DNA of 64,000 nucleotides. Source: Miniphocaeibacter halophilus (GTDB taxonomy: Bacteria; Bacillota; Clostridia; Tissierellales; Peptoniphilaceae). Made by a program: the position numbers and the translations under genes. Location of the stretch: the NCBI RefSeq assembly GCF_016458825.1, contig NZ_CP066744.1, forward strand, positions 1,981,868 through 2,045,867, given 5' to 3'. Numbering within the stretch: position 1 is the first letter of the stretch; the number at the start of each line of letters is the position of its first letter. Below, piece after piece: positions 1 to 64,000 of the stretch. The notes beneath the pieces were generated by a model. It saw nothing but the letters and a program-made list of their open reading frames with translations, was not told the DNA's origin and ran no database searches.

Positions 1-1
1 T

Positions 2-574
2 TCTTTTTATTTTTTAATGGACAAAGAAAAATACATTGCAGGATTTAAAAGAACAATTCCAGAAAAACACAGGAAAAATATAATATCATTATTAAAAGAC
101 ATAGACAAGGTAAATTCACAATTTGTTCGAGGACGTTTATTAATGGCTTTAGCAGTAGGTGTTCTAACAGCTATATTTTTATTTATTATGAGGATTGAAT
201 ACGCACTTGTAGTTGGTATTATAACCTGTATAGCAGATATTATACCGTATGTTGGTCCTGCCTTAGGTTTTATTCCAGCAGTGCTTATAGCCTTTTTTGA
301 TAGTCCTATAAAAGCATTGTTTGTTGCAGTGGTATTTTTACTTATTCAATGGGTGGAAAATAATATTCTGGCTCCTAAAATTTTAGGCACTACTATAGGA
401 CTTAATCCAATGCTAATATTATTATGTCTGTTAATTGGAGCAGGGATGTTTGGCGTTCCAGGAATGATTTTTTCAGTACCTGTTGTAGCAACTGTTAAAG
501 TGGTTATTAATCATTATAAAAATGACGTAAAGAATTTTTTTGTAAAAGATGAAAATGAAGAAGATAATATATAA
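2..574 (+). CDS. AI-2E family transporter, C-terminal part (partial)
   Basis: C-terminal portion of a PF01594 (AI-2E/YdbI-YtvI-type) integral membrane protein. The frame is open to the window edge, so the gene begins outside and the ATG at 17 is probably internal. About 190 residues are visible, with several hydrophobic segments and the family's conserved stretches IADIIPYVGPALGFIPA and NNILAPKILGTTIGLNPMLIL. The family exports or exchanges small solutes; some members move autoinducer-2, others Na+/H+. The substrate cannot be told from sequence. It ends 11 bases before alaS and is probably co-transcribed with it, a neighbourhood common in Firmicutes. Confidence 0.85.
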   Translation, partial: SFYFLMDKEKYIAGFKRTIPEKHRKNIISLLKDIDKVNSQFVRGRLLMALAVGVLTAIFLFIMRIEYALVVGIITCIADIIPYVGPALGFIPAVLIAFFDSPIKALFVAVVFLLIQWVENNILAPKILGTTIGLNPMLILLCLLIGAGMFGVPGMIFSVPVVATVKVVINHYKNDVKNFFVKDENEEDNI

Positions 575-585
575 GGTGAGGTTAT

Positions 586-3226
586 ATGAAAAAAATAGGA
601 TTAAATGAAATTAGACAAGAGTTTTTAGATTTTTTTAAAGAGAAGAATCATAATATATTAAAAAGTTTTTCCTTAATTCCACAAGATGATAATAGTTTAT
701 TGTTAATAAATGCAGGAATGGCTCCAATAAAAAAATACTTTACTGGAGAATTAAAAATGCCTAAAAATAGAGCAGCATCATCTCAAAGATGTATAAGAAC
801 CGGTGATATTGAGTCGGTAGGCAAAACTCAAAGGCATGGTACTTTTTTTTGAAATGCTAGGGAACTTTTCTTTTGGTGACTATTTTAAAAAAGAAGCTAT
901 TACTTGGGCTTGGGAATTTTTAACAGAAAAAATGGAAATACCTGAAGAAATTCTGTGGGTTTCAGTTTATGAAGAAGATGATGAAGCTTATGATATATGG
1001 AAAAATCATATAGGAATTCCAGAAGAAAAAATAGTAAGATTAGGCAAGGAAGATAATTTTTGGGAATTAGAAGAGGGCCCTTGTGGACCTTGCTCAGAAA
1101 TTCATGTAGACAGAGGTACAAAGTACGGTTGTGATGATCCAAATTGCAAGCCGGGCTGTGATTGTGATAGATTTTTAGAAGTTTGGAATTTAGTTTTTAC
1201 ACAATATAATAAAGATTCTAATGGAGTATACCATGATTTAGATTCTCCTAATATAGATACGGGAATGGGTTTGGAAAGACTTACAATGGTGTTGGAAAAT
1301 GCAGATAATATATTTGAAATTGGATTAGTAAAAGATATTATTTCAATAATAGAAGATATTTCCAACAAAAAATATAAAACAAATGATGAGGACGATATTT
1401 CTATTAGAATTATTGCTGACCATATAAGAGCAATAACATTTTTAATATATGATGGTGTTATACCAAGTAACGAGGGAAGAGGTTATGTTTTAAGAAGACT
1501 TCTGAGAAGAGCAGCAAGACATGGGAAATTATTAGGTATTGAAGGTAATTTCATTGTAAAAGTAGCAAAAAAAGTCATGGACATTTATAAGTCAGAATAT
1601 CCTGAACTATTGGAAGATAAAGAAAGAATTTTTAAAATTATAAATGCTGAAGAAAATAAATTCCAAGAAACCATAGATCAAGGTCTTAATATACTTGATA
1701 AAATTATAAAAGATAGTATAGAAAAGAATTTAAAGGAAATAAGTAGTAGAGACGCTTTTAAATTATATGATACTTATGGTTTTCCAATAGACTTAACTAT
1801 AGAGATATTAGAAGAAAAAGATTTAAAAGTTAATTTATCAGAATTTAACAAGTTAATGGAAGAACAAAGAACCAGATCCAGACTATCTAGACATGAAGAT
1901 AATATAGGATGGTCAAATGAGACAAATGAAAATATTGAAAAACTTCAAGAGACCAAATTTCTAGGGTATCAAACACTAGAAAATGAATCGAAAATAATTG
2001 AAATTTTTGTTAATGGTGAAAGTGTAGATAAAATAAAAAGTGAAGAAAATGGTATAATAATTGTAGAGGAAACTTCTTTTTATGGAGAAGGAGGAGGACA
2101 AGTAGGTGATGCAGGTATTATTGAAAGTCCAAATTCAAAGGCGGTTGTTGTAAATACTACAAAAAATAGTAATAGTGCTATATTACATTATGTTGAAGTT
2201 AAAAATGGAGAGTTTTCAGTAGGAGAAACTGTAAAGTTAAAAGTAGATTTTATTAGAAGAAAAAATACTGTTAGAAATCATACAGCAACACATTTGCTTC
2301 ATAAAGCATTAAGAGAAGTTTTAGGTAATCATGTCCATCAAGCTGGTTCATATGTAGGTCCAGATAGATTAAGGTTTGATATTACTCATTATGAGTCTAT
2401 ATCAAAAAAAGATTTAATAAAAGTACAAGATAAAGTTAATGAGGCTATTTCTTTAGGAATGCCTATTAAATCAAAACATATGACCTTGAAAGAATCAGAG
2501 GAATTAGGAGCAATAGGTTTATTTGAAGATAAATATAGGGATATTGTTAGAGTAATTAATGTTGGTGATGGATATTCTGTTGAACTTTGTGGTGGTACTC
2601 ATGCTTCAACAACTGCTGACTTACAAATGTTTGAAATAATTTCAGAATCATCTGTAGCAGCAGGAATAAGAAGAATTGAAGCTATTACAGGACCAGAGGT
2701 ATATAAGCATTTAAAAGAAAATGGAAACTTATTAGACGAAATATCTAAAGAATTAAAAGTAGATAAAAAAGAGATTAACAATAGAATAACTTCATTACAA
2801 AATGATATAAAAATATTAGAAAAGGAACTTAAAAAGTTAAAAAACAAGGATAGTAAAAAGGACCTGGACTCAATATTATCAAATATTAAAGAAATTAAAG
2901 GTGTAAAATATATTAAACACTCTGTAAAAGATATGGATATGAATACTTTTAGAGAATTAGGTGACACTATAAGAGATAAACTTGGTTCAGGAATAGTAGT
3001 AATGTCAAATATTAATGGTGATAAAGTTAATTTCTTAGCTTTAGTCACTAAGGATATAGTAGAAAAAAATATTTATGCTGGGAATATTGTTAAGGAAGTG
3101 GCTATTTTAACAGGAGGCAATGGTGGAGGAAGAAAAGACTTTGCTATGGCCGGAGGAAAAGATATAACTAAAGTAAAATTTGCAATGGATTCAGTAGATA
3201 AAATTTTAGAGTCAATAATAAAATAG
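586..3226 (+). CDS. alaS: Alanyl-tRNA synthetase, frameshifted in a T8 run
   Basis: Charges tRNA-Ala in the cytoplasm. The reading frame is broken: codons from 586 run into a stop at 850-852, and the rest is open in the next frame to 3226. Removing one T from the T8 run at 843-850 restores the family motif 2 sequence [18 protein letters not shown] and gives about 879 residues, the normal length. Visible beyond it: motif 3 GMGLERL, a cysteine-rich insert near 1125-1170, the editing-site HTATHLLH (about residue 564) and CGGTH (about 667), and the glycine-rich C-Ala end [16 protein letters not shown]. The start follows a good AAGGTGAGG ribosome site. First gene of a tight operon. Sequencing error is the likeliest cause because the gene is essential; slippage on the T8 run would be the alternative. 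Confidence 0.9.
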
Positions 3227-3234
3227 GAGGAAAA

Positions 3235-3510
3235 ATGAGAAACGAAGATAATAATATTAACAAAACGGTAATGTTTGAACCACAAAAAGAAGATTCAAAA
3301 TCTATTAAAGAAATATTAGAAGCTGTTTATAATTTATTAGAAGAAAAAGGTTATAAGCCTGTAAATCAAATTATTGGGTATATACTATCAGATGATCCAA
3401 CATATATTACAAGTCATGGAAATGCTAGAAATATTATTAGACAAATTGATAGAGACGATTTACTTGAGGAACTATTAGAATTTTATTTGAAAGAGAATAA
3501 AATAAAATAG
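3235..3510 (+). CDS. ireB: IreB family regulatory phosphoprotein (UPF0297)
   Basis: A 91-residue protein of the UPF0297/DUF965 family (YrzL in Bacillus, IreB in Enterococcus). In Enterococcus IreB is a small substrate of the PASTA kinase IreK and negatively affects cephalosporin resistance. Recognised by EAVYNLLEEKGYKPVNQIIGYILSDDPTYI in the middle of the protein and GNARNIIRQIDRD near the end (long stretch at about residues 30-58). The N-terminal KTVMF segment contains the threonine phosphorylated in the Enterococcus protein. It starts 8 bases after alaS behind AGGAGG, the standard alaS-ireB-ruvX-yrzB order. Confidence 0.93.
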   Translation: MRNEDNNINKTVMFEPQKEDSKSIKEILEAVYNLLEEKGYKPVNQIIGYILSDDPTYITSHGNARNIIRQIDRDDLLEELLEFYLKENKIK

Positions 3511-3513
3511 CTA

Positions 3514-4464
3514 ATGAAATATAGTGAATTAGGGAATACAGGTATTATTACTTCAAATATTTGTTTTGGAAGCTTGACTATGACACCCTTTCAAAGTAAT
3601 TTAACTGTAAAAGAAGGGGCATACTTAATAGAGTATGCTTTTGATAGAGGTATTAATTTCATAGATACAGCTCAATTGTACAATAATTATAATTATATAA
3701 GAGAAGCTTTAAAAGGATTTAGTAGAAATGATTTAATCATCTCTACTAAATCTTATGCGTGGAATAGAAGATTAGCAGAAGAAGCCTTAGAAGAAGCCTT
3801 AAAAGAATTAAGTACAGATTATATAGATATTTTTTTGCTTCATGAACAAGAATCGGAATTAACAATAAAGGGACATTATGAAGCTTTAGAATTCTTTAAG
3901 GAGGCAAAAAAAAGAGGATATATAAGAGCTTTAGGTTTATCAACCCATAGAATAAGTGGAGTTTTAGGTGCTAATAAGTACCCTGAATTAGAATTAATTC
4001 ATCCAATTTTAAATAAAAATGGACTTGGTATCGGAGATGGCAATGTTAAAGAAATGATTAAAGCCTTAAAAGAATCTAAAAAACTTGGGAAGGGCATTTA
4101 TAGTATGAAACCGTTAGGTGGAGGTCATTTAATAAAGGATATAAAAGAATCATTTAATTTTTTAAATGAGCTTGATTTTATTGATTCTATTGCTGTTGGT
4201 ATGCAGAGTATTGAAGAAATTGACTGCAATATATCTTTAATTAATGAAGGGATTTATCCTGAAGAATTAAAAGAGAAGCTATCATTAAAACAAAGAAAAC
4301 TTATAGTTGAAGAATATTGCACCGGTTGTGGAAATTGTGTGAAAAGATGTAATCAAGATGCGTTAAAGATTTCAAATGGAATTTCAACTGTTGATTACAA
4401 TAAATGTGTTTTATGTGGATACTGTGCTACCGTTTGTCCGGATTTTTATATAAAGGTGGTTTAA
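3514..4464 (+). CDS. Aldo/keto reductase fused to two [4Fe-4S] sites
   Basis: A 316-residue NADPH-dependent aldo/keto reductase domain (about 1-255) followed by a bacterial ferredoxin-like tail. The AKR catalytic tyrosine lies in FIDTAQLYNNY and the lysine in STKSYAW. The tail carries CTGCGNCVKRC and CVLCGYCATVCPD, two CxxCxxCxxxC cluster sites, as in the anaerobe-type AKR/4Fe-4S family. The physiological substrate is unknown. It starts 3 bases after ireB with only a weak ribosome site, so its translation may depend on coupling. It interrupts the usual ireB-ruvX pair and shares TAATG with ruvX. Confidence 0.85.
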   Translation: MKYSELGNTGIITSNICFGSLTMTPFQSNLTVKEGAYLIEYAFDRGINFIDTAQLYNNYNYIREALKGFSRNDLIISTKSYAWNRRLAEEALEEALKELSTDYIDIFLLHEQESELTIKGHYEALEFFKEAKKRGYIRALGLSTHRISGVLGANKYPELELIHPILNKNGLGIGDGNVKEMIKALKESKKLGKGIYSMKPLGGGHLIKDIKESFNFLNELDFIDSIAVGMQSIEEIDCNISLINEGIYPEELKEKLSLKQRKLIVEEYCTGCGNCVKRCNQDALKISNGISTVDYNKCVLCGYCATVCPDFYIKVV

Positions 4465-4874
4465 TGGAAAGATATATGGGTTTAGACATAGGTGATAAAA
4501 CAATAGGTGTTGCAATAAGCGATCCTTTCTTTATTACCGCTCAAGGTTACAAAACGATTTTTAGAACAAACGACAAAGATGATATTAAGGAACTCTTAAG
4601 CATTATTAAAGAGAATAATATAATTAAAATAATAGTTGGATTACCTAAAAATATGAATAACACAATAGGTCCTCAAGCTGAAAAAGTTTATAAATTTTGT
4701 AATAAATTGAAAAATAGCATTTCTATAGAGATAATTTTTCAAGACGAAAGATTAACAACAGTTTCTGCAGAAAGAACATTAATAGAAGGAAATGTAAGAA
4801 GAAAAAAACGTAAGAAATTAATTGATATGGTTGCAGCAACTTATATTCTTCAAGCATATTTAGATATGTATTAG
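4464..4874 (+). CDS. ruvX: RuvX/YqgF family RNase H-like nuclease
   Basis: Predicted Holliday-junction resolvase-like or pre-16S rRNA-processing nuclease of the YqgF family, 136 residues. The family signature MGLDIGDKTIGVAISD is at the N-terminus, with KIIVGLPKNMN in the middle and DERLTTVSAE and IDMVAATYILQAYL towards the end, giving the expected acidic residues. The ATG at 4464 overlaps the TAA of the preceding gene (TAATG) and has AAGGTGG just upstream. A longer in-frame opening at 4404 lacks a ribosome site and is rejected. Normal position in the alaS cluster. Confidence 0.92.
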   Translation: MERYMGLDIGDKTIGVAISDPFFITAQGYKTIFRTNDKDDIKELLSIIKENNIIKIIVGLPKNMNNTIGPQAEKVYKFCNKLKNSISIEIIFQDERLTTVSAERTLIEGNVRRKKRKKLIDMVAATYILQAYLDMY

Positions 4875-4882
4875 GAGGAACA

Positions 4883-5131
4883 ATGGAAATTATAGAACTT
4901 TATGATGAGTCAGGTAACTTGCATAAATATGAACTATTAGATACTTTTGGAATGGACGATAATGATTATGCTGCTCTTTTAACAGTTAATCAAGAAGACA
5001 ATACAATATATATTTTTAGAATAAAAAAAAGTAATCATGGAGAAATAATTTTAGAAGGAATAGATGACGAGCAGGAACTGAAAGATGCTGTAGAAATATA
5101 CGAGAAATTAAAAGGAGAAACAATTCAGTAG
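4883..5131 (+). CDS. DUF1292 protein (YrzB-like)
   Basis: Small acidic protein of 82 residues in the DUF1292 family, named YrzB in Bacillus. Its function is unknown, but it occurs almost invariably in the alaS-ireB-ruvX block, as here. Typical features are the N-terminal IIELYDESGNLHKYELLDTF, a middle segment ending TIYIFRIKK, and a C-terminal acidic stretch with DDEQEL followed by IYEKL. It begins 8 bases after ruvX behind AGGAGG. Confidence 0.85.
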   Translation: MEIIELYDESGNLHKYELLDTFGMDDNDYAALLTVNQEDNTIYIFRIKKSNHGEIILEGIDDEQELKDAVEIYEKLKGETIQ

Positions 5132-5144
5132 AATAGGAGGGTTT

Positions 5145-5621
5145 ATGGATTTAAATAATTTGAAAACAATATTAACAGAAAATGGTTATAAAGTAACAAA
5201 ACAAAGAGAAGTTATTTTTCAAGCCCTGTTAGAAAATAATGAATCCCACTTAAGTCCTGAGGAACTACATGAAATAGTTAGTAAAATAGATAAAGACATA
5301 GGAATAGCAACAGTTTATAGAACTTTATTGTTATTTGAAGAACTAAATATAGTTTATAAATTGGATTTTGATGATAATAGATATAGATACGAACTTGCTT
5401 CAGAAGGAGAAAAGCATCAACATCATCATTTAATTTGTACAAATTGTAGTAAGGTTGAAGAAGTGAAATATGATTTATTAGAAAATATAGAAGAAGATAT
5501 AGAAAAAACTTATAAATTTAAAATTCAAAATCATGTTTTGAAATTTTTTGGACTGTGCTCCGAATGTCAATCTAAAGAAATTGAACAAGGAGATTTAAAT
5601 GGCACCAAAAAAACAAAATAA
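5145..5621 (+). CDS. fur: Fur family metalloregulator
   Basis: A 158-residue winged-helix repressor. The DNA-binding part contains YKVTKQREVIFQALL and IGIATVYRTLLLFEEL; the dimer and metal part contains GEKHQHHHLICTNC and a second CSEC pair, which would form the structural zinc site. Whether it senses iron (Fur), peroxide (PerR) or zinc (Zur) is not settled by sequence; general length and the HHHL region fit Fur best. It lies in the operon between yrzB and the RNase J gene, overlapping the latter by 23 bases, which suggests coupled translation. Confidence 0.85.
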   Translation: MDLNNLKTILTENGYKVTKQREVIFQALLENNESHLSPEELHEIVSKIDKDIGIATVYRTLLLFEELNIVYKLDFDDNRYRYELASEGEKHQHHHLICTNCSKVEEVKYDLLENIEEDIEKTYKFKIQNHVLKFFGLCSECQSKEIEQGDLNGTKKTK

Positions 5622-7266
5622 ATTAAAAATTATCCCTTTAGGCGGGGTTTCGGAAATTGGTAAAAATATGACTGTCGTAGAATTTGGTAAAGATTTAATT
5701 ATAGTAGACAGTGGTTTGACATTTCCTGATGACAATATGCCAGGGATAGATTTAGTTATACCAGATACAGATTATTTGGAAAAAAACAAAGAAAAAATTA
5801 AAGGTATTGTAGTAACACATGGTCACGAGGATCATATAGGAGCAATACCATATATATTACGAAAATTCGATATCTCAGTATACGGAACTAAATTAACAAT
5901 AGGGTTAATTAAAACAAAATTAAATGAACATGGATTAAGTAAAAAAAATCTAAAAGTTGTAGAGAAAGGAAGCTCGATTAAACTAGGGGTATTTTCTGTG
6001 GAATTTATACAAGCTAGCCACAGTATACCGGATTCTGTTAGTTTTGCAATTACTACACCTGTAGGAGTTATAATTTTCACAGGTGACTTTAAAATAGACT
6101 ATACTCCAATTGACGGAGATGTAATGGATCTTACAAGATTAGCTGAATTAGGTAAAAATGGTGTATTAGCATTATTAGCAGATAGTACAAATGTAGAAAG
6201 ACCAGGTTATACCTTAAGTGAAAAATCTGTAGGCGAAACATTTATAGATTTATTCTCTAAGGCTAAATCAAGGATAATTGTAGCAACATTTGCTTCAAAT
6301 GTTCATAGAATACAACAAGTAATTAATGCTGCAGAACACTATGGTAGAAAAATAGCATTGTCAGGAAGATCAATGGTGAATATTGTTTCTGTTGCTAAAG
6401 AATTAAATTATTTAAAAGTTAAAGATGATACTTTCATTGAATTGAAAGATATAGATAAATTTAAAGGTAATAAGATAGTTCTACTAACTACAGGTAGTCA
6501 AGGTGAACCTATGAGTGCGTTAACTAGAATGGCCTATGGAGAGCATAGGAAAGTACAGTTAGTTCCAGAAGACACAGTAATTATTTCTGCTTCACCGATA
6601 CCAGGTAATGAAAAAACCGTATCTTCAATAATAAATAAATTAACGGAAATTGGTGTTAATATTATCTATGATACATTAGCAGATGTACACGTTTCTGGTC
6701 ATGCCTGTCAAGAAGAATTGAAGTTAATTCATACTCTAGTAAAACCTAAATTTTTCATTCCTATTCATGGGGAATATAGACATTTAAAAAAACATGCAGA
6801 ATTAGCAGAAAGTTTAGGAATGAAAAAGAAAAATATATTTATTGGTAAAAATGGTAATACATTTGAATTTACTAAACGCTCTGGAAAACTCATAGATACA
6901 GATCATGCGGGAAATATATTAGTTGATGGATTAGGAATTGGTGATGTTGGAAATATAGTTCTTAGAGACAGAAAACATTTAGCAGAAGATGGATTAATAG
7001 TTGTAGTAATAACTGTTAATAAAGATACTGGAGAAATTATTTCTGAACCAGACATTATATCTAGAGGATTTGTATACGTTAAAGAAAATACGAATTTAAT
7101 GGAAGAGGCTAAGCTAGTAGTTGAAAAATCACTATCTGTATGTAAAAACAAAGATATAAAGGACTGGACTACTATAAAGAACAGTGTTAGAGAAAGTTTA
7201 AAAAAATATGTATACGGTAAAATAAAAAGGAAACCTATGATACTACCAGTAATTATAGAAGCTTAG
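5599..7266 (+). CDS. rnj: Ribonuclease J
   Basis: A 555-residue metallo-beta-lactamase/beta-CASP ribonuclease, involved in 5'-end-dependent decay and maturation of mRNA and rRNA. The zinc motif THGHEDHIG gives H74, H76, D78 and H79; further ligand histidines lie in ASHSIPDS and the Asp in TGDFKID. The beta-CASP motifs TTGSQGEP and SGHACQEEL and the family IPIHGEYRHL are present. The C-terminal domain ends in KRKPMILPVIIEA, typical of RNase J. The ATG at 5599 lies within the end of fur behind CAAGGAG. RNase Y is also present in this window (34256-35809), so both main Firmicute RNA-decay enzymes are encoded here. Confidence 0.93.
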   Translation: MAPKKQNKLKIIPLGGVSEIGKNMTVVEFGKDLIIVDSGLTFPDDNMPGIDLVIPDTDYLEKNKEKIKGIVVTHGHEDHIGAIPYILRKFDISVYGTKLTIGLIKTKLNEHGLSKKNLKVVEKGSSIKLGVFSVEFIQASHSIPDSVSFAITTPVGVIIFTGDFKIDYTPIDGDVMDLTRLAELGKNGVLALLADSTNVERPGYTLSEKSVGETFIDLFSKAKSRIIVATFASNVHRIQQVINAAEHYGRKIALSGRSMVNIVSVAKELNYLKVKDDTFIELKDIDKFKGNKIVLLTTGSQGEPMSALTRMAYGEHRKVQLVPEDTVIISASPIPGNEKTVSSIINKLTEIGVNIIYDTLADVHVSGHACQEELKLIHTLVKPKFFIPIHGEYRHLKKHAELAESLGMKKKNIFIGKNGNTFEFTKRSGKLIDTDHAGNILVDGLGIGDVGNIVLRDRKHLAEDGLIVVVITVNKDTGEIISEPDIISRGFVYVKENTNLMEEAKLVVEKSLSVCKNKDIKDWTTIKNSVRESLKKYVYGKIKRKPMILPVIIEA

Positions 7267-7276
7267 GAGGTTTTTT

Positions 7277-7606
7277 ATGGATTTAGTATCAAAAGCAAGA
7301 GAGTTAGGAATAGAAATATCAAAAAGTGATAAGTTTATTGAGTATAAAAATCTATATAATCAAGTATATAAAGATGAAAAAAATAAAGAGATGATTGATG
7401 ACTTTAGAAAAAAAGTTGTCGACTATCAATTAAATTATGCTAATAAAGGTAAAGAATCAGAAGAAGAACTAAAAAAACTAGAAAATTTACAAAACATTAT
7501 GATGATGAATCAAGATTTAGGAAAATTTTTAATTGCAGAAACTAATTTCTCCATAGAGTTAAAAGATATTTATGAAGCAATAGAAAAGGAACTAGAACTA
7601 GAATAA
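7277..7606 (+). CDS. YlbF/YmcA family (DUF964) protein
   Basis: A 109-residue, mostly helical, charged protein resembling the YlbF/YmcA (RicF/RicA) family. In Bacillus these proteins form the Ric complex, which binds Fe-S clusters and directs RNase Y cleavage. The recognisable part is YNQVYKDEKNKEMIDDFRKK (about residues 28-47). Only one member is seen here. Position directly after RNase J fits an RNA-decay accessory role, but that is inference. AGGAGG precedes the start, and its TAA overlaps the ATG of the next gene. Confidence 0.75.
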   Translation: MDLVSKARELGIEISKSDKFIEYKNLYNQVYKDEKNKEMIDDFRKKVVDYQLNYANKGKESEEELKKLENLQNIMMMNQDLGKFLIAETNFSIELKDIYEAIEKELELE

Positions 7607-8250
7607 TGATAGTAAATAAAGTTGTTGAAGAATATATTAGAAACAAATCTCAAACTAGCAATGATTTATTGAAAGAAATTGAAGAATTTGCTATCAAGAA
7701 CAATATTCCTATTATAGAACCAGAAGTTAGAAACTTTCTAGGAATGCTTGTAAGAATAAAAAAACCTTATAAAATATTAGAAATTGGAACTGCAATTGGA
7801 TATTCATCTATAATAATGAAAATGGCATCTAAGGATTCTAAAATAACTACAATTGAAATAAATGAAGAAAATTTTTTAAAAGCCAAATCAAATATTAAAA
7901 AGTTTGGTTATGAAAAAGATATTCATTGTATACTTGGAGACGCTAATGAAGTGATTGATTTATTAGACGATAATTATGATTTGATTTTTATAGATGCTGC
8001 TAAAGGACAGTATGTAAATTTTTTAAAAAAAACAATTGATAAATTAAAAATTCATGGGCTTTTAATTTCTGACAATGTTTTATTTCGTGGCATGGTAGCA
8101 GAAGAGAAATACAAGCAAAAAAGACATAGAAAAGTTACTATAGTAAAAAGATTAGATGAATATATTGATTTATTAATTAATGACAAAAGACTATCATCAT
8201 CTATTGTGCCAATAGATGATGGTATGATGATAACTTATAGAAATATATAA
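7606..8250 (+). CDS. trmR: SAM-dependent O-methyltransferase, TrmR (YrrM)-like
   Basis: A 214-residue class I methyltransferase of the COG4122 family. The SAM-binding motif ILEIGTAIGYSSI, the acidic TTIEINEE, LGDANEVID, and the metal-site FIDAAKGQY and ISDNVLFRG are visible. In B. subtilis the orthologue YrrM (TrmR) methylates 5-hydroxyuridine 34 of tRNA to 5-methoxyuridine and lies next to the U32 genes that make 5-hydroxyuridine. Here it ends the housekeeping operon, and the U32 gene lies 5.8 kb further on, after the catechol genes. The assignment to TrmR rests on that neighbourhood; a small-molecule catechol-type methyltransferase is the main alternative. Confidence 0.75.
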   Translation: MIVNKVVEEYIRNKSQTSNDLLKEIEEFAIKNNIPIIEPEVRNFLGMLVRIKKPYKILEIGTAIGYSSIIMKMASKDSKITTIEINEENFLKAKSNIKKFGYEKDIHCILGDANEVIDLLDDNYDLIFIDAAKGQYVNFLKKTIDKLKIHGLLISDNVLFRGMVAEEKYKQKRHRKVTIVKRLDEYIDLLINDKRLSSSIVPIDDGMMITYRNI

Positions 8251-8286
8251 ATTTTTATAAGTTAATCTATAGTTTAGGAGTGGAAC

Positions 8287-9033
8287 ATGGGAAGTGTTTT
8301 TATACAATCAGTAGATAGGGCGTTTAAAATTTTAGAATATATTTCAAAAAATAATTCCGCAGGTATATCGGAAATGTCCAGAAACTTGGATATTAATAAG
8401 AGTACAGTTTTCGGATTAGTTAAAACTTTAGAAAAGTTAGGTTATGTTGCACAAAATAATACAGATGATAAATATATGCTTACTTATAAGTTCTATATAT
8501 TATCAAGTAGATTTGTTGACAATTTGCCAATTATAAATATAGCAAAGCCCTATTTAAAGATGTTGAATAATAAATATGGGGAAACTATACATTTGGTTGT
8601 ATCTACAGAGGATTCAGCAATATATATTGATAAATTTAGTGGTCTAAAATCTATAACTGTATCCACTAATGTAGGAGATAAAAGACCTTTACATTGTACA
8701 GGTGTAGGAAAGGCTATATTATCTTTGAGAACAGATGAAGAAATATTAGAGTATGCAGATAAATTTGGCTTGGAAGCTTTTACAAAAAATACCATTACTA
8801 ATAAGTTTAAACTTATTGAAGAAGCTGAAAAAATAAGAGAAAGAGGATATAGTATCGATGATGAAGAAACACAATATGATTTATATTGTATAGCAACTAG
8901 TATTGAATTAGATGAAACAGAGTATGCTATTAGTGTTTCTATGCCTAAATTTAGGGTTAATGATGAAATTAAAAAAAATATTATTAAAGATTTATTAAAT
9001 ATAAAAGATAAAATTATAAAAAAACTTGATTAA
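8287..9033 (+). CDS. IclR family transcriptional regulator
   Basis: A 248-residue regulator with an N-terminal winged helix (VDRAFKILEYISKN, ISEMSRNLDINKSTVFGLVK, about residues 8-50) and a C-terminal effector domain (RPLHCTGVGKAIL, ERGYSIDDEE, SVSMP). IclR members often control aromatic catabolism. It begins 36 bases after trmR with GGAG nearby and no terminator between, so it may be expressed from the upstream operon. It ends 4 bases before the promoter of the meta-cleavage operon and is the obvious candidate to bind the palindrome there. The effector (catechol or a ring-cleavage product) is inference. Confidence 0.9.
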   Translation: MGSVFIQSVDRAFKILEYISKNNSAGISEMSRNLDINKSTVFGLVKTLEKLGYVAQNNTDDKYMLTYKFYILSSRFVDNLPIINIAKPYLKMLNNKYGETIHLVVSTEDSAIYIDKFSGLKSITVSTNVGDKRPLHCTGVGKAILSLRTDEEILEYADKFGLEAFTKNTITNKFKLIEEAEKIRERGYSIDDEETQYDLYCIATSIELDETEYAISVSMPKFRVNDEIKKNIIKDLLNIKDKIIKKLD

Positions 9034-9036
9034 AAC

Positions 9037-9065
9037 TTGACATATGTCAAATAAGCTAATATAAT
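9037..9065 (+). promoter_or_regulatory. Consensus promoter of the meta-cleavage operon with a palindrome over the -35
   Basis: TTGACA at 9037-9042, a 17-base spacer and TATAAT at 9060-9065 give a perfect vegetative promoter. The -35 is the first half of the perfect 14-base palindrome TTGACATATGTCAA at 9037-9050, so a dimeric regulator bound there would block polymerase. The adjacent IclR protein is the likely ligand. Downstream, imperfect arms ATAAATGAG (9088-9096) and CGCATTTAT (9119-9127) flank the leader of the ferredoxin gene and could be a second site or a hairpin. Confidence 0.8.
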
Positions 9066-9141
9066 ATAGTAAAATAAAGGTATGCTAATAAATGAGAACG
9101 ATGTATTATATTATAGTACGCATTTATAGAGGATATATATT

Positions 9142-9423
9142 ATGAAATATAAGGTTAGATTTTTAAAAGAAGGATTAGAGTTTTTTTGTAATAGTGATGA
9201 ATCAATTTCTCATGCTATGAATAGAGTGAACAATAGACATCCAATTGTCGGATGCAGAGGTGGTGGCTGTGGAATTTGTAAGATAAAAATTTTAGGTGGT
9301 GATTATGAATTAGGAAGAATGAGTAAAGCAGTTATTTCTGAATGTGAAATAGGAAAAGGTTATACACTAGCATGTAAGACTTATCCAAGATCTGATTTGT
9401 TAGTTGAATTTGTAGAAAAATAA
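9142..9423 (+). CDS. Plant-type [2Fe-2S] ferredoxin, XylT-like
   Basis: A 93-residue ferredoxin with cluster cysteines C38, C43, C46 and C78 (CRGGGCGIC and LAC), the CX4CX2C plus distal Cys pattern of plant-type ferredoxins. It lies directly upstream of the catechol dioxygenase, the position of xylT in TOL-type pathways. XylT-like ferredoxins re-reduce the active-site iron of catechol 2,3-dioxygenase after oxidation, and that is the proposed role here. First gene of the operon; its start follows GAGGA. A general electron carrier is the alternative but less likely from context. Confidence 0.85.
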   Translation: MKYKVRFLKEGLEFFCNSDESISHAMNRVNNRHPIVGCRGGGCGICKIKILGGDYELGRMSKAVISECEIGKGYTLACKTYPRSDLLVEFVEK

Positions 9424-9454
9424 TTAATTTAATATTTTATCAAGGAGGTACAAA

Positions 9455-10378
9455 ATGGCTATTACTGGTATATTGCGAGTAGGTTTAGTTCAGATTAGAG
9501 TATTGGATTTTGAAGAATCTCTAGTGCATTATAGAGACAGGATAGGATTAGATGTTGTAGGGAACATAGATGAAAATAGGTTAATGTTAAAGGCATATGA
9601 CGAATTTGATCATCATTCCGTTGTATTACATAGAGCGGAAAAAGCAGGAATTGATTTTATAGCTTTTAAAGCAGACAATGAAGAGACAATTGATAGAATA
9701 AAGAAAGAAACGGAAGACAAATATAAATTTAATTATGAAATAATAGACGATCAGCCTGGTTTTGGACCTATTCATACTTTTACAGTACCAACAGGTCATA
9801 AAATTGGTATTTATAGTGAAGTTGAAATGGCAGAAGATTATCCAATGATACAAAATCCTTTTATTTGGAAAAAGGAACCTAGGGGCATGAGAGCAACTCA
9901 TTTTGATCATGCATTATTATATGGTCCAGACCAAAAAACTACAGTAGAATGGTTTACTAAAGTTTTAGGATTAAGTATATCTGAAATATTATTAAAAGAG
10001 GATGGAAAAGAAAGCCTATGTACATGGCTAACAGCAAATACCAGAGGACATGATCTTGCTGTATTGGATTTTCCAGAACCAAACGTTTTACATCATATTT
10101 CTTTCCATTTAAATAGTTGGGAAGATGTTGGAAATGCAGCTGATATAATGGCTAGATATGATATCTCTATAGATGCAGGTCCAATGAGACATGGTATTAC
10201 TAGAGGACAAACAATTTATTTCTTTGATCCTTCTGGAAATAGAAATGAAGCCTATGCAGGTGGATATGAATATTTCCCAGATCATCCAGTTAGAGTTTGG
10301 GACTATGATCATGCTGGTGCTGGAATTTTCTACTATGATAAAGCATTAAATGACAGATTCTTATCTGTATATACTTAA
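9455..10378 (+). CDS. Catechol 2,3-dioxygenase (extradiol, XylE type)
   Basis: Cleaves catechol with O2 next to the two hydroxyls, giving 2-hydroxymuconate semialdehyde. The protein is 307 residues, the same as Pseudomonas XylE, with two vicinal-oxygen-chelate halves. Predicted Fe(II) ligands are H152 (FDHALLYG), H214 (LHHISF) and E265 (GNRNEAYAGG). The second-sphere residues H199 (TRGHD), H246 (MRHGITRG) and Y255 also match XylE numbering as I recall it. All catalytic residues are therefore intact. AAGGAGG precedes the start. Preference for catechol over methylcatechols cannot be decided from sequence. Oxygen dependence is odd for the anaerobe suggested by the rest of the window. Confidence 0.93.
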   Translation: MAITGILRVGLVQIRVLDFEESLVHYRDRIGLDVVGNIDENRLMLKAYDEFDHHSVVLHRAEKAGIDFIAFKADNEETIDRIKKETEDKYKFNYEIIDDQPGFGPIHTFTVPTGHKIGIYSEVEMAEDYPMIQNPFIWKKEPRGMRATHFDHALLYGPDQKTTVEWFTKVLGLSISEILLKEDGKESLCTWLTANTRGHDLAVLDFPEPNVLHHISFHLNSWEDVGNAADIMARYDISIDAGPMRHGITRGQTIYFFDPSGNRNEAYAGGYEYFPDHPVRVWDYDHAGAGIFYYDKALNDRFLSVYT

Positions 10379-10445
10379 AATATATGCTTTAAAATCAATG
10401 AGAATATATTTGAAAGTTTATAAATAAGAAAAGGAGTGATGTATT

Positions 10446-11264
10446 TTGACTAGACCAGAAATTGGAAAAAGTGTAATTACTGGTAAATATAAAACAAATT
10501 ATTTAGAATCAGGAAAGGGTTATCCATTAATCTTTATACATGGATCTGGCCCTGGAGTTTCTGCTTATGCTAATTGGAGATTAGTTTTGCCTAAGGTTGC
10601 TGAGAAAGCTCATTGTTATGCAATGGATATGTTAGGGTTTGGATATTCTGATAAACCTACTGATGTAAAATATGGAATGAAGATTTGGACTCAACAAATA
10701 GTAGATTTTATGGATGCTCTCAATATAGAAAAAGCAGATTTTGTAGGAAACTCCTTTGGTGGCTCATTAGCCTTATCAATGGCTTTAAAATACCCAGAAA
10801 GGGTAAGAAAATTGATTATGATGGGACCAATGGGAGTAGAGTTTGATATATCTTATGGATTAAATGAAGTTTGGGGATATAAACCATCTAAAGAAAATAT
10901 GTTAAAACTAATTCAACTTTTCTGCTATAATCAAGAATATGCAACAGAAGAATTAGCTGAAGTTAGGTTTAAAGCAAGTACTGAACCAGGTTTCCAAGAA
11001 GCTTTTAGTTCTATGTTCCCTGAACCTAGACAAAATTCAGTAGATGATATGTCCTTTACAGATGAGGAAATTAAGACTGTAAAAAATCAGACTATGATTG
11101 TACATGGTAGAGAGGACAAAGTAATTCCTGTAGATAATGCCTTTAGACTTATAAAATTAATAGAAAATGCGGAATTACATGTATTTGGACATTGTGGACA
11201 TTGGACTCAAATTGAAAGAGCAGATGACTTTTCAGAATTAGTAAAATATTTTATATCCAAATAG
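10446..11264 (+). CDS. 2-hydroxymuconate semialdehyde hydrolase (XylF/DmpD-like)
   Basis: A 272-residue alpha/beta hydrolase. The oxyanion region is FIHGSGPG, the nucleophile elbow is GNSFGG with S103, and the acid and base are D224 (HGREDKVIP) and H252 (GHCGHWTQIE). By family and context it hydrolyses the ring-cleavage product to 2-hydroxypenta-2,4-dienoate plus formate, or plus an acid if the catechol was 3-substituted. It begins with TTG at 10446, placed by the strong AAGGAGTGA site at 10431-10439; no better ATG lies nearby. Lies 67 bases after the dioxygenase gene and before an intra-operon hairpin. Confidence 0.9.
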   Translation: MTRPEIGKSVITGKYKTNYLESGKGYPLIFIHGSGPGVSAYANWRLVLPKVAEKAHCYAMDMLGFGYSDKPTDVKYGMKIWTQQIVDFMDALNIEKADFVGNSFGGSLALSMALKYPERVRKLIMMGPMGVEFDISYGLNEVWGYKPSKENMLKLIQLFCYNQEYATEELAEVRFKASTEPGFQEAFSSMFPEPRQNSVDDMSFTDEEIKTVKNQTMIVHGREDKVIPVDNAFRLIKLIENAELHVFGHCGHWTQIERADDFSELVKYFISK

Positions 11265-11271
11265 AGCTTGT

Positions 11272-11309
11272 ATAAATATAGAAGTCGCTGCAGTGGCTTC
11301 TATATTTAT
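11272..11309 (+). terminator. Intra-operon hairpin after the hydrolase gene
   Basis: A 13-bp stem with arms ATAAATATAGAAG (11272-11284) and CTTCTATATTTAT (11297-11309), closed by two more pairs around a GCTGCAGT loop. It is followed by ATTTAAAAA and not by a continuous T run, so it is a weak terminator, an RNA-processing site or a stability element separating the ring-cleavage genes from the hydratase-aldolase genes. Confidence 0.6.
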
Positions 11310-11329
11310 TTAAAAACAGAGGTGGAAAT

Positions 11330-12100
11330 ATGGATAAATTGAAAAAAATAGCTGATAAATTATATGATGCATCAAATAATTTTTATCAAATAGAACCAAT
11401 TAGTAATACTTATAAAGATTTAACAATTGATGATGCTTATAAAATTCAATTGATTAATCATAAAAAAGAACTTGAAAAAGGAAAAAAAATAACTGGAAAG
11501 AAAATTGGCTTAACCTCAAAAGGTATGCAGGATGCTATTGGAGTAGACCAACCGGATTTTGGTATTTTATTTGATGATATGGAAGTAAAAGATAATATTA
11601 TAGATACTTCTAAAATTTTACAGCCAAAGGTAGAGGGAGAATTAGTATTTGTTTTAAAAGAAGATATAGGGAAAAATATTACATATGAAAGAATTATAGA
11701 GGCCACAGATTATGTAGCTCCAGCAATAGAAATTGTTGCAAGTAGAATAGAAAATTGGGCAGTTACTATAATTGATACTATTGCAGATAATGCTTCATGT
11801 GGTCAATATATAGTTTCAGATATAAAGATTGATCCTAGAAAAACAGATTTGAAAAAAATTGAAATGACAGTATATAAAAATGGAGAGTTTATAAATAAAG
11901 GATTTGCAACTGAGGTGCAGGGAGATCCTGTAAATGCAGTAGTTTGGTTAGCGAAAACTCTTGGGAAATACGGAGTTGAATTTAATAAGGGAGATGTAAT
12001 ACTATCAGGAGCTATTACAGGAGCTGTAGCTGCTGAAAAAGGTGATAAATTTATTTGTGACTATGGCGAATTCGGTAAAATAGAAATAGAATTCGATTAA
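11330..12100 (+). CDS. 2-hydroxypenta-2,4-dienoate (2-oxopent-4-enoate) hydratase
   Basis: A 256-residue member of the fumarylacetoacetate hydrolase-related hydratase family (XylJ/DmpE/MhpD). It hydrates 2-hydroxypenta-2,4-dienoate to 4-hydroxy-2-oxovalerate. The family pattern is present: GKKIGLTSKGMQ, QPDFGILFDDM, PKVEGELVFVL with the metal-site glutamates, APAIEIVASRIE and GDVILSGAITGAV. Starts behind AGGTGG and precedes the aldehyde dehydrogenase by 13 bases. A 4-oxalocrotonate decarboxylase is a paralogous alternative, but no tautomerase or semialdehyde dehydrogenase is present to supply its substrate. Confidence 0.88.
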   Translation: MDKLKKIADKLYDASNNFYQIEPISNTYKDLTIDDAYKIQLINHKKELEKGKKITGKKIGLTSKGMQDAIGVDQPDFGILFDDMEVKDNIIDTSKILQPKVEGELVFVLKEDIGKNITYERIIEATDYVAPAIEIVASRIENWAVTIIDTIADNASCGQYIVSDIKIDPRKTDLKKIEMTVYKNGEFINKGFATEVQGDPVNAVVWLAKTLGKYGVEFNKGDVILSGAITGAVAAEKGDKFICDYGEFGKIEIEFD

Positions 12101-12113
12101 GTAGGAGACGCAT

Positions 12114-12995
12114 ATGAAAAAAATTAAAGTTGGAATAATTGGTCCAGGAAACATAGGACAAGATTTAATGATTAAAATTGGAAGAAGTAAATATTTAGAG
12201 TTGACATGTGTAGTAAATATTAGAGAATCAAAAGGACTTGAGAGAGCAAGAAAATTAGGTGTAGATGCATCTCCTTTAGGAGTAGATTACCTAATTGAAA
12301 AATATACAGGTATAATCGATATAGTATTTGATGCTACTTCTGCAAAGGCACATTTATCCGCATATAAAAAATTACAAGATGCAGGTATGTTTGTATTGGA
12401 TTTAACTCCAGCGGCAGTTGGACCTTACTGTGTTCCAGCTGTAAATTTAGATAGAAATATGTTAAGAGAGAAAGAAGTAAATTTAGTTACTTGTGCAGGT
12501 CAAGCTACAACTCCTTTAGTAAACGCTATTAATGAAGTAGCAGATGTTTACTATGCTGAAATTGTATCATCTCTAAGTTCAGATAGTGCTGGAGCTGGTA
12601 CGAGAGCTAATATTGATGAATTTACTGAAACGACAAAGAAAGCTTTGGAAACAATTGGTGGTGCTGATAAAGCTAAAGCGATTATTATTTTGAATCCAGC
12701 AGATCCTCCAATCTATATGAGCAATACAATATATACAAGAGTAAAAGATGTAAATATGGAAAAAATTACTAAAGCTACAGATGAGTGTATAAATAGAATG
12801 AAAGAATATGTTCCAGGTGTAAGATATAAAATGACTCCAACTTTAAAAGATCTTAATGATGATATTGTTATGTTAATTGTTGAGGTGGAGGGTTTAGGTG
12901 ACTATTTACCAATACATTCTGGAAATTTAGACATAATAAATGCTTCTGCAATAAAAATTGCAGAAGAAAAAGCAAAAGAATTACTGGGGGTGTAG
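12114..12995 (+). CDS. Acetaldehyde dehydrogenase (acylating), DmpF type
   Basis: A 293-residue NAD-dependent enzyme converting acetaldehyde plus CoA to acetyl-CoA. The nucleotide-binding GIIGPGNIGQDLM is at the N-terminus, and the catalytic thiol is C127 in NLVTCAGQATTP. Length and motifs match the short DmpF/BphJ class that forms a channelling complex with the aldolase, not the long AdhE class. It is separated by one base from the aldolase gene, consistent with joint synthesis of the complex. Confidence 0.93.
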   Translation: MKKIKVGIIGPGNIGQDLMIKIGRSKYLELTCVVNIRESKGLERARKLGVDASPLGVDYLIEKYTGIIDIVFDATSAKAHLSAYKKLQDAGMFVLDLTPAAVGPYCVPAVNLDRNMLREKEVNLVTCAGQATTPLVNAINEVADVYYAEIVSSLSSDSAGAGTRANIDEFTETTKKALETIGGADKAKAIIILNPADPPIYMSNTIYTRVKDVNMEKITKATDECINRMKEYVPGVRYKMTPTLKDLNDDIVMLIVEVEGLGDYLPIHSGNLDIINASAIKIAEEKAKELLGV

Positions 12996-12996
12996 T

Positions 12997-14004
12997 ATGC
13001 CTAAAGTATTTGTTACAGATACTACTTTAAGAGATGGTAGTCATAGTGTTGGACATAAATTTGATTTAGACGATATAAAGGAAATATGTAAAGGATTGGA
13101 TGAAGCTAAAGTAGATATTATTGAAGTTGGACATGGAGATGGGCTAACAGGATCAACATGTAATTATGGTTTTTCCAAATATGATGACTTTGAAATGTTG
13201 GAAGCTGCATCATCAGTAATTAAAAATTCTAAACTTGCAACCTTATTATTGCCAGGTATAGGAACGGTTGAAGACTTAAAAAAAGCTAAGGAATGTGGTG
13301 TTGAAGTTGTAAGAATAGCCACTCATGTTACTGAAGCCGATATTTCCCAACAACATATTACTGAAGCTAAAAAAATGGGATTCTTTGTTGTAGGATTTTT
13401 AATGATGGCTCATAGGGCTAATGTTGATAAAGTTTTAGAAGAAGCTAAAAAAATGGAATCCTATGGTGCTGATGTAGTTTATGCAACAGATTCAGCAGGA
13501 GCAATGTTACCTAATGACGTAAGAAATAAAATTGGTACTTTAGTGAAGGAGTTAAAAATTCCTATAGGATTTCACTCTCATGACAATTTAGGTTTAGCAA
13601 TAGGAAACTCTATAGCAGCTATTGAAGCGGGAGCAACATATTTAGATGGTTCTTTAGGTGGTCTAGGGGCAGGAGCAGGAAACACTCCAACTGAAATGTT
13701 AGTTGCGGTTTTGAATAGATTAAAAATAGAACATAATGTAGATATGTTTAAAACAATGGATGTTAGTTCTAAAAAATTAATACCTATAGTGAAAAAATAT
13801 GGTGTAAACTTAAATAATTTAGAAGATTCTATGATGTTAGGTTATTCAGGAGTGTATTCAAGTTTCATGTTACACGCTAAAAGAGCAGCAGCTCGTTTTA
13901 ACGTAGATTATAGAGATATAATTTTAGAATTAGGACGTAGAGAAGCAGTAGGTGGACAAGAGGATTGGATAGTGGAAATAGCAGAGCAATTAGAAAATAA
14001 ATAA
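12997..14004 (+). CDS. 4-hydroxy-2-oxovalerate aldolase, DmpG type
   Basis: A 335-residue HMGL-like aldolase splitting 4-hydroxy-2-oxovalerate into pyruvate and acetaldehyde, which passes to the partner dehydrogenase. The catalytic TTLRDGSHSVGH gives R12, D13 and H16; metal ligands are H193 and H195 in GFHSHDNLGLA. The C-terminal communication domain has GREAVGGQEDWI. The chosen ATG at 12997 follows GGGGGTG; an in-frame opening at 12958 lies inside the dehydrogenase gene and has no ribosome site. Last gene of the operon, before a strong terminator. Confidence 0.94.
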   Translation: MPKVFVTDTTLRDGSHSVGHKFDLDDIKEICKGLDEAKVDIIEVGHGDGLTGSTCNYGFSKYDDFEMLEAASSVIKNSKLATLLLPGIGTVEDLKKAKECGVEVVRIATHVTEADISQQHITEAKKMGFFVVGFLMMAHRANVDKVLEEAKKMESYGADVVYATDSAGAMLPNDVRNKIGTLVKELKIPIGFHSHDNLGLAIGNSIAAIEAGATYLDGSLGGLGAGAGNTPTEMLVAVLNRLKIEHNVDMFKTMDVSSKKLIPIVKKYGVNLNNLEDSMMLGYSGVYSSFMLHAKRAAARFNVDYRDIILELGRREAVGGQEDWIVEIAEQLENK

Positions 14005-14009
14005 TTTTA

Positions 14010-14047
14010 AAATAAATGATATAGAAATCTATATCATTTATTTTTTT
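14010..14047 (+). terminator. Terminator of the meta-cleavage operon
   Basis: A perfect 15-bp stem (arms 14010-14024 and 14029-14043, loop AAAT) running into a T7 tract to 14047. It lies 5 bases after the aldolase stop codon and separates the catechol operon from the U32 peptidase gene. Confidence 0.92.
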
Positions 14048-14074
14048 GTAGTATAATAGTCTAAGATATACTAC
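14048..14074 (+). promoter_or_regulatory. Inverted repeat over a -10-like box before the U32 gene
   Basis: Arms GTAGTATA (14048-14055) and TATACTAC (14067-14074) are perfect 8-base complements and overlap TATAAT at 14052-14057. No good -35 is seen, because the position falls in the preceding terminator. It could be an operator or a leader hairpin for the U32 gene. Confidence 0.4.
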
Positions 14075-14092
14075 AAAATTAGGGGGATATTT

Positions 14093-15313
14093 TTGAAAAA
14101 AGTAGAATTATTAGCTCCAGCAGGAGATTTGGAAAAATTAAAAATTGCAATTATGTATGGTGCCGACGCTGTATATTTAGCAGGTGAGGCATTTGGAATG
14201 CGCACAGCTTCTAAAAATTTTGATGAAAAACAATTAAAAGAAGGTGTAGAATTTGCACATAAAAGAAACAAGAAAGTATATATTACTTTAAATATAATTC
14301 CACATAACGATGATTTGGATGGATTAGAAGAATATGTTCAATATTTAGTAGATATTGATGTTGATGCAGTAATAGTATCGGATCCAGGAATATATTCAAT
14401 AGTTCGTAGTGTCAGTGAAGATTTAGAAGTACATTTGTCAACTCAAGCATCGGTTACAAATTATAAGACGGTAAAATTCTGGGAAAAGATGGGAATTAAA
14501 AGAATAGTCTTAGCTAGAGAATTATCACTGGATGAAATAAAAAGAATAAAAGAAGAAGTTCCAAATATGGATTTAGAAGTTTTTGTTCATGGTGCAATGT
14601 GCATTTCATATTCTGGACGATGTTTATTAAGTAACTATATGACAGGTAGAGATGCTAATAGAGGAGATTGTGCACAGGCTTGTAGATGGAAATATCATTT
14701 AGTAGAAGAAAAAAGGCCAGGAGAATATTATCCAATAGAAGAAACGGATAAGGGTACATTTATATACAATTCAAAGGATTTATGTATGATTGATTCTTTG
14801 GATGACTTAATATCTTCAGGAGTAGATAGTTTAAAAATAGAAGGAAGAGTTAAAACACAGTATTACGTTGCAACTGTTATAAGGAGTTATAGAATTGCAA
14901 TAGATGCTTATTACAATGGAAATTACACTAAAGAACTGGCAGACTATCTTTTGAATGAGATTAAGAAATCAAGCCATAGAGATTTTACTAAGGGATTTTT
15001 TTATAATAAGCCAACAGCAGAAGATCAATTATACACTTCTAGTTCATATACTAGAAATTATGATTTTGTTGGCATAGTACTAGATTATGATGAAGAAACT
15101 AAAATAGCAACTATTGAGCAAAGAAATAGAATATTTAAGGGAGATAAATTAGAAGTTTTTGGACCAGAAAAAGATTTTTATAATTTTGAAATTGGAACAA
15201 TGATAAATGATGAGGGGAAAGAAGTAGATGTAGTTCCTCGAGCAAGGGAAATTTTTAAAACTAAAATTAATTTTCCAGTAAAACCATGGTATATGTTAAG
15301 AAAAAAATTATAG
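14093..15313 (+). CDS. U32 family peptidase, TrhP/YrrO-like tRNA hydroxylation protein
   Basis: A 406-residue U32 protein. The family signature EVFVHGAMCISYSGRC and the cysteine-rich GRDANRGDCAQACRW are visible in the middle, and IEGRVKTQYYVATVIRSYR follows. Proteins of this subfamily (TrhP, YrrN/YrrO) make 5-hydroxyuridine at position 34 of tRNA using prephenate and an Fe-S site, the step before TrmR. It begins with TTG at 14093 after AGGGGG. In B. subtilis it adjoins yrrM; here the catechol island lies between them. Collagenase-type peptidase activity, for which U32 was named, is the less likely alternative. Confidence 0.85.
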   Translation: MKKVELLAPAGDLEKLKIAIMYGADAVYLAGEAFGMRTASKNFDEKQLKEGVEFAHKRNKKVYITLNIIPHNDDLDGLEEYVQYLVDIDVDAVIVSDPGIYSIVRSVSEDLEVHLSTQASVTNYKTVKFWEKMGIKRIVLARELSLDEIKRIKEEVPNMDLEVFVHGAMCISYSGRCLLSNYMTGRDANRGDCAQACRWKYHLVEEKRPGEYYPIEETDKGTFIYNSKDLCMIDSLDDLISSGVDSLKIEGRVKTQYYVATVIRSYRIAIDAYYNGNYTKELADYLLNEIKKSSHRDFTKGFFYNKPTAEDQLYTSSSYTRNYDFVGIVLDYDEETKIATIEQRNRIFKGDKLEVFGPEKDFYNFEIGTMINDEGKEVDVVPRAREIFKTKINFPVKPWYMLRKKL

Positions 15314-15318
15314 GATTA

Positions 15319-15360
15319 AAACTAGGTTGTAAAAGTTTTATTTACAGTCTAGTTTTTTTT
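15319..15360 (+). terminator. Terminator after the U32 gene
   Basis: A 15-bp stem (arms 15319-15333 and 15341-15355, two G-U wobbles, loop AGTTTTA) followed by a T8 tract ending at 15360. A clear intrinsic terminator. Confidence 0.88.
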
Positions 15361-15368
15361 ATTTAATT

Positions 15369-15401
15369 TGATATACTGTTAATAAAATAATCGTGATTAC
15401 T
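15369..15401 (+). promoter_or_regulatory. Extended -10 promoter and palindromic operator before the DUF3841-like gene
   Basis: TGATATACT at 15369-15377 is an extended -10 element without a good -35. Eight bases later AATAATCGTGATTACT (15386-15401) covers the predicted start of transcription. It is nearly identical to the perfect palindrome in front of the BCCT transporter gene (16139-16154), so both genes may answer to one regulator. Confidence 0.6.
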
Positions 15402-15429
15402 TTTTTAATTATTAATAAGGAGAGATAAT

Positions 15430-16056
15430 ATGGAAAGAATAAAGTTAATTGAAAAAAACAATAATATTATTTTATTTACATGCCAGAACGATAAATCCCT
15501 TGAAGTATTAAAGAAAGAAAAAGTAATAGTAAATAAAAAAAGTTACATAGAAAATAGTTTTGGAGAAATTTCAAATATTTTTATTAGGGGATATGATTGG
15601 TTTGTAAAAGAAGCAGAAAAAAAAGTAGCAAGACCAGATTATGCACAATACCATATTTGGTGTAGTACAAATGCAGAAAATTGTATGAAACCCATTGAAA
15701 ATGAAGTAATCTATATTATTGAAGTTCCTAAAGACAAGGTTATTTTTTTTGATTCAGTAAAATGGGATCATGTACTTAATTTAAGATATGTACCAAAGGA
15801 TGACAATGATTATAATAACTATATAAATAGTTTAAGAAAAAAGGGGATTAAAAGTGAATATGATATCTTTGATGATTCAAAAGGAAATTTAAACTTACTT
15901 GAAAGACAAAAGGTAATTGACAGTTGGCCAAGGATTTTTGATATAAGTAGTACTCCTGTTCATTTTATTCAAGCTAATATTTGGGAAATAAGAGAAGAAT
16001 GGATAAGAGATATTATATACTTTGAAGAAAAAATTCCAGATAAATATTTCACATAG
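15430..16056 (+). CDS. DUF3841-like protein of unknown function
   Basis: A 208-residue soluble protein that I match to DUF3841 by its pattern: GYDWFVKEAEKKV, HIWCSTNAENC, EVIYIIEVPKDKVIFFDS, WDHVLNLRYVPKDDND, IDSWPRIFD and the C-terminal VHFIQANIWEIREEWI-like stretch. No catalytic function is established for the family. No signal peptide or membrane segment is seen. It stands alone between terminator and promoter, but shares a palindromic element with the betaine transporter gene downstream. The family match is from memory of its conserved tryptophans and is moderately sure. Confidence 0.6.
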   Translation: MERIKLIEKNNNIILFTCQNDKSLEVLKKEKVIVNKKSYIENSFGEISNIFIRGYDWFVKEAEKKVARPDYAQYHIWCSTNAENCMKPIENEVIYIIEVPKDKVIFFDSVKWDHVLNLRYVPKDDNDYNNYINSLRKKGIKSEYDIFDDSKGNLNLLERQKVIDSWPRIFDISSTPVHFIQANIWEIREEWIRDIIYFEEKIPDKYFT

Positions 16057-16118
16057 AATTATTTAAAATATAAATATATATATAAGAATATAAATATGAT
16101 GTTTTATTTTTTCTTATA

Positions 16119-16154
16119 TGATAGAATATTAACATAAGAATAATCATGATTATT
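16119..16154 (+). promoter_or_regulatory. Extended -10 promoter and perfect palindrome before the BCCT gene
   Basis: TGATAGAAT at 16119-16127 is an extended -10 element. The perfect 16-base palindrome AATAATCATGATTATT at 16139-16154 sits at the expected transcription start, as in the DUF3841-like promoter. A third, partial copy, AATCACAATTATT (from 16159), follows and forms an imperfect 8-bp hairpin with TTGTGGTT at 16173-16180. The bound regulator is unknown; the TetR protein at 20493 is one candidate. Confidence 0.6.
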
Positions 16155-16208
16155 TAACAATCACAATTATTTTTGTGGTTAATTATTTAAATTTAGCAAG
16201 GAGGAAGT

Positions 16209-17762
16209 ATGAAGAAAGAAAAATTTAGTTTCAAAAAGGAAACGATATTTATTATTTCCATGTTACTGGTCTTTGTAATTGTTCTTTGGGGATTATTACA
16301 TACATCTAGTTTTGAAAGTACTGCAAACACAGTATTTAACTTTTTATCTGGTAATTTTAGTTGGCTTTATACTCTGGCTATGACATCGTTTGTAGTATAT
16401 GCATTGTGGCTTGGGTTTATTAGTAAATATAAAAACATAAAATTAGGACCAGATGATTCAAAGCCAGATTATAAAACAATAACATGGTTTGGAATGTTGT
16501 TTTCAGCTGGTATGGGTATAGGGTTAGTGTTTTGGGGAATAGCAGAACCACTTAGTCATTATTTACAACCAGCGGCAGGAATTGAAACTGCATCACTGGA
16601 GTCGGCTAAATTTGCAATGGAGAAATCGTTTTTACATTGGGGATTACATCCTTGGGCAAATTATTGCATTATAGGTTTAGGATTAGCATATATGCAATTT
16701 AGAATGAAAAAACCCGCTTTAGTAAGTAGTATATTTATTCCTTTACTTGGTGAAGAAAAGACTAAAGGAGGCCTTGGGAAATTAATAGATATATTAGCTG
16801 TCTTTGCGACAGCAGGAGGAATGGCAACATCTTTAGGATTAGGTACATATCAAATAAATAGTGGTTTAAATTATCTATTTGGCATTCCTGAAAGTACTAC
16901 AGTCCAGTTAATAATAGTAGTAGGAATAACTATTATATATACAGGAACAGCCGTAGCTGGAATAGATAAAGGGATAGCTGCAATTTCCAATTTAAATATG
17001 ATTTTAGTGGCTATCTTATTATTGGGTTCTTTTGTATTTGGACCTACTGTTAAAATTTTAAGTATTTTCATTGAAAGTACAGGCCTATATTTACAGAGAT
17101 TTTTAAGTAGTGCTTTGGAAATGGGTGCATTTAATGAAGATACCTGGTATAGCGGATGGACAATATTTTATTGGGCTTGGTGGATTTCTTGGGCACCATT
17201 TGTTGGAGTATTTATTGCTAGAATTTCAAGAGGAAGAACAATAAAAGAATTTGTGGCAGGCGTTTTATTAGTACCAGCAATATTATCTTTTTTATGGTTT
17301 GCAATATTTGGTGGTATAGATTTTTCTGTTGATATAGCAATTTTAACAGAGGCTGCTAAGAATACAACTACAGCATTTTTCATTGTAATGAATGAGATAC
17401 CTTTTGGGACAATATTATCCATGGTAACTGTAGTTTTACTATTTACTTTTTTTATTACATCAGCAAACTCAGCAACTTTTGTTCTTGGTATGCTATGTGA
17501 TGAAGGAAAACTAGAACCAAATAAAATGAAAATGGGAGTTTGGGGTATTTTAATATCAGCTTTAACTTTAGCACTAATGTTAGGAACTAGTAATGGATTG
17601 AATATGTTGCAAACAATTTCCATTGTAGCAGCTTTTCCATTTATATTTATAATGTTTTTTGCTATGTATGCATTAAAAAAAGCCTTGGATAAAGATCCAT
17701 ATACAATTGAATTAGATAGACAAAAGAAACTAGCAAAAGAAAAAGCGGCGGCTTTAAAATAG
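16209..17762 (+). CDS. BCCT family transporter, likely glycine betaine
   Basis: A 517-residue inner-membrane carrier of the betaine/carnitine/choline family with about 12 hydrophobic segments. GMGIGLVFWGIAEPLSHY (from about residue 100) is the substrate and ion region, and YWAWWISWAPFVGVFIAR carries the tryptophan-rich substrate box. Sodium or proton coupling cannot be read with certainty. The C-terminus is short and basic, so osmotic gating like that of BetP is not evident. It is followed after 9 bases by the reductase genes, which suggests uptake of betaine as an electron acceptor rather than only as an osmolyte. Confidence 0.92.
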   Translation: MKKEKFSFKKETIFIISMLLVFVIVLWGLLHTSSFESTANTVFNFLSGNFSWLYTLAMTSFVVYALWLGFISKYKNIKLGPDDSKPDYKTITWFGMLFSAGMGIGLVFWGIAEPLSHYLQPAAGIETASLESAKFAMEKSFLHWGLHPWANYCIIGLGLAYMQFRMKKPALVSSIFIPLLGEEKTKGGLGKLIDILAVFATAGGMATSLGLGTYQINSGLNYLFGIPESTTVQLIIVVGITIIYTGTAVAGIDKGIAAISNLNMILVAILLLGSFVFGPTVKILSIFIESTGLYLQRFLSSALEMGAFNEDTWYSGWTIFYWAWWISWAPFVGVFIARISRGRTIKEFVAGVLLVPAILSFLWFAIFGGIDFSVDIAILTEAAKNTTTAFFIVMNEIPFGTILSMVTVVLLFTFFITSANSATFVLGMLCDEGKLEPNKMKMGVWGILISALTLALMLGTSNGLNMLQTISIVAAFPFIFIMFFAMYALKKALDKDPYTIELDRQKKLAKEKAAALK

Positions 17763-17771
17763 GAGGATATT

Positions 17772-19100
17772 ATGAAAAAACTTGAAATAGGAAATTTTCA
17801 TGTAAAAGATGTAGTTTTTGGAAATGAAACTTCTTATAAAGATGGTTTACTTATTATTAATAAAGAAGAAGCAATGGATTATATTTTAGAAGACGAACAT
17901 ATTACTTCACTGGATTTGAAAATAGCAAAACCTGGAGAAGATATTAGAATAGTACCAGTAAAAGAAGCAGTAGAACCTAGAATTAGACCAGATGGAAGAG
18001 CATTATTTCCTGGTGTTATCGGTGATTTAGCTCCTACAGGAGAAGGAATAGTACATGCATTAAAGGGAATTAGTGTACTGGGAGTAGGAAAACATTATGG
18101 AAGTTTTGGTGATGGTGTAGTTGATATGGGTGGAAAAGGTCAAAAATATACATTATTTGGACAATTAATTAATGTAGTCTTAATAGCCGATACAGACGAA
18201 GAGGAAGAAAGATTTGAACAACAGAAGAAAAATCATGCAATTAGATGGGCTGCACATAAATTAGCGGAGTATATAGGTAGGGCTGTTAAGGATTTAGAAC
18301 CGGAAGATAAAGACATATATGAATTTGAAGGCGTTACTAAAAGGGATGAAAAAACAAATAATCTACCATCAGTAGTACTTGTAATGCAACCTCAATCCCA
18401 AATGGAAATGATGGGCTATAACGATTTAATATATGGATGGGATATGAACCATTATGTACCTTCCTTTATTAATCCAAATGAAATTTTAGATGGAGCTTTA
18501 ATTTCTGGTAGTTTCATGCCGTCATCATCAAAATGGTCAACATATGAAATGCAAAACTTTGAGACTATAAAGGAACTTTATTCAAGACATGGTAAAGAAA
18601 TAAATTTTTTAGGAGTAATTCTATCCAATTTAAATGTTTCTTTAGAACAAAAAGAAAGATCAGCTATATTTGTAGCTAATATTGCTAAATCTTTAGGAGC
18701 AGATGGAGCTATAGTTACAGAAGAAGGATATGGTAATCCAGATGTTGATTATATAAGATGTATAGTAGCTTTAGAGGATGTAGGAGTAAAAACTGTAGGA
18801 ATAAGTAATGAATGTACAGGAAGAGATGGAAAATCTCAACCGTTAGTAGTATTAAATGAAAAAGCTAATGCCCTAGTATCTACAGGAAATGTTTCAGACT
18901 TAATAGAACTTCCAGCATGTGAAATAGTTTATGGAGAACTTGCAGCATTGGGAAGAGATGGTTTGTCTGGTGGTTGGGAAGGCGATGAGAAATTAGGACC
19001 TTCTGTAAGAGAGGACGGTTCCATTATACTAGAGAACAATGCAATGTTTTGTGGCGATGGAATTAGTGGTTGGTCTGTAAAAACCGTTAAAGAATTTTAG
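17772..19100 (+). CDS. grdI: Betaine (or sarcosine) reductase protein B, GrdI/GrdG-like subunit
   Basis: A 442-residue homologue of the GrdE proprotein (GrdE/GrdG/GrdI family), one subunit of the substrate-binding protein B of Stickland-type reductases. It is recognised by PTGEGIVHALKGISVLGVGKHYGSFGDG-type sequence at about residues 88-115 and GADGAIVTEEGYGNPDVDY. GrdE is cleaved at a cysteine that becomes a pyruvoyl group; here the matching region reads ALISGSFMPSSSKW with S247 and no cysteine, so it is probably not processed. That agrees with betaine and sarcosine types, which use uncleaved subunits. Betaine is preferred because of the upstream BCCT gene; symbol tentative. Confidence 0.8.
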   Translation: MKKLEIGNFHVKDVVFGNETSYKDGLLIINKEEAMDYILEDEHITSLDLKIAKPGEDIRIVPVKEAVEPRIRPDGRALFPGVIGDLAPTGEGIVHALKGISVLGVGKHYGSFGDGVVDMGGKGQKYTLFGQLINVVLIADTDEEEERFEQQKKNHAIRWAAHKLAEYIGRAVKDLEPEDKDIYEFEGVTKRDEKTNNLPSVVLVMQPQSQMEMMGYNDLIYGWDMNHYVPSFINPNEILDGALISGSFMPSSSKWSTYEMQNFETIKELYSRHGKEINFLGVILSNLNVSLEQKERSAIFVANIAKSLGADGAIVTEEGYGNPDVDYIRCIVALEDVGVKTVGISNECTGRDGKSQPLVVLNEKANALVSTGNVSDLIELPACEIVYGELAALGRDGLSGGWEGDEKLGPSVREDGSIILENNAMFCGDGISGWSVKTVKEF

Positions 19101-19109
19101 GAGGATAAT

Positions 19110-20408
19110 ATGAAAAAAGTTGTACATTATATAAATCAATTTTTTGCTGGTATTGGTGGCGAAGATAAAGCGGATATTAAGCCTGAAATACGAGAAGGTA
19201 TTGTAGGACCAGGTGCTGAATTAAATAAAAAATTAAATGCCGAAGTTACCCATACTATTATATGTGGTGACAATTACTTTGGAAGTAATACAGAAAAGGC
19301 AATAGAAGATATATTAGATATGTTAGAAGAAATAGAATTTGATGCTTTTGTAGCAGGTCCGGCATTTCAAGCAGGTAGATATGGTGTAGCATGTGGTAAT
19401 ATTTGTAAAGCTGTTCAGGACAAATTTAATGTTCCGGTTATTACATCAATGAACATTGAAAATCCTGGAGTTGAAATGTTTAAATCTGAATTGATAATAT
19501 TCAAAGGTGGAAAATCAGCAGCTTCTATGAGAAAAAACATAGCTCCAATGGCAGATTATTTAAATAGAGTCCTAGAAGGAAAAGAATTGAAATCTGCAGA
19601 GGAAGAAGGATACTTTTCAAGAGGAATTAGAAAACAAGTTTGGTTGGAAAATCCGGTTAAAGCTTCTAAACGTGGCGTAGATATGTTAATTAAGAAATTA
19701 AAAGGCGAAGAGTTTCAAACTGAATTAGTAATTGAAGCTAAGGAAGTTATTCCAATGGCAGAACCTATTAAAGATCTAAAAAAAGCCAATATAGCAGTAG
19801 TAACAAGCGGAGGAATCGTACCAGTTGATAACCCTGATAGAATTCAATCAGCATCTGCTACTAGATGGGGTAGATATGATATTTCTAATATGGATAGATT
19901 AAAAAGTGGAGAATTTAAAACTATTCATGCTGGTTTTGATCCAGAAGCTGCAGACAATGATCCTAATAGAGTGACGCCAATAGATGTTTTAAAAGAGATG
20001 GAGAAAGAAGGAATTTTTGGCAAATTACATCCTTATTTCTATTCAACAGTAGGAACAGGCACTACCCAAGCAGAAGCTTCTAGAATGGGTAAGGAGATAA
20101 TAGAATATCTTAAAGAAGATTCAGTAGATGGTGTAATACTTACATCTACGTGAGGTACTTGTACACGTTGCGGTGCAACTATGGTAAAAGAAATAGAAAA
20201 AGCAGGTATACCTGTAGTACAAATGTGTAACTTGATTCCTGTGGCTCAGACAGTAGGAGTTAATAAAATAGTACCAACAATATCAATACCATATCCTTTA
20301 GGTGATCCAACAACACCTGAAGAAGTTCAACATAAATTGAGATATGACAGAGTTAAAAGAGCTTTAGATTCATTAACTATAGAAATAGAGGAACCTACAA
20401 TTTTTTAA
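19110..20408 (+). CDS. grdH: Betaine (or sarcosine) reductase selenoprotein subunit, GrdH/GrdF-like
   Basis: Selenoprotein of 432 residues read through an in-frame TGA at 20151-20153, giving selenocysteine at residue 348 in LTSTUGTCTRCGATMVKEIE. The UxxCxxC redox motif is that of the GrdB/GrdF/GrdH family, and the total length fits it. With the preceding subunit it binds betaine, releases trimethylamine and hands a carboxymethyl group to the selenoprotein GrdA. The gene follows its partner by 9 bases behind AGGAGG. Without recoding it would look like two short genes. grdA, grdC, grdD, thioredoxin genes and sel genes are not in the window. Confidence 0.9.
20151..20186 (+). promoter_or_regulatory. 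UGA selenocysteine codon with SECIS-like hairpin
   Basis: The UGA at 20151 is followed by a perfect hairpin, GTTGC (20167-20171), loop GGT (20172-20174), GCAAC (20175-20179), with possible outer pairs TAC/GTA at 20162-20164 and 20184-20186. The apical GG lies 18 bases after the UGA, the distance and loop type required for SelB binding in bacterial SECIS elements. It also encodes the CTRCGAT redox motif. Confidence 0.8.
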
Positions 20409-20415
20409 CATTGTG

Positions 20416-20447
20416 AAATAAGCAAGACTAGTTCTTGCTTATTTTTT
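20416..20447 (+). terminator. Terminator of the betaine reductase operon
   Basis: Perfect 12-bp stem with arms AAATAAGCAAGA (20416-20427) and TCTTGCTTATTT (20433-20444), loop CTAGT, running into a T tract to 20447. It directly follows the selenoprotein gene. Confidence 0.92.
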
Positions 20448-20492
20448 ATGATATATTATCCTTAATATAAAGAACTATAATGGAGGAATATT

Positions 20493-21161
20493 TTGAATAA
20501 AGAAGAAATAATTAAAGAAAGAAACAAGAAAATTCAAAAGAAAAGAAAAATAGAATATTTTATAGATGCAGCAAGGCAAATAATCGATAATGATAGTATT
20601 CAAAATATTACAATAAGAAAAGTTGGGGAATTAGCTGGATATAATAGTGCTACAATATATAAATATTTTGATGATTTAAATCATCTTAAGTTTTTCGCGG
20701 CTATGACCTATTTAAATGATTATATTGACGAAATTCCCAATTATATTAAGGATGCAAATAATAGTAAAGAAATATATTTTAAGGTTTGGGATTGTTTTAT
20801 AGATAAATCCTTTGAAATTCCCAATATTTATCAAGCTTTGTTTTTAGCTGAATTAAAAAAGGACTTGGAATTATATGTTAAACAGTTTTATAATATTTTT
20901 CCTTTAGATATAGAAAAACATCCTTCTTATATACAAGAGATGCTGCGTTCAAATTCATTAAATAAAAGATCTAAGGTTTTAATGGATAAATGTGTAGAAG
21001 ATGGTTTAATAGAAAGAGAAAATGCAGTAATTGTAGATGATATAATTATAAGTTTATACGAAAATTATTTAGGAAGAGTATATAAAAAACAAATTCCAGC
21101 TGATGAAGCGAAAATAATAGTAAAAAAATATATGAGGGAAATTTTTAATAGATTTTCTTAA
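20493..21161 (+). CDS. TetR/AcrR family transcriptional regulator
   Basis: A 222-residue regulator. The N-terminal helix-turn-helix is ITIRKVGELAGYNSATIYKY (about residues 37-56), preceded by a lysine/arginine-rich arm; the remainder is a helical ligand domain unlike any I can name. It begins with TTG at 20493 behind TGGAGG. It lies between the terminator of the betaine reductase operon and its own terminator, so it is an independent unit; control of the adjacent transporter-reductase operon is plausible but not shown. Confidence 0.85.
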   Translation: MNKEEIIKERNKKIQKKRKIEYFIDAARQIIDNDSIQNITIRKVGELAGYNSATIYKYFDDLNHLKFFAAMTYLNDYIDEIPNYIKDANNSKEIYFKVWDCFIDKSFEIPNIYQALFLAELKKDLELYVKQFYNIFPLDIEKHPSYIQEMLRSNSLNKRSKVLMDKCVEDGLIERENAVIVDDIIISLYENYLGRVYKKQIPADEAKIIVKKYMREIFNRFS

Positions 21162-21190
21162 AAAGTAATAAAAAAATTATGACTATTTAA

Positions 21191-21233
21191 AAAAAGTAGA
21201 AGTAGAAATATTAGTTACTTCTATTTTTGTTTT
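21191..21233 (+). terminator. Terminator after the TetR gene
   Basis: Arms around AAGTAGAAGTA (to 21204) and TACTTCTATTTTT (21216-21228), one G-U wobble, loop GAAATATTAGT, followed by TTTTTGTTTT. Typical intrinsic terminator. Confidence 0.8.
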
Positions 21234-21261
21234 AAACCATATAAAAACAGTATGGAATTCT

Positions 21262-21289
21262 TTTTCATTACTATAATCTGTGATACAAT
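21262..21289 (+). promoter_or_regulatory. Probable promoter of the miaB-mutSL-miaA operon
   Basis: TTTTCA (21262-21267), a 16-base spacer and TACAAT (21284-21289), which is preceded by TGA as an extended -10. It lies between the TetR terminator and miaB and has no competing candidate. Confidence 0.5.
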
Positions 21290-21331
21290 TATGTTCGTAT
21301 ATAGAATAATTTTAGAACTAGAGGTAATATT

Positions 21332-22651
21332 TTGATAGATAAAAAGTATATAATACAAACTTATGGCTGTCAGATGAATGAACATGATTCAGAAAAGATA
21401 GCTTATATTTTAGAAAAATTAGGGTATGTAAAAACAGATAAAATTGAAAATGCAGATTTTATAATTTATAATACATGCTTGGTAAGAGAAAATGCTGAAC
21501 TTAAAGTTTATGGGCAATTAGGCTCATTAAAACCATTAAAAAAAGAAAAACCTGATATGATAATTGCTGTGTGTGGATGTATGATGCAAACAGGAGAAGC
21601 AAAAGAAATAATACAGGAAAAATATAAACATGTAGATATTATTTTTGGTACAAAAAATATATCAAGTTTACCTTCTTTAATAAATAGGCATTTATCGACA
21701 GGTAATACAGTAGTAGATATTGAAGATAGGGACCTAATAGATAATCAAATTGATATGATTAGAGAACATCCATTTATTGGATATGTAAATATTATGACAG
21801 GATGCAATAATTTTTGTACCTATTGTATAGTACCTTATGCTAGGGGAAGAGAAGATAGCAGAAGTCCTGAAAGTATATTAGATGAGGTAAATGATTTAGC
21901 AAAAAAGGGTTATAAGGAAATTACGCTGCTAGGTCAAAATGTAAATTCTTATGGTAAAACTTTATCAAATCCAATTTCATTTCCTGATTTACTAAGAATG
22001 ATAAACAAGGTAGAGGGAATTGAAAGAATTAGATTTTTAACTAGTCATCCAAAAGATTTATCCGATGACTTAATAGATGCAATGGCTGAGTGTGATAAAG
22101 TATGTGAAAACTTACATCTACCTTTTCAAGCAGGCAGTAATAGAATTTTAAAAGAAATGAATAGAAAATATACTCAGGAAGATTATTTATTATTAGTAAA
22201 AAAACTAAAAAACAAAATTCCAAATATTACTTTGTCTACTGATATTATAGTTGGATTTCCAGGAGAGACAGAAGAGGATTTTGAAGAAACATTAAAAGTT
22301 GTTAGAGAAGTTGAGTATGACCAAGGCTTTACATTTATATATAGTAAAAGAGAAGGTACAAAGGCTGCAACTATGAATAATCAAGTAGAAAGAAATATTT
22401 CGCAGAAGAGATTTGAAAGGCTACTTGATTTAATGTATGGAATATTTTATAAAAATAATGAAAAAGAACTAGGAAAAACATTAGAAGTTTTAGTAGAAGG
22501 ACCAAGTAAAAATAATGACGAAGTATTAACTGGGAGAACCAGAGGATATAAACTGGTTCATTTTAAAGGTGATAAAAGTTTAATAGGGAAGCTAGTGAAT
22601 GTAAAAATTACAGGACATAATTCTTTTTCCTTAAATGGAGATTTAATATAG
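21332..22651 (+). CDS. miaB: tRNA-2-methylthio-N6-dimethylallyladenosine synthase
   Basis: A 439-residue radical-SAM methylthiotransferase acting on i6A37 of tRNA. The N-terminal UPF0004 domain begins YGCQMNEHDSEKI with its cluster cysteines (also NTCLVRENAE and VCGCMMQ). The radical-SAM motif is GCNNFCTYCIVPYARG, and a TRAM domain closes the protein. It begins with TTG at 21332, preceded by AGAGG. It opens the miaB-mutS-mutL-miaA operon; miaA makes its substrate modification, so both steps of ms2i6A formation are encoded together. Confidence 0.95.
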   Translation: MIDKKYIIQTYGCQMNEHDSEKIAYILEKLGYVKTDKIENADFIIYNTCLVRENAELKVYGQLGSLKPLKKEKPDMIIAVCGCMMQTGEAKEIIQEKYKHVDIIFGTKNISSLPSLINRHLSTGNTVVDIEDRDLIDNQIDMIREHPFIGYVNIMTGCNNFCTYCIVPYARGREDSRSPESILDEVNDLAKKGYKEITLLGQNVNSYGKTLSNPISFPDLLRMINKVEGIERIRFLTSHPKDLSDDLIDAMAECDKVCENLHLPFQAGSNRILKEMNRKYTQEDYLLLVKKLKNKIPNITLSTDIIVGFPGETEEDFEETLKVVREVEYDQGFTFIYSKREGTKAATMNNQVERNISQKRFERLLDLMYGIFYKNNEKELGKTLEVLVEGPSKNNDEVLTGRTRGYKLVHFKGDKSLIGKLVNVKITGHNSFSLNGDLI

Positions 22652-22659
22652 GTGATAAA

Positions 22660-25260
22660 ATGAATAATTATACTCCAATGATTAAGCAGTATTTAGAAAT
22701 AAAAGAAAAAAATAGAGATAGTATTTTATTTTTTAGATTAGGGGATTTTTACGAAATGTTTTTTGAAGACGCCATAATTGCTTCTAAAGAGTTAGAAATT
22801 GTGCTAACTCAAAGAGATTGTGGTGGTGGAGAAAAGTGTCCTATGTGTGGTGTTCCTTACCATGTTTCAGATGTATATATTTCTAAATTAGTTGCAAAAG
22901 GGTATAAGGTTGCTATTTGTGAACAATTGGAAGATCCTAGGAAAGCTAAGGGATTAGTAAAAAGAGATATTATAAGAATTGTTACACCTGGAACAATAAT
23001 AGATGACAGTGTGTCCGAAAAAGGTGATAACAATTATTTAATGTCAATATATATAGATGAAAAAAATATTGGTATTTCATATTGCGATGTTTTAGAAGGC
23101 ATTATTAATTTTACTAAATTAAGATTTTCAAATATAAATGATGTTAGAAAGAACATAGAAAATGAAATCAGTAGAATAAATCCTTCAGAAATTGTAATCA
23201 ATGAAAATAAAATAATTCATAATGAAATAATTGAAAATTTATCAGCTAGTAACAATTTATTATTTACAATTGTTGACAAACTATCAATAGAGGATTCAAT
23301 AGCGATTATACAAAAAAAACTTAATATAGATGTAGAAAAAACTGACTATAAGGAAAAGTCCTATATTGGAGCTATAGCTAGTATATTAAATTATATATAT
23401 ATTTATCAAGAGGAAAGATTACAACATCTTAATAATATTAATTTTTATGAAGTAGATAAATTTTTAAATATTGATTCACATACAATTGTAAATTTAGAAA
23501 TCCAGAAGAATTTATTTACTGGAAATAAAAAAGGATCTTTATTTGATGTTTTAAATAAAACGAATACTTCCATGGGGTCAAGATTATTGCATAATTTTCT
23601 AGAAATGCCATTAATGGAAAAAAACAAAATTTTAGAACGTCAATTAATAGTTGAGAAAATATTTGAAAATAAAAAGTTACAGGAATTATTAACTAGTTCA
23701 TTAAAAGATATTTATGATCTTGATAGAATTATTGGGAAATTATCCTATGGAAGAGCTAATGGCAGAGATTTAATAGCTTTGAAATTATCGATTGAAAAAA
23801 TTCCTACTATTATAAAAGATTTAAAAGATGCAAATGATACTATTTTAGTAAAACTAGCTAAAGATATAGATAGTTTAGAAGACATTTATAAGTTGATTAA
23901 TGAATCTATTGTTGATGAACCACCACTTACAATAACAGAAGGAAATCTTATAAAAATTGGTTTTAATAGCGAATTGGATAATATTAGAAATAATAAGGTC
24001 ATAGGTAAACAAAAACTAATTGAATATGAAAAAAATGAAAAAGAAAAAAATAGTATTAAAAATTTAAAAATAGTATTTAATAAAAAATTAGGATATTTTA
24101 TAGATGTAACTAAGGGAAATTTAAAAAATGTTCCAGATTATTATATTAGAAAACAAACTTTAACTAATTCAGAAAGGTTTACTACGGAAGAATTAGAAAA
24201 TATTCAAAACTTAATCTTAAGTTCCGAAAACGAAATATTTGATAAAGAATATGAAATATTTAATAATATTAGAGATATAATTTTACAAAATGTAGAAAGG
24301 GTTAAAGATACTTCAAATATACTATCTTATTTAGATGTATTTAACTCATTAGCAAAGGTTGCTTACTCTAATGACTATGTAAAACCAACAATTAATAACA
24401 TTGGAATTATCGATATAGTAGGGGGTAGACATCCTGTTGTTGAGCAAAGTATAGGTAGAAGTAATTTTATATCAAATAATGTTAATATAGGAAGTGGATT
24501 TAACAATATACAAATAATTACCGGACCAAATATGAGTGGAAAATCCACATATTTAAGGCAAGTAGCGATATTGGTAATTATGGCACAAATTGGCTCATTT
24601 GTACCGGCAAATTCGGCAAATATTTCCATAGTAGACAAGATTTTTACCAGAATAGGAGCTTCGGATAATCTATATAAAGGCGAAAGTACATTTATGGTAG
24701 AAATGAATGAGGTTAGTAATATAATAACAAATGCAACAAAAGATAGTTTGTTAATATTAGATGAAGTAGGTAGGGGGACAAGTACTTTTGATGGTTTAAG
24801 TATTGCTTGGGCAATTATAGAGCATATAAGTACTAAGATAAAGGCAAAAACATTATTTGCGACACATTATCATGAATTAACAGAGCTTGAGAATAAGTTA
24901 GACAACGTTATAAACTTACAGGTACAAATTGAAGAATATAAAAATGAAATTATATTTTTAAGAAAGATAATTAAAGGAAAAACAGATAAAAGCTATGGAA
25001 TAGAAGTAGCAAGATTAGCTGGACTTCCTAAAAGTTTAACAGATCGAGCAAAAACTATTTTAAAAAACATAGAATCAAAGAATGAAGATTCGAATCTAAA
25101 TATATTTGAAAATATAATAGAAGAAGCGCAAATGGATATAGAAGATGTTAAAAGAGATGAGTTTATAGAGTCATTGACAAAAGTTGATATTAATTCTTTA
25201 TCTCCAATTGAAGCGTTGACATTATTAGATGAATTTATAGAAAAAGCGAAAGATTTATAG
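22660..25260 (+). CDS. mutS: DNA mismatch repair protein MutS
   Basis: An 866-residue mismatch sensor. The mismatch-binding GDFYEMF with F30 and E32 is near the N-terminus; connector, lever and clamp domains follow. The ATPase has GPNMSGKST (about residue 620) and LLILDEVGRGTST (about 697), and the dimerisation end contains AGLPKSLTDRAKTIL. Length is normal for MutS1. It lies 8 bases after miaB behind AGGTGA and 8 bases before mutL. Confidence 0.96.
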   Translation: MNNYTPMIKQYLEIKEKNRDSILFFRLGDFYEMFFEDAIIASKELEIVLTQRDCGGGEKCPMCGVPYHVSDVYISKLVAKGYKVAICEQLEDPRKAKGLVKRDIIRIVTPGTIIDDSVSEKGDNNYLMSIYIDEKNIGISYCDVLEGIINFTKLRFSNINDVRKNIENEISRINPSEIVINENKIIHNEIIENLSASNNLLFTIVDKLSIEDSIAIIQKKLNIDVEKTDYKEKSYIGAIASILNYIYIYQEERLQHLNNINFYEVDKFLNIDSHTIVNLEIQKNLFTGNKKGSLFDVLNKTNTSMGSRLLHNFLEMPLMEKNKILERQLIVEKIFENKKLQELLTSSLKDIYDLDRIIGKLSYGRANGRDLIALKLSIEKIPTIIKDLKDANDTILVKLAKDIDSLEDIYKLINESIVDEPPLTITEGNLIKIGFNSELDNIRNNKVIGKQKLIEYEKNEKEKNSIKNLKIVFNKKLGYFIDVTKGNLKNVPDYYIRKQTLTNSERFTTEELENIQNLILSSENEIFDKEYEIFNNIRDIILQNVERVKDTSNILSYLDVFNSLAKVAYSNDYVKPTINNIGIIDIVGGRHPVVEQSIGRSNFISNNVNIGSGFNNIQIITGPNMSGKSTYLRQVAILVIMAQIGSFVPANSANISIVDKIFTRIGASDNLYKGESTFMVEMNEVSNIITNATKDSLLILDEVGRGTSTFDGLSIAWAIIEHISTKIKAKTLFATHYHELTELENKLDNVINLQVQIEEYKNEIIFLRKIIKGKTDKSYGIEVARLAGLPKSLTDRAKTILKNIESKNEDSNLNIFENIIEEAQMDIEDVKRDEFIESLTKVDINSLSPIEALTLLDEFIEKAKDL

Positions 25261-25268
25261 GTGTTAAT

Positions 25269-27170
25269 ATGATTCAGGTTTTATCTAATGATACTATTCA
25301 AAAAATTGCTGCTGGTGAAGTAATTGAAAAACCTAGTTCTATAGTAAAAGAATTAGTTGAAAATTCTATAGATGCAGGGGCTACTAATATTGTAGTAGAA
25401 ATAAAAAATGGCGGCTTAGATTATATAGAAGTGCTGGATAATGGAAAGGGTATTGCGAAAGACGAAATAGAAATCGCATTTAAAAGGCATGCAACTTCAA
25501 AATTAAATGATTTTAATGATCTATATAATTTACAATCCTTAGGTTTTAGGGGAGAAGCATTAGCAAGTATTGTTTCAGTTAGTAAAGTTATTATTTCCAC
25601 TAGGACTAATGACGAAAAATTGGGACATAAAGTATATTTTGAAGATGGTAAAAAAATAGAAGAAAGACCAATTGCAAAGAATATAGGAACAAGTATTATT
25701 GTAAAAGATTTATTTTACAATGTACCAGTTAGGAAAAGATTCTTAAAGAGCAAGACTACAGAAGCTAATAGCATAACAAATTTAATGTATAAATTAGCTA
25801 TAGGAAATTATGGCATTGGAATAACATATATTAAAGACGATAAATTAATTTTTGAAACAAAAGAAAAGGAAAATTTAAATTCAGTATTAACTGAGTTATT
25901 TGGAGTTAATATAGTTGATAATTTGTTAGAATTTACTCTAAGTGGTAGAGAATACAAGATTAACGGTTATATATCCAATAATAAATACTATAGAGCCAAT
26001 AGATCTTTACAATATATATATATAAATGGTAGATATATAGAGAGTAAAGAAATACGAGATTCAATAGAAACTGCTTATAAAGCAGTAATTCCAAATGGTA
26101 GATATCCTGTTTTCCAGATTTTTTTAAGTATTAATCCAAAACATATCGATGTAAATATCCATCCGAATAAAGAAAAGGTTCAAATAACAATATTAGAAGA
26201 AATATTAAATAGTATACAATTAAAAACTAAAGAGATATTAAATCAAGAATTTTCCTTACCAGAAATAAAATCTAAAGATGATATAAAGGAAAATATTCTT
26301 TTTCAAGAAGATAATAGTATTAAGGACCTATTGGAGAAGTTTGAAAACAATAAAGCTACAAATAGTATTTCTAATACTAATACAGATAAGATTGAAAAGA
26401 TTGAGCATGATAATACAGGAAAAATTAATTTAGATAATAATACTACTTCTGAAGAAGATTTTAATAATTTTGTATTTGAATCTAATGAATACTATAGTGT
26501 CAATACAAATACCCAAGAAGATTTAGAAATAAAAGAGGATTATAATATTGAAATAGAAGAAGTTAATTTTATTAAAGAGAATGATTTTAATGAATATATA
26601 TATATAGGTACTATATTTAAAACGTATCTTTTATATGAAGATCGAGTTAACAATAGAATTTTCATAGTAGATCAACATGCAGCCCATGAAAGAGTATTAT
26701 ATGAGGAGTTTTTGAAAGAATTTGAAGAAGATGAAGTTATAATACAAGAACTTATCGTTCCAATTACTATCGATTTGAAACAAGACGAATATGATTTATA
26801 CTTAGAGAACAAAGATATTTTCGGTAAAATAGGATATAATGTTGACCTGTTTGGTGGTCGTACTATAATCATAAGATCAGTTCCAAATATACTAGGAAAC
26901 GCTAAAAATGAACAATTGTTTTTGGACTTACTAGACTCTATATCTAATTCAGATAAAAAGGATGGATTAGATTCTATTTATAAGAAAATTATTAAAAATT
27001 CTTGTAAAAACGCTGTTAAAGCAGGGGATTCATTAAGCGAAATGGAAATAAGGGAATTATTGAACAAATTAATGAATTGTAAAGAACCTTATACATGTCC
27101 ACATGGACGACCTACCTTAATTGAAATGTCAAAATATGAATTAGAAAAAGAATTTATGAGAGTGAAATAA
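25269..27170 (+). CDS. mutL: DNA mismatch repair endonuclease MutL
   Basis: A 633-residue GHKL ATPase with an endonuclease C-terminus. N-terminal motifs: ELVENSIDAGAT, LDNGKGI and GFRGEALASI. A variable acidic linker (about 345-440) follows. The C-terminal nuclease motif DQHAAHERVLYEE (about residue 467) and zinc motif CPHGRP (about 609) show that it nicks DNA itself, as expected in organisms without MutH. Its TAA overlaps the ATG of miaA. Confidence 0.96.
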   Translation: MIQVLSNDTIQKIAAGEVIEKPSSIVKELVENSIDAGATNIVVEIKNGGLDYIEVLDNGKGIAKDEIEIAFKRHATSKLNDFNDLYNLQSLGFRGEALASIVSVSKVIISTRTNDEKLGHKVYFEDGKKIEERPIAKNIGTSIIVKDLFYNVPVRKRFLKSKTTEANSITNLMYKLAIGNYGIGITYIKDDKLIFETKEKENLNSVLTELFGVNIVDNLLEFTLSGREYKINGYISNNKYYRANRSLQYIYINGRYIESKEIRDSIETAYKAVIPNGRYPVFQIFLSINPKHIDVNIHPNKEKVQITILEEILNSIQLKTKEILNQEFSLPEIKSKDDIKENILFQEDNSIKDLLEKFENNKATNSISNTNTDKIEKIEHDNTGKINLDNNTTSEEDFNNFVFESNEYYSVNTNTQEDLEIKEDYNIEIEEVNFIKENDFNEYIYIGTIFKTYLLYEDRVNNRIFIVDQHAAHERVLYEEFLKEFEEDEVIIQELIVPITIDLKQDEYDLYLENKDIFGKIGYNVDLFGGRTIIIRSVPNILGNAKNEQLFLDLLDSISNSDKKDGLDSIYKKIIKNSCKNAVKAGDSLSEMEIRELLNKLMNCKEPYTCPHGRPTLIEMSKYELEKEFMRVK

Positions 27171-28102
27171 TGAAAAAAGTTGTTATAATTGTTGGACCAA
27201 CAGCTAGTGGAAAGACAGAATTATCATTAAAACTTGCATACAAGCTAAACTCTGAAATTATATCGGCGGATTCTATGCAAATATATAAATATATGGATAT
27301 AGGGACAGCTAAAGTAGATAAAGATGATAGAAAAAAAATAAAACATTTTATGATAGATATTATAGAACCTAATGTTGAATTTTCAGTAGCTGATTATCAA
27401 AGATTAGCAAAAATGCACCTAGAAAAAATTTTAAATGATAATAAAATTCCAATTGTAGTTGGAGGTACAGGACTATATATAAACTCTATAGTATATGATT
27501 TGGATTTCTCAAATGCTAAACCAAATACAGAAATTAGAGATTTATTATGGAAAGACTATGAAGAAAAAGGCAAAGATTATATTCTTAATTTGTTAAAATC
27601 AGTTGATGAAGAATCCTATAATAGTATAGATCATAACAATATTAAAAGAATTATACGAGCTATAGAGGTATATAAAGTCACAGGAACTAAATTTTCTAAT
27701 CAAAATAAAAATTTTAGAAAAGAAAATAAAGATTATGAATTTTTCATATATGGACTAAATGACAATAGAGAAAAATTATATGAAAGAATTAATAATCGAG
27801 TTGATAAAATGATAGATTTAGGTTTATTTGAAGAAGTCAGGACTTTAATGGATAAATATGATAAAAATATTCAAGCTTTTAAAGGCATAGGTTATAAAGA
27901 AATAATTGATTATTATAATAACAAGTATGATAAAGAGGCTGCAATATATAAATTAAAACAAAATTCTAGAAAATATGCCAAGCGACAATTAACATGGTTT
28001 AGAAGAGATGAAAGGATTAAATGGTTTAATTTAATTAATTATAACTATGACATTAGTCAAATAACGGAAATAATATATAAGGAAGTAGTAAATGGCAAAT
28101 AA
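27170..28102 (+). CDS. miaA: tRNA dimethylallyltransferase
   Basis: A 310-residue enzyme adding the dimethylallyl group to A37 of UNN-reading tRNAs. The P-loop is GPTASGKTE (residues 8-16); DSMQIYKYMDIGTAK and VVGGTGLYI follow, and the tRNA-binding RKYAKRQLTWFRRD is near the end. It starts on TAATG with mutL and overlaps the next gene by 11 bases. Confidence 0.95.
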   Translation: MKKVVIIVGPTASGKTELSLKLAYKLNSEIISADSMQIYKYMDIGTAKVDKDDRKKIKHFMIDIIEPNVEFSVADYQRLAKMHLEKILNDNKIPIVVGGTGLYINSIVYDLDFSNAKPNTEIRDLLWKDYEEKGKDYILNLLKSVDEESYNSIDHNNIKRIIRAIEVYKVTGTKFSNQNKNFRKENKDYEFFIYGLNDNREKLYERINNRVDKMIDLGLFEEVRTLMDKYDKNIQAFKGIGYKEIIDYYNNKYDKEAAIYKLKQNSRKYAKRQLTWFRRDERIKWFNLINYNYDISQITEIIYKEVVNGK

Positions 28103-29378
28103 AGGTTGTTATTTAATTGATAATAATATTAATAATAAGGTCTATGATTTTGTTATTGATATTGAAGAAAGTTTAAAAAATAGATTTGATGAGTTAAATT
28201 CTATAGAAGAATATAATATTATAAAAATAATTCAAGCTATGCAGGATTCACGTTTATCTGCTACAGATTTTGCTTGGTCTACAGGATATGGATATGGTGA
28301 TATTGGAAGAGAAAAGGTTGAGGAAATATATTCCAAAGTATTTAAAACTGAAGATGCACTAGTAAGACCAAGTATTTCTTCTGGAACCCATGCTCTTGCC
28401 TTAACTTTACAAGGCTTATTATTACCAGGTGATACATTATTATCAATTACAGGAGACCCATATGATACCTTAAGACAGGTTATTGGTATTGAAGGTGAAG
28501 AAAAAGGAACATTATTAGAATATGGAATAAATTATAAAAAGATTGAATTAAGTAAAGATGGTAAAATCCAAAAAGATTTAGTCCTCAATTCATTAGATGA
28601 CAATATAAAAATTATTACAATACAGAGATCAACAGGATATAGTCTTAGAAATGCTATATCTATAGAAAGTATAAGAAATATAACTAAAGTAATAAAAGAA
28701 AAAAACAATAATATTATTATAATGGTGGACAATTGTTATGGTGAATTTACTCAGATTTTAGAGCCTACAGAAGTTGGTGCTGATTTAGCCGTAGGGTCCT
28801 TAATAAAAAATCCTGGTGGAGGAATAGCGCTATCGGGAGGTTATGTAGTAGGGCCTACAAAACATATTGAAAGAATTTCAAATAGATTAACAGCGCCAGG
28901 CTTAGGAAAAGAAACCGGGCTTACATTTGGAACAACAAGAACAACATTACAAGGACTTTATTTTGCTCCTAAAGTAACTATGGAAGCCTTAAAGGGAGCC
29001 TTGCTTTTTGCTAGAGTTTTTGAAAAATTAGGATTTAAAACTTTTCCAAATTCAAATTCTACTAGATATGATATTATTGAAGCTATAGTTTTTGAAAGAG
29101 AAGAATTAGTAATAGATTTTTGCAGAACTATTCAAGAGGCCTCTGTAGTAGATGCATTTGTAACTCCTTATCCTTGGGAAATGCCAGGTTATACAGATAA
29201 GGTAATAATGGCATCTGGAAGTTTTATTGATGGCTCATCTATAGAGTTAAGTGCAGACGGTCCATTAAGAGAACCATATATTGCTTATTTTCAAGGCGGT
29301 TTAAATTATTATCAGTGTAAATATGCAGTCATGCTGGTATTGAATAAATTTCTTAATAAAGGATATATAAAATTATAA
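28092..29378 (+). CDS. PLP-dependent YnbB family protein (methionine gamma-lyase-like)
   Basis: A 428-residue member of PF06838, called aluminium resistance protein or YnbB, related to cystathionine/methionine gamma-lyases. Seen: RPSISSGTHALALTLQG for cofactor binding, IMVDNCYGEFTQ with the PLP aspartate, and GSLIKNPGGG with the presumed Schiff-base lysine at about residue 238. Reaction and substrate are not established. In Bacillus ynbB also lies close to miaA. Overlaps the end of miaA; a palindromic terminator follows. Confidence 0.82.
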   Translation: MANKGCYLIDNNINNKVYDFVIDIEESLKNRFDELNSIEEYNIIKIIQAMQDSRLSATDFAWSTGYGYGDIGREKVEEIYSKVFKTEDALVRPSISSGTHALALTLQGLLLPGDTLLSITGDPYDTLRQVIGIEGEEKGTLLEYGINYKKIELSKDGKIQKDLVLNSLDDNIKIITIQRSTGYSLRNAISIESIRNITKVIKEKNNNIIIMVDNCYGEFTQILEPTEVGADLAVGSLIKNPGGGIALSGGYVVGPTKHIERISNRLTAPGLGKETGLTFGTTRTTLQGLYFAPKVTMEALKGALLFARVFEKLGFKTFPNSNSTRYDIIEAIVFEREELVIDFCRTIQEASVVDAFVTPYPWEMPGYTDKVIMASGSFIDGSSIELSADGPLREPYIAYFQGGLNYYQCKYAVMLVLNKFLNKGYIKL

Positions 29379-29406
29379 AAAATGACTAATTAATTAGTCA
29401 TTTTTT
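29377..29406. terminator. Bidirectional terminator between ynbB and lexA
   Basis: A perfect 30-base palindrome, with A6 at one end and T6 at the other, centred at 29391. It serves the plus-strand miaB-ynbB operon and the minus-strand lexA gene, overlapping the stop codons of both by one or two bases. Confidence 0.93.
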
Positions 29407-30022
29407 ATATGTCTCTATATAAGCCTATAACCTTACCTAATATTTCAACTTCTTTTACTATAATGGGAAACATTGTTGAATTTTCAGGTTTTAATTCAAC
29501 ATGGTCATTTCTTTTATAGTATCTTTTTACTGTAGCGGATTCATCTATCATGGCTACTACAATATCACCATTATTTGCGGTTTTCTGTTGTCTTACTATT
29601 ATTTTATCCCCATCGAGTATACCGGCTTCTATCATAGATTCACCTTGTACATTTAAAATAAATAAATTTCCCTTTGTAGAAAGCTCTATTGGTAGGGGAA
29701 AAGTATCCTCTATATTTTCCAATGCTAAAATAGGTTCACCAGCAGTTACTTTTCCTACAATAGGAACATCGAAAGTTTCCTTTTTTGAATTCATTTCATC
29801 ATAATCTGTATCTATAATTTCAATAGCTCTATTTTTTAAAGGATCACGTCTTATATAACCTTTATCTTCAAGTTTAACTATATGACTATGTACAGTAGAA
29901 GTAGAACTAATATTTAGTTTAGTACATATTTCTCTAATGGCTGGGGGATAGCCTTTATATTTAATATAAGATTTAATATAATTTAATATATCTGCTTGTT
30001 TTTTTGATAAATCATCATACAT
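29405..30022 (-). CDS. lexA: LexA SOS repressor
   Basis: A 205-residue repressor-protease. The winged helix includes PPAIREICTKLNISSTSTVH; self-cleavage site A94-G95 lies in VTAGEP; the Ser-Lys dyad is S129 (GESM) and K166 (ATVKRY). In damage RecA filaments trigger cleavage and release LexA-repressed genes. It is divergent from the yneA-like gene, as in Bacillus, with LexA boxes in the shared intergenic region, one of them 20 bases upstream of the lexA -35. Confidence 0.96.
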   Translation of the reverse strand: MYDDLSKKQADILNYIKSYIKYKGYPPAIREICTKLNISSTSTVHSHIVKLEDKGYIRRDPLKNRAIEIIDTDYDEMNSKKETFDVPIVGKVTAGEPILALENIEDTFPLPIELSTKGNLFILNVQGESMIEAGILDGDKIIVRQQKTANNGDIVVAMIDESATVKRYYKRNDHVELKPENSTMFPIIVKEVEILGKVIGLYRDI

Positions 30023-30051
30023 ATTTTAACACCTCAAATTTTCTTAAATAA

Positions 30052-30080
30052 AGTATATCATATTAAAACTTTACTAACAA
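30052..30080 (-). promoter_or_regulatory. lexA promoter
   Basis: On the minus strand, TTGTTA (complement of 30075-30080), a 17-base spacer and TATACT (complement of 30052-30057), the latter preceded by TGA as an extended -10. The LexA box at 30101-30114 is 20 bases upstream of this -35. Confidence 0.7.
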
Positions 30081-30100
30081 ACAATAGTTCTAATTAAACA

Positions 30101-30114
30101 CGAACAAACGTTTC
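30101..30114. promoter_or_regulatory. LexA box 1
   Basis: CGAACAAACGTTTC matches the Gram-positive LexA (DinR) consensus CGAACRNRYGTTYC at every position. It lies between the divergent lexA and yneA-like promoters. Confidence 0.88.
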
Positions 30115-30120
30115 AAATAT

Positions 30121-30149
30121 TTGACAAGCGAACAAATATTCGTTATTAT
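30121..30149 (+). promoter_or_regulatory. SOS promoter of the yneA-like gene with embedded LexA boxes
   Basis: TTGACA (30121-30126), a 17-base spacer and TATTAT (30144-30149). The spacer contains a second LexA box, CGAACAAATATTCG (30129-30142), so bound LexA would exclude polymerase. A third, weaker box reads AGAACATATGTACG at 30160-30173. With box 1, three sites in about 75 bases suggest tight repression. Confidence 0.85.
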
Positions 30150-30182
30150 ATATATTATAAGAACATATGTACGGAGGATGTT

Positions 30183-30485
30183 ATGAAAAAATACAAAATA
30201 GTTAATAAATTTAAATTTTATAGTTTTATAACTATTTCTTTAGCAATAATTCTATTTTTAGTTCTACTATTTTTTAATATAGGTAGCTCTTTAGGATCTA
30301 ATTTTAATAAAATAGAATATGAATACTATACTATAAGGGATAATGATACAGTTTGGAAGATTGCAGAGAAGTATAATAACAAGAAGATTGATATAAGGGA
30401 TTTTGTTAGTATTATTATAGATGAGAATGATTTGTTTGATTCAAATATTATTCCAGGGGAAAAAATAAGGATACCTATGATTTAA
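30183..30485 (+). CDS. yneA: YneA-like SOS cell division inhibitor (TM segment plus LysM)
   Basis: A 100-residue protein with a short basic N-terminus, one membrane segment (about 14-35) and an extracellular LysM domain (YTIRDNDTVWKIAEKYNN to PGEKIRIP). Size, architecture and position divergent from lexA match B. subtilis YneA, which delays division while DNA is repaired. Its promoter contains LexA boxes. Sequence similarity in the membrane part is low, so the name rests mainly on architecture and position. The last codons lie inside a large palindromic terminator. Confidence 0.82.
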   Translation: MKKYKIVNKFKFYSFITISLAIILFLVLLFFNIGSSLGSNFNKIEYEYYTIRDNDTVWKIAEKYNNKKIDIRDFVSIIIDENDLFDSNIIPGEKIRIPMI

Positions 30486-30502
30486 ATCATAGGTATCCTT
30501 AT
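30465..30502. terminator. 38-base perfect palindrome, bidirectional terminator
   Basis: A perfect 19-bp inverted repeat centred at 30483/30484 between the convergent yneA-like and recombinase genes. Its left half encodes the last residues and stop codon of the yneA-like gene. An A5 run at its left gives a U tract for minus-strand transcripts, so it terminates the recombinase mRNA well; on the plus strand the tail is weaker. Confidence 0.85.
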
Positions 30503-30512
30503 TTAAATTATA

Positions 30513-31466
30513 TTATAAATCTCCTAATGGATTTTTATTAATTGCACTTCTTAAACTTTCATTATCAACATGAGTATAAATCTGAGTCGTAGCCACTGAT
30601 GTATGACCAAGGATTTCTTGTAATATTTTTATATCAACATCTCCATGTTTATACATTAAAGTAGCTGCTGTGTGCCTTAGTTTATGAGTAGAGTATATAG
30701 TAGTATCAAATCCGGATAATTCTAAATAGTAATCAACTCTACGTTGTATTGCTCTATTACTCATTTTGCTTTTTCTAATACTTAAAAAGAGAAACTCATC
30801 ATCTGTTTCTGGGCGAACTTTTAAGTATTCATCAATAGCTGTATTACATGATTTGTTTAAGTATATGGTTCTTTCTTTATCTCCTTTTCCTATAACTTTT
30901 AAAGTATCATCTTTAATATCTGATAATTTGATATTTGAAAGTTCTGATAATCTCATTCCGCAATTTAGAAATAGAATTAAAATAGCCTGATCTCTTTTTC
31001 TAATAATTTCATTTTCTACATTTTGAACAGATTTAATTAATCTAATAGATTCATCTAGAGTAAGGTAGACGGGATTACGTTTTTGTTTTTTTGGTATTTC
31101 TAATTCTTCACTAGGGTTGGAATCTATTATTTTTCTAATATTTAGTAAATATTTAAAGAAGGATCTTATGCTAGACGCTTTTCTAGCTCTTGTAGTTGCG
31201 CTATCGTTATAATTTCTATCGAGAAAAGCTAAATAGGAATGTATGTCTGATAGTTGAATTCTTTTTAAATATTCTTCTGGAAAATTAGAAATGTCAATAT
31301 TATCTATATTATTATTTACAAATTCTTTAGTATTAAATCTGTAGGTAATAAATTTCAAAAATTTAGAAATATCATAACCATATTCCTTAGTAGTATTAGG
31401 GGAGCGACCCTTAATAGTTTCCATATAGTCCAAATAATCATTTAATATTAATGGATAATTTAACAA
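30513..31466 (-). CDS. Tyrosine recombinase, XerC/XerD-like
   Basis: A 317-residue phage-integrase-family recombinase with an N-terminal SAM-like core-binding domain (about 8-110) and a catalytic domain. The full catalytic set is present: R172 (CGMRLSEL), K194 (GKGDKER), H261 and R264 (HKLRHTAATL), H288 (LGHTSVATT) and Y297 (QIYTHV). Size matches Xer proteins rather than larger integrases, and no mobile element surrounds it, so a chromosome-dimer or housekeeping recombinase is likely. It may be the Xer protein of this genome or an extra paralogue. A large inverted repeat covers its promoter. Confidence 0.88.
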   Translation of the reverse strand: MLNYPLILNDYLDYMETIKGRSPNTTKEYGYDISKFLKFITYRFNTKEFVNNNIDNIDISNFPEEYLKRIQLSDIHSYLAFLDRNYNDSATTRARKASSIRSFFKYLLNIRKIIDSNPSEELEIPKKQKRNPVYLTLDESIRLIKSVQNVENEIIRKRDQAILILFLNCGMRLSELSNIKLSDIKDDTLKVIGKGDKERTIYLNKSCNTAIDEYLKVRPETDDEFLFLSIRKSKMSNRAIQRRVDYYLELSGFDTTIYSTHKLRHTAATLMYKHGDVDIKILQEILGHTSVATTQIYTHVDNESLRSAINKNPLGDL

Positions 31467-31486
31467 GGTGGAACCTCCTTAAGATT

Positions 31487-31526
31487 TTTAAGTAGTCACA
31501 AAATAATAGTTTTGTGACTACTTAAA
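31487..31526. promoter_or_regulatory. 17-bp inverted repeats with 6-bp spacer at the recombinase transcription start
   Basis: Perfect 17-base arms (31487-31503 and 31510-31526) flank TAATAG. The form, two arms ending in AAAA and TTTT around six bases, resembles a Xer core site, though the arms do not match the Bacillus dif consensus I recall. It begins one base into the recombinase -10, so transcription starts inside it; an autoregulatory operator or a recombination site fits better than a terminator, and no T tract follows in either direction. Confidence 0.6.
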
Positions 31527-31554
31527 CTATAAACCAAAATATAATAATTGTAAA
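31526..31554 (-). promoter_or_regulatory. Promoter of the tyrosine recombinase gene
   Basis: On the minus strand, TTTACA (complement of 31549-31554), a 17-base spacer and TATAGT (complement of 31526-31531), directly followed by the inverted repeat at 31487-31526. Confidence 0.65.
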
Positions 31555-31629
31555 GAGAAAATTACAATATTTATGAAAATGGCCATTTAAAACTATTAAA
31601 TTATGAAATACTAATATGTTATGTAAGAT

Positions 31630-31665
31630 AAAAAAGTAAACTAGACATACCTAGTTTACTTTTTT
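31630..31665 (-). terminator. Terminator of the aminotransferase gene
   Basis: Arms AAAAAAGTAAACTAG (31630-31644) and CTAGTTTACTTTTTT (31651-31665) around ACATAC; on the minus strand the stem ends in T6. It includes the aminotransferase stop codon. Confidence 0.85.
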
Positions 31666-32841
31666 AGAAAGATCAATTAATCTTTCTAGAGCTTTTCTTA
31701 TAGTGTCTTCATCAGTAGCATAAGAAATTCTTATATAATTATCATTTCCAAAAGCGATTCCCGGCAAAATAGCTACTTGAAATTTATCTAATAATATATT
31801 AGCCAAATCAGACGCATTCTTTATTTCTAAATCATTGTATTTTTTCCCAATGAAATATTTTATATTAATAAAACCGTAGAAAGCTCCTTGTGGTTTAATC
31901 ATATCTAATGTACCAGAGTCATTAATTAAATTATATACTAAATTAGAACGATTTTTAAACTGTGTAATCATATCTTCTATTTCGTTTTGTTCCTCTTTTA
32001 AAGCAATATAACCGGCATATTGAGCTATTGAATTTGCACAAGAAGTTGCATGGCTTTGTATTTTATTCATTAATTTAACTAAATCGCCATTAGCAGCGCA
32101 ATAACCTAAACGCCATCCAGTCATTGCATAACTTTTAGAAAAACCACCAATAGTAATTGTAATATTTTTAATTTGCTTATTGAAGGAAGCAATGCTATGA
32201 TGTTGACTAACAAAATTTAATCTTTCATAAATTTCATCTGAAATAATAAAAATCTTGTTTTTTAATGCCCAATTTGCAATGTCCATTAGTTCATTTTTAG
32301 AATAAACAGCACCAGTAGGATTAGATGGATTGTTTATTATAAGAACCTTACTTTTATTAGTTAAATATTTATCTAAATCGGAAACAGTTACTTTAAAGTC
32401 ATTATCGTAACTAGTTTCTACAGTTATAGGCACTCCACTTGCAATTTTTGTCATTTCAGGATAGCTGACCCAAAAAGGAGTGGGAATTAATACTTCATCT
32501 CCAGGATTACAAATAGCCATTAAAGCATTAAGAAGAGATTGTTTTGCTCCAGTTGAAACTATAATATCATTAGGAGAGTACTCTAATTTATTAAAATTCA
32601 AAAGTTTTTTACATATTTCTGTTCTTAATTCAAGTGTTCCATTTGCTGGAGTATACCTTGTCAATCCCTTGTTAATAGCCTCAATCCCTGCCATTCTAAT
32701 GTATTCTGGAGTATCGAAATCGGGTTCACCAGCTGTCAAATCAAGTACCGGTATTCCTTCTTGTATTAAATTTTTTGCTTTTGTTGAAAGAGCTAAAGTC
32801 ATAGAAGTTGCTAAACTTTCAATCTTTTTACTATAATTCAT
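31651..32841 (-). CDS. Pyridoxal phosphate-dependent aminotransferase (aspartate aminotransferase type)
   Basis: A 396-residue class I/II (fold type I, subgroup I-gamma) aminotransferase. Visible are LDLTAGEPDFDTPE, TGAKQSLLNALMAICNPGDE, NNPSNPTGAVY, SDEIYERL and the PLP lysine in GGFSKSYAMTGWRLGY; the carboxylate-binding arginine lies in YIRISYA. Aspartate or another common amino acid is the likely donor. The preceding PHP gene on the same strand ends only 5 bases away, so the two are probably co-transcribed. Confidence 0.88.
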   Translation of the reverse strand: MNYSKKIESLATSMTLALSTKAKNLIQEGIPVLDLTAGEPDFDTPEYIRMAGIEAINKGLTRYTPANGTLELRTEICKKLLNFNKLEYSPNDIIVSTGAKQSLLNALMAICNPGDEVLIPTPFWVSYPEMTKIASGVPITVETSYDNDFKVTVSDLDKYLTNKSKVLIINNPSNPTGAVYSKNELMDIANWALKNKIFIISDEIYERLNFVSQHHSIASFNKQIKNITITIGGFSKSYAMTGWRLGYCAANGDLVKLMNKIQSHATSCANSIAQYAGYIALKEEQNEIEDMITQFKNRSNLVYNLINDSGTLDMIKPQGAFYGFINIKYFIGKKYNDLEIKNASDLANILLDKFQVAILPGIAFGNDNYIRISYATDEDTIRKALERLIDLSKKVN

Positions 32842-32846
32842 TTATT

Positions 32847-33677
32847 TTACATCCCCTCTGTTCTTATTTTATGTAAAGCTTTAATTCTTTTAATATTTTT
32901 TTTATTTAAAATAAATTTTCCTATATATTTAGAACCGTTGATTATTTTACCATGACAATCACTGCCGCAAGTTTCTATTAAGTGGTATTTATTAGAAATG
33001 TTGTAATATTTTTCTATTTGCTCTAAAGTATGTTTTGAATTAATAATTTCAAGACCATCAATGCCTCCATGTATTAATTCATATACAATATTATCATCTC
33101 CAATATCTCCCGGGTGAGCTAATATGGACACACCTCCAGAAGATTTTATAGCTTGAAGAATCTCCTTGTAGGAGATGGATATTTTTTCCACATAGGCCAA
33201 ACCTTCACTACCTAGATATTTTTCAAAAGAATTTACTATAGAGGAAGAATAACCTTTATCCACAAGAATTTGAGCCAGATGACTTCTACTTATTATATCT
33301 TTTTTGGAGTATTCTTTAATTTCTTCATTACTAATATTAATTCCTGCTTGTGATAATTTATTTAATATTTTCTTAGTTCGTTCTATCCGATTCCTCTTAG
33401 ATCTTTCGACTATGTCTATAATATTTTTATTATTAATATCAATATAGTAACCTAGAATATGTACTTCTCGTCCTGCCATGGTGATTCCAAATTCTATTCC
33501 AGGAATGAAATCTAGATTATGGGATTTGGCTAATGTATTAGCTTCTTTAATACCATTGAAAGTATCGTGGTCCGTTAAGGAGAATCCCTTTAATTGAAGA
33601 TCCAATATGGAGTCTAAAATTTCTTTAACTGAAACTATTCCATCGGAATAGATAGAATGTAAATGTAAATCATACAT
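32847..33677 (-). CDS. PHP domain phosphoesterase
   Basis: A 276-residue PHP protein of the YciV/RNase AM type. Metal-binding motifs are DLHLHSIYSDG at the N-terminus, LTDHDTF, the glutamate in PGIEFG, HILGYY, ILAHPG and the C-terminal CGSDCHG. Homologues are 5'-3' exonucleases on short RNA or 3',5'-bisphosphate nucleotidases; which applies here is not decided. The start at 33677 follows a GGAG site. It lies upstream of the aminotransferase gene. Confidence 0.85.
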   Translation of the reverse strand: MYDLHLHSIYSDGIVSVKEILDSILDLQLKGFSLTDHDTFNGIKEANTLAKSHNLDFIPGIEFGITMAGREVHILGYYIDINNKNIIDIVERSKRNRIERTKKILNKLSQAGINISNEEIKEYSKKDIISRSHLAQILVDKGYSSSIVNSFEKYLGSEGLAYVEKISISYKEILQAIKSSGGVSILAHPGDIGDDNIVYELIHGGIDGLEIINSKHTLEQIEKYYNISNKYHLIETCGSDCHGKIINGSKYIGKFILNKKNIKRIKALHKIRTEGM

Positions 33678-34225
33678 TATAATCTCCTTATTTATATTGT
33701 AAAAATAAATTCAAGTATATTCTATTATAGTATATAAAGTAGTAAATGTCTTATAAAAATAAAATTAAAACATATTAGCTAAATAACTCTATTAAATATA
33801 GTTAATTAGGAATTTTAAATTTAAGGATTAAAAAAGATGATTTAAAATCAAAAAATTACAAGGGCAGATTATATTTAAGTAATATAAATTAGATTTTATT
33901 AAAGAATAATGGAATTTCATAGTTAAATATAAATAAATTACCTTTAAACATTGATATTAAGCCGTTTGGCTTTAAATTGTCGTTTAAGCTTATATTAAAA
34001 GAAAAGAGTAGTAAACTATGACTACTTTTAACCATAAATAAAAAAATAGAGTATTTTATAGTCATTTAAATCTTTTCTTGTAATAATTAAAAATTTAATG
34101 AAGCCAATAGAAAATTATCAGGCAGCTATATAGCTGCCTGATATAAAAGTAGTTTGTTATTTTATTGTACACCAACACCATTTGACAAAGAACCTATATT
34201 ATTATCTTTAAAATAGAATAAAAAA
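33678..34225. other. Gene-poor 550-base interval with hairpins
   Basis: No supported gene on either strand. The sequence is extremely AT-rich. It holds small hairpins, AGCC-GTTT-GGCT (near 33959-33970) and AGTAGT/ACTACT (34007-34026), and the perfect palindrome at 34117-34142. A small RNA is possible, but I find no promoter-terminator pair that defines one. It lies between rny and the PHP gene, where a sporulation gene such as spoVS is found in many relatives. Confidence 0.6.
34117..34142. terminator. Perfect 26-base palindrome, possible second terminator after rny
   Basis: ATCAGGCAGCTAT and its exact complement meet without a spacer at 34129/34130. On the minus strand it is followed by AATTTTCTATT, a weak U tract, so it may back up the rny terminator or end an unknown short transcript. 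Confidence 0.5.
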
Positions 34226-34249
34226 AAACTATTACAAATGTAATAGTTT
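34226..34249 (-). terminator. rny terminator
   Basis: Arms AAACTATTAC and GTAATAGTTT around AAAT (34226-34249); on the minus strand the stem runs into a T8 tract. It lies 7 bases after the rny stop codon. Confidence 0.88.
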
Positions 34250-34255
34250 GATTTT

Positions 34256-35809
34256 CTATTTTGCATAATCTGTTACTCGGCTTTCCCTTATAACATTTAC
34301 TTTAATTTGACCTGGATATTCTAGTTCATCTTCGATTCTAGCAGAAATATCCCTAGCCAATATAATCATTTCATCTTCAGAAATTTCTTCTGGTTTAACC
34401 ATTATCCTTAATTCTCTACCAGCTTGAATAGCATAGGATTTGTCTACTCCTTTAAAGGAACTTGAAATTTCTTCTAGACTTTCTAATCTTTGAATATAAT
34501 TTTCAATAGCTTCTCTTCTAGCGCCTGGTCTTGCAGCTGAAATTGCATCAGCAGCTTGTACTAAAACCGCTTCTATGGTTGTAGGTTCAACATCGCCATG
34601 ATGTGATTCAATACAATTAATAACTTCTGGTTTTTCTTTAAATCTTTTAGCAGCTTGGACACCTAATTCAACATGAGGGCCTTCAATTTCATGATCTATT
34701 GCTTTACCAATATCGTGTAATAAACCGCCTCTTTTAGCTAGTTTAACATCTGCTCCTATTTCAGCAGCCATCATTCCTGCAATATTGGATACTTCAATAG
34801 AATGTTTTAAAACATTTTGACCGTAACTTGTTCTGTAATGTAATTTTCCTAATAATTTTACAATTTCAGGATGGATTCCATGTACATTGGTTTCATCACA
34901 TGCATTTTCCCCGTTAATTTTAATAGTAGCATCAACTTCTTTAGTTGCTTTTTCTACCATTTCTTCAATTCTAGTTGGGTGAATTCTTCCATCTAAAATT
35001 AATTTTTCAAGAGCAATTCTTGCGATTTCTCTTCTAACAGGATTAAAGGCTGATAAAACTACAGCTTCAGGTGTATCATCGATAATTAAATCAACACCAG
35101 TTAATGTTTCAAAAGCTCTTATATTTCTTCCTTCTCTACCAATAATTCTACCTTTCATTTCATCATTAGGCAATGAAACAACCGATACGGTAGATTCAGC
35201 TACATAATCAGCAGCATATCTTTGAATAGATGTGGTGATTATTTCTCTGGCATAAGAATCTGCCTTGTCCTTGGTTTTAGCTTCTAACTCCTTAATAATC
35301 ATAGCTTGTTCATGAGTAACTTGTTCTCTTAAGTCATTAAGTAAAACATTTTTAGCTTCATCTTGAGTTAAATTAGCAACTCGTTCTAATTCTTGAAGTT
35401 GTTTATCTACAATTTCTTGAATTTCTTTTTGTTTAATTTCAATATTTTTCATTTCAGTGTCTAATTTAGCATTTTTCTTCTCTAAAATATCACTTTTACG
35501 TTCAAGATTTTCTTCTTTTTGTAGAATTCTTTTTTCAGATTTTTGAATTTCTAATCTTCTTTCTCGATTTTCATTTTCTTGCTCGGTTCTTAATTTAAAA
35601 ATTTCATCTTTTGCTTCTACTAACATAGCTTTTTTAGTTGAATCAGCTTCTTTATTAGCATCTTCAATTATTTTTGCTGCATGAATTTCAGCACTTCCGA
35701 TATGCTTTTCGGAAATATTTTTTCTCATTAAAAAACCGACTAACAAGCCGATTATAAGGGTAATAATACTAGCTATTGTAGTAATTAATACGTTATTCAA
35801 ATAACGCAC
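34256..35809 (-). CDS. rny: Ribonuclease Y
   Basis: A 517-residue membrane-anchored endoribonuclease that starts mRNA decay. One N-terminal membrane segment (about residues 5-27), a long charged coiled coil (about 40-200), a KH domain ([19 protein letters not shown]) and an HD domain ([12 protein letters not shown]) are in the expected order, ending in [20 protein letters not shown]. In many Firmicutes rny follows recA directly; here the SbcCD-like genes lie between. It has its own promoter, with a hairpin at the predicted 5' end of its mRNA. Confidence 0.96.
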
Positions 35810-35842
35810 CCCCTAAATAATATTAAATTTTCAATATTCATA

Positions 35843-35878
35843 AAAATATAACAAAATATTAAAATTTTGTTATATTTT
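35843..35878 (-). promoter_or_regulatory. Hairpin at the 5' end of the rny transcript
   Basis: Perfect 15-bp stem (arms 35843-35857 and 35864-35878, loop ATTAAA). It lies just downstream of the rny -10 and so would fold at the extreme 5' end of the mRNA. It could protect the message, regulate rny, or terminate read-through from the upstream ATPase genes (minus-strand tail TTTTTATG). Confidence 0.6.
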
Positions 35879-35886
35879 ACATACTA

Positions 35887-35915
35887 AGTATAAGCTTTTG
35901 CAGCTTAAAAGTCAA
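35887..35915 (-). promoter_or_regulatory. rny promoter
   Basis: On the minus strand, TTGACT (complement of 35910-35915), a 17-base spacer and TATACT (complement of 35887-35892). Well placed between the SbcC-like gene and rny. Confidence 0.75.
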
Positions 35916-35932
35916 GAATTCCACTTTAACAA

Positions 35933-36588
35933 TCAAAAGTTTATTGTTTCAGTTTTTGAAATCATATCCTCTTTAATTATTCTATATCCTTTATTGCCAA
36001 TTGAAGCAATATGTTCATTGTGAGAAATTAAAATTATTTGTTTATCAAATTCTTCAGATACCTTTTTTATAAAATTTGATACATTAAATATATAATCCTC
36101 ACTAACGTGTTTAGCTGGTTCATCCAAAACTAATGGACCATCTATAGTTGGTTTATATTTTAACAAAAAAGCTAATCGTAATGCTAAGGAGAGTATATCT
36201 ATTACTCCTCCCCCCTACTATCCTGAATCTTGTATTTATATATATTATCATCTTGTTTTTCTAGTATAAAAAATTCAGCACTATTTTTACCTCTTAATTG
36301 ACTTAGTTCGATTTCAAACTCTAAATCATTATTAAAAACCAATTTTAAACAGCTAGTTACAATTGACTTAATTTGTTGGCTGGCTTGTTCTCTAGAAAAA
36401 TCAGCAGTTTGTTTTAATAAAGTATCTACTAATAACAAATCTTGGTTATTTTCAACCAACTTGTTTATTCTTTTATCTATTCTATTTATATTATTTTCAA
36501 TAGCTTTTTTTTGTCCAAGATTTAATTGATACTTTTCTTTTTTAGAATTAAAACTAGATATTATTTCATTATAATCTATATCAATCAT
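35933..36588 (-). CDS. C-terminal half of a SbcC/Rad50-like ATPase, frameshifted in a G6 run
   Basis: Two reading frames (36588-36202 and 36166-35933) become one 218-residue protein if one G is added to the G6 run (C6 on the plus strand, 36210-36215). The join then reads DSRGGGVIDILSLALRLAFL, the ABC signature region of phage-type SbcC proteins, followed by LVLDEPAKHVSEDY (Walker B) and QIILISHNEH (H-loop). The first 80 residues are coiled coil. This supplies what the 480-residue N-terminal partner lacks, so the two would form one ATPase. It begins on TAATG with the 78-residue gene. Sequencing error or slippage in the G run are both possible. Confidence 0.75.
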
Positions 36589-36824
36589 TAAATATCCTCT
36601 GATAATAGTTTGCTTGCTTCAAACAGTAATCCATCTATTTCATTTTCTAAATTAGCTATTTCAATTTCCAAATTTTCAGGTTCTACTCCCAATTTCTCTA
36701 TTTCAGCCAAAAGTTCTTCTCTTTGTTTATTTAAACTTTCTAAAGTAGATTCTGCTCTTGCTCTTTTAATTTTTGCATCATCTAATCTATTTTTTAAGTT
36801 ACTAATTTCTTTACTATAATCCAT
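36588..36824 (-). CDS. Small coiled-coil protein within the split SbcC-like operon
   Basis: A 78-residue, entirely helical, acidic-basic heptad protein (for example KRARAESTLESLNKQREEL and PENLEIEIANLENEIDGL). No known catalytic motif. It sits between the N- and C-terminal ATPase halves, 5 bases after the first and sharing TAATG with the second, so it probably continues or bridges the coiled-coil arm. I do not recognise a named family. Confidence 0.75.
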   Translation of the reverse strand: MDYSKEISNLKNRLDDAKIKRARAESTLESLNKQREELLAEIEKLGVEPENLEIEIANLENEIDGLLFEASKLLSEDI

Positions 36825-36829
36825 TTTAT

Positions 36830-38272
36830 TTATACCTCATATTCACTAATAATTTTATTTAAATGATTTTCATCTAAATCATTGAAACAATAGGGACATA
36901 TAGAAGATTCTTTTAATAAATCAATATATTTTTCAAGAATTTTATTATTAACCATAGACTCTGTCTTAATAGTATCTTCTAAATAAAGTATTTTTTTATT
37001 AATCTCTTCTAGATTTTCCTTATATTTATTTAGTTTTTCATAAATAATTTCTAAAGAAGTGCTTTTATTGTATTTTAAAGATAAGTCATCTATATTTTTA
37101 AATTGTTTTATATAAATATTACCATTTTTAATTCTACTATTAATCTCAATTAAATTTTTATTTAAATTAAATAGTTTTATATATTTCTTTTCTAAACTAT
37201 CTAATTTTTTTAACTGTATACTTAGATTATTTACCTTATTGGATTTTATTAAAGAAAGAAATCTTTCAATATTATAATTTAATGGTACTAATTTATTATG
37301 AATTGATTGTAATTTACTGTATTTATTGGATTTTTCAACTATATCTTCATATTTAACAATAACATTGTTTAAGTTTTTTGTTTTGCTAAGTATTGAATTA
37401 TATTTATTAATTTCATTATTAACTGATAATAATTTAAGATTAATATTTCTTAAATTATTGCGTTTAGTCAAAATTGAAGAAGATTTCTCAACTATATTTT
37501 CATAATTTAAGAGATTTGCAAATTTATTAATATATATATTATAATCATTAATTTGGTTTTGAATATTCAGATAAGAACTATTAATTCTTTTATATTTTTC
37601 TAATAGTATCTTTTTCTTGTCTATTTCACTTATAATATTACTAATATATTTAATTTCCTCTAATTCAGAATCCAAGAAATCATAATTTTTCAAATTCTCT
37701 AGCTGAATATCTTTTTCTTTTTCTAATGATTTTTTTTCAGCATTTATTTCATTGATGTCTTTAGATAGTTTGTTCAAAGCTAAATCTACCTTTTCAATTC
37801 CAGCTAATTTACCAATAGCTACAGCCTTAATTGATGGAGATTCTGTTAATAGGAAAGGACTTTCTAACTGATCGGAAATATTTAATGCAATTAAATTATT
37901 ACCATCTAATTGAACTTTTGATATATTTGTAACATCTATTACTTCTTTTGGAACTTTAGTTCCAAATCCTTCAAATCTTTCTACTTCTCCAGCTGGATAA
38001 GTTATTTCATAATAATTTTTGGATTTACTACGTCCTCTTGTAATTATAATTTCATTATCAAAATAAAGAATAATTTTAGCTTCTTTACTATTTTTTCTTA
38101 TGAAGTCAATTCCAGATGGCTCATTGAATAAAACCCATTTTAAAGCACGAATAACAGCAGTTTTACCACTATCAGAAGGACCAATAATAACATTGACCTT
38201 ATTATCAAAGTATAAATCTGTATATTCATGGGATTGAAAATTGATTATTTCCATTCTTCTTAAATAAGTCAT
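36830..38272 (-). CDS. N-terminal half of a SbcC/Rad50-like ATPase ending at a zinc-hook motif
   Basis: A 480-residue protein with the Rad50/SbcC N-terminal ATPase: FQSHEYTDLYF, Walker A GPSDSGKTAVIRALKWVLF and a Q-loop region (about residues 1-170), then a long lysine/asparagine-rich coiled coil (about 170-450) and a terminal CPYC zinc-hook-like motif in ESSICPYCFNDLD. Walker B and signature motifs are absent and are encoded by the gene ending at 35933. The protein thus stops where a normal SbcC chain turns back. Its start overlaps the end of the SbcD-like gene by 4 bases. Confidence 0.8.
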   Translation of the reverse strand: MTYLRRMEIINFQSHEYTDLYFDNKVNVIIGPSDSGKTAVIRALKWVLFNEPSGIDFIRKNSKEAKIILYFDNEIIITRGRSKSKNYYEITYPAGEVERFEGFGTKVPKEVIDVTNISKVQLDGNNLIALNISDQLESPFLLTESPSIKAVAIGKLAGIEKVDLALNKLSKDINEINAEKKSLEKEKDIQLENLKNYDFLDSELEEIKYISNIISEIDKKKILLEKYKRINSSYLNIQNQINDYNIYINKFANLLNYENIVEKSSSILTKRNNLRNINLKLLSVNNEINKYNSILSKTKNLNNVIVKYEDIVEKSNKYSKLQSIHNKLVPLNYNIERFLSLIKSNKVNNLSIQLKKLDSLEKKYIKLFNLNKNLIEINSRIKNGNIYIKQFKNIDDLSLKYNKSTSLEIIYEKLNKYKENLEEINKKILYLEDTIKTESMVNNKILEKYIDLLKESSICPYCFNDLDENHLNKIISEYEV

Positions 38273-39237
38273 TTTTTATTAACCTCGATATCTTCTATTC
38301 TTTTTAACGCTTCTTCCAGTATTCTTTTAGGAAAGTTATTTTTTTCTGATATTTCTTTTAATATATCATAAATATTATAACTTTCTAAGTTACTACTTTG
38401 GCGAACTAAAAGTTTGAAATCCTCCAGTGCTTCAGATTTTAATTTTTCATAATTATTATTTATTTTTAAAACATCTTCTCCAGGTAAGGCTGATTTTAAT
38501 GGAATTTCTTTAATATTTATTCCTTCCTTTGAAATATCCATAATGACTACCTCTGGAATTCTTTTTAATTCAGGTTTACTACTGTTAGTCCTAAGTAAAC
38601 TACCAGGATTTATAAAATATTTGTTATTTATATTTTTAACTCCAAAACCTGTATGATAATGACCAGATAAAACTATATCAGCATCAATTTCTAAAATCTC
38701 TTCAATTAAAGTATGACTTACTGAATCGACAAAGGGTTTGTCTATTAAAAAACTATGAATTAAAAAAATATGATAGTCAACATCTTCTAATCGTTGTGGG
38801 AAATAATATTTTTTGTATTCACTATCAATATCATATATATATGGACATCCGGATAATTGAATACGTAAATTTTCTTCTTTTAATATAATAGGATCATCTT
38901 TATTAATAAGGGTTACAATATCTAAAGTATTTAATAATCCTAACATTGATCTATCGACAGTATTTGGATTATGACCATAAATATCATGATTTCCACTAAT
39001 TATATAAATTGGTTTATTAAAAGATTTTAAAATGTTTGCAAATTTACCTATGATCCTTACAGGAATATCTGGTCTGTCAAATAAATCACCACCATGTAAT
39101 ACATAGTCAATATCATATTTATTGATTAATGAATTTATTTCAGCAAATTTATTCTCTATAGTTTCTAAAAAATTATCTTTTCTTGAAACAGGATTTGTTG
39201 ATCTTATATGAGTATCTGTAAAAAATAAAAATTTCAT
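38269..39237 (-). CDS. SbcD/Mre11-like metallophosphoesterase
   Basis: A 322-residue calcineurin-like nuclease. Metal motifs are FFTDTHIRSTNP at the N-terminus, LHGGDLFDRPD, ISGNHDIYGHN, a histidine in LIHSFL, and LSGHYHTGFG. It is shorter than E. coli SbcD and closer in size to phage Mre11 (T4 gp47-like) proteins. It should form the nuclease of a complex with the following split ATPase, acting on DNA ends or hairpins in repair. It starts behind AGGTGA, 45 bases after recA. Confidence 0.85.
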   Translation of the reverse strand: MKFLFFTDTHIRSTNPVSRKDNFLETIENKFAEINSLINKYDIDYVLHGGDLFDRPDIPVRIIGKFANILKSFNKPIYIISGNHDIYGHNPNTVDRSMLGLLNTLDIVTLINKDDPIILKEENLRIQLSGCPYIYDIDSEYKKYYFPQRLEDVDYHIFLIHSFLIDKPFVDSVSHTLIEEILEIDADIVLSGHYHTGFGVKNINNKYFINPGSLLRTNSSKPELKRIPEVVIMDISKEGINIKEIPLKSALPGEDVLKINNNYEKLKSEALEDFKLLVRQSSNLESYNIYDILKEISEKNNFPKRILEEALKRIEDIEVNKK

Positions 39238-39251
39238 AAATCACCTACAAT

Positions 39252-39279
39252 AAGACCTCCTTATTTGTAAGGAGGTCTT
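39252..39279 (-). terminator. Hairpin between recA and the SbcD-like gene
   Basis: Perfect 12-bp stem, AAGACCTCCTTA (39252-39263) and TAAGGAGGTCTT (39268-39279), loop TTTG. It lies 3 bases after the recA stop. On the minus strand no T run follows, so it is more likely a partial terminator or 3'-stabilising hairpin of recA mRNA than a full stop. Confidence 0.6.
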
Positions 39280-39282
39280 TAA

Positions 39283-40335
39283 TTATTCTTCAATATTTAT
39301 CTCTTTTTCAACTATGTCTTCATTGCCATTATTAATATTATAATGAGCATAGGTTTTTTTAGAAACTTCATCTAGTATTTCTGGATGATTTTCTAAGAAA
39401 TCTTTTGCTTTTTCCCTACCTTGTCCCAAACGTTCCTCATTGTATGAATACCAAGCACCTGCTTTATTAATAATACCAGCTTCAGCAGCCATATCTAACA
39501 AGGCACCGACTTTAGAAATTCCGGTTCCATACATTATATCAAATTCTACTTGTTTAAAAGGTGGAGCTACCTTATTTTTCACCACTTTAACTCTAGTTCT
39601 ATTTCCTACTATACTATCCCCATCTTTTATAGCCTCAGCTCTTCTAACTTCCAATCTAACACTGGAATAGAATTTCAAAGCTCTACCACCTGTTGTAGTT
39701 TCTGGATTCCCGAACATAATACCAACCTTTTCTCTTAATTGGTTTATAAATACAACAGTAGTATTTGATTTTGCTATTACTCCAGTAAGTTTTCTTAGAG
39801 CCTGTGACATTAGTCTAGCTTGTAAACCAACATGGGAGTCACCCATATCCCCTTCAATTTCAGCTCTTGGAACTAATGCTGCTACTGAATCAATAACAAC
39901 TATATCTAACGCACTACTTCTAACAAGAGATTCTGTTATTTCTAAAGCTTGTTCACCTGTATCTGGTTGGGAAACAATTAGTTCATCTATATCTACACCA
40001 AGATTTGTAGCATATTGAGCATCTAAGGCATGTTCTGCATCAATGAAAGCTGCTATTCCTCCGTCTTTTTGTGCTTCAGCAATTACATGAAGTGCTAATG
40101 TTGTTTTTCCTGAAGACTCAGGACCATATATTTCTACAACTCTTCCACGTGGAATTCCTCCAATACCTAGGGCTATATCTAAATTAATTGCACCAGTAGA
40201 AATGGAAGCTATATTTTGCTTAGGAGTATCTCCTAAAAGCATAACAGAACCTTTACCAAATTGTTTTTCAATATTTTTAAAAGTATTTTGTAATGCTTGG
40301 TTTTTGTCTTTATCATTTGTAAAATTTAATGACAT
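39283..40335 (-). CDS. recA: RecA recombinase
   Basis: A 350-residue strand-exchange protein and LexA co-protease. Walker A GPESSGKT is at residues 71-78, with [11 protein letters not shown] and the L2-region [15 protein letters not shown] following. Normal length with an acidic C-terminus. It follows pgsA by 13 bases on the minus strand and precedes the SbcCD-like genes. No LexA box is visible directly upstream, so SOS induction would need a promoter further up. Confidence 0.97.
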
Positions 40336-40348
40336 ATTATTATTCTCC

Positions 40349-40891
40349 TTAAATATTATCTAAATCTAATACATGTATATTTTTTATTAAATAATCTATA
40401 CCAGATATAATTGTTAATATAACTGAAATATAATATACAATACTTATAATAAACGTTGGAATCCAAAATAAAATGCTTCCACTAAATAGAATCATTATAA
40501 TTGCTAAAAATTGTGAAACAGTTTTAAATTTACCCCAAAAACTTGCAGCTATAGTAATACCGTTAGAAGCTGCTAAAACTCTAAATCCTGTAATAATAAA
40601 TTCTCTTGCGACAACAATGCAGACAGTCCAAGCTGGTATTAATCCTAACTCTATAAACATGATTAATGCAGCTGTTACTAACATTTTATCAGCAAGTGGA
40701 TCTAAAAATTTACCAAATGTTGTAACTAGGTTACGGCTTCTAGCTAAATGACCATCAATAAAATCCGTTAAAGAAGCAATAACAAAAACAAGCCCGGGTA
40801 TTAAGCTATCAATACCTAGTACCATAAGTAATATAATAAAAACAGGAATTAATATTAATCTAAAAATTGTAAACTTATTTGCAATATTCAT
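40349..40891 (-). CDS. pgsA: CDP-diacylglycerol-glycerol-3-phosphate 3-phosphatidyltransferase
   Basis: A 180-residue membrane enzyme making phosphatidylglycerol phosphate. The CDP-alcohol phosphotransferase motif is [12 protein letters not shown] followed by [11 protein letters not shown] (D-G-x2-A-R-x8-G-x3-D-x3-D). About five hydrophobic segments are present. It lies directly after ftsK with no gap and before recA, a usual Firmicute order. Confidence 0.93.
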
Positions 40892-43126
40892 CTATTCACC
40901 TATATCCTTTAAATAATCTTTCCCAACTAAAATCTTTCTAGGTTTACTTCCTTCATACCCGCTAACTATACCCATCTCTTCCATTTCATCAATAAGTCTT
41001 CCAGCTCTAGCATAACCTATTTTCATCTTTCTTTGAAGAAGGGATATAGATGCTGAATTTTCATCTAAAATTATTTTCACAGCGTCTTTAAATAGTTCAT
41101 CGGTACTTTGTATATTTTCAGAAGCTTCTTGTTTTTTATCGATATCCTCTATTATATTTTTATCATAATCTGTTATATTTTGATTTTTCAAGTAACTTAC
41201 TATTTTTTCCACTTCACCATCAGAAATAAATGCTCCTTGTATTCTAACAGGCTTAGATACATTTGAAGGGAAGAAGAGCATATCGCCTTTACCTAATAAT
41301 TTTTCTGCACCTGATGTATCCAAAATAGTTCTTGAATCTATTTGTGATGAAACAGCAAAAGAAATTCTAGAAGGAATATTTGCTTTAATTGTACCGGTAA
41401 TAACATCTACTGATGGTCTTTGAGTAGCTACAATTAAATGAATTCCACAAGCTCTTGCCATTTGTGCAAGTCGAGCGATTGAATCTTCAACCTCTCCAGC
41501 TGCAACCATCATTAAATCTGATAATTCATCTATAATTATTACAATATAAGGTAATTTTTCTAAACTATTGTCCGAATTTTTTTCATTATATGATTTAATA
41601 TCTCTGACATAATTTTCAGAAAATATTTTATATCTTCTTTCCATTTCTGTAACAGCCCAATTTAAGGCAAAATTAGCTTTTTTAGCGTTAGTTACAACGG
41701 GTATAGCTAAATGTGGTATTCCATTATAAACGCTTAATTCAACTACTTTTGGGTCAATTAGAATCATTTTAACGTCATCGGGCTTAGCTTTATAGATAAT
41801 ACTCATTATAATTGTATTTATACATACTGATTTACCACTTCCTGTTGCTCCTGCAATAAGTAAATGGGGCATTTTATCTATAGAGGTTACTATAGATTTT
41901 CCAGAAATACTCTTTCCTAAAGCTATAGGCATTAATGAGTTAATTTGCATAAATTCTTTAGAATTTATTATTTCTTTAAAATAGACATCTTCTTTATTGA
42001 TATTTGGTACTTCTATTCCAACAACGGACTTACCCGGTATAGGAGCTTCAATTCTTATATCTGATGAAGCTAATGTCATAGCTAAATCATCGGATAAATT
42101 AACTATTTTACTAACTTTAACTCCAGGAGCAGGTTCTAATTCATAACAAGTAACTGTTGGTCCCTTATTTATTTCCACTACAGAAGCATCAATTCCAAAA
42201 CTAGAAAGGGTACTCTCAATTTTTTTTGCTTTGTTTAATACTTCATCCTTACTATCACCCTTTGATAAATAAGGATCTTTTAGAAGCTCTAAAGGTGGAA
42301 ACTTATAGGGAGTTGTTTCTTTTTCAATTTCAACAGAAAAATCTTCCACAGATAGTTGTTCGATTTCTCCATCTAATTCTTCTAAATTAGAATTATCAAT
42401 AATATTTTTAGATTTAGGAGAATTGTCACTATAGTCATTTATAACAATATCTTCTACTTCTATTTTGTTTTTATTATTATTCTTAGATTTATTATTTTTT
42501 ATAATTGAAGATTTGTTATTATTAGGAATATTTATTTTCTTTATTTTATTGGAAATTTTTTTAAATAGATTTGCAATTCCAATAAAAAATTGTTTTATTT
42601 CTTCTAATAGTTCTTTAAAGGATATATTAAAAATATAAATTCCTGAAAAAATAATATAAAAAATCGTTAAAAGATATATTCCTATTTTACCTATTGAAAT
42701 AAGTAAATAATGTGTAATAAATGCTCCAATAATTCCTGCACCTAAATAGTTACTAGATAATATTTTTGAATTTTCTAATCTCATATTTAAAATAGTTCCA
42801 GTATTCATATTTAAATCTATTAAGATTAAAGAAATAACAAATAATCCATATAATAATAAAAATATGTTTATCAATTTTTTATTTAATTTATTAAAAATAT
42901 AAACTAAAGAATTAATAATTATAATTATAGGAAGTATGTAAGAACCTAATCCTAGTAATTTAAAATAATATTTTTTAAAAAAGTCTCCTATAAATCCTGT
43001 GTTATTCCCAATTAGAAATATATATGAAATAAATATTAGGACTGTAAGTACAATTACAATATTTTTAGGATTTAACCCTTTAGAATATTTATTTTTTTTA
43101 TTTTTCTTTTTCTTTTTTTTGGCCAT
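40892..43126 (-). CDS. ftsK: FtsK/SpoIIIE DNA translocase
   Basis: A 744-residue septal DNA pump. A lysine-rich N-terminus, about four or five membrane segments (to about residue 180), a low-complexity Asn/Lys linker, and the translocase with Walker [19 protein letters not shown] (Walker B) and the SRTILD region. The C-terminal gamma winged helix ([19 protein letters not shown]) would read chromosome-orienting sequences. Whether it acts in division, sporulation or both is not shown. Confidence 0.94.
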
Positions 43127-43162
43127 GTAATATCTCCTTGTGACATTATAAATTATATCATA

Positions 43163-43594
43163 TTAATAACCTGTATGACCAAAACCACCAGCATTCCTTT
43201 CTGTATTATCTAAATTTTCAACAAGTTCAAATTCAACTTGTTCGTATTTAGATAATATCATTTGAGCTATTTTGTCACCTGAATTAATAGTATAATCATC
43301 TTTTGAAAGATTGACTAACAATACACCAATTTCTCCTCTATAATCACTGTCAATTGTTCCAATACCATTTATTACAGTAATTCCATGCTTAATAGCCATA
43401 CCACTTCTTGCTCTAACTTGTACTTCATAGCCTACCGGAATTGACATGTATAAACCTGTAGGTATAATTTTTCTTTCTAAGGATTTTAAGGTTAATGGTT
43501 CAGGAAGATAGGCTTGCAAATCAAGTCCTGCTGAACCTAAAGTTGCATATTCCGGTAATGAATTATTGCTTTTATTAATTATTTTTATTTTCAT
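43163..43594 (-). CDS. dut: dUTP pyrophosphatase
   Basis: A 143-residue trimeric dUTPase converting dUTP to dUMP. Motifs in order: SAGLDLQAY, RARSGMAIKHG, GTIDSDYRGEIGV, GDKIAQMI and the C-terminal RNAGGFGHTGY arm. The ATG at 43594 is chosen because GGAGGGAC lies just upstream; a longer opening at 43621 has no ribosome site. Confidence 0.94.
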   Translation of the reverse strand: MKIKIINKSNNSLPEYATLGSAGLDLQAYLPEPLTLKSLERKIIPTGLYMSIPVGYEVQVRARSGMAIKHGITVINGIGTIDSDYRGEIGVLLVNLSKDDYTINSGDKIAQMILSKYEQVEFELVENLDNTERNAGGFGHTGY

Positions 43595-43615
43595 AGTCCC
43601 TCCACTAAAAAATAA

Positions 43616-43635
43616 AAACATAGTTTCCTATGTTT
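43616..43635 (-). terminator. Terminator of pnp
   Basis: Arms AAACATAG (43616-43623) and CTATGTTT (43628-43635), loop TTTC. On the minus strand the stem runs into a T-rich tail. It lies between pnp and dut. Confidence 0.75.
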
Positions 43636-43648
43636 CATTTTAATCTTA

Positions 43649-45772
43649 TTATTTATTGTTATTATTATTTTTATTGCTATTGTTATTGTTTTCTGGTTTT
43701 GGCAATAAAGCCTTTCTTGAAAGGTTAATTCTACCTTGATTATCTATATCAGTTACTTTAACAAGTACTTCATCCCCAACAGATAGAACATCTTCAACTT
43801 TATTAATTCTTTCATGAGCAATTTTAGAAATATGAAGTAAACCTTCCTTACCGTTTAGAACATCTACAAAAGCGCCAAAATTGGTAATTCTAGTTATTTT
43901 ACCTAAATATGTTTTTCCTTCTTCAACTTCGGCAATAATATCTTCAATCATGGCAATAGCTTTTTCACCATTTTCAGTAGTTTCTGCAGTAATGGTTATA
44001 TTACCATCATCTTTAGTATCAATTATTACACCAGTTTCTTCAATAATTTTATTAATTACTTTTCCACCAGGTCCAATGACTTCTCTTATTTTTTCAGGAT
44101 CAATTTTAATAGTCATTAATCGTGGTGCATATTTTGAAATTTCTTTTTCAGGTTCTGAAATTAAATCATTCATTTTATCTAAAATAAACAATCTTGCTTC
44201 TTTAGCTTTAGATAAAGCTTCTTCTAATATTTCTCTACTAATACCATCTATCTTTATATCCATTTGTAAAGCGGTAATACCATCTTTAGTTCCTGCTACT
44301 TTGAAATCCATATCTCCAAAATGATCTTCTAGTCCTTGGATGTCAGTAAGTATTGAAACTTTTTCTCCATCGCTAATTAGTCCCATAGCGATACCTGCTA
44401 CAGGTTCATCAATAGGTACTCCTGCATCTAGTAAGGCTAAAGTTGAACCACAAATAGAAGCTTGAGAACTTGAACCATTTGATTCTAAAACTTCAGACAC
44501 AACTCTAATTGTGTAAGGGAAATCATCTATTGAAGGAATTACAGGAATTAATGCTCTTTCAGCTAATGCCCCATGTCCTATTTCTCTTCTTCCAGGACCT
44601 CTCATTGGCCTTGTATCTCCTACACTATAAGGTGGAAAATTATATTGATGCATATATCTTTTATTATCTTCTTCTAATAAACCGTCTAAGATTTGAACAT
44701 CACTTGGAGAGCCTAAAGTTGCTACCGATAGTACTTGAGTTTGTCCTCTAGTAAATAATCCGGAACCGTGAGCCCTTGGTAATAATCTTCTTTCACAAGA
44801 TATAGGTCTAATTTCATCTAATTTTCTATTGTCAGGTCTAATTTCATCCTCTATAATTAATCTTCGAACTTCTTCTATTTGAATATTTTCCAAAATAGAC
44901 TTGATTTCTTTTTCTCTTCCTTCATAAATTTCTGAAAAATGTGTTAATGTTTCTTCAATAATTTTTTCTGTATCTTCTTCTCTTTTAATTTTATCAGCAT
45001 TTCTAATAGCGTTAATTAAATTTTCTTTAGAATACTCAGTAACTGCAGATACTAAGTCCTGATCTATTTGAGGTGAAATAAATTCTATTTTTTCTTTTCC
45101 ACATTCTTTTTGAATTTCTTCAATAAAAGAGCAAATTCCCTTTATTGATTCATGGGCAGTTAAAATAGCCTCTAATACTTCAGCTTCAGTTAATTTATGG
45201 CATCCAGCCTCAACCATCATAATAGCATCTTTAGTACCTGCAACTGTTAGTTCTAAAGATGAATTTTCTCTTTCTTCTTGATTTGGATTTATAATAATTT
45301 TTCCATCTACCATACCTACAGATACTGATCCAGTAGGACCATTAAAAGGAATATCAGATATACTTAATGCTATTGAAGAACCTATCATAGCAAGTATGTC
45401 TGGAGTATTATCTTGATCAACTGACAAAGCCGTTGCTATAACCTGTACATCATTTCTGTAACCTTCAGGAAATAATGGCCTTAAAGGTCTATCTATTAAT
45501 CTAGAAGTAAGTACAGCTTTTTCACTAGCTCTACCTTCTCTTTTTATAAATCCACCTGGTATTTTTCCAACAGCATATAATTTTTCTTCAAAATCACAGC
45601 TTAGAGGGAAAAAATCTATTCCTTCTCTAGGTTCTTTCGAAGCAGTTGCAGTTACTAAAACCACAGTTTCTCCACATTGTATAGTACAAGAACCATTTGC
45701 TTGTTTAGCAACTTTTCCAATAGTTACCTTTATTTCTTTTCCAAGCAAGTCATATTTATATTCTTTTATCAT
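43649..45772 (-). CDS. pnp: Polynucleotide phosphorylase
   Basis: A 707-residue 3'-5' phosphorolytic exoribonuclease. Two RNase PH domains (first beginning near residue 10 with [12 protein letters not shown]; second with [17 protein letters not shown]), then a KH domain ([18 protein letters not shown]) and an S1 domain ([15 protein letters not shown]), and an asparagine-rich tail. It follows rpsO on the minus strand as in most bacteria. Confidence 0.97.
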
Positions 45773-45804
45773 TTAAATCTCCTTTAGATTTTAAAACATT
45801 TAAA

Positions 45805-45830
45805 AATAAGAGCGTTGAACCGCTCTTATT
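45805..45830 (-). terminator. Terminator of rpsO
   Basis: Arms AATAAGAGCG and CGCTCTTATT around TTGAAC; on the minus strand it is followed by TTTTTAAATG. Located between rpsO and pnp, so it may only partly stop transcription into pnp. Confidence 0.8.
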
Positions 45831-45850
45831 AGTTTAAAAATTAACCGAAA

Positions 45851-46117
45851 TTAACCTCTAATGTTTAATTTTTTAATTAATTCACGGTATCTATTGATAT
45901 CTTTTTTTTGTAGATAGTTAAGTAGACCTCTTCTCTTACCAATCATTTTAAACAATCCTCTTCTAGAATGATGATCTTTTTTATGAGTTTTTAAATGTTC
46001 TGTTAAATAGTTTATTCTATAAGTTAATAAAGCTATTTGAACTTCTGGTGATCCAGTGTCTCCTTCTACCGTTTTGTATTCATCAATTATTCTTTTTTTA
46101 TCTTCTGCTGTAAACAT
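45851..46117 (-). CDS. rpsO: 30S ribosomal protein S15
   Basis: An 88-residue primary 16S rRNA-binding protein. Recognised by [34 protein letters not shown] and [14 protein letters not shown]. Starts behind AGGAGG. A structured leader upstream resembles S15 autoregulatory mRNA elements. Confidence 0.97.
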
Positions 46118-46129
46118 AATTTCCTCCTA

Positions 46130-46200
46130 ATATTTTAGTCCACCATAACTGTTGAATTCGTTGAGGACTCGATATTCAACGTTACAGTACCTACCGGAAT
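46130..46200 (-). promoter_or_regulatory. Structured rpsO leader, possible S15 autoregulation site
   Basis: On the minus strand the leader can form either GTTGAAT/ATTCAAC or CGTTGA/TCAACG pairings, which share bases and exclude each other, a pseudoknot-like or switching arrangement. S15 represses its own mRNA through such leaders in several bacteria. The specific fold here is inferred by eye. Confidence 0.45.
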
Positions 46201-46229
46201 ATAATATCATAAATAACTAAAAATGTAAA
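46201..46229 (-). promoter_or_regulatory. rpsO promoter
   Basis: On the minus strand, TTTACA (complement of 46224-46229), a 17-base spacer and TATTAT (complement of 46201-46206). It overlaps the 3' end of ribF. Confidence 0.65.
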
Positions 46230-47155
46230 TTTTTATTATAGTTTTTAACAAATTCTACATCTTTATTCATTTGATTAATTAATTCCAGTTTAGAATTAAA
46301 TTTAAAATTTTGTCGTATGAAGTCAATGAATTCAACTCTAATTATTTCACCATATATATTATGTGAAAAATCAAATATAAATGTTTCAATTTTTTTATCA
46401 AACTCATTAAAGGTAATATTATTGCCAATAAAGCTAAGTGAATCATATTTTTTTTCGGAATTTTTACTAATAATGGTAGTTTTTGTATAATAGACCCCTT
46501 CTCTAGGTAAAACATAATTGTAATCATTAATCATATTCGCCGTAGGAAATCCTAATTCTCTGCCTCTTTTTTCACCATGTATTACATTTCCTGTAATAAA
46601 ATAATTTCTACCAAGTAATTTATTAGCTTCTATAATCATACCCTCGTTGATATACTTTCTTATATTTGTGCTTTTTATATTAATATTTTTATCTTTTATA
46701 GTATCAATTATATTTAAAATAATTTTATTTTCATAACATAATTCTTTTAAAAGATTAATATCACCTGCTGCTTTTTTTCCAAATCTATAGTCATTTCCAA
46801 CTACAATACCCTTACAGTTCAGTTGATTAATAAGAAGAGTAATAAATTCAGAAGGTAATAAATTAGAAATAGTTCTAAAGTTTATTAAAAAAACATAATC
46901 TATATTTAATTTACTCAATATATCAATTTTATCATTGGTACTAGTCAATTTAGGCGTAGGATTATTTGGATTTAAAATGTCTTTTGTATGTTGTGTAAAT
47001 AATAAAATTCCGGATTTATATTTATAATTTGTAGATATTTCTTTGACTCTTTCAATTAAAAATCTATGACCACGATGTATACCATCAAAATTTCCTAATC
47101 CAAAAACAATATTATCTTTTACAATCATATCTTCTGAAACTTTAATTATTTTCAT
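46217..47155 (-). CDS. ribF: Bifunctional riboflavin kinase/FAD synthetase
   Basis: A 312-residue enzyme making FMN and FAD. The N-terminal nucleotidyltransferase has GLGNFDGIHRGH and the KSTNIRKYI motif; the C-terminal kinase has VIHGEKRGRELGFPTAN. Overlaps the end of truB by 14 bases and is in the usual truB-ribF-rpsO order. Confidence 0.94.
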   Translation of the reverse strand: MKIIKVSEDMIVKDNIVFGLGNFDGIHRGHRFLIERVKEISTNYKYKSGILLFTQHTKDILNPNNPTPKLTSTNDKIDILSKLNIDYVFLINFRTISNLLPSEFITLLINQLNCKGIVVGNDYRFGKKAAGDINLLKELCYENKIILNIIDTIKDKNINIKSTNIRKYINEGMIIEANKLLGRNYFITGNVIHGEKRGRELGFPTANMINDYNYVLPREGVYYTKTTIISKNSEKKYDSLSFIGNNITFNEFDKKIETFIFDFSHNIYGEIIRVEFIDFIRQNFKFNSKLELINQMNKDVEFVKNYNKNLHF

Positions 47156-48074
47156 TTGTACCTCTGTAAAACATATTTTTCATTTTTAGATAATTACTAC
47201 CACTAATTCTATTAATTGAACCTAAACCAATAAATTCATTAGAACAATATATTAAAAGTAATTTATCTGTATAGAAATCTCCTACGTCAATTTTAACACC
47301 GTTTATAATTTTTTTAAAATACTTATCAGATAAATTAAATTTTTCATAGGTATGAAGAGCATTCTCAATAGATATTATATAATCATAATTACCATTATAT
47401 ACAAAATACTTAATTTGATCTAATGTTAATGAGTTGCTTATATTAAGCCCACCGGATTCAATTCTAAGAAGATTTGACATAGTACCTATTGTACCAGACT
47501 CTATGCAAATATCTTTTATAAGAGTTCTAATATAAGTTCCTTTTGAACAGCTTACTTCAAGAATAACTTTATTTTTATATTTTCTTAGAATTTTTGTTTT
47601 ATAAATTTTAGCATTTCTTTCTTTACGATCTATTGTTATACCCTTATAAGCTAATTCATATAATCTTTTTCCATTAACCTTTATAGCTGAGTACATAGGT
47701 GGTATTTGTTTTATTTCTATATTATTATACTTTGATAAAACTTTTTCAAAAGTTTCAAAATTTACTGGCATATTATCTGTTTTTGTTATATTTCCCCAAA
47801 TATCTTCTGTATCAGTTTCGATTCCAAAAGTTATTTCAGCAACATAAGTTTTTCCAAAATCCATTAGATATTGACTAATTTTAGTTGCCTTGCCTATGCA
47901 AATAGGTAGAACTCCACTTACGTTAGGATCTAATGTTCCAGCATGACCTATTTTTTTGGTTTTTAAAATTTTTCTTAAAATTGCAACAACATCATGGGAA
48001 GTATAACCTGGTTCTTTAAAAATATTTAATACTCCATCTATATTATTGCCAGTTAATTGTTTTGAATCTTTCAA
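47142..48074 (-). CDS. truB: tRNA pseudouridine-55 synthase
   Basis: A 310-residue enzyme modifying U55 in the T-loop of tRNAs. The catalytic aspartate is in KIGHAGTLDPNVSGVLPICIG (split motif at about residues 41-61), with the later VSCSKGTYIRTLIKDI. The start at 48074 overlaps nrnA by 32 bases; no closer alternative is better supported. Confidence 0.93.
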   Translation of the reverse strand: MKDSKQLTGNNIDGVLNIFKEPGYTSHDVVAILRKILKTKKIGHAGTLDPNVSGVLPICIGKATKISQYLMDFGKTYVAEITFGIETDTEDIWGNITKTDNMPVNFETFEKVLSKYNNIEIKQIPPMYSAIKVNGKRLYELAYKGITIDRKERNAKIYKTKILRKYKNKVILEVSCSKGTYIRTLIKDICIESGTIGTMSNLLRIESGGLNISNSLTLDQIKYFVYNGNYDYIISIENALHTYEKFNLSDKYFKKIINGVKIDVGDFYTDKLLLIYCSNEFIGLGSINRISGSNYLKMKNMFYRGTNENN

Positions 48075-49011
48075 CTATCTTTTCCTCTACTTCTTTTAAA
48101 TCACCATTAATAATGCAACCTGAAGCAAATTTATGGCCACCACCATTAAAATAATTTGCAATTAGGTTTACATCTACATAATTTTTACTTCTAAAACTAA
48201 TTTTAAATTTATTGTTTTCTTTCTCTTTTAACATACAGGAAACTTCAACTTCTTCAGCATCCCGATAGTAATTAATAGCAGTTTCAACATCGGATACTTC
48301 TAAATTATAGTCATTAAGAAAATCATTGGTAACGGAAGTTATAACTAGATGATTGTCATAATAAAATTTAGCATTATTATTTATTTTATTTATTGCGTTT
48401 AATGCATTTAATTTATTAGACTGAAACAATTTTTTCATTAATAAATCTTTTTCAGCACCATTTTCAATTAATTTTGCAGCCATTTGAAAAGTATCTTCAG
48501 TAGCACGTTCATATAAAAATCTTCCTGTATCCGTTAAAATACCTAACAATAAAGATGTGGATATTTCAGGTGTAATTTCTATATTCAAATCTAAAAACAA
48601 TTTTGAAATAAGTTCACAGGTAGAAGATATTTGAGGGTCTATAATATTTAAAGTCCCATAATTTTCTCCTGAAATATGGTGATCGATTTTTATTATTTCT
48701 TTAGAATTGTCATATATATATTCAATATTTCCTAATCTTTTTTTATCACCACAATCAACAGCAATTAGAACATCAACTATTAGTTTATCATTTGAAGTGA
48801 AGGGAATATCATTAGTAATAAATTTTAAATTGCTGGGGATTTTATCAAATAATATTGGATAAACTTCTTTATTTAAGTTTTTCAAATATAAATAAAGAGA
48901 TTTTATTGATCCTAAGTTGTCCCCATCTGGACTTAAATGAGAAATAATTGCAAAAGATTTATTATTTGCAATTATTTCTTTAAATTTAGTAAACAAATTA
49001 TTCATTTGCAT
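48043..49011 (-). CDS. nrnA: Bifunctional oligoribonuclease/PAP phosphatase NrnA (DHH)
   Basis: A 322-residue DHH/DHHA1 phosphoesterase degrading nanoRNA and 3'-phosphoadenosine 5'-phosphate. Motifs: SHLSPDGDNLGS, AVDCGDKKR, IDHHISGENYG, and in DHHA1 FNGGGHKFASGC. The second ATG, at 49005, is better spaced from AGG than the one at 49011, so the true start may be two codons later. It sits between rbfA and truB as in many clostridia. Confidence 0.92.
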   Translation of the reverse strand: MQMNNLFTKFKEIIANNKSFAIISHLSPDGDNLGSIKSLYLYLKNLNKEVYPILFDKIPSNLKFITNDIPFTSNDKLIVDVLIAVDCGDKKRLGNIEYIYDNSKEIIKIDHHISGENYGTLNIIDPQISSTCELISKLFLDLNIEITPEISTSLLLGILTDTGRFLYERATEDTFQMAAKLIENGAEKDLLMKKLFQSNKLNALNAINKINNNAKFYYDNHLVITSVTNDFLNDYNLEVSDVETAINYYRDAEEVEVSCMLKEKENNKFKISFRSKNYVDVNLIANYFNGGGHKFASGCIINGDLKEVEEKIVERFKTINWQ

Positions 49012-49363
49012 TACCTGTCTTATTTAATTCGTTTATTATATTTTCTATATGCATTCCACGTTCGGTTGAATCATCTATTTTAAATATTAATTCAGGAATA
49101 TGTCGTAATTTTACATTTTTACTAATTTCTCTTTTTAAATATCCCTTAGCATTTTCAAAGCCCTTTATAGTATTTGCCTTTTTTTCATCATCACCTATGA
49201 CACTAATATATACAGTTGCAAAACTTAGGTCATTAGTAACATTAACTCCAGTAATTCCAGTATACAATGGATCTAAATTAGGATCCTTAATAGTATTGTA
49301 TAAACAATGGGATATAACCTTATTAATTTCAGATGAGATGCGATTAACTCTTTTTTGATTCAT
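48998..49363 (-). CDS. rbfA: 30S ribosome-binding factor A
   Basis: A 121-residue KH-fold factor for 16S rRNA maturation and cold adaptation. Recognised by RVNRISSEINKVIS, DPLYTGITGVNVTNDLSFATVYIS and RHIPELIFKIDDSTERG. Follows infB by 8 bases on the minus strand. Confidence 0.94.
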   Translation of the reverse strand: MNQKRVNRISSEINKVISHCLYNTIKDPNLDPLYTGITGVNVTNDLSFATVYISVIGDDEKKANTIKGFENAKGYLKREISKNVKLRHIPELIFKIDDSTERGMHIENIINELNKTGNANE

Positions 49364-49371
49364 AAAATCAC

Positions 49372-51657
49372 CTATTTTTTAACTTCTTTCATTATATATG
49401 CTTCTAAAATATCATTTTCTTTTACATCGTTATAATTTTCTAAACCCAGTCCACCTTCATAACCAGAAGCAAGTTCTTTTACATCATCTTTAAATCTTCT
49501 CAATGATGATATTTCACCTTCATGAACAACTATGTCATTTCTAATTAATCTTATAGTAGCATTTCTAGTTATTTTACCATTAAGAACATATATACCCGCA
49601 ACAGATCCTACATTTGGAACTTTGAAGATAGCTCTAACTTCAGCTCTTCCAATTACTTCTTCAACATATTTTGGTGCTAACATTCCTTTAATAGCATTTT
49701 TAATATCTTCAATAGCATCATAAATTACTCTATAGGTTCTAATATCTATATTTTCATAATTTGCTAAGTCAATGGCACTTTGAGATGGTCTAACATTAAA
49801 TCCTATAATAACTGCATTTGAAGCAGCTGCTAAGTTAACATCTGAATCTGTAATTCCACCTACAGCTCCATGTATAATATTTACTTTAACTTCTTCATTG
49901 CTTAATTTTTCAAAGGATTGTTTTACAGCATCTATTGTTCCTCTAACATCTGTTTTTATAATAATATTCAAATCTTTTATTGTTCCATCAGATATTTGAT
50001 TAAACAAGTCATCTAATTTAATATTAGAAGAAGATTTAACCATATCAGCCTTAATTAAGTTTTTAGCTTTTTCAGCATAAGAACGAGCTGTTTTTTCATC
50101 TTTTGTAACATATATAAATTCTCCAGCTTCAGGTACATCAGAAAGACCTAATATTAAAACAGGTATGGAAGGACCAGCTTTTTTGATTTTTTTACCTCTA
50201 TCATCAAACATCGCCCTAATTCGACCGCTTGAAACTCCGGATACAACCATATCGCCTGATCTTAGAGTTCCTTTTTGCACAAGTACTGTTGCAGTTGGTC
50301 CTCGACCTTTATCTAGCTGAGCTTCTATTACAGTACCTACTGCAGCCCTATTAGGATTTGCTTTTAATTCTTCCATTTCTGCAACAGTTGCTACCATTTC
50401 AAGTAGTTCATCTATACCTTGTCCTGTTCGAGCAGAAACTGGTACACAAATAGCGTCTCCACCCCAATCATCAGGTACTAAACCATTATCAGACAATTCT
50501 TGTTTAATTCTATCAACATTTGCACCTTCTTTGTCCATTTTGTTAATTGCAACAATTATAGGTACATCAGCAGCTTTTGCATGATTAATAGCTTCTATTG
50601 TTTGAGGCATTACACCATCATCTGCAGCTACAACAAGTATAGCTAAATCTGTAACTTGAGCTCCTCTAGAACGCATAGCAGTAAATGCTTCGTGTCCAGG
50701 AGTATCTAAAAATACAATTTTATTATCATTAACTCTTACAGTATAAGCACCAATATGTTGTGTAATTCCACCAGCTTCTTTTTTGGTTACATGTGTATTT
50801 CTAATACTATCTAATAAAGAAGTTTTTCCGTGGTCAACATGGCCCATAACTGTAACAACTGGAGGTCTAGGTATCATATCTTCTTCCTTGTCTTCGTAAT
50901 CTAGGTCAAAAATATCCTCCATGCTTTCTTCATCTTCGGATTTTAAAACAATCTCTTTATCAAATTCCATACCAATTAGTTCAGCATTTTCAAAATCCAA
51001 TTCTTGGTTTTGTGAAGCCATAATACCTAACTGAATAAGTTTAGATATAACTTGACTAACAGAAACCCCTATGGCAGCAGCAAAATCCTTAACAATAATA
51101 GTTTCAGGAATTTCTATTGCGCCAGATTCAGTTACATTTACAATACCCTCAAGATTTGTAGTTTCAGCGGCTTTTTTCTTAGCCTTACTTTTATTCTTAT
51201 GTTTTGGTTTTGCTTTTTGTAAATTTTTAAAATGGTCTTCATTAATCTTTTTATTTTTATTTCTGTCAATAGTTTTTTTGTTTTTAACAATAGTTTTTTT
51301 GCCTTTATTATCTTGGCTTTTATTGTTGAATTTTTTATTTTTATTATCTTGTTTATCTTTTATAACTTTATCCTTTTTACTAGCTTGGTTTTCTTTAGTA
51401 AATTTGTCCTTCTTATTAGTTTGTTTTTCTTTTCTATTGGATTTTTTTGTTTGACTTGTATTTTTAGAATTTTTATCAACATTACTTTTTTTTGTATTAT
51501 TTTTAGAAAACACATTATATATTTTGTCTATTACATCACCTTCTATTGATGACATATGACTTTTAACATCTATATTTAATTTGTTTAATTCAGAAATAAT
51601 TTCTTTAGCAGATACATTTAAATCTTTAGCTATTTCATACACTCTGATTTTTTTCAT
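49372..51657 (-). CDS. infB: Translation initiation factor IF-2
   Basis: A 761-residue GTPase placing initiator tRNA on the ribosome. N-terminal IF2_N domain ([17 protein letters not shown]), a long lysine-rich low-complexity linker (about 55-170), a second IF2_N copy, then the G domain with [13 protein letters not shown] (about residue 269), DTPGHEAF and NKMDKEGA, and the C-terminal domains. Lies between ylxR and rbfA; the ylxQ gene usually placed before infB is missing here. Confidence 0.96.
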
Positions 51658-51672
51658 ATTTGTTGCTCCTCT

Positions 51673-51942
51673 CTATTCCGAATCTACTACATAATTTGCA
51701 ATCTCCTTATATATTTCTTCGTTAATTTCAGCACTTAATGCATGACTAATATTTTTATTTTTTTTAGCTAATTCAACACATTTTACATCTTTACAGATGT
51801 AAGCCCCCCTGCCGTTTTTTTTACCAGTAGGGTCTATTAGTATTCCTTCTTCTTTATTATTAACAATTCTAAGTAGGTCCTTCTTAGGTTTATTTTCACC
51901 ACAAGCGACACATTTTCGCATAGGAATTTTTTTAGTTTTCAT
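51673..51942 (-). CDS. YlxR family protein (RnpM)
   Basis: An 89-residue DUF448 protein. The family motif is IPMRKCVACGENKPKKDLLRIV, with DPTGKKNGRGAYICKD further on. B. subtilis YlxR (RnpM) binds and modulates RNase P. The ATG at 51942 is chosen because AGGTGA lies at the right distance; a GTG at 51951 is a weaker option. It overlaps the end of nusA. Confidence 0.92.
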   Translation of the reverse strand: MKTKKIPMRKCVACGENKPKKDLLRIVNNKEEGILIDPTGKKNGRGAYICKDVKCVELAKKNKNISHALSAEINEEIYKEIANYVVDSE

Positions 51943-53053
51943 CAAAATCACCTAATAAATCATTAATATATTCTTCTTCTTCTGGAAACTCAGCAACAAT
52001 GTTCTTGTTTTGAATTCCTTCCAAATATTGTTCAGTTCCCTTTATATCTATTTTCCAATTTGTTAGTTTGGCAGCTAATCTAGCATTTTGTCCTTCTTTA
52101 CCAATGGCTAAGGACAATTGACCGCTATCTACTATAATTCTAGCAATTTTTTCCTTTTCATTGACAAATACCTTTAATACTTCTGCAGGACTTAAGCTAT
52201 TAGCTAAAAATACTTTAATATCTTTATCCCAAATTATTATATCTAGTTTTTCGCCATTTAATTCATCGACAATAGCCTTTACCCTAGTCCCTTTAAATCC
52301 TACACAAGCACCTACCGGATCTATATTTTCATCTCTTGTAAATACTGCTAGTTTAGTACGAGAACCAGCCTCTCTTGAAATAGAAAATATTTCAACTATA
52401 CCATCATGAATTTCAGGAACTTCTAATTCTAAAAGTCTTTTAACTAATCCAGTATCAGTTCTTGATAGTATAACCTGAGCTCCCTTAGTTGTATTTTTAA
52501 CTTCTTTAATATAGAACTTATATCGATCATTTACCTTATATTCTTCATTAGGAATCTGTTCACTTAAAGGTACAATGCCTTCAACTTTACCTAGGTCTAC
52601 GTAAATAATACCATGATCTATTCTTTGAATAATACCTGTAATAATTTCTTTTTCTCTATTTATAAACTCATTATAAACAATTTCTCTTTCAGCATCTTTT
52701 ATTTTTTGAATGACAATGTTTCTTGCAGTCTGCGCCGCAATTCTACCAAAATTTTTTGGAGTAACTTCAATAGTCACCTCATCGCCTATATTTAAATTAT
52801 TATTAATTAAACGGGCCTCATCTAAAGATATTTCAGTAATTTTATTATCAACATCTTCAACAATTGTTTTTATTGAGTATATCTTTGCTTCCCCTGTATC
52901 TCTACTAACAGAAACAGATACATTTGCATTATCATCAAAATTTTTTTCATAGCTTTTTATTAAAGCTTTTTCTAATGCATCTATTATTACATCGCTTGAA
53001 ATTCCTTTATTTCTTTCAATTTCATTTAATGCATTAATAAATTCTTGATTCAT
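51932..53053 (-). CDS. nusA: Transcription termination/antitermination factor NusA
   Basis: A 373-residue protein with the N-terminal RNA-polymerase-binding domain (1-125), S1 domain (GIIQRIDHGIIYVDLG), and two KH domains (including DPVGACVGFKGTRVKAIVDEL and LAIGKEGQNARLAAKLT). It lacks the C-terminal acidic repeats of the E. coli protein, as usual in Firmicutes. Confidence 0.96.
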   Translation of the reverse strand: MNQEFINALNEIERNKGISSDVIIDALEKALIKSYEKNFDDNANVSVSVSRDTGEAKIYSIKTIVEDVDNKITEISLDEARLINNNLNIGDEVTIEVTPKNFGRIAAQTARNIVIQKIKDAEREIVYNEFINREKEIITGIIQRIDHGIIYVDLGKVEGIVPLSEQIPNEEYKVNDRYKFYIKEVKNTTKGAQVILSRTDTGLVKRLLELEVPEIHDGIVEIFSISREAGSRTKLAVFTRDENIDPVGACVGFKGTRVKAIVDELNGEKLDIIIWDKDIKVFLANSLSPAEVLKVFVNEKEKIARIIVDSGQLSLAIGKEGQNARLAAKLTNWKIDIKGTEQYLEGIQNKNIVAEFPEEEEYINDLLGDFDEN

Positions 53054-53065
53054 TTGTCTCTCCTA

Positions 53066-53530
53066 TTAAAATAATGATAATCTAATTGTAGCTATTTTTT
53101 TTCGGTCAAAATTAGTTACCTTATCTTTTCTTTCGATTGCTATAGATTCATCGTTGAAATCTATTAATTTTCCTGTAATTTCTTTTTCTCCATTTATTGG
53201 TGCATAAAACTTTACAATAACTAAGTTTCCAATATTTTTGGAGTAGTCTCTATTATTTTTAAAAGGTCTATCTATTCCTGGAGATGACACTTCTAAATAG
53301 TATTGTTCGTCAATTGGATCTATTTCATCAAGCTTATCGCTAATTAGCTTGCTTGATTTTTCACAATCATCAATATTTATGGTACCTTGGTCTTTATCAA
53401 TATAAACTCTAAGTATATTGCCTTTAGGTTCTTTTACATATTCAATATCATCTAATATATATCCTAAATTATTTACTATAGGTTCAAATTCTTTCCAACA
53501 CAGGTCTAATAAATTTTTTTTATTCATCAT
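53066..53530 (-). CDS. rimP: Ribosome maturation factor RimP
   Basis: A 154-residue 30S assembly factor. Recognised by GNILRVYIDKDQGTINIDDCEK, YYLEVSSPGIDRPFK and KVTNFDRKKIATIRL. First gene of the rimP-nusA-infB operon, starting behind AGGAGG and preceded by a promoter and a leader hairpin. Confidence 0.94.
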   Translation of the reverse strand: MMNKKNLLDLCWKEFEPIVNNLGYILDDIEYVKEPKGNILRVYIDKDQGTINIDDCEKSSKLISDKLDEIDPIDEQYYLEVSSPGIDRPFKNNRDYSKNIGNLVIVKFYAPINGEKEITGKLIDFNDESIAIERKDKVTNFDRKKIATIRLSLF

Positions 53531-53551
53531 ACCTCCTAATTAAATAAATAA

Positions 53552-53570
53552 GAGTGGGAAAATCCCACTC
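53552..53570 (-). promoter_or_regulatory. rimP leader hairpin
   Basis: Stem GAGTGGGA/TCCCACTC with loop of three, read on the minus strand as GGAGTGGGATTTTCCCACTC followed by TTATTTATTT. It lies about 20 bases before rimP. GAGUGGG/CCCACUC hairpins with a U-rich tail are characteristic of rimP leaders in Firmicutes and may act as an attenuator. Confidence 0.6.
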
Positions 53571-53597
53571 CGAAACAAACATTATTTTTCTATGTTA

Positions 53598-53626
53598 ATT
53601 ATAGCAAAAAACCTCTAAAATATCAA
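53598..53626 (-). promoter_or_regulatory. Promoter of the rimP-nusA-infB operon
   Basis: On the minus strand, TTGATA (complement of 53621-53626), a 17-base spacer and TATAAT (complement of 53598-53603). Strong match, just upstream of the leader hairpin. Confidence 0.85.
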
Positions 53627-53630
53627 GTTA

Positions 53631-54020
53631 TTAATATTTTCTATTAAAAATTTCCGAATAAATAAAAGCTTTTTTTGGATTATTCTTAAAGTCTTTTTTT
53701 ATATCTCCTAAAATTTCAACTTTAATAATATCTTCTTTTAAAGTATCTCTAGCTACAATATTATCTAATTTTATGCTAGAAGATATTATTTCTTCTATAT
53801 TCTCCTTAATGTTTTCTCTTAATAACAATTCATTTTCTATTTTTTTAGCCTTGGTTATATTTTTTGTCTTACTCTTTTTTTTGTTTTTTGAATAAATATG
53901 TTCATTGTTTTTTATTGGTTCAGTTCTTTTAACGTTCTTTTTCTTTTCTTTATTGATTTTTTTATTTGAATTATAGATAGTAAAGGCTACAATTAAAATA
54001 ATTAATAATATAATGTCCAT
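53631..54020 (-). CDS. Small membrane-anchored protein of unknown function
   Basis: A 129-residue protein with one N-terminal membrane segment (IILLIILIVAFTIY, about 3-17), a lysine-rich middle (about 20-60) and a C-terminal helical part ending NNPKKAFIYSEIFNRKY. Related small proteins with a closing AIIYSEI-like motif occur next to floA in clostridia as far as I recall; no function is known. It follows floA by 8 bases, suggesting a membrane-microdomain link by context only. Confidence 0.65.
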   Translation of the reverse strand: MDIILLIILIVAFTIYNSNKKINKEKKKNVKRTEPIKNNEHIYSKNKKKSKTKNITKAKKIENELLLRENIKENIEEIISSSIKLDNIVARDTLKEDIIKVEILGDIKKDFKNNPKKAFIYSEIFNRKY

Positions 54021-54028
54021 AATATCAC

Positions 54029-55024
54029 CTACTTAGAGGTGTCGGTTTCGTTACTGTTATCAGTACCAGATATTGATGAACGCATATTAGTGTCTGCTTT
54101 TATATTTTCCATTCTATAGTAATCCATAACACCAAGGTTACCACTTTCTAATGCATTTGAAATCGCGATAGGAACTTTTGTTTCTGCTTCGACAACTTTT
54201 GCACGCATTTTTCTAATTTCAGCTAGCATTTCTTGTTCTAAAGCTACAGCCATAGCTCTTCTTTCTTCAGCCTTCGCTTGAGCAATTCTCTTATCGGCTT
54301 CAGCCTGGTCTGTTTGGAGTTTAGCACCTATATTTCTTCCAACGTCTACATCTGCAATATCAATTGATAGTATTTCAAAGGCAGTACCAGAGTCTAAACC
54401 TTTAGAAAGTACCGTTTGTGATATAGAGTCGGGATTTTCTAAAACATCAGAATGACTTTTAGCTGATCCAACTGTTGTAACAATACCTTCACCAACTCTA
54501 GCTATTATTGTCTCTTCACCAGCTCCTCCAACTAACCTGTCAATGTTAGCTCTTACTGTAACTTTTGCTTTAGCAATAACTTCTATACCATTCATTGCAA
54601 CTGCAGAAATTTGTGGTGTTTCTATTACCTTTGGATTAACAGATACTTGTACTGCTTCTAAAACATTTCTTCCTGCTAAATCTATAGCAGCACCTCTATC
54701 AAAATCTAAAGGTATTTCAGCTCTTTGCGCAGCAATTAAAGCATCTACCAAAGTATTGACATTACCACCTGCTAAGTAATGAGCTTCTAATTGATTTGTA
54801 CTTAAAACCAATCCTGCTTTAGTAGCTTTTATTAGAGGGTTTATAATCCTACTTGGAGCTACCCTCCTAAGTCTCATACCAATTAAAGTTGATATTTTTA
54901 CCTTTACTCCTGAAAAGAATGCTGTTATCCATAAACCTACAGGAACAAATGTAAAAAATAAAATTAAAAACAAAAATACAAGTACTGCAATTATAATTAT
55001 ACTAAAACTACCGAAATTAATCAT
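54029..55024 (-). CDS. floA: Flotillin-like protein FloA
   Basis: A 331-residue SPFH-domain membrane scaffold. It has an N-terminal hydrophobic anchor, then the FloA-specific [21 protein letters not shown] and a coiled-coil tail rich in Ala/Glu ([20 protein letters not shown] region). It organises membrane microdomains. Overlaps nfeD, its usual partner, by 8 bases. Confidence 0.94.
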
Positions 55025-55850
55025 AATACCTCCTTACAAAAATTTTAAAACCTTCAATATTTACAACTTCCACTTTTTCACCCTTATCTATAAATTCGCC
55101 TTCAGTTAAAGCATCTATTTTTTTATTGTCTATCTCTATTGTGCCAGACGGTCTTAAGGGTGTAATAGTTAAACCTTTTTTTCCTAACAGGTGCCTATTA
55201 TCTTTTGAACTATAGGATTTAATCTCTTTATCCAATACAATCCTGTTAAACAACTTACTTTTATATCCTTTTCTTATTATAGTAATAAGAACTAAGAAAC
55301 CTATTATTGAGGCAATGCTAATAGATAACAATCCAACATATAAATTTGACATAGATAAAATTACTCCCAAAACAATAAGAATTATACCTGCAATCCCAGG
55401 GATTCCAAATCCCGGTACTAGAATTTCTATTGCAATGAGAATACATCCAATAATAAATAAGATTAAATCTATTATATCTGTATCACCATAAAGAAAATTT
55501 CCAGCAAAAAATAGTACAATTGAGATTATAGATATTATTCCTGCTATTCCATATGTAGGTAAAAATATTTCAATAATTATAGCGACTATAGAAATTATTA
55601 ACAGTATTCCACTAACAAATGGATTTGATATATTTCTAATAAAATTAGAAAAGAAATTATTATTTTTAATACTAAAAGATTTAACCTGGTTTACATTTTT
55701 AGGAGTTGTATTAAGATTTATTTCATTTTTTTCATAATTTTTTTCTACAGTTACTGCGTAATCAGATTTATAATAATCACTAGCTAATGACACTGTGTTA
55801 CAACAAAATCCAAAAATTAAAACTATAGCAATTAAAAAATACTTTTTCAT
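55017..55850 (-). CDS. NfeD family membrane protein, short form
   Basis: A 277-residue partner of FloA. It has a signal-like first segment ([15 protein letters not shown]), four to five membrane segments (about 85-200) rich in GIPGIAGII-type sequence, and a C-terminal OB-fold ([22 protein letters not shown], long stretch near 235-256). The ClpP-like protease domain of long NfeD proteins is absent. The ATG at 55850 is preferred because GGAGGTAAAT precedes it. Confidence 0.85.
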
Positions 55851-55905
55851 ATTTACCTCCTTTAGCATTTTATACCCTAAAATTTAGAAGTAAATAAAAA
55901 ATAAA

Positions 55906-55929
55906 AATGTCCAGTAATTACTGGACATT
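55906..55929 (-). terminator. Terminator of rpsU
   Basis: Perfect 24-base palindrome AATGTCCAGTAA/TTACTGGACATT, followed on the minus strand by TTTTATTTTTTATTT. Strong intrinsic terminator. Confidence 0.9.
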
Positions 55930-55940
55930 AATTAACTATA

Positions 55941-56123
55941 TTAACCTCTTTTAGCCTTTTTACGTCTTGCTGCTTCTGATTTCTTTTTCTTTTTAATACT
56001 TGGTTTTTCATAATGTTCTCTTTTTCTATATTCAGATAAAACACCAGATCTAGCACATTGTCTTTTAAATCTTTTTAAAGCGCTATCTAATGATTCATTT
56101 TCACCAACTTTAATTTCTGCCAT
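55941..56123 (-). CDS. rpsU: 30S ribosomal protein S21
   Basis: A 60-residue basic protein: [20 protein letters not shown] then [11 protein letters not shown] and a lysine/arginine-rich tail. It has its own promoter and terminator, so it can be adjusted separately from its neighbours. Confidence 0.96.
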
Positions 56124-56184
56124 AGGTTATCCCTCCCCTCTTCTCTTGCAAGAGTGCTCTTAATGAGCAGAATAATACTATAAT

Positions 56185-56213
56185 AGTATAACTCATATAG
56201 ATGCTAATTGCAA
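56185..56213 (-). promoter_or_regulatory. rpsU promoter
   Basis: On the minus strand, TTGCAA (complement of 56208-56213), a 17-base spacer and TATACT (complement of 56185-56190). A short CTCTTGCAAGAG palindrome (56143-56154) lies in the leader before the ribosome site. Confidence 0.7.
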
Positions 56214-56218
56214 GAATT

Positions 56219-56560
56219 TTAGCCTGGTGGCCATTGTAATTGTCTGCCTGCAAGTACATGATAATGAATATGGTCTACAGACTGACCTCCATCTTTTCCA
56301 CAATTATTAACAATTCTATAACCAGAATTATCAATTTTTAGCTCTTTTGCTAATTTGGGAATAACCATCATAATATGTGCAATAATATCAACATTAGAAC
56401 TATCGATATAATTTGCAGATGCTATATGTTTTTTTGGAATAACCAAAAAATGAGTAGGTGCTTGAGGATTTAAATCGTTAAAAGCAATTATTTTATCATC
56501 TTCATAAATAATATCGGAATCTATTTCCTTATTTGCAATTTTACAAAAAATACAATCCAT
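56219..56560 (-). CDS. HIT family protein (HinT-like)
   Basis: A 113-residue histidine-triad nucleotide hydrolase, probably cleaving AMP-lysine-type phosphoramidates. Seen: CIFCKIANKEIDSDIIYEDD, AFNDLNPQAPTHFLVIPKKH and the triad DHIHYHVLAGRQLQWPPG. The ATG at 56560 is chosen for the GGAGGTGA site at proper distance; GTG at 56569 overlaps that site. Confidence 0.93.
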   Translation of the reverse strand: MDCIFCKIANKEIDSDIIYEDDKIIAFNDLNPQAPTHFLVIPKKHIASANYIDSSNVDIIAHIMMVIPKLAKELKIDNSGYRIVNNCGKDGGQSVDHIHYHVLAGRQLQWPPG

Positions 56561-56575
56561 TAATTTCACCTCCTA

Positions 56576-57874
56576 TTAGTTAATTATACCAAAAACTCCC
56601 TCATCTTGTATATCGGTAATTTTAGTTTTTACTATTTTATTTATAAATTCTTTATTATAATTTGTAGATACTCTAATATAGTTAGTAGAATAACCACTAA
56701 TTATTTTATTGTCAGTTTTTTCTTCAAAAAGAACTTCTAAATCTTTTCCAATGAATTCCTTCAAAAAATTGTTAGTAAGTTTTTTTGATTCTTCAATTAA
56801 AGTAGAACTCCTTAATTTTTTTATATTTCCATCTACTTGATTTTTCATTTTAGAAGCCTTAGTACCACTTCTTGGTGAATATTTAAATACATGAATTTTT
56901 GAAAAAGCAACTTTATTAACAAATTTTAAGGTATCTTGAAAATCTTCCTCGGTTTCATTTGGAAAACCAACAATTATATCTGTAGTAATTCCTGCATCAG
57001 GAAAATATTTGCGAATCAATTCAACTTTTTCTAGGTATTCTTTTGTATCATATTTTCTATTCATAAGTTTAAGGATTTTATCTGACCCGCTTTGTAATGA
57101 TAAATGAAAATGATCACAGAATTTATTTGTATTTTTAACTCTGCTCAAAAAATCATCATTTATGATTCTAGGTTCCAAAGAGCTTAATCTTATTCGTTTT
57201 ATATTATTAATTGTTGCTATTTTTTCAATAACATCAACTAGTGAAACATTGGATTTTAAATCTAATCCGTAAGAAGCAACATGTATACCAGTTAATATAA
57301 TTTCTTTAAAGTCATTTTTTGACAATAATAGAGCTTCTTCATATATTTCATTTAAATCTCTAGAACGTATTGGCCCTCTTGCATAGGGAATAATACAATA
57401 AGAGCAAAATTGACTACATCCCTCTTGAATTTTTATATAGGCCCTAGTCATATGATTTTGCTTAGTAATGGATAAGGATTCAAAATCTTTATTATTTTTA
57501 ATATCTTCAACTTTATTGACTATACTATTTGTTTTAATTGCTTCTTCACAATACTCAACAATACTAGAGCGATTCTTTGTTCCTAAAATTACATTAATAC
57601 CATCTATGGCTAAAACCTCTTCTGTACTAACTTGTGAATAGCATCCAACAGCTGCGATTATAGCCTTAGGATTTTTACTTTTAGCTTTTGATATAAATTG
57701 TCTTGATTTCCGGTCGCTTAAATTTGTAACTGTACAAGTATTTATTACATAAATATCACACACTTCATCATTTTCTGATATTTTATAACCTTTATTATTA
57801 AATAATTCCATCATTGCTTCGGTTTCGTATTGATTAACTTTACAACCTAAAGTCAAAAAACTTACTTTTTTCAT
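56576..57874 (-). CDS. mtaB: tRNA t6A37 methylthiotransferase MtaB
   Basis: A 432-residue radical-SAM methylthiotransferase making ms2t6A. The N-terminal cluster motifs are TLGCKVNQYETEAM, NTCTVTNLSDRKS and AVGCYSQ; the radical-SAM motif is GCSQFCSYCIIPYARGPIRS. The CKVNQYE form and RQFISKAK distinguish it from MiaB, which is also encoded in this window at 21332. Confidence 0.92.
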   Translation of the reverse strand: MKKVSFLTLGCKVNQYETEAMMELFNNKGYKISENDEVCDIYVINTCTVTNLSDRKSRQFISKAKSKNPKAIIAAVGCYSQVSTEEVLAIDGINVILGTKNRSSIVEYCEEAIKTNSIVNKVEDIKNNKDFESLSITKQNHMTRAYIKIQEGCSQFCSYCIIPYARGPIRSRDLNEIYEEALLLSKNDFKEIILTGIHVASYGLDLKSNVSLVDVIEKIATINNIKRIRLSSLEPRIINDDFLSRVKNTNKFCDHFHLSLQSGSDKILKLMNRKYDTKEYLEKVELIRKYFPDAGITTDIIVGFPNETEEDFQDTLKFVNKVAFSKIHVFKYSPRSGTKASKMKNQVDGNIKKLRSSTLIEESKKLTNNFLKEFIGKDLEVLFEEKTDNKIISGYSTNYIRVSTNYNKEFINKIVKTKITDIQDEGVFGIIN

Positions 57875-57877
57875 AAA

Positions 57878-58606
57878 TCACCTATTCATATCTCCTATTT
57901 CATATTGTAATATTGATAACATAGTTATAGGAGCAGTTTCTGTTCTTAAAATTCTTTTTCCTAAAGATATTGTTTTAAATCCCTTATTTTCCAAACATAA
58001 AACTTCACTACTATCAAATCCACCTTCAGGACCTATTATAATTTTAATGTTCTTGACCTTGGAACTTTTTAAAATATCCTTTAAATCATAATTTTCTGAA
58101 GATTCATATGCTAATAATCCTAACTCATTTTTTTCTAAAGTAATATCAGATAAATTTATTGGTGAATATACTTTAGGAATGTAGTTTCTATGAGATTGAG
58201 AAGCAGCATGTTTGGAAATTTTATTAAATCTAATTAATTTTTTCTCAATATTTTTACTATTTAATTTAACTATAACCCTATTAGTTATTATCGGAATTAT
58301 TCTATAAACACCTAATTCTACCGATTTTTGTATAATTAAATCAAATTTATCAGATTTTGTTAACCCTTGATAAAGATGAATGTTTAAAGTTTCTTCCTTT
58401 AACTTTTTAATAGAAGAAATATTTGCTATAATTCTATTTTTTTCTATAGTTGAAACCTTAGAAATATATAGATTTTCATTAATAACAATTTCTAGTTCTT
58501 CATCTTTTTTCATACGTAGTACGTTTTTTAAATGATGAAAGTCCTCTCCATCTATTAAAATATTATTATTGTTAACATCCTCAATATTTCTAAAAATTCT
58601 ATGCAT
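57878..58606 (-). CDS. rsmE: 16S rRNA m3U1498 methyltransferase
   Basis: A 242-residue SPOUT methyltransferase. N-terminal PUA-like part (GEDFHHLKNVLRMKKDEEL) and the knotted SAM site with IIGPEGGFDSSEV and LGKRILRTETAPITML near the end. Overlaps prmA by 8 bases, the usual dnaJ-prmA-rsmE order. Confidence 0.95.
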   Translation of the reverse strand: MHRIFRNIEDVNNNNILIDGEDFHHLKNVLRMKKDEELEIVINENLYISKVSTIEKNRIIANISSIKKLKEETLNIHLYQGLTKSDKFDLIIQKSVELGVYRIIPIITNRVIVKLNSKNIEKKLIRFNKISKHAASQSHRNYIPKVYSPINLSDITLEKNELGLLAYESSENYDLKDILKSSKVKNIKIIIGPEGGFDSSEVLCLENKGFKTISLGKRILRTETAPITMLSILQYEIGDMNR

Positions 58607-59533
58607 TATACTCAGCTAGGATACAAACCCACTCTCCTTTACTAGTAGTGTCTATTATACTGAAATTATGTTCTTTCAGTTTAGATATTATAAAATCCGA
58701 TTTTTCTTTAATTATTCCAGAAGTAATTATTAAACCATTTTTATTAATTAGTTTTTCTACCGATGGTATTAATTCAACTATTACATTTGGAAGAATGTTG
58801 GCAATAAAAATATCGTATTTGTTATTTATTGTATTAAGTAAATCACCTTCAAAGACAGAAATAATATTATCTGTATTATTTGAAAGAGAATTCTCCCTTG
58901 TAGTTTTTACACTAATTGGATCTATATCAATTGCTGAAACTTTTATTGAACCAAGTTTTGCAGCAACTATTGACAAAATTCCTGAGCCACATCCAACATC
59001 ACAAACTCTTTTATTTAGCAGGTCTATACTTTGTAATTTTTCAATACATAAATAGGTACTTTCATGAGTTCCTGTTCCAAAGGCCATTCCAGGATCAATA
59101 TTTATAACTATATCATCTTCTTTAGGTGTGAATTTTTCCCATGAAGGTTTAATAATTATTTTTTACCTATTCTAAATGGTTTGTAAAATTTTTTCCATTC
59201 TTCAGACCAATCTTTATCTTCTATTTTTTTATCAATATAAAACTCTATTAATTTATTTATATTTTTTATGGAATTTTCTAATTCCTTTATTTCATTTTTA
59301 TCATGTTCAGATTCAGATAAATATAATTTAATAGTTATAAATTTAGATTTAGGAATTAAATTGTCTTGTAGTTCAACCCAATATGGTTTGGTCTTCTTTA
59401 TTTCATCCATAGTCCTATAATCAATTATTTCAAAAGTTGAAATATCATAATCATATAAAATAGAATATACAATATCTTCAAATTCTTTAGGTAGATTAAT
59501 TATAATTTCAAACCACTTGTTATTTTCCAACAT
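58599..59533 (-). CDS. prmA: Ribosomal protein L11 methyltransferase, frameshifted in an A6 run
   Basis: Two frames, 59533-59156 ([21 protein letters not shown] then stop) and one ending at 58599 ([47 protein letters not shown]), join if one base is added to the run at 59159-59164 (A6 on the coding strand). The bridge then reads [15 protein letters not shown] and gives 311 residues, the normal PrmA length. All motifs are otherwise intact, so either the sequence has an indel or the gene has been recently lost; PrmA is not essential. Confidence 0.88.
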
Positions 59534-60659
59534 CGAATTTATCCTTTATTTTATCAAAAATACTTTTTTTACCCTTGCTTTCCCTATAATCTTCATCAGT
59601 TATGTTAGAAAATTCTAACAATAAATCCTTTTGTTTACTATTTAATTTAGTAGGAGTTATTATTTGTACATCAAAATATAGGTCACCACGTTCATTGTTT
59701 TTCCTATTTAAAATTTGTACTCCTTTGTTCTTCAACTTGAATCTTGTTCCAGTTTGTGTTCCGGCAGGAATTTCAAACTCTTCAATTCCCTTTAACAAAG
59801 GTACATCAATTTTCGCACCTAAAGCTGCTTGAGTAAAAGATATAGGTAATTTAAAGTAAATATCATATCCTGAACGTTGGAAGAATTCGTGAGGTTTTAC
59901 ATCTAAAACTAAATATAAATCTCCGTCAGGACCACCATTTACCCCAGCGTTTCCTTCACCTCGTAAATTAATTACAGAATCATTATCTACACCAGCAGGT
60001 ATTTTAATTTTTAAAGATTTATTTGTACGTATTTGTCCCTTGCCTTTACATTTATGACATTTCTTTTCTATTATTTCACCTGTTCCATGACATTTATCAC
60101 AAGTGGCAGTTCTAACAAATGTACCAAATGCCGATTGTTGAGTATATCTTACCTGACCTGTTCCATGACATTTATCACAAATTTTTTTGCTAGTACCCTT
60201 TTCAGCACCTGTCCCGTTACATTCATCACATGTTTCCATTTTTCTAACAGATATTTCTTTTTCTACTCCAAATACAGCTTCTTCAAAAGTCAAATGTATT
60301 TTTTGCTGTATATCTGAACCCTTTTGTGGAGCGTTAGGATTTCTAGTTTTCCTTGAAAAACCTCCACCAAATATATCAAAAATATCTCCAAATAAATCTG
60401 AAAAATCCATTGTAAAGTCATTAGGTCCCATTCCACCATTTGTAAAGGCAGCTTCACCATACATATCATATTTGGATTTTTTTTCTTCATCGCTTAAAAC
60501 CTCATATGCGAAATTAATCTCTTTAAATTTTTCTTGAGCTTCATCATCGTCTGGATTTAAATCTGGATGATATTTCTTAGCTAATTTCCTATATGATTTT
60601 TTTATCTCTTCTTTTGAAGAGTTTCTATCTATTTCTAAGATTTCATATAAATCTCTCAT
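59520..60659 (-). CDS. dnaJ: Chaperone DnaJ
   Basis: A 379-residue Hsp40. J domain with [10 protein letters not shown] (HPD motif), a Gly/Phe-rich linker (about 75-105), four zinc repeats [24 protein letters not shown] and CHKCKGKG, and the C-terminal substrate domains. It overlaps prmA by 14 bases. Confidence 0.96.
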
Positions 60660-60720
60660 TAATACACCAACCTCAAAATATCTTTCTTAAATATTCTACT
60701 AAAAATATAAATATATTCAA

Positions 60721-60764
60721 TACATTAATAAAGGCTCATGAAAACATGAGCCTTTATTAATGTA
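60721..60764 (-). terminator. Long hairpin between dnaK and dnaJ
   Basis: Perfect 20-bp stem, arms 60721-60740 and 60745-60764, loop AAAA. No T tract follows on the minus strand, so it may act as an mRNA processing or stability element that lets dnaK accumulate over dnaJ, or as a partial terminator. Confidence 0.7.
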
Positions 60765-60782
60765 ACAATATTATCTATAATA

Positions 60783-62603
60783 CTACTTATCTTCTTCATC
60801 ATCAACTACTTCATAATCTGCATCAACAACATCGTCTTCAGGATTTTGTTGAGTTGTATCTTGAGCACCTTGTTGGCTATAAAGTTTTTCTGACATTTTA
60901 TAAAGTTCTTGAGTTAATTCTTCGGTTTTGCTTTTTATTGTTTCAGCATCATCACCAGAAACTACATCTCTTAAATCTTTTATTTTATTATTTACACTTT
61001 CAACTTCATCAGCTGAAACTTTATCACCTAGGTCTTTAATTGTTTTTTCTGTTTGATAAATAACAGATTCAGCATTATTTTTGCTTTCAATTAATTCTTT
61101 TTTCTTTCTATCTTCTTCTGCAAATTTTTCAGCATCATTTACTTTTTGTTGAATTTCTTCATCAGTAAGTTTAGTAGAAGAAGAAATTGTCATTTTTTGT
61201 TCTTTTCCAGATCCTAAATCCTTTGCTGTTACATTTACAATTCCATTAGCGTCAATATCAAATGTAACTTCAATTTGTGGCACTCCTCTTGGTGCAGCTG
61301 GTATATCAGCTAAAGTAAATTTGCCAAGTAGAGTATTGTCTGCTGCCATTTCTCTTTCACCTTGAAGAACAACAATTTCTACATTTGTTTGTCCATCAGC
61401 CGCTGTAGTAAATACTTGACTTTTTTTAGTTGGAATAGTTGTATTTCTTTCTATTAACTTAGTTGTAACTCCACCTAGAGTTTCAATACCTAATGATAAA
61501 GGAGTTACGTCTAGTAATAGTAAATCTTTTACTTCACCACTTAAAACTCCACCTTGAATAGCAGCACCCATTGCCACACATTCATCTGGGTTTATATCCT
61601 TTTGAGGATCTTTACCAATTAACTTTTTAACGGATTCTTGTACTGCAGGTATCCTAGTAGATCCACCAACTAAGAGAACTGATTGAATATCACTTGCGGA
61701 AAGACCTGCATCCTTCAATGCTTCTTTAACAGGAATTGTAGTTTTTTCTACTAAGCCAGAAGTTAAATCTTCAAATTTGGATCTGCTTAAATCCATATTT
61801 AAATGAGCTGGCACTCCGTTTATGGCTGTAATAAATGGTAAGTTAATATTTGAACTTAAAGTTGAAGATAATTCTTTTTTAGCTTTTTCAGCAGCGTCTT
61901 TTAATCTTTGTAAAGAAGTCGGATCTTGTCTTAAATCAATTCCATTTTCTTTTTTGAATTCATCTGCTAAATAATCGATAATTATGTTGTCAAAATCATC
62001 TCCACCAAGTTTATTATTACCTCTAGTAGCTAGTACTTCAAAAACTCCATCCCCTACTTCTAGTATGGAAACATCAAAAGTACCTCCACCTAAATCATAT
62101 ACCATAATTTTATGTTGGTCATGGTCTTTATCCATTCCATATGCTAATGCTGCAGCAGTAGGCTCGTTTATAATTCTTTTTACATTTAAACCTGCAATTT
62201 TTCCTGCATCTTTTGTAGCTTGTCTTTGGCTATCTGTAAAATAAGCTGGAACTGTTATTACAGCTTCAGTAATAGTTTCTCCTAAATAACTTTCAGCATC
62301 TGTTTTTAATTTTTGTAATATCATAGCAGAAATTTCTTCTGGTGTATAATTTTTTCCATCAACATCAACTTTAAAATCTGTTCCCATATGTGTCTTAATA
62401 GAAGAAATTGTTCTACTTGGATTAGTTATTGCTTGTCTTTTAGCAGTTTCTCCAACTAATCTTTCTCCATCCTTTGTAAAAGCTACTACTGAAGGGGTTG
62501 TTCTATTACCTTCTACATTTGGAATTATTGTAGAAGTACCTCCTTCCATTACAGCTACTGCAGAGTTTGTTGTACCTAAGTCTATACCAATAATTTTTCC
62601 CAT
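60783..62603 (-). CDS. dnaK: Chaperone DnaK
   Basis: A 606-residue Hsp70. ATPase signatures [32 protein letters not shown] and [15 protein letters not shown] are present, followed by the substrate-binding domain ([14 protein letters not shown]) and an acidic C-terminus ending [13 protein letters not shown]. Works with the adjacent GrpE and DnaJ. Confidence 0.97.
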
Positions 62604-62620
62604 AATTATATCCTCCTAAA

Positions 62621-63157
62621 TTATTCACTAACTTTGACCATACTAGGTCTTATAATTTTTCCATTTAACTTGTAACCTTTTTGTAGAGTATCTATAATAT
62701 AACCCGACTCTACCTCATCATTTTTTTCAACTAATATAGCTTGATGAACATTGTGATCAAATAATGTATCTTTTGATTCTATTTCCTCAAGTCCTTCTCT
62801 TTTTAGTATTTCTTTAAAATTATCTAAGATAATTTTAATACCTTCAGAAAATTCATCTTCTTGTATTTTATTTTCATAAGCTCTTTCCAAATCATCAACA
62901 ATAGGAAGTAATTTCATAATTAACCCTTCATTTGCTAAAGAAATAGATTGAGATTTTTCTTTTTCTATTCTTTTTTTAAAGTTTATAAAATCTGCCTGTA
63001 ATATTGTCAATGAATTTTTAAGACTTTCATTTTCTTCAAGTAATTCATTTTCATTAGATTCAATTTCATCTGAATTTTCCTCATTGTTAGGTAAATTTTC
63101 TTTATTTTCATCAGATTCAAAAGTTTCATTAGTTTTTTTATCTTTATTTTTAGCCAC
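62621..63157 (-). CDS. grpE: Nucleotide exchange factor GrpE
   Basis: A 178-residue protein with a Glu/Asn-rich N-terminus (1-45), the long helix (LQADFINFKKRIEKEK), and the C-terminal beta domain with HNVHQAILVEKNDEVESGYI-type sequence ending YKLNGKIIRPSMVKVSE. Exchanges ADP on DnaK. Confidence 0.95.
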   Translation of the reverse strand: MAKNKDKKTNETFESDENKENLPNNEENSDEIESNENELLEENESLKNSLTILQADFINFKKRIEKEKSQSISLANEGLIMKLLPIVDDLERAYENKIQEDEFSEGIKIILDNFKEILKREGLEEIESKDTLFDHNVHQAILVEKNDEVESGYIIDTLQKGYKLNGKIIRPSMVKVSE

Positions 63158-63169
63158 TTTATCACCTCT

Positions 63170-64000
63170 TTAATCTATCATATTAACTATTTTCCAAGAT
63201 ATATTATAAAGAGTCACTATTGTGTTTTTATAATCCATCCTTAATGGTCCAATAACCCCTATTTTCCCTATATAGTAATTATTTAAAAATAGATTGGTTA
63301 ATATTAGACTATTTTCATTTAAAATAGGTATTCCTATTTCCGATCCTATATACACTTCAACGTGTTCTTCTATAGTCTTATCTAGAAGTGTAATGATGTT
63401 TTCTTTTTTATCCATAAACTGAAAAAAGTTTTTAACTTTTTCTAAATCATTATATTCTGGTAAATTAAAAATATTTGTTAAACCATATATTTTTGTTTTA
63501 ATATTACCAAAATTAGTAAATTCAATTTTTAAAATTCTAAAAATATTTTGCAATAAATCAAAATAATTATTTAATTTTTGAATTATTTCTGTAAATTCTT
63601 CTTCAAAATCTTCTACAGTTAAACTGTTTTTTATTAAATGGTTTAATAAAAAATTGATTTTTTTAAGATCTTCATTTGAAATATTATTTCTAAGATTAAA
63701 AATTGAACTATTAACTTCTCCATTTTTTAAAACCATTAACAAGACATAATCGTATTTACTGATTTTTAGTATTTCTACATGATATATTCCAATACTATAT
63801 GGTCTTTCTAAAGAAGTTATTACAACATTATTAGTCATAGAGGATAATATTTCTGCAGCTGAATTAACAAGTTGTTCAACATCTATATTCAAATCGCTTC
63901 GTTTTACTTTTAGTGCAGTATTGGAAGAATTGGTAAATTGTTCTCTAAAACTCGTTAACGCTTCTTCAACGTATAGCTTATATCCCATTTCAGAAGGTAT
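63170..64000 (-). CDS. hrcA: Heat-shock repressor HrcA (partial, N-terminus outside)
   Basis: About 277 residues to the window edge; the frame stays open, and the first visible codons IPSEMGYKLYVEE belong to the conserved GRIPSxxGYxLYVD region after the winged helix, so about 70 residues lie outside. Further matches are VERPYSIGIYHVEI-like sequence in the middle and IGVIGPLRMDYKNTIVTLYNI at the end. HrcA binds CIRCE to repress the hrcA-grpE-dnaK-dnaJ operon; the CIRCE site is expected beyond the window. Confidence 0.93.
   Translation of the reverse strand: MPSEMGYKLYVEEALTSFREQFTNSSNTALKVKRSDLNIDVEQLVNSAAEILSSMTNNVVITSLERPYSIGIYHVEILKISKYDYVLLMVLKNGEVNSSIFNLRNNISNEDLKKINFLLNHLIKNSLTVEDFEEEFTEIIQKLNNYFDLLQNIFRILKIEFTNFGNIKTKIYGLTNIFNLPEYNDLEKVKNFFQFMDKKENIITLLDKTIEEHVEVYIGSEIGIPILNENSLILTNLFLNNYYIGKIGVIGPLRMDYKNTIVTLYNISWKIVNMID

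Follow-up and report, generated by a model that had tools for sequence, protein, structure and literature searches.

The window, as we call the whole 64,000 nt stretch of Miniphocaeibacter halophilus DNA analysed here, contains from 9037 to 14004 a consensus promoter and six intact open genes, with the gene of an IclR-family regulator upstream (Table 1). The six genes encode a XylT-like ferredoxin, a catechol 2,3-dioxygenase (C23O) and homologues of XylF, XylJ, XylQ and XylK, and all match their families, in keeping with the complete meta-cleavage operon that an earlier note on this sequence had proposed.

Table 1. Features of the operon and its surroundings, in window positions
Feature	Position	Strand	Basis and remarks
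Class I methyltransferase, taken as trmR	7606..8250	+	PF01596 (Methyltransf_3); left border of inserted cassette, outside pathway
Inserted segment	8245..14008	.	G001 blastn match stops at 8244, restarts at 14009
IclR-family regulator, presumed cassette regulator	8287..9033	+	PF09339 and PF01614
Sigma-A promoter	9037..9065	+	TTGACA-17-TATAAT, 12/12 consensus match
Candidate IclR operator	9096..9119	+	GAAC, then 17-bp near-palindrome GTATTATATTATAGTAC, 7/8 pairs; 3' of -10
XylT-like [2Fe-2S] ferredoxin, presumed to reactivate dioxygenase by reduction	9142..9423	+	Fer2
Catechol 2,3-dioxygenase (C23O)	9455..10378	+	TIGR03211; 1mpy best by sequence and fold
Meta-cleavage product hydrolase, XylF/CumD type	10446..11264	+	alpha/beta hydrolase; TTG start
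2-oxopent-4-enoate hydratase, XylJ type	11330..12100	+	TIGR03220 and XylJ identity
Acetaldehyde dehydrogenase (acetylating), XylQ type	12114..12995	+	TIGR03215, 380 bits vs cut-off 282
4-hydroxy-2-oxovalerate aldolase, XylK type	12997..14004	+	TIGR03217, 475 bits vs cut-off 286
Intrinsic-terminator-like hairpin, operon end	14009..14044	+	17/17 pairs, loop of 2, then T run
U32 peptidase-family protein, taken as trhP	14093..15313	+	PF01136; right border of insertion
GRDB selenoprotein	19110		PF07355, residues 2-347 of 347; in-frame TGA at 20151, then open sequence GTCTRCG...

Enzymes and expression signals of the operon

The C23O scores 341.1 bits against the equivalog model TIGR03211, above the cut-off of 320.2 that is also passed by 10 of 10 further cassette C23Os chosen from a larger set, and its scores against the models for HpaD (162) and BphC (79) lie far below this. 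It has the two-domain type I extradiol fold with a 2-His-1-Glu site and second-sphere H199, H246 and Y255; these three and H152, H214 and E265, all found at the positions that the earlier note had named, are invariant in 14/14 aligned anaerobe sequences. The structure model folds as XylE (1mpy at rank 1 of a fold search, TM 0.87), its confidence being middling (pLDDT 75.9) and poor at 126-139, 241-248 and 288-307. Judged by sequence and fold, the protein is probably an O2-dependent extradiol enzyme that acts on catechol.

On its upstream side the C23O gene is adjoined by that of the XylT homologue, which is 45% identical to the ferredoxin adjoining xylE on plasmid pDK1 and has Cys 38, 43, 46 and 78 as its [2Fe-2S] site. 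The hydrolase is 51% identical to XylF of pDK1, carries the nucleophile motif GNSFGGS and has as its best PDB match 2d0d, a 2-hydroxy-6-oxo-7-methylocta-2,4-dienoate hydrolase that we take to be CumD (345 bits, against 147 for BphD, 2og1). For the hydratase the best of four matching models is TIGR03220, at 271.7 bits, below the curated cut-off of 408.8 (the decarboxylase model TIGR03218 gives 192 bits), and the protein is closer to XylJ (39% identity, 188 bits) than to XylI (32%, 135 bits). The acylating dehydrogenase, 48% identical to XylQ, conserves VTC(A/G)GQ, and the aldolase, 46% identical to XylK and with 1nvm as its best PDB match, contains the DmpG communication domain PF07836. A mechanically called aldolase start, TTG 12958, was set aside for ATG 12997, which lies behind GGGGGTG and is most likely the start.

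C23O, hydrolase, hydratase, aldolase and acylating dehydrogenase, the five core enzymes and members of the hydrolytic branch, are thus all encoded in one unit. No 4-oxalocrotonate branch (XylG, XylH and XylI) was detected in the cassette of the window, in a search limited to 26 cassette stretches, namely 21 loci from a scan of relatives, four family genomes and the window. XylG, positive in 4/4 plasmid operons, was not found in the window stretch and matched among the 26 a single 55-residue piece in L022; the XylH tautomerase was found in 0/26 stretches at E 0.01 with a short query that also gave nothing in 2/4 plasmid stretches, in which the gene is either cut off or missing from the annotation. 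A cassette of this kind would therefore follow the hydrolytic route, with one O2 per ring and one NADH gained before pyruvate is used.

The operon had been credited with its own promoter and terminator, of which the promoter stands and the hairpin, though present, seems to be the older terminator of trmR. The promoter ranks first among 38 promoter-like sites between 8200 and 15500, in a scan that overall gave no excess of sites (mean 44.3 in shuffles), and a 14-nt palindrome at 9037-9050 that overlaps its -35 box is absent from the congener G002. The leader motif is suggestive of an IclR operator, GAAC occurring once per leader in six cassette leaders and the palindrome having 7, 7, 4, 3, 6 and 7 of 8 pairs. 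The hairpin is absent from the list of the terminator scan, which wants a loop of 3-8 and three G-C pairs. It seems to predate the insertion, because a similar hairpin, recognised by eye, lies 3' of trmR in the operon-free site of the congener G001.

Insertion site, host and relatives

The borders of the cassette are formed by a methyltransferase gene and a U32 gene that we take to be trmR and trhP, and trmR lies directly upstream of trhP in 16 of the 19 genomes of the family that gave a U32 match. In G002 the cassette sits between the same two genes as in M. halophilus, with intact frames and five core enzymes of 79-88% protein identity, and G001 presents the empty site, its trmR and trhP flanks matching on either side. 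In GC3 the cassette genes (0.13-0.18) resemble six further genes of the window (0.14-0.19).

A biogas system is given as the source of M. halophilus DSM 110247T (Peptoniphilaceae) in the title of its description, and a 2025 paper describes the Peptoniphilaceae as strictly anaerobic cocci. A search for cytochrome bd, by CydA only, gave no match in 12/12 genomes, M. halophilus included, with 10/14 controls positive. The family description and the CydA result support an anaerobic host, as the earlier note had held, and the Stickland-type selenoprotein that it had seen in the window is indeed present as GRDB. The cassette occurs in a second described isolate, Microaceticoccus formicicus AMB_02T, which is itself described as strictly anaerobic.

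Within the family the cassette is rare (5/130 genomes, 4/39 genera). The scan loci include 13 from spirochaetes (11 titled Treponema sp. and two Spirochaetia), and the titles of all 21 name what we take to be anaerobic taxa. All five core enzymes are present in 22 of the 26 stretches and an IclR homologue above 60 bits in 11; the ferredoxin was not detected in L007, and L023 has C23O alone. In a C23O phylogeny, an analysis proposed in the earlier note, the 27 rows whose hosts are of anaerobe type, from four phyla, group in a single supported clade, joined with the sphingomonad plasmid C23O at 100/99; the M. halophilus enzyme falls in this clade, its nearest rows coming from other anaerobe-type hosts.

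The earlier note knew of no comparable case, a claim that finds no support, as C23O and other meta-cleavage genes are reported from the 'anaerobic' Treponema primitia, a nominal anaerobe like M. halophilus (Lucey and Leadbetter 2014, Mol Ecol 23:1531). What is new here is the cultured Peptoniphilaceae hosts, the shared C23O clade, the insertion site and an AroY-type gene described below. The 13 Treponema and Spirochaetia scan loci have their C23O in the same clade as M. halophilus, the T. primitia sequence itself being outside the comparison; they belong to another phylum and, unlike M. halophilus, the spirochaete loci listed put the hydrolase before and C23O after the remaining pathway genes. 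In the xyl lower pathway of pDK1, the gene order of which we take to be xylT-E-G-F-J-Q-K-I, the homologues of the six proteins stand in the same order and are 39-51% identical. Unlike pDK1, the M. halophilus cassette has an IclR gene upstream, no detected XylG homologue or tautomerase and a FAH-family enzyme closer to XylJ than XylI, and neither benzoate dioxygenase (Ring_hydroxyl_A) nor phenol hydroxylase was found in the genome. The closest non-cassette C23Os found, at 49-50% identity, are those of the sphingomonad plasmids pLA1 and pNL1 of Novosphingobium, which differ in gene order, possess XylG and a tautomerase and have ring-hydroxylating dioxygenase genes nearby. The C23O of B. vietnamiensis G4, presumably of subfamily I.2.C, is 34% identical to that of M. 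halophilus and lies outside the anaerobe clade. For this subfamily (TbuE type; Kukor and Olsen 1996) a low-O2 function has been proposed, according to PMC5972620 and PMC2784041.

Catechol supply

A genome-wide search for aromatic hydroxylases, which the earlier note had suggested, detected neither a ring-hydroxylating dioxygenase nor a phenol hydroxylase. It covered Ring_hydroxyl_A (none in 12/12 genomes; 4/14 controls positive), Phenol_Hydrox (none in 5/5 cassette-bearing genomes; 3/3 plasmid controls positive, a further search of 12 genomes being without a positive control) and FAD_binding_3. FAD_binding_3 matches occur in all 12 genomes searched, the five in M. halophilus being confined to the nucleotide-binding end, with no more than 41 of 349 positions covered by each. 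With no hydroxylase found by these models, catechol would therefore need a ready-made supply.

Elsewhere in the M. halophilus genome, unlinked to the operon, lies the gene of an AroY-type protocatechuate decarboxylase (UbiD family), which could form catechol from protocatechuate without O2. The protein matches three protocatechuate decarboxylase structures (PDB 5o3n, 5ny5 and 5o3m) with 632-637 bits over ~482 residues and NCBIfam VdcC (NF041204) with 479.7 bits, below the curated cut-off of 650; a flavoprotein-family gene, possibly UbiX, lies 1.1 kb from its gene. Full-length AroY (98-100%) is found only in G000 and G001 of the 130 family genomes and does not co-occur consistently with the cassette, G001 having AroY without the cassette and G002 the cassette without UbiD. 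This gene, the trmR-trhP insertion and the missing 4-oxalocrotonate branch are observations beyond the earlier note.

A possible role for trace oxygen

We favour, with a probability of roughly 0.7, a working and probably IclR-regulated catechol meta-cleavage cassette with trace O2 as a co-substrate for a host from a strictly anaerobic family. The Fe(II) C23O would cleave catechol, or a simple methylcatechol, to 2-hydroxymuconate semialdehyde, and the XylT-like ferredoxin would re-reduce C23O inactivated by O2; the hydrolase would free formate (or acetate) and 2-hydroxypenta-2,4-dienoate, from which hydratase, aldolase and acylating dehydrogenase would give pyruvate, acetyl-CoA and NADH. The equivalog-level C23O with its six catalytic residues and XylE-like fold, the XylF/CumD-type hydrolase, the complete lower pathway, the XylT homologue, the core enzymes in 22/26 stretches, the two described isolates with the cassette, the host-like GC3, the negative searches for CydA and for hydroxylases and the AroY-type decarboxylase all support this. 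Against it count the nominally anoxic biogas digester, the mismatch of AroY and cassette, the rarity in the family, a hydratase and an AroY below their cut-offs, an operon GC above that of the flanks, L007 and L023 with their reduced gene sets and the middling C23O model. Among the three explanations that the earlier note had offered, trace-O2 catabolism giving pyruvate and acetyl-CoA fits best; C23O and the hydrolase both group by score with the catechol or monoalkylcatechol types, which makes an unrecognised substrate less likely.

More tentatively, and with somewhat less than even confidence, we would propose a dedicated cassette lineage of anaerobes that is pared down to the hydrolytic route and its one O2-dependent step, has spread horizontally among strict anaerobes from four or more phyla and serves an 'oxygen-assisted fermentation' of plant phenolics, fed by AroY in M. 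halophilus. Since the closest relatives are in other anaerobes, plant-phenol breakdown with O2 may be a habit common to anaerobes that meet trace O2. O2-dependent ring cleavage is usually taken as a hallmark of aerobes, and the question raised is whether aromatics can give a fermenter carbon and energy when O2 serves merely as co-substrate; as cultured anaerobes that have described type strains carry the genes intact, it is directly testable. The answer would matter for phenol removal in micro-aerated digesters, for annotation in which C23O serves to mark aerobes and for the movement of O2-using genes among anaerobes.

It would seem rather unlikely that the operon is mainly protective, clearing O2 and toxic redox-cycling catechols together, with any carbon gain incidental. 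In favour of this, each catechol uses up one O2, the family is strictly anaerobic with no cytochrome bd detected, and the promoter in the leader and the adjoining IclR gene would fit induction by catechol; against it, a scavenger could do without a complete lower pathway, whereas 22/26 stretches have the entire chain to acetyl-CoA, and O2 removal would hinge on catechol supply. Less likely again is a natural substrate other than catechol, namely another vicinal diol such as an alkylcatechol (4-methyl- or 4-ethylcatechol) or a product of plant phenolic breakdown. The enzyme behind the hydrolase's best PDB match uses an isopropyl-bearing product, C23O position 191 is Trp in 14/14 anaerobe rows vs Phe in XylE of pDK1, although the G4 enzyme has Trp as well, and the TRAP transporter (DctP, DctQ and DctM) within the G035 operon suggests acid import, but the C23O score exceeds the cut-off of the catechol 2,3-dioxygenase equivalog and lies far above those for HpaD and BphC, and the XylF and CumD types also accept unsubstituted or methylated products.

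A horizontally acquired cassette that persists as a silent relic, functionless in an anoxic host, is very improbable: the cassette is rare in the family and missing from G001, but the frames are all intact in M. halophilus and G002, the promoter is a perfect consensus and the GC3 is host-like. An origin from an aerobe, by contamination or in a chimeric contig, might be suggested by O2-dependent genes in an anaerobe and an operon GC of 31.6% vs 28.0% in the flanks, and the earlier note had named a chimera as a way to overturn its claim; this origin is contradicted by a genome of one contig (2,394,777 bp, the published size), by G002 with the same cassette in the identical place, by GC3 like that of the neighbours and by nearest C23O rows from other anaerobe-type hosts. 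The BCCT and GrdG genes within the window also reach a GC of up to 32-33%.

The operon and its host

The six genes of the catechol meta-cleavage cassette, listed in the table, are all intact and separated by successive gaps of only 31, 67, 65, 13 and 1 bases, and with family matches throughout and the catalytic residues in place the intact operon described in the earlier note is fully borne out. The six catalytic residues that the note had named in the catechol 2,3-dioxygenase (C23O) are present and are unchanged in all 14 aligned sequences from anaerobes. An AlphaFold model of this protein (pLDDT 75.9, pTM 0.81) has XylE (1mpy) as its first match in the PDB, with a TM score of 0.87, and the hydrolase is nearest to 2d0d (345 bits) and distant from BphD (147 bits). 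Both the enzymatic activity of the cassette and its use of trace O2 are putative, being predicted from the genes.

Genes of the meta-cleavage cassette in the window, with identities to the reference lower pathway of plasmid pDK1
Product	Start	Strand	Evidence
[2Fe-2S] ferredoxin-domain protein	9142	+	Pfam/NCBIfam; 45% identity to pDK1 XylT
Catechol 2,3-dioxygenase	9455	+	341.1 bits (cut-off 320.2); 41% identity to pDK1 XylE
Alpha/beta hydrolase	10446	+	Pfam/NCBIfam; 51% identity to pDK1 XylF
2-oxopent-4-enoate hydratase-like	11330	+	below own NCBIfam cut-off; 39% identity to pDK1 XylJ
Acylating acetaldehyde dehydrogenase	12114	+	Pfam/NCBIfam; 48% identity to pDK1 XylQ
4-hydroxy-2-oxovalerate aldolase	12997	+	Pfam/NCBIfam; 46% identity to pDK1 XylK

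The host, Miniphocaeibacter halophilus, is a described isolate from a strictly anaerobic family, where the note had seen an apparently anaerobic clostridium, and was obtained from a biogas system according to the title of its description. A chimeric contig or contaminant is ruled out, as the genome is a single contig of 2,394,777 bases, the congener G002 has the cassette at the same insertion site, the GC3 of the cassette is like that of its neighbours, and Microaceticoccus formicicus AMB_02T, whose genome a 2025 paper gives as 2,510,182 bp (PMC12079837), carries the cassette too.

The promoter reported previously is a perfect consensus, TTGACA-17-TATAAT, matching in full at 9037-9065; promoter-like sites overall show no excess over shuffled sequence. 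Six cassette leaders (the window, G002, M. formicicus, the further genome G035 and the loci L007 and L008) were compared by eye, and each shows a box resembling TTGACA or TAGACA, at a spacing of 16-17 bases one resembling a -10, and beyond it a single GAAC, which in most is followed by a 17-bp near-palindrome (7, 7, 4, 3, 6 and 7 of 8 pairs respectively). Since five of the six are preceded by an IclR gene, the exception being G035, where none is seen in the stretch examined, the GAAC and near-palindrome are a candidate operator, a suggestion drawn from six leaders that include two pairs of close relatives. A palindrome over the -35 box was set aside as an operator, being absent from G002.

To the right of the cassette, at 16209-20153, the window encodes a glycine betaine transporter of the BCCT family, and behind it lie GrdG-like and GrdB selenoprotein genes. 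With 325 bits the GrdG part is well under the 780-bit cut-off for sarcosine GrdG, so the reductase may act on betaine or another substrate.

Insertion between trmR and trhP

The cassette lies between a methyltransferase gene (trmR-like) and a U32 peptidase-family gene (trhP-like), and this site was compared across 20 selected genomes of the family, counting that of the window. A U32 match was found in 19 (not in G005) and a trmR-like gene lies directly upstream of it in 16; in G022 the U32 match is present and trmR was not seen. Only the window and G002 have the cassette between the two genes. The site is empty in a second congener, G001, where the match to the window breaks off at 8244 and resumes at 14009, in an assembly that is fragmented into 880 contigs with 9% contamination. 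The U32 protein is 95% identical to that of the window in G001 and 86% in G002, and as G002 shares the site although it is more distant than G001, the simplest history is an ancestral insertion with later loss in G001. The right flank carries a terminator-like hairpin, so the operon would have been set upstream of an older terminator. Although overall GC is higher in the operon (31.6%) than in the flanks (28.0%), its GC3 resembles that of its neighbours and the cassette therefore seems not to have arrived recently.

Distribution, pathway and phylogeny

C23O was found in five of 130 family genomes, from 4 of 39 genera. A search of relatives matched six of 149; the match in G122 (18.8 bits) is a weak domain match only. 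In a draw of 398 genomes from the phylum of the window, five, its own among them, passed the TIGR03211 cut-off. A contig scan gave 29 candidate loci, and the 21 that were confirmed comprise 13 spirochaetes, six Bacillota, one Coriobacteriia and one Synergistaceae, with 19 of the 21 labelled MAG; many of the bins probably come from termite guts, and the taxa are presumed anaerobes. Pathway genes are duplicated in some Treponema loci: L011 and L020 each have C23O twice, and the dehydrogenase-aldolase pair is present twice in L018.

The five core enzymes are complete in 22 of 26 stretches (the 21 scan loci, four family genomes and the window). The exceptions are L009 and the G035 stretch, which are at contig ends, L099, which covers 14 kb of a 140-kb contig and has no more than C23O, hydrolase, ferredoxin and IclR, and L023 from a Clostridiales MAG, where C23O (7974-8909) stands without other pathway genes in 15 kb. 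Ferredoxin matches scoring 38.9 bits or more occur in 24 of the 26, L007 and L023 being those without. XylG was not found in the 26 stretches save for a 55-residue piece in L022, and is present in all four plasmid operons searched alike; the tautomerase was likewise not found, with a short query that was also blank in two of the four plasmid stretches. The hydrolytic branch thus remains, the chemistry of which is established from the xyl/dmp route, and by it catechol and O2 would yield formate, pyruvate, acetyl-CoA and NADH. In G035 a TRAP transporter (DctP, DctQ, DctM; L100:841-3742) lies inside the operon, between the hydratase and acylating dehydrogenase genes, a position which suggests that the cell takes up an organic or aromatic acid.

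A dioxygenase phylogeny, as the earlier note had proposed, was built from 47 rows, of which 27 are anaerobe-cassette rows (25 genomes and two second copies); a 169-residue fragment from G035 was excluded, a 269-residue fragment (L027) was kept, and the label "aerobe" on genomes means merely that the row is not a cassette row. A single branch (100/98) separates all 27 from the other rows, and they join Novosphingobium/Sphingobium plasmid enzymes (100/99) within a mainly proteobacterial set, in a biased sample whose anaerobe rows were picked for their likeness to the window and whose other rows come chiefly from plasmids. The three outgroup rows are not on one side of a branch in this tree. Raw identity fails to part the clades: the window's C23O has 50% identity to that of Novosphingobium, and the figure for the spirochaete rows and for most of the remaining distant cassette rows is 47-50%. 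Monophyly of the four Peptoniphilaceae rows is rejected (AU p 3e-6), that of G030 being placed beside the Coriobacteriia row and those of Miniphocaeibacter with Christensenellaceae and Clostridia rows, and from this scatter it follows that the gene moved among anaerobes.

The note knew of no described catechol-fermenting clostridium with this route, yet the idea has a precedent: according to its title and to citing passages (PMC6486533, PMC6298952, PMC4824777, PMC8719709), a 2014 paper by Lucey and Leadbetter reported C23O together with meta-cleavage genes from the "anaerobic" Treponema primitia. Passages elsewhere (PMC5972620, PMC2784041) indicate that C23O enzymes adapted to low O2 had been put forward in 1996. 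The literature search gave nothing on catechol dioxygenase in Peptoniphilaceae, and no clostridial meta-cleavage in titles or abstract starts among the matches listed. What is new here are the cultured Peptoniphilaceae hosts, the single anaerobe C23O clade spanning four phyla, a cassette that lacks the 4-oxalocrotonate branch, the trmR-trhP insertion and a candidate O2-free source of catechol.

Possible sources of catechol

The genome-wide search for aromatic hydroxylases suggested in the note found neither Ring_hydroxyl_A nor Phenol_Hydrox in the window's genome, the latter with three of three plasmid controls positive; cytochrome bd was also not found there. FAD_binding_3 matches occur in all 12 genomes searched, 11 of them above the cut-off, and the five in the window's genome are short, each covering at most 41 of 349 positions.

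The same genome encodes a UbiD-family protein (G000:C1:936985-938445) scoring 632-637 bits to three protocatechuate decarboxylase (AroY) structures. A LysR-type regulator precedes its gene, and a flavoprotein-family gene, possibly UbiX, lies close by in divergent orientation (L101:5300-8445; G000:C1:935300-938445). On sequence grounds this protein is a plausible O2-free source of catechol for the cassette; co-occurrence gives the link no support, full-length AroY-type matches being found in only two of the 130 family genomes, the window's and G001.

The idea that a UbiD/UbiX pair or further genes of an aromatic funnel flank the cassettes of Treponema and other hosts was rejected, as the scanned subset of flanking ORFs gave phosphoglucose isomerase, an AMP-binding enzyme, radical SAM, ABC permeases, MgtE and housekeeping genes, with one flavin reductase match slightly under its cut-off. 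In M. formicicus (L102:1993-7804) a UbiD decarboxylase and UbiX flavin prenyltransferase adjoin at least three bacterial microcompartment shell genes, with an adenine-deaminase-like amidohydrolase beside them, a possible microcompartment with a prenylated-flavin decarboxylase.
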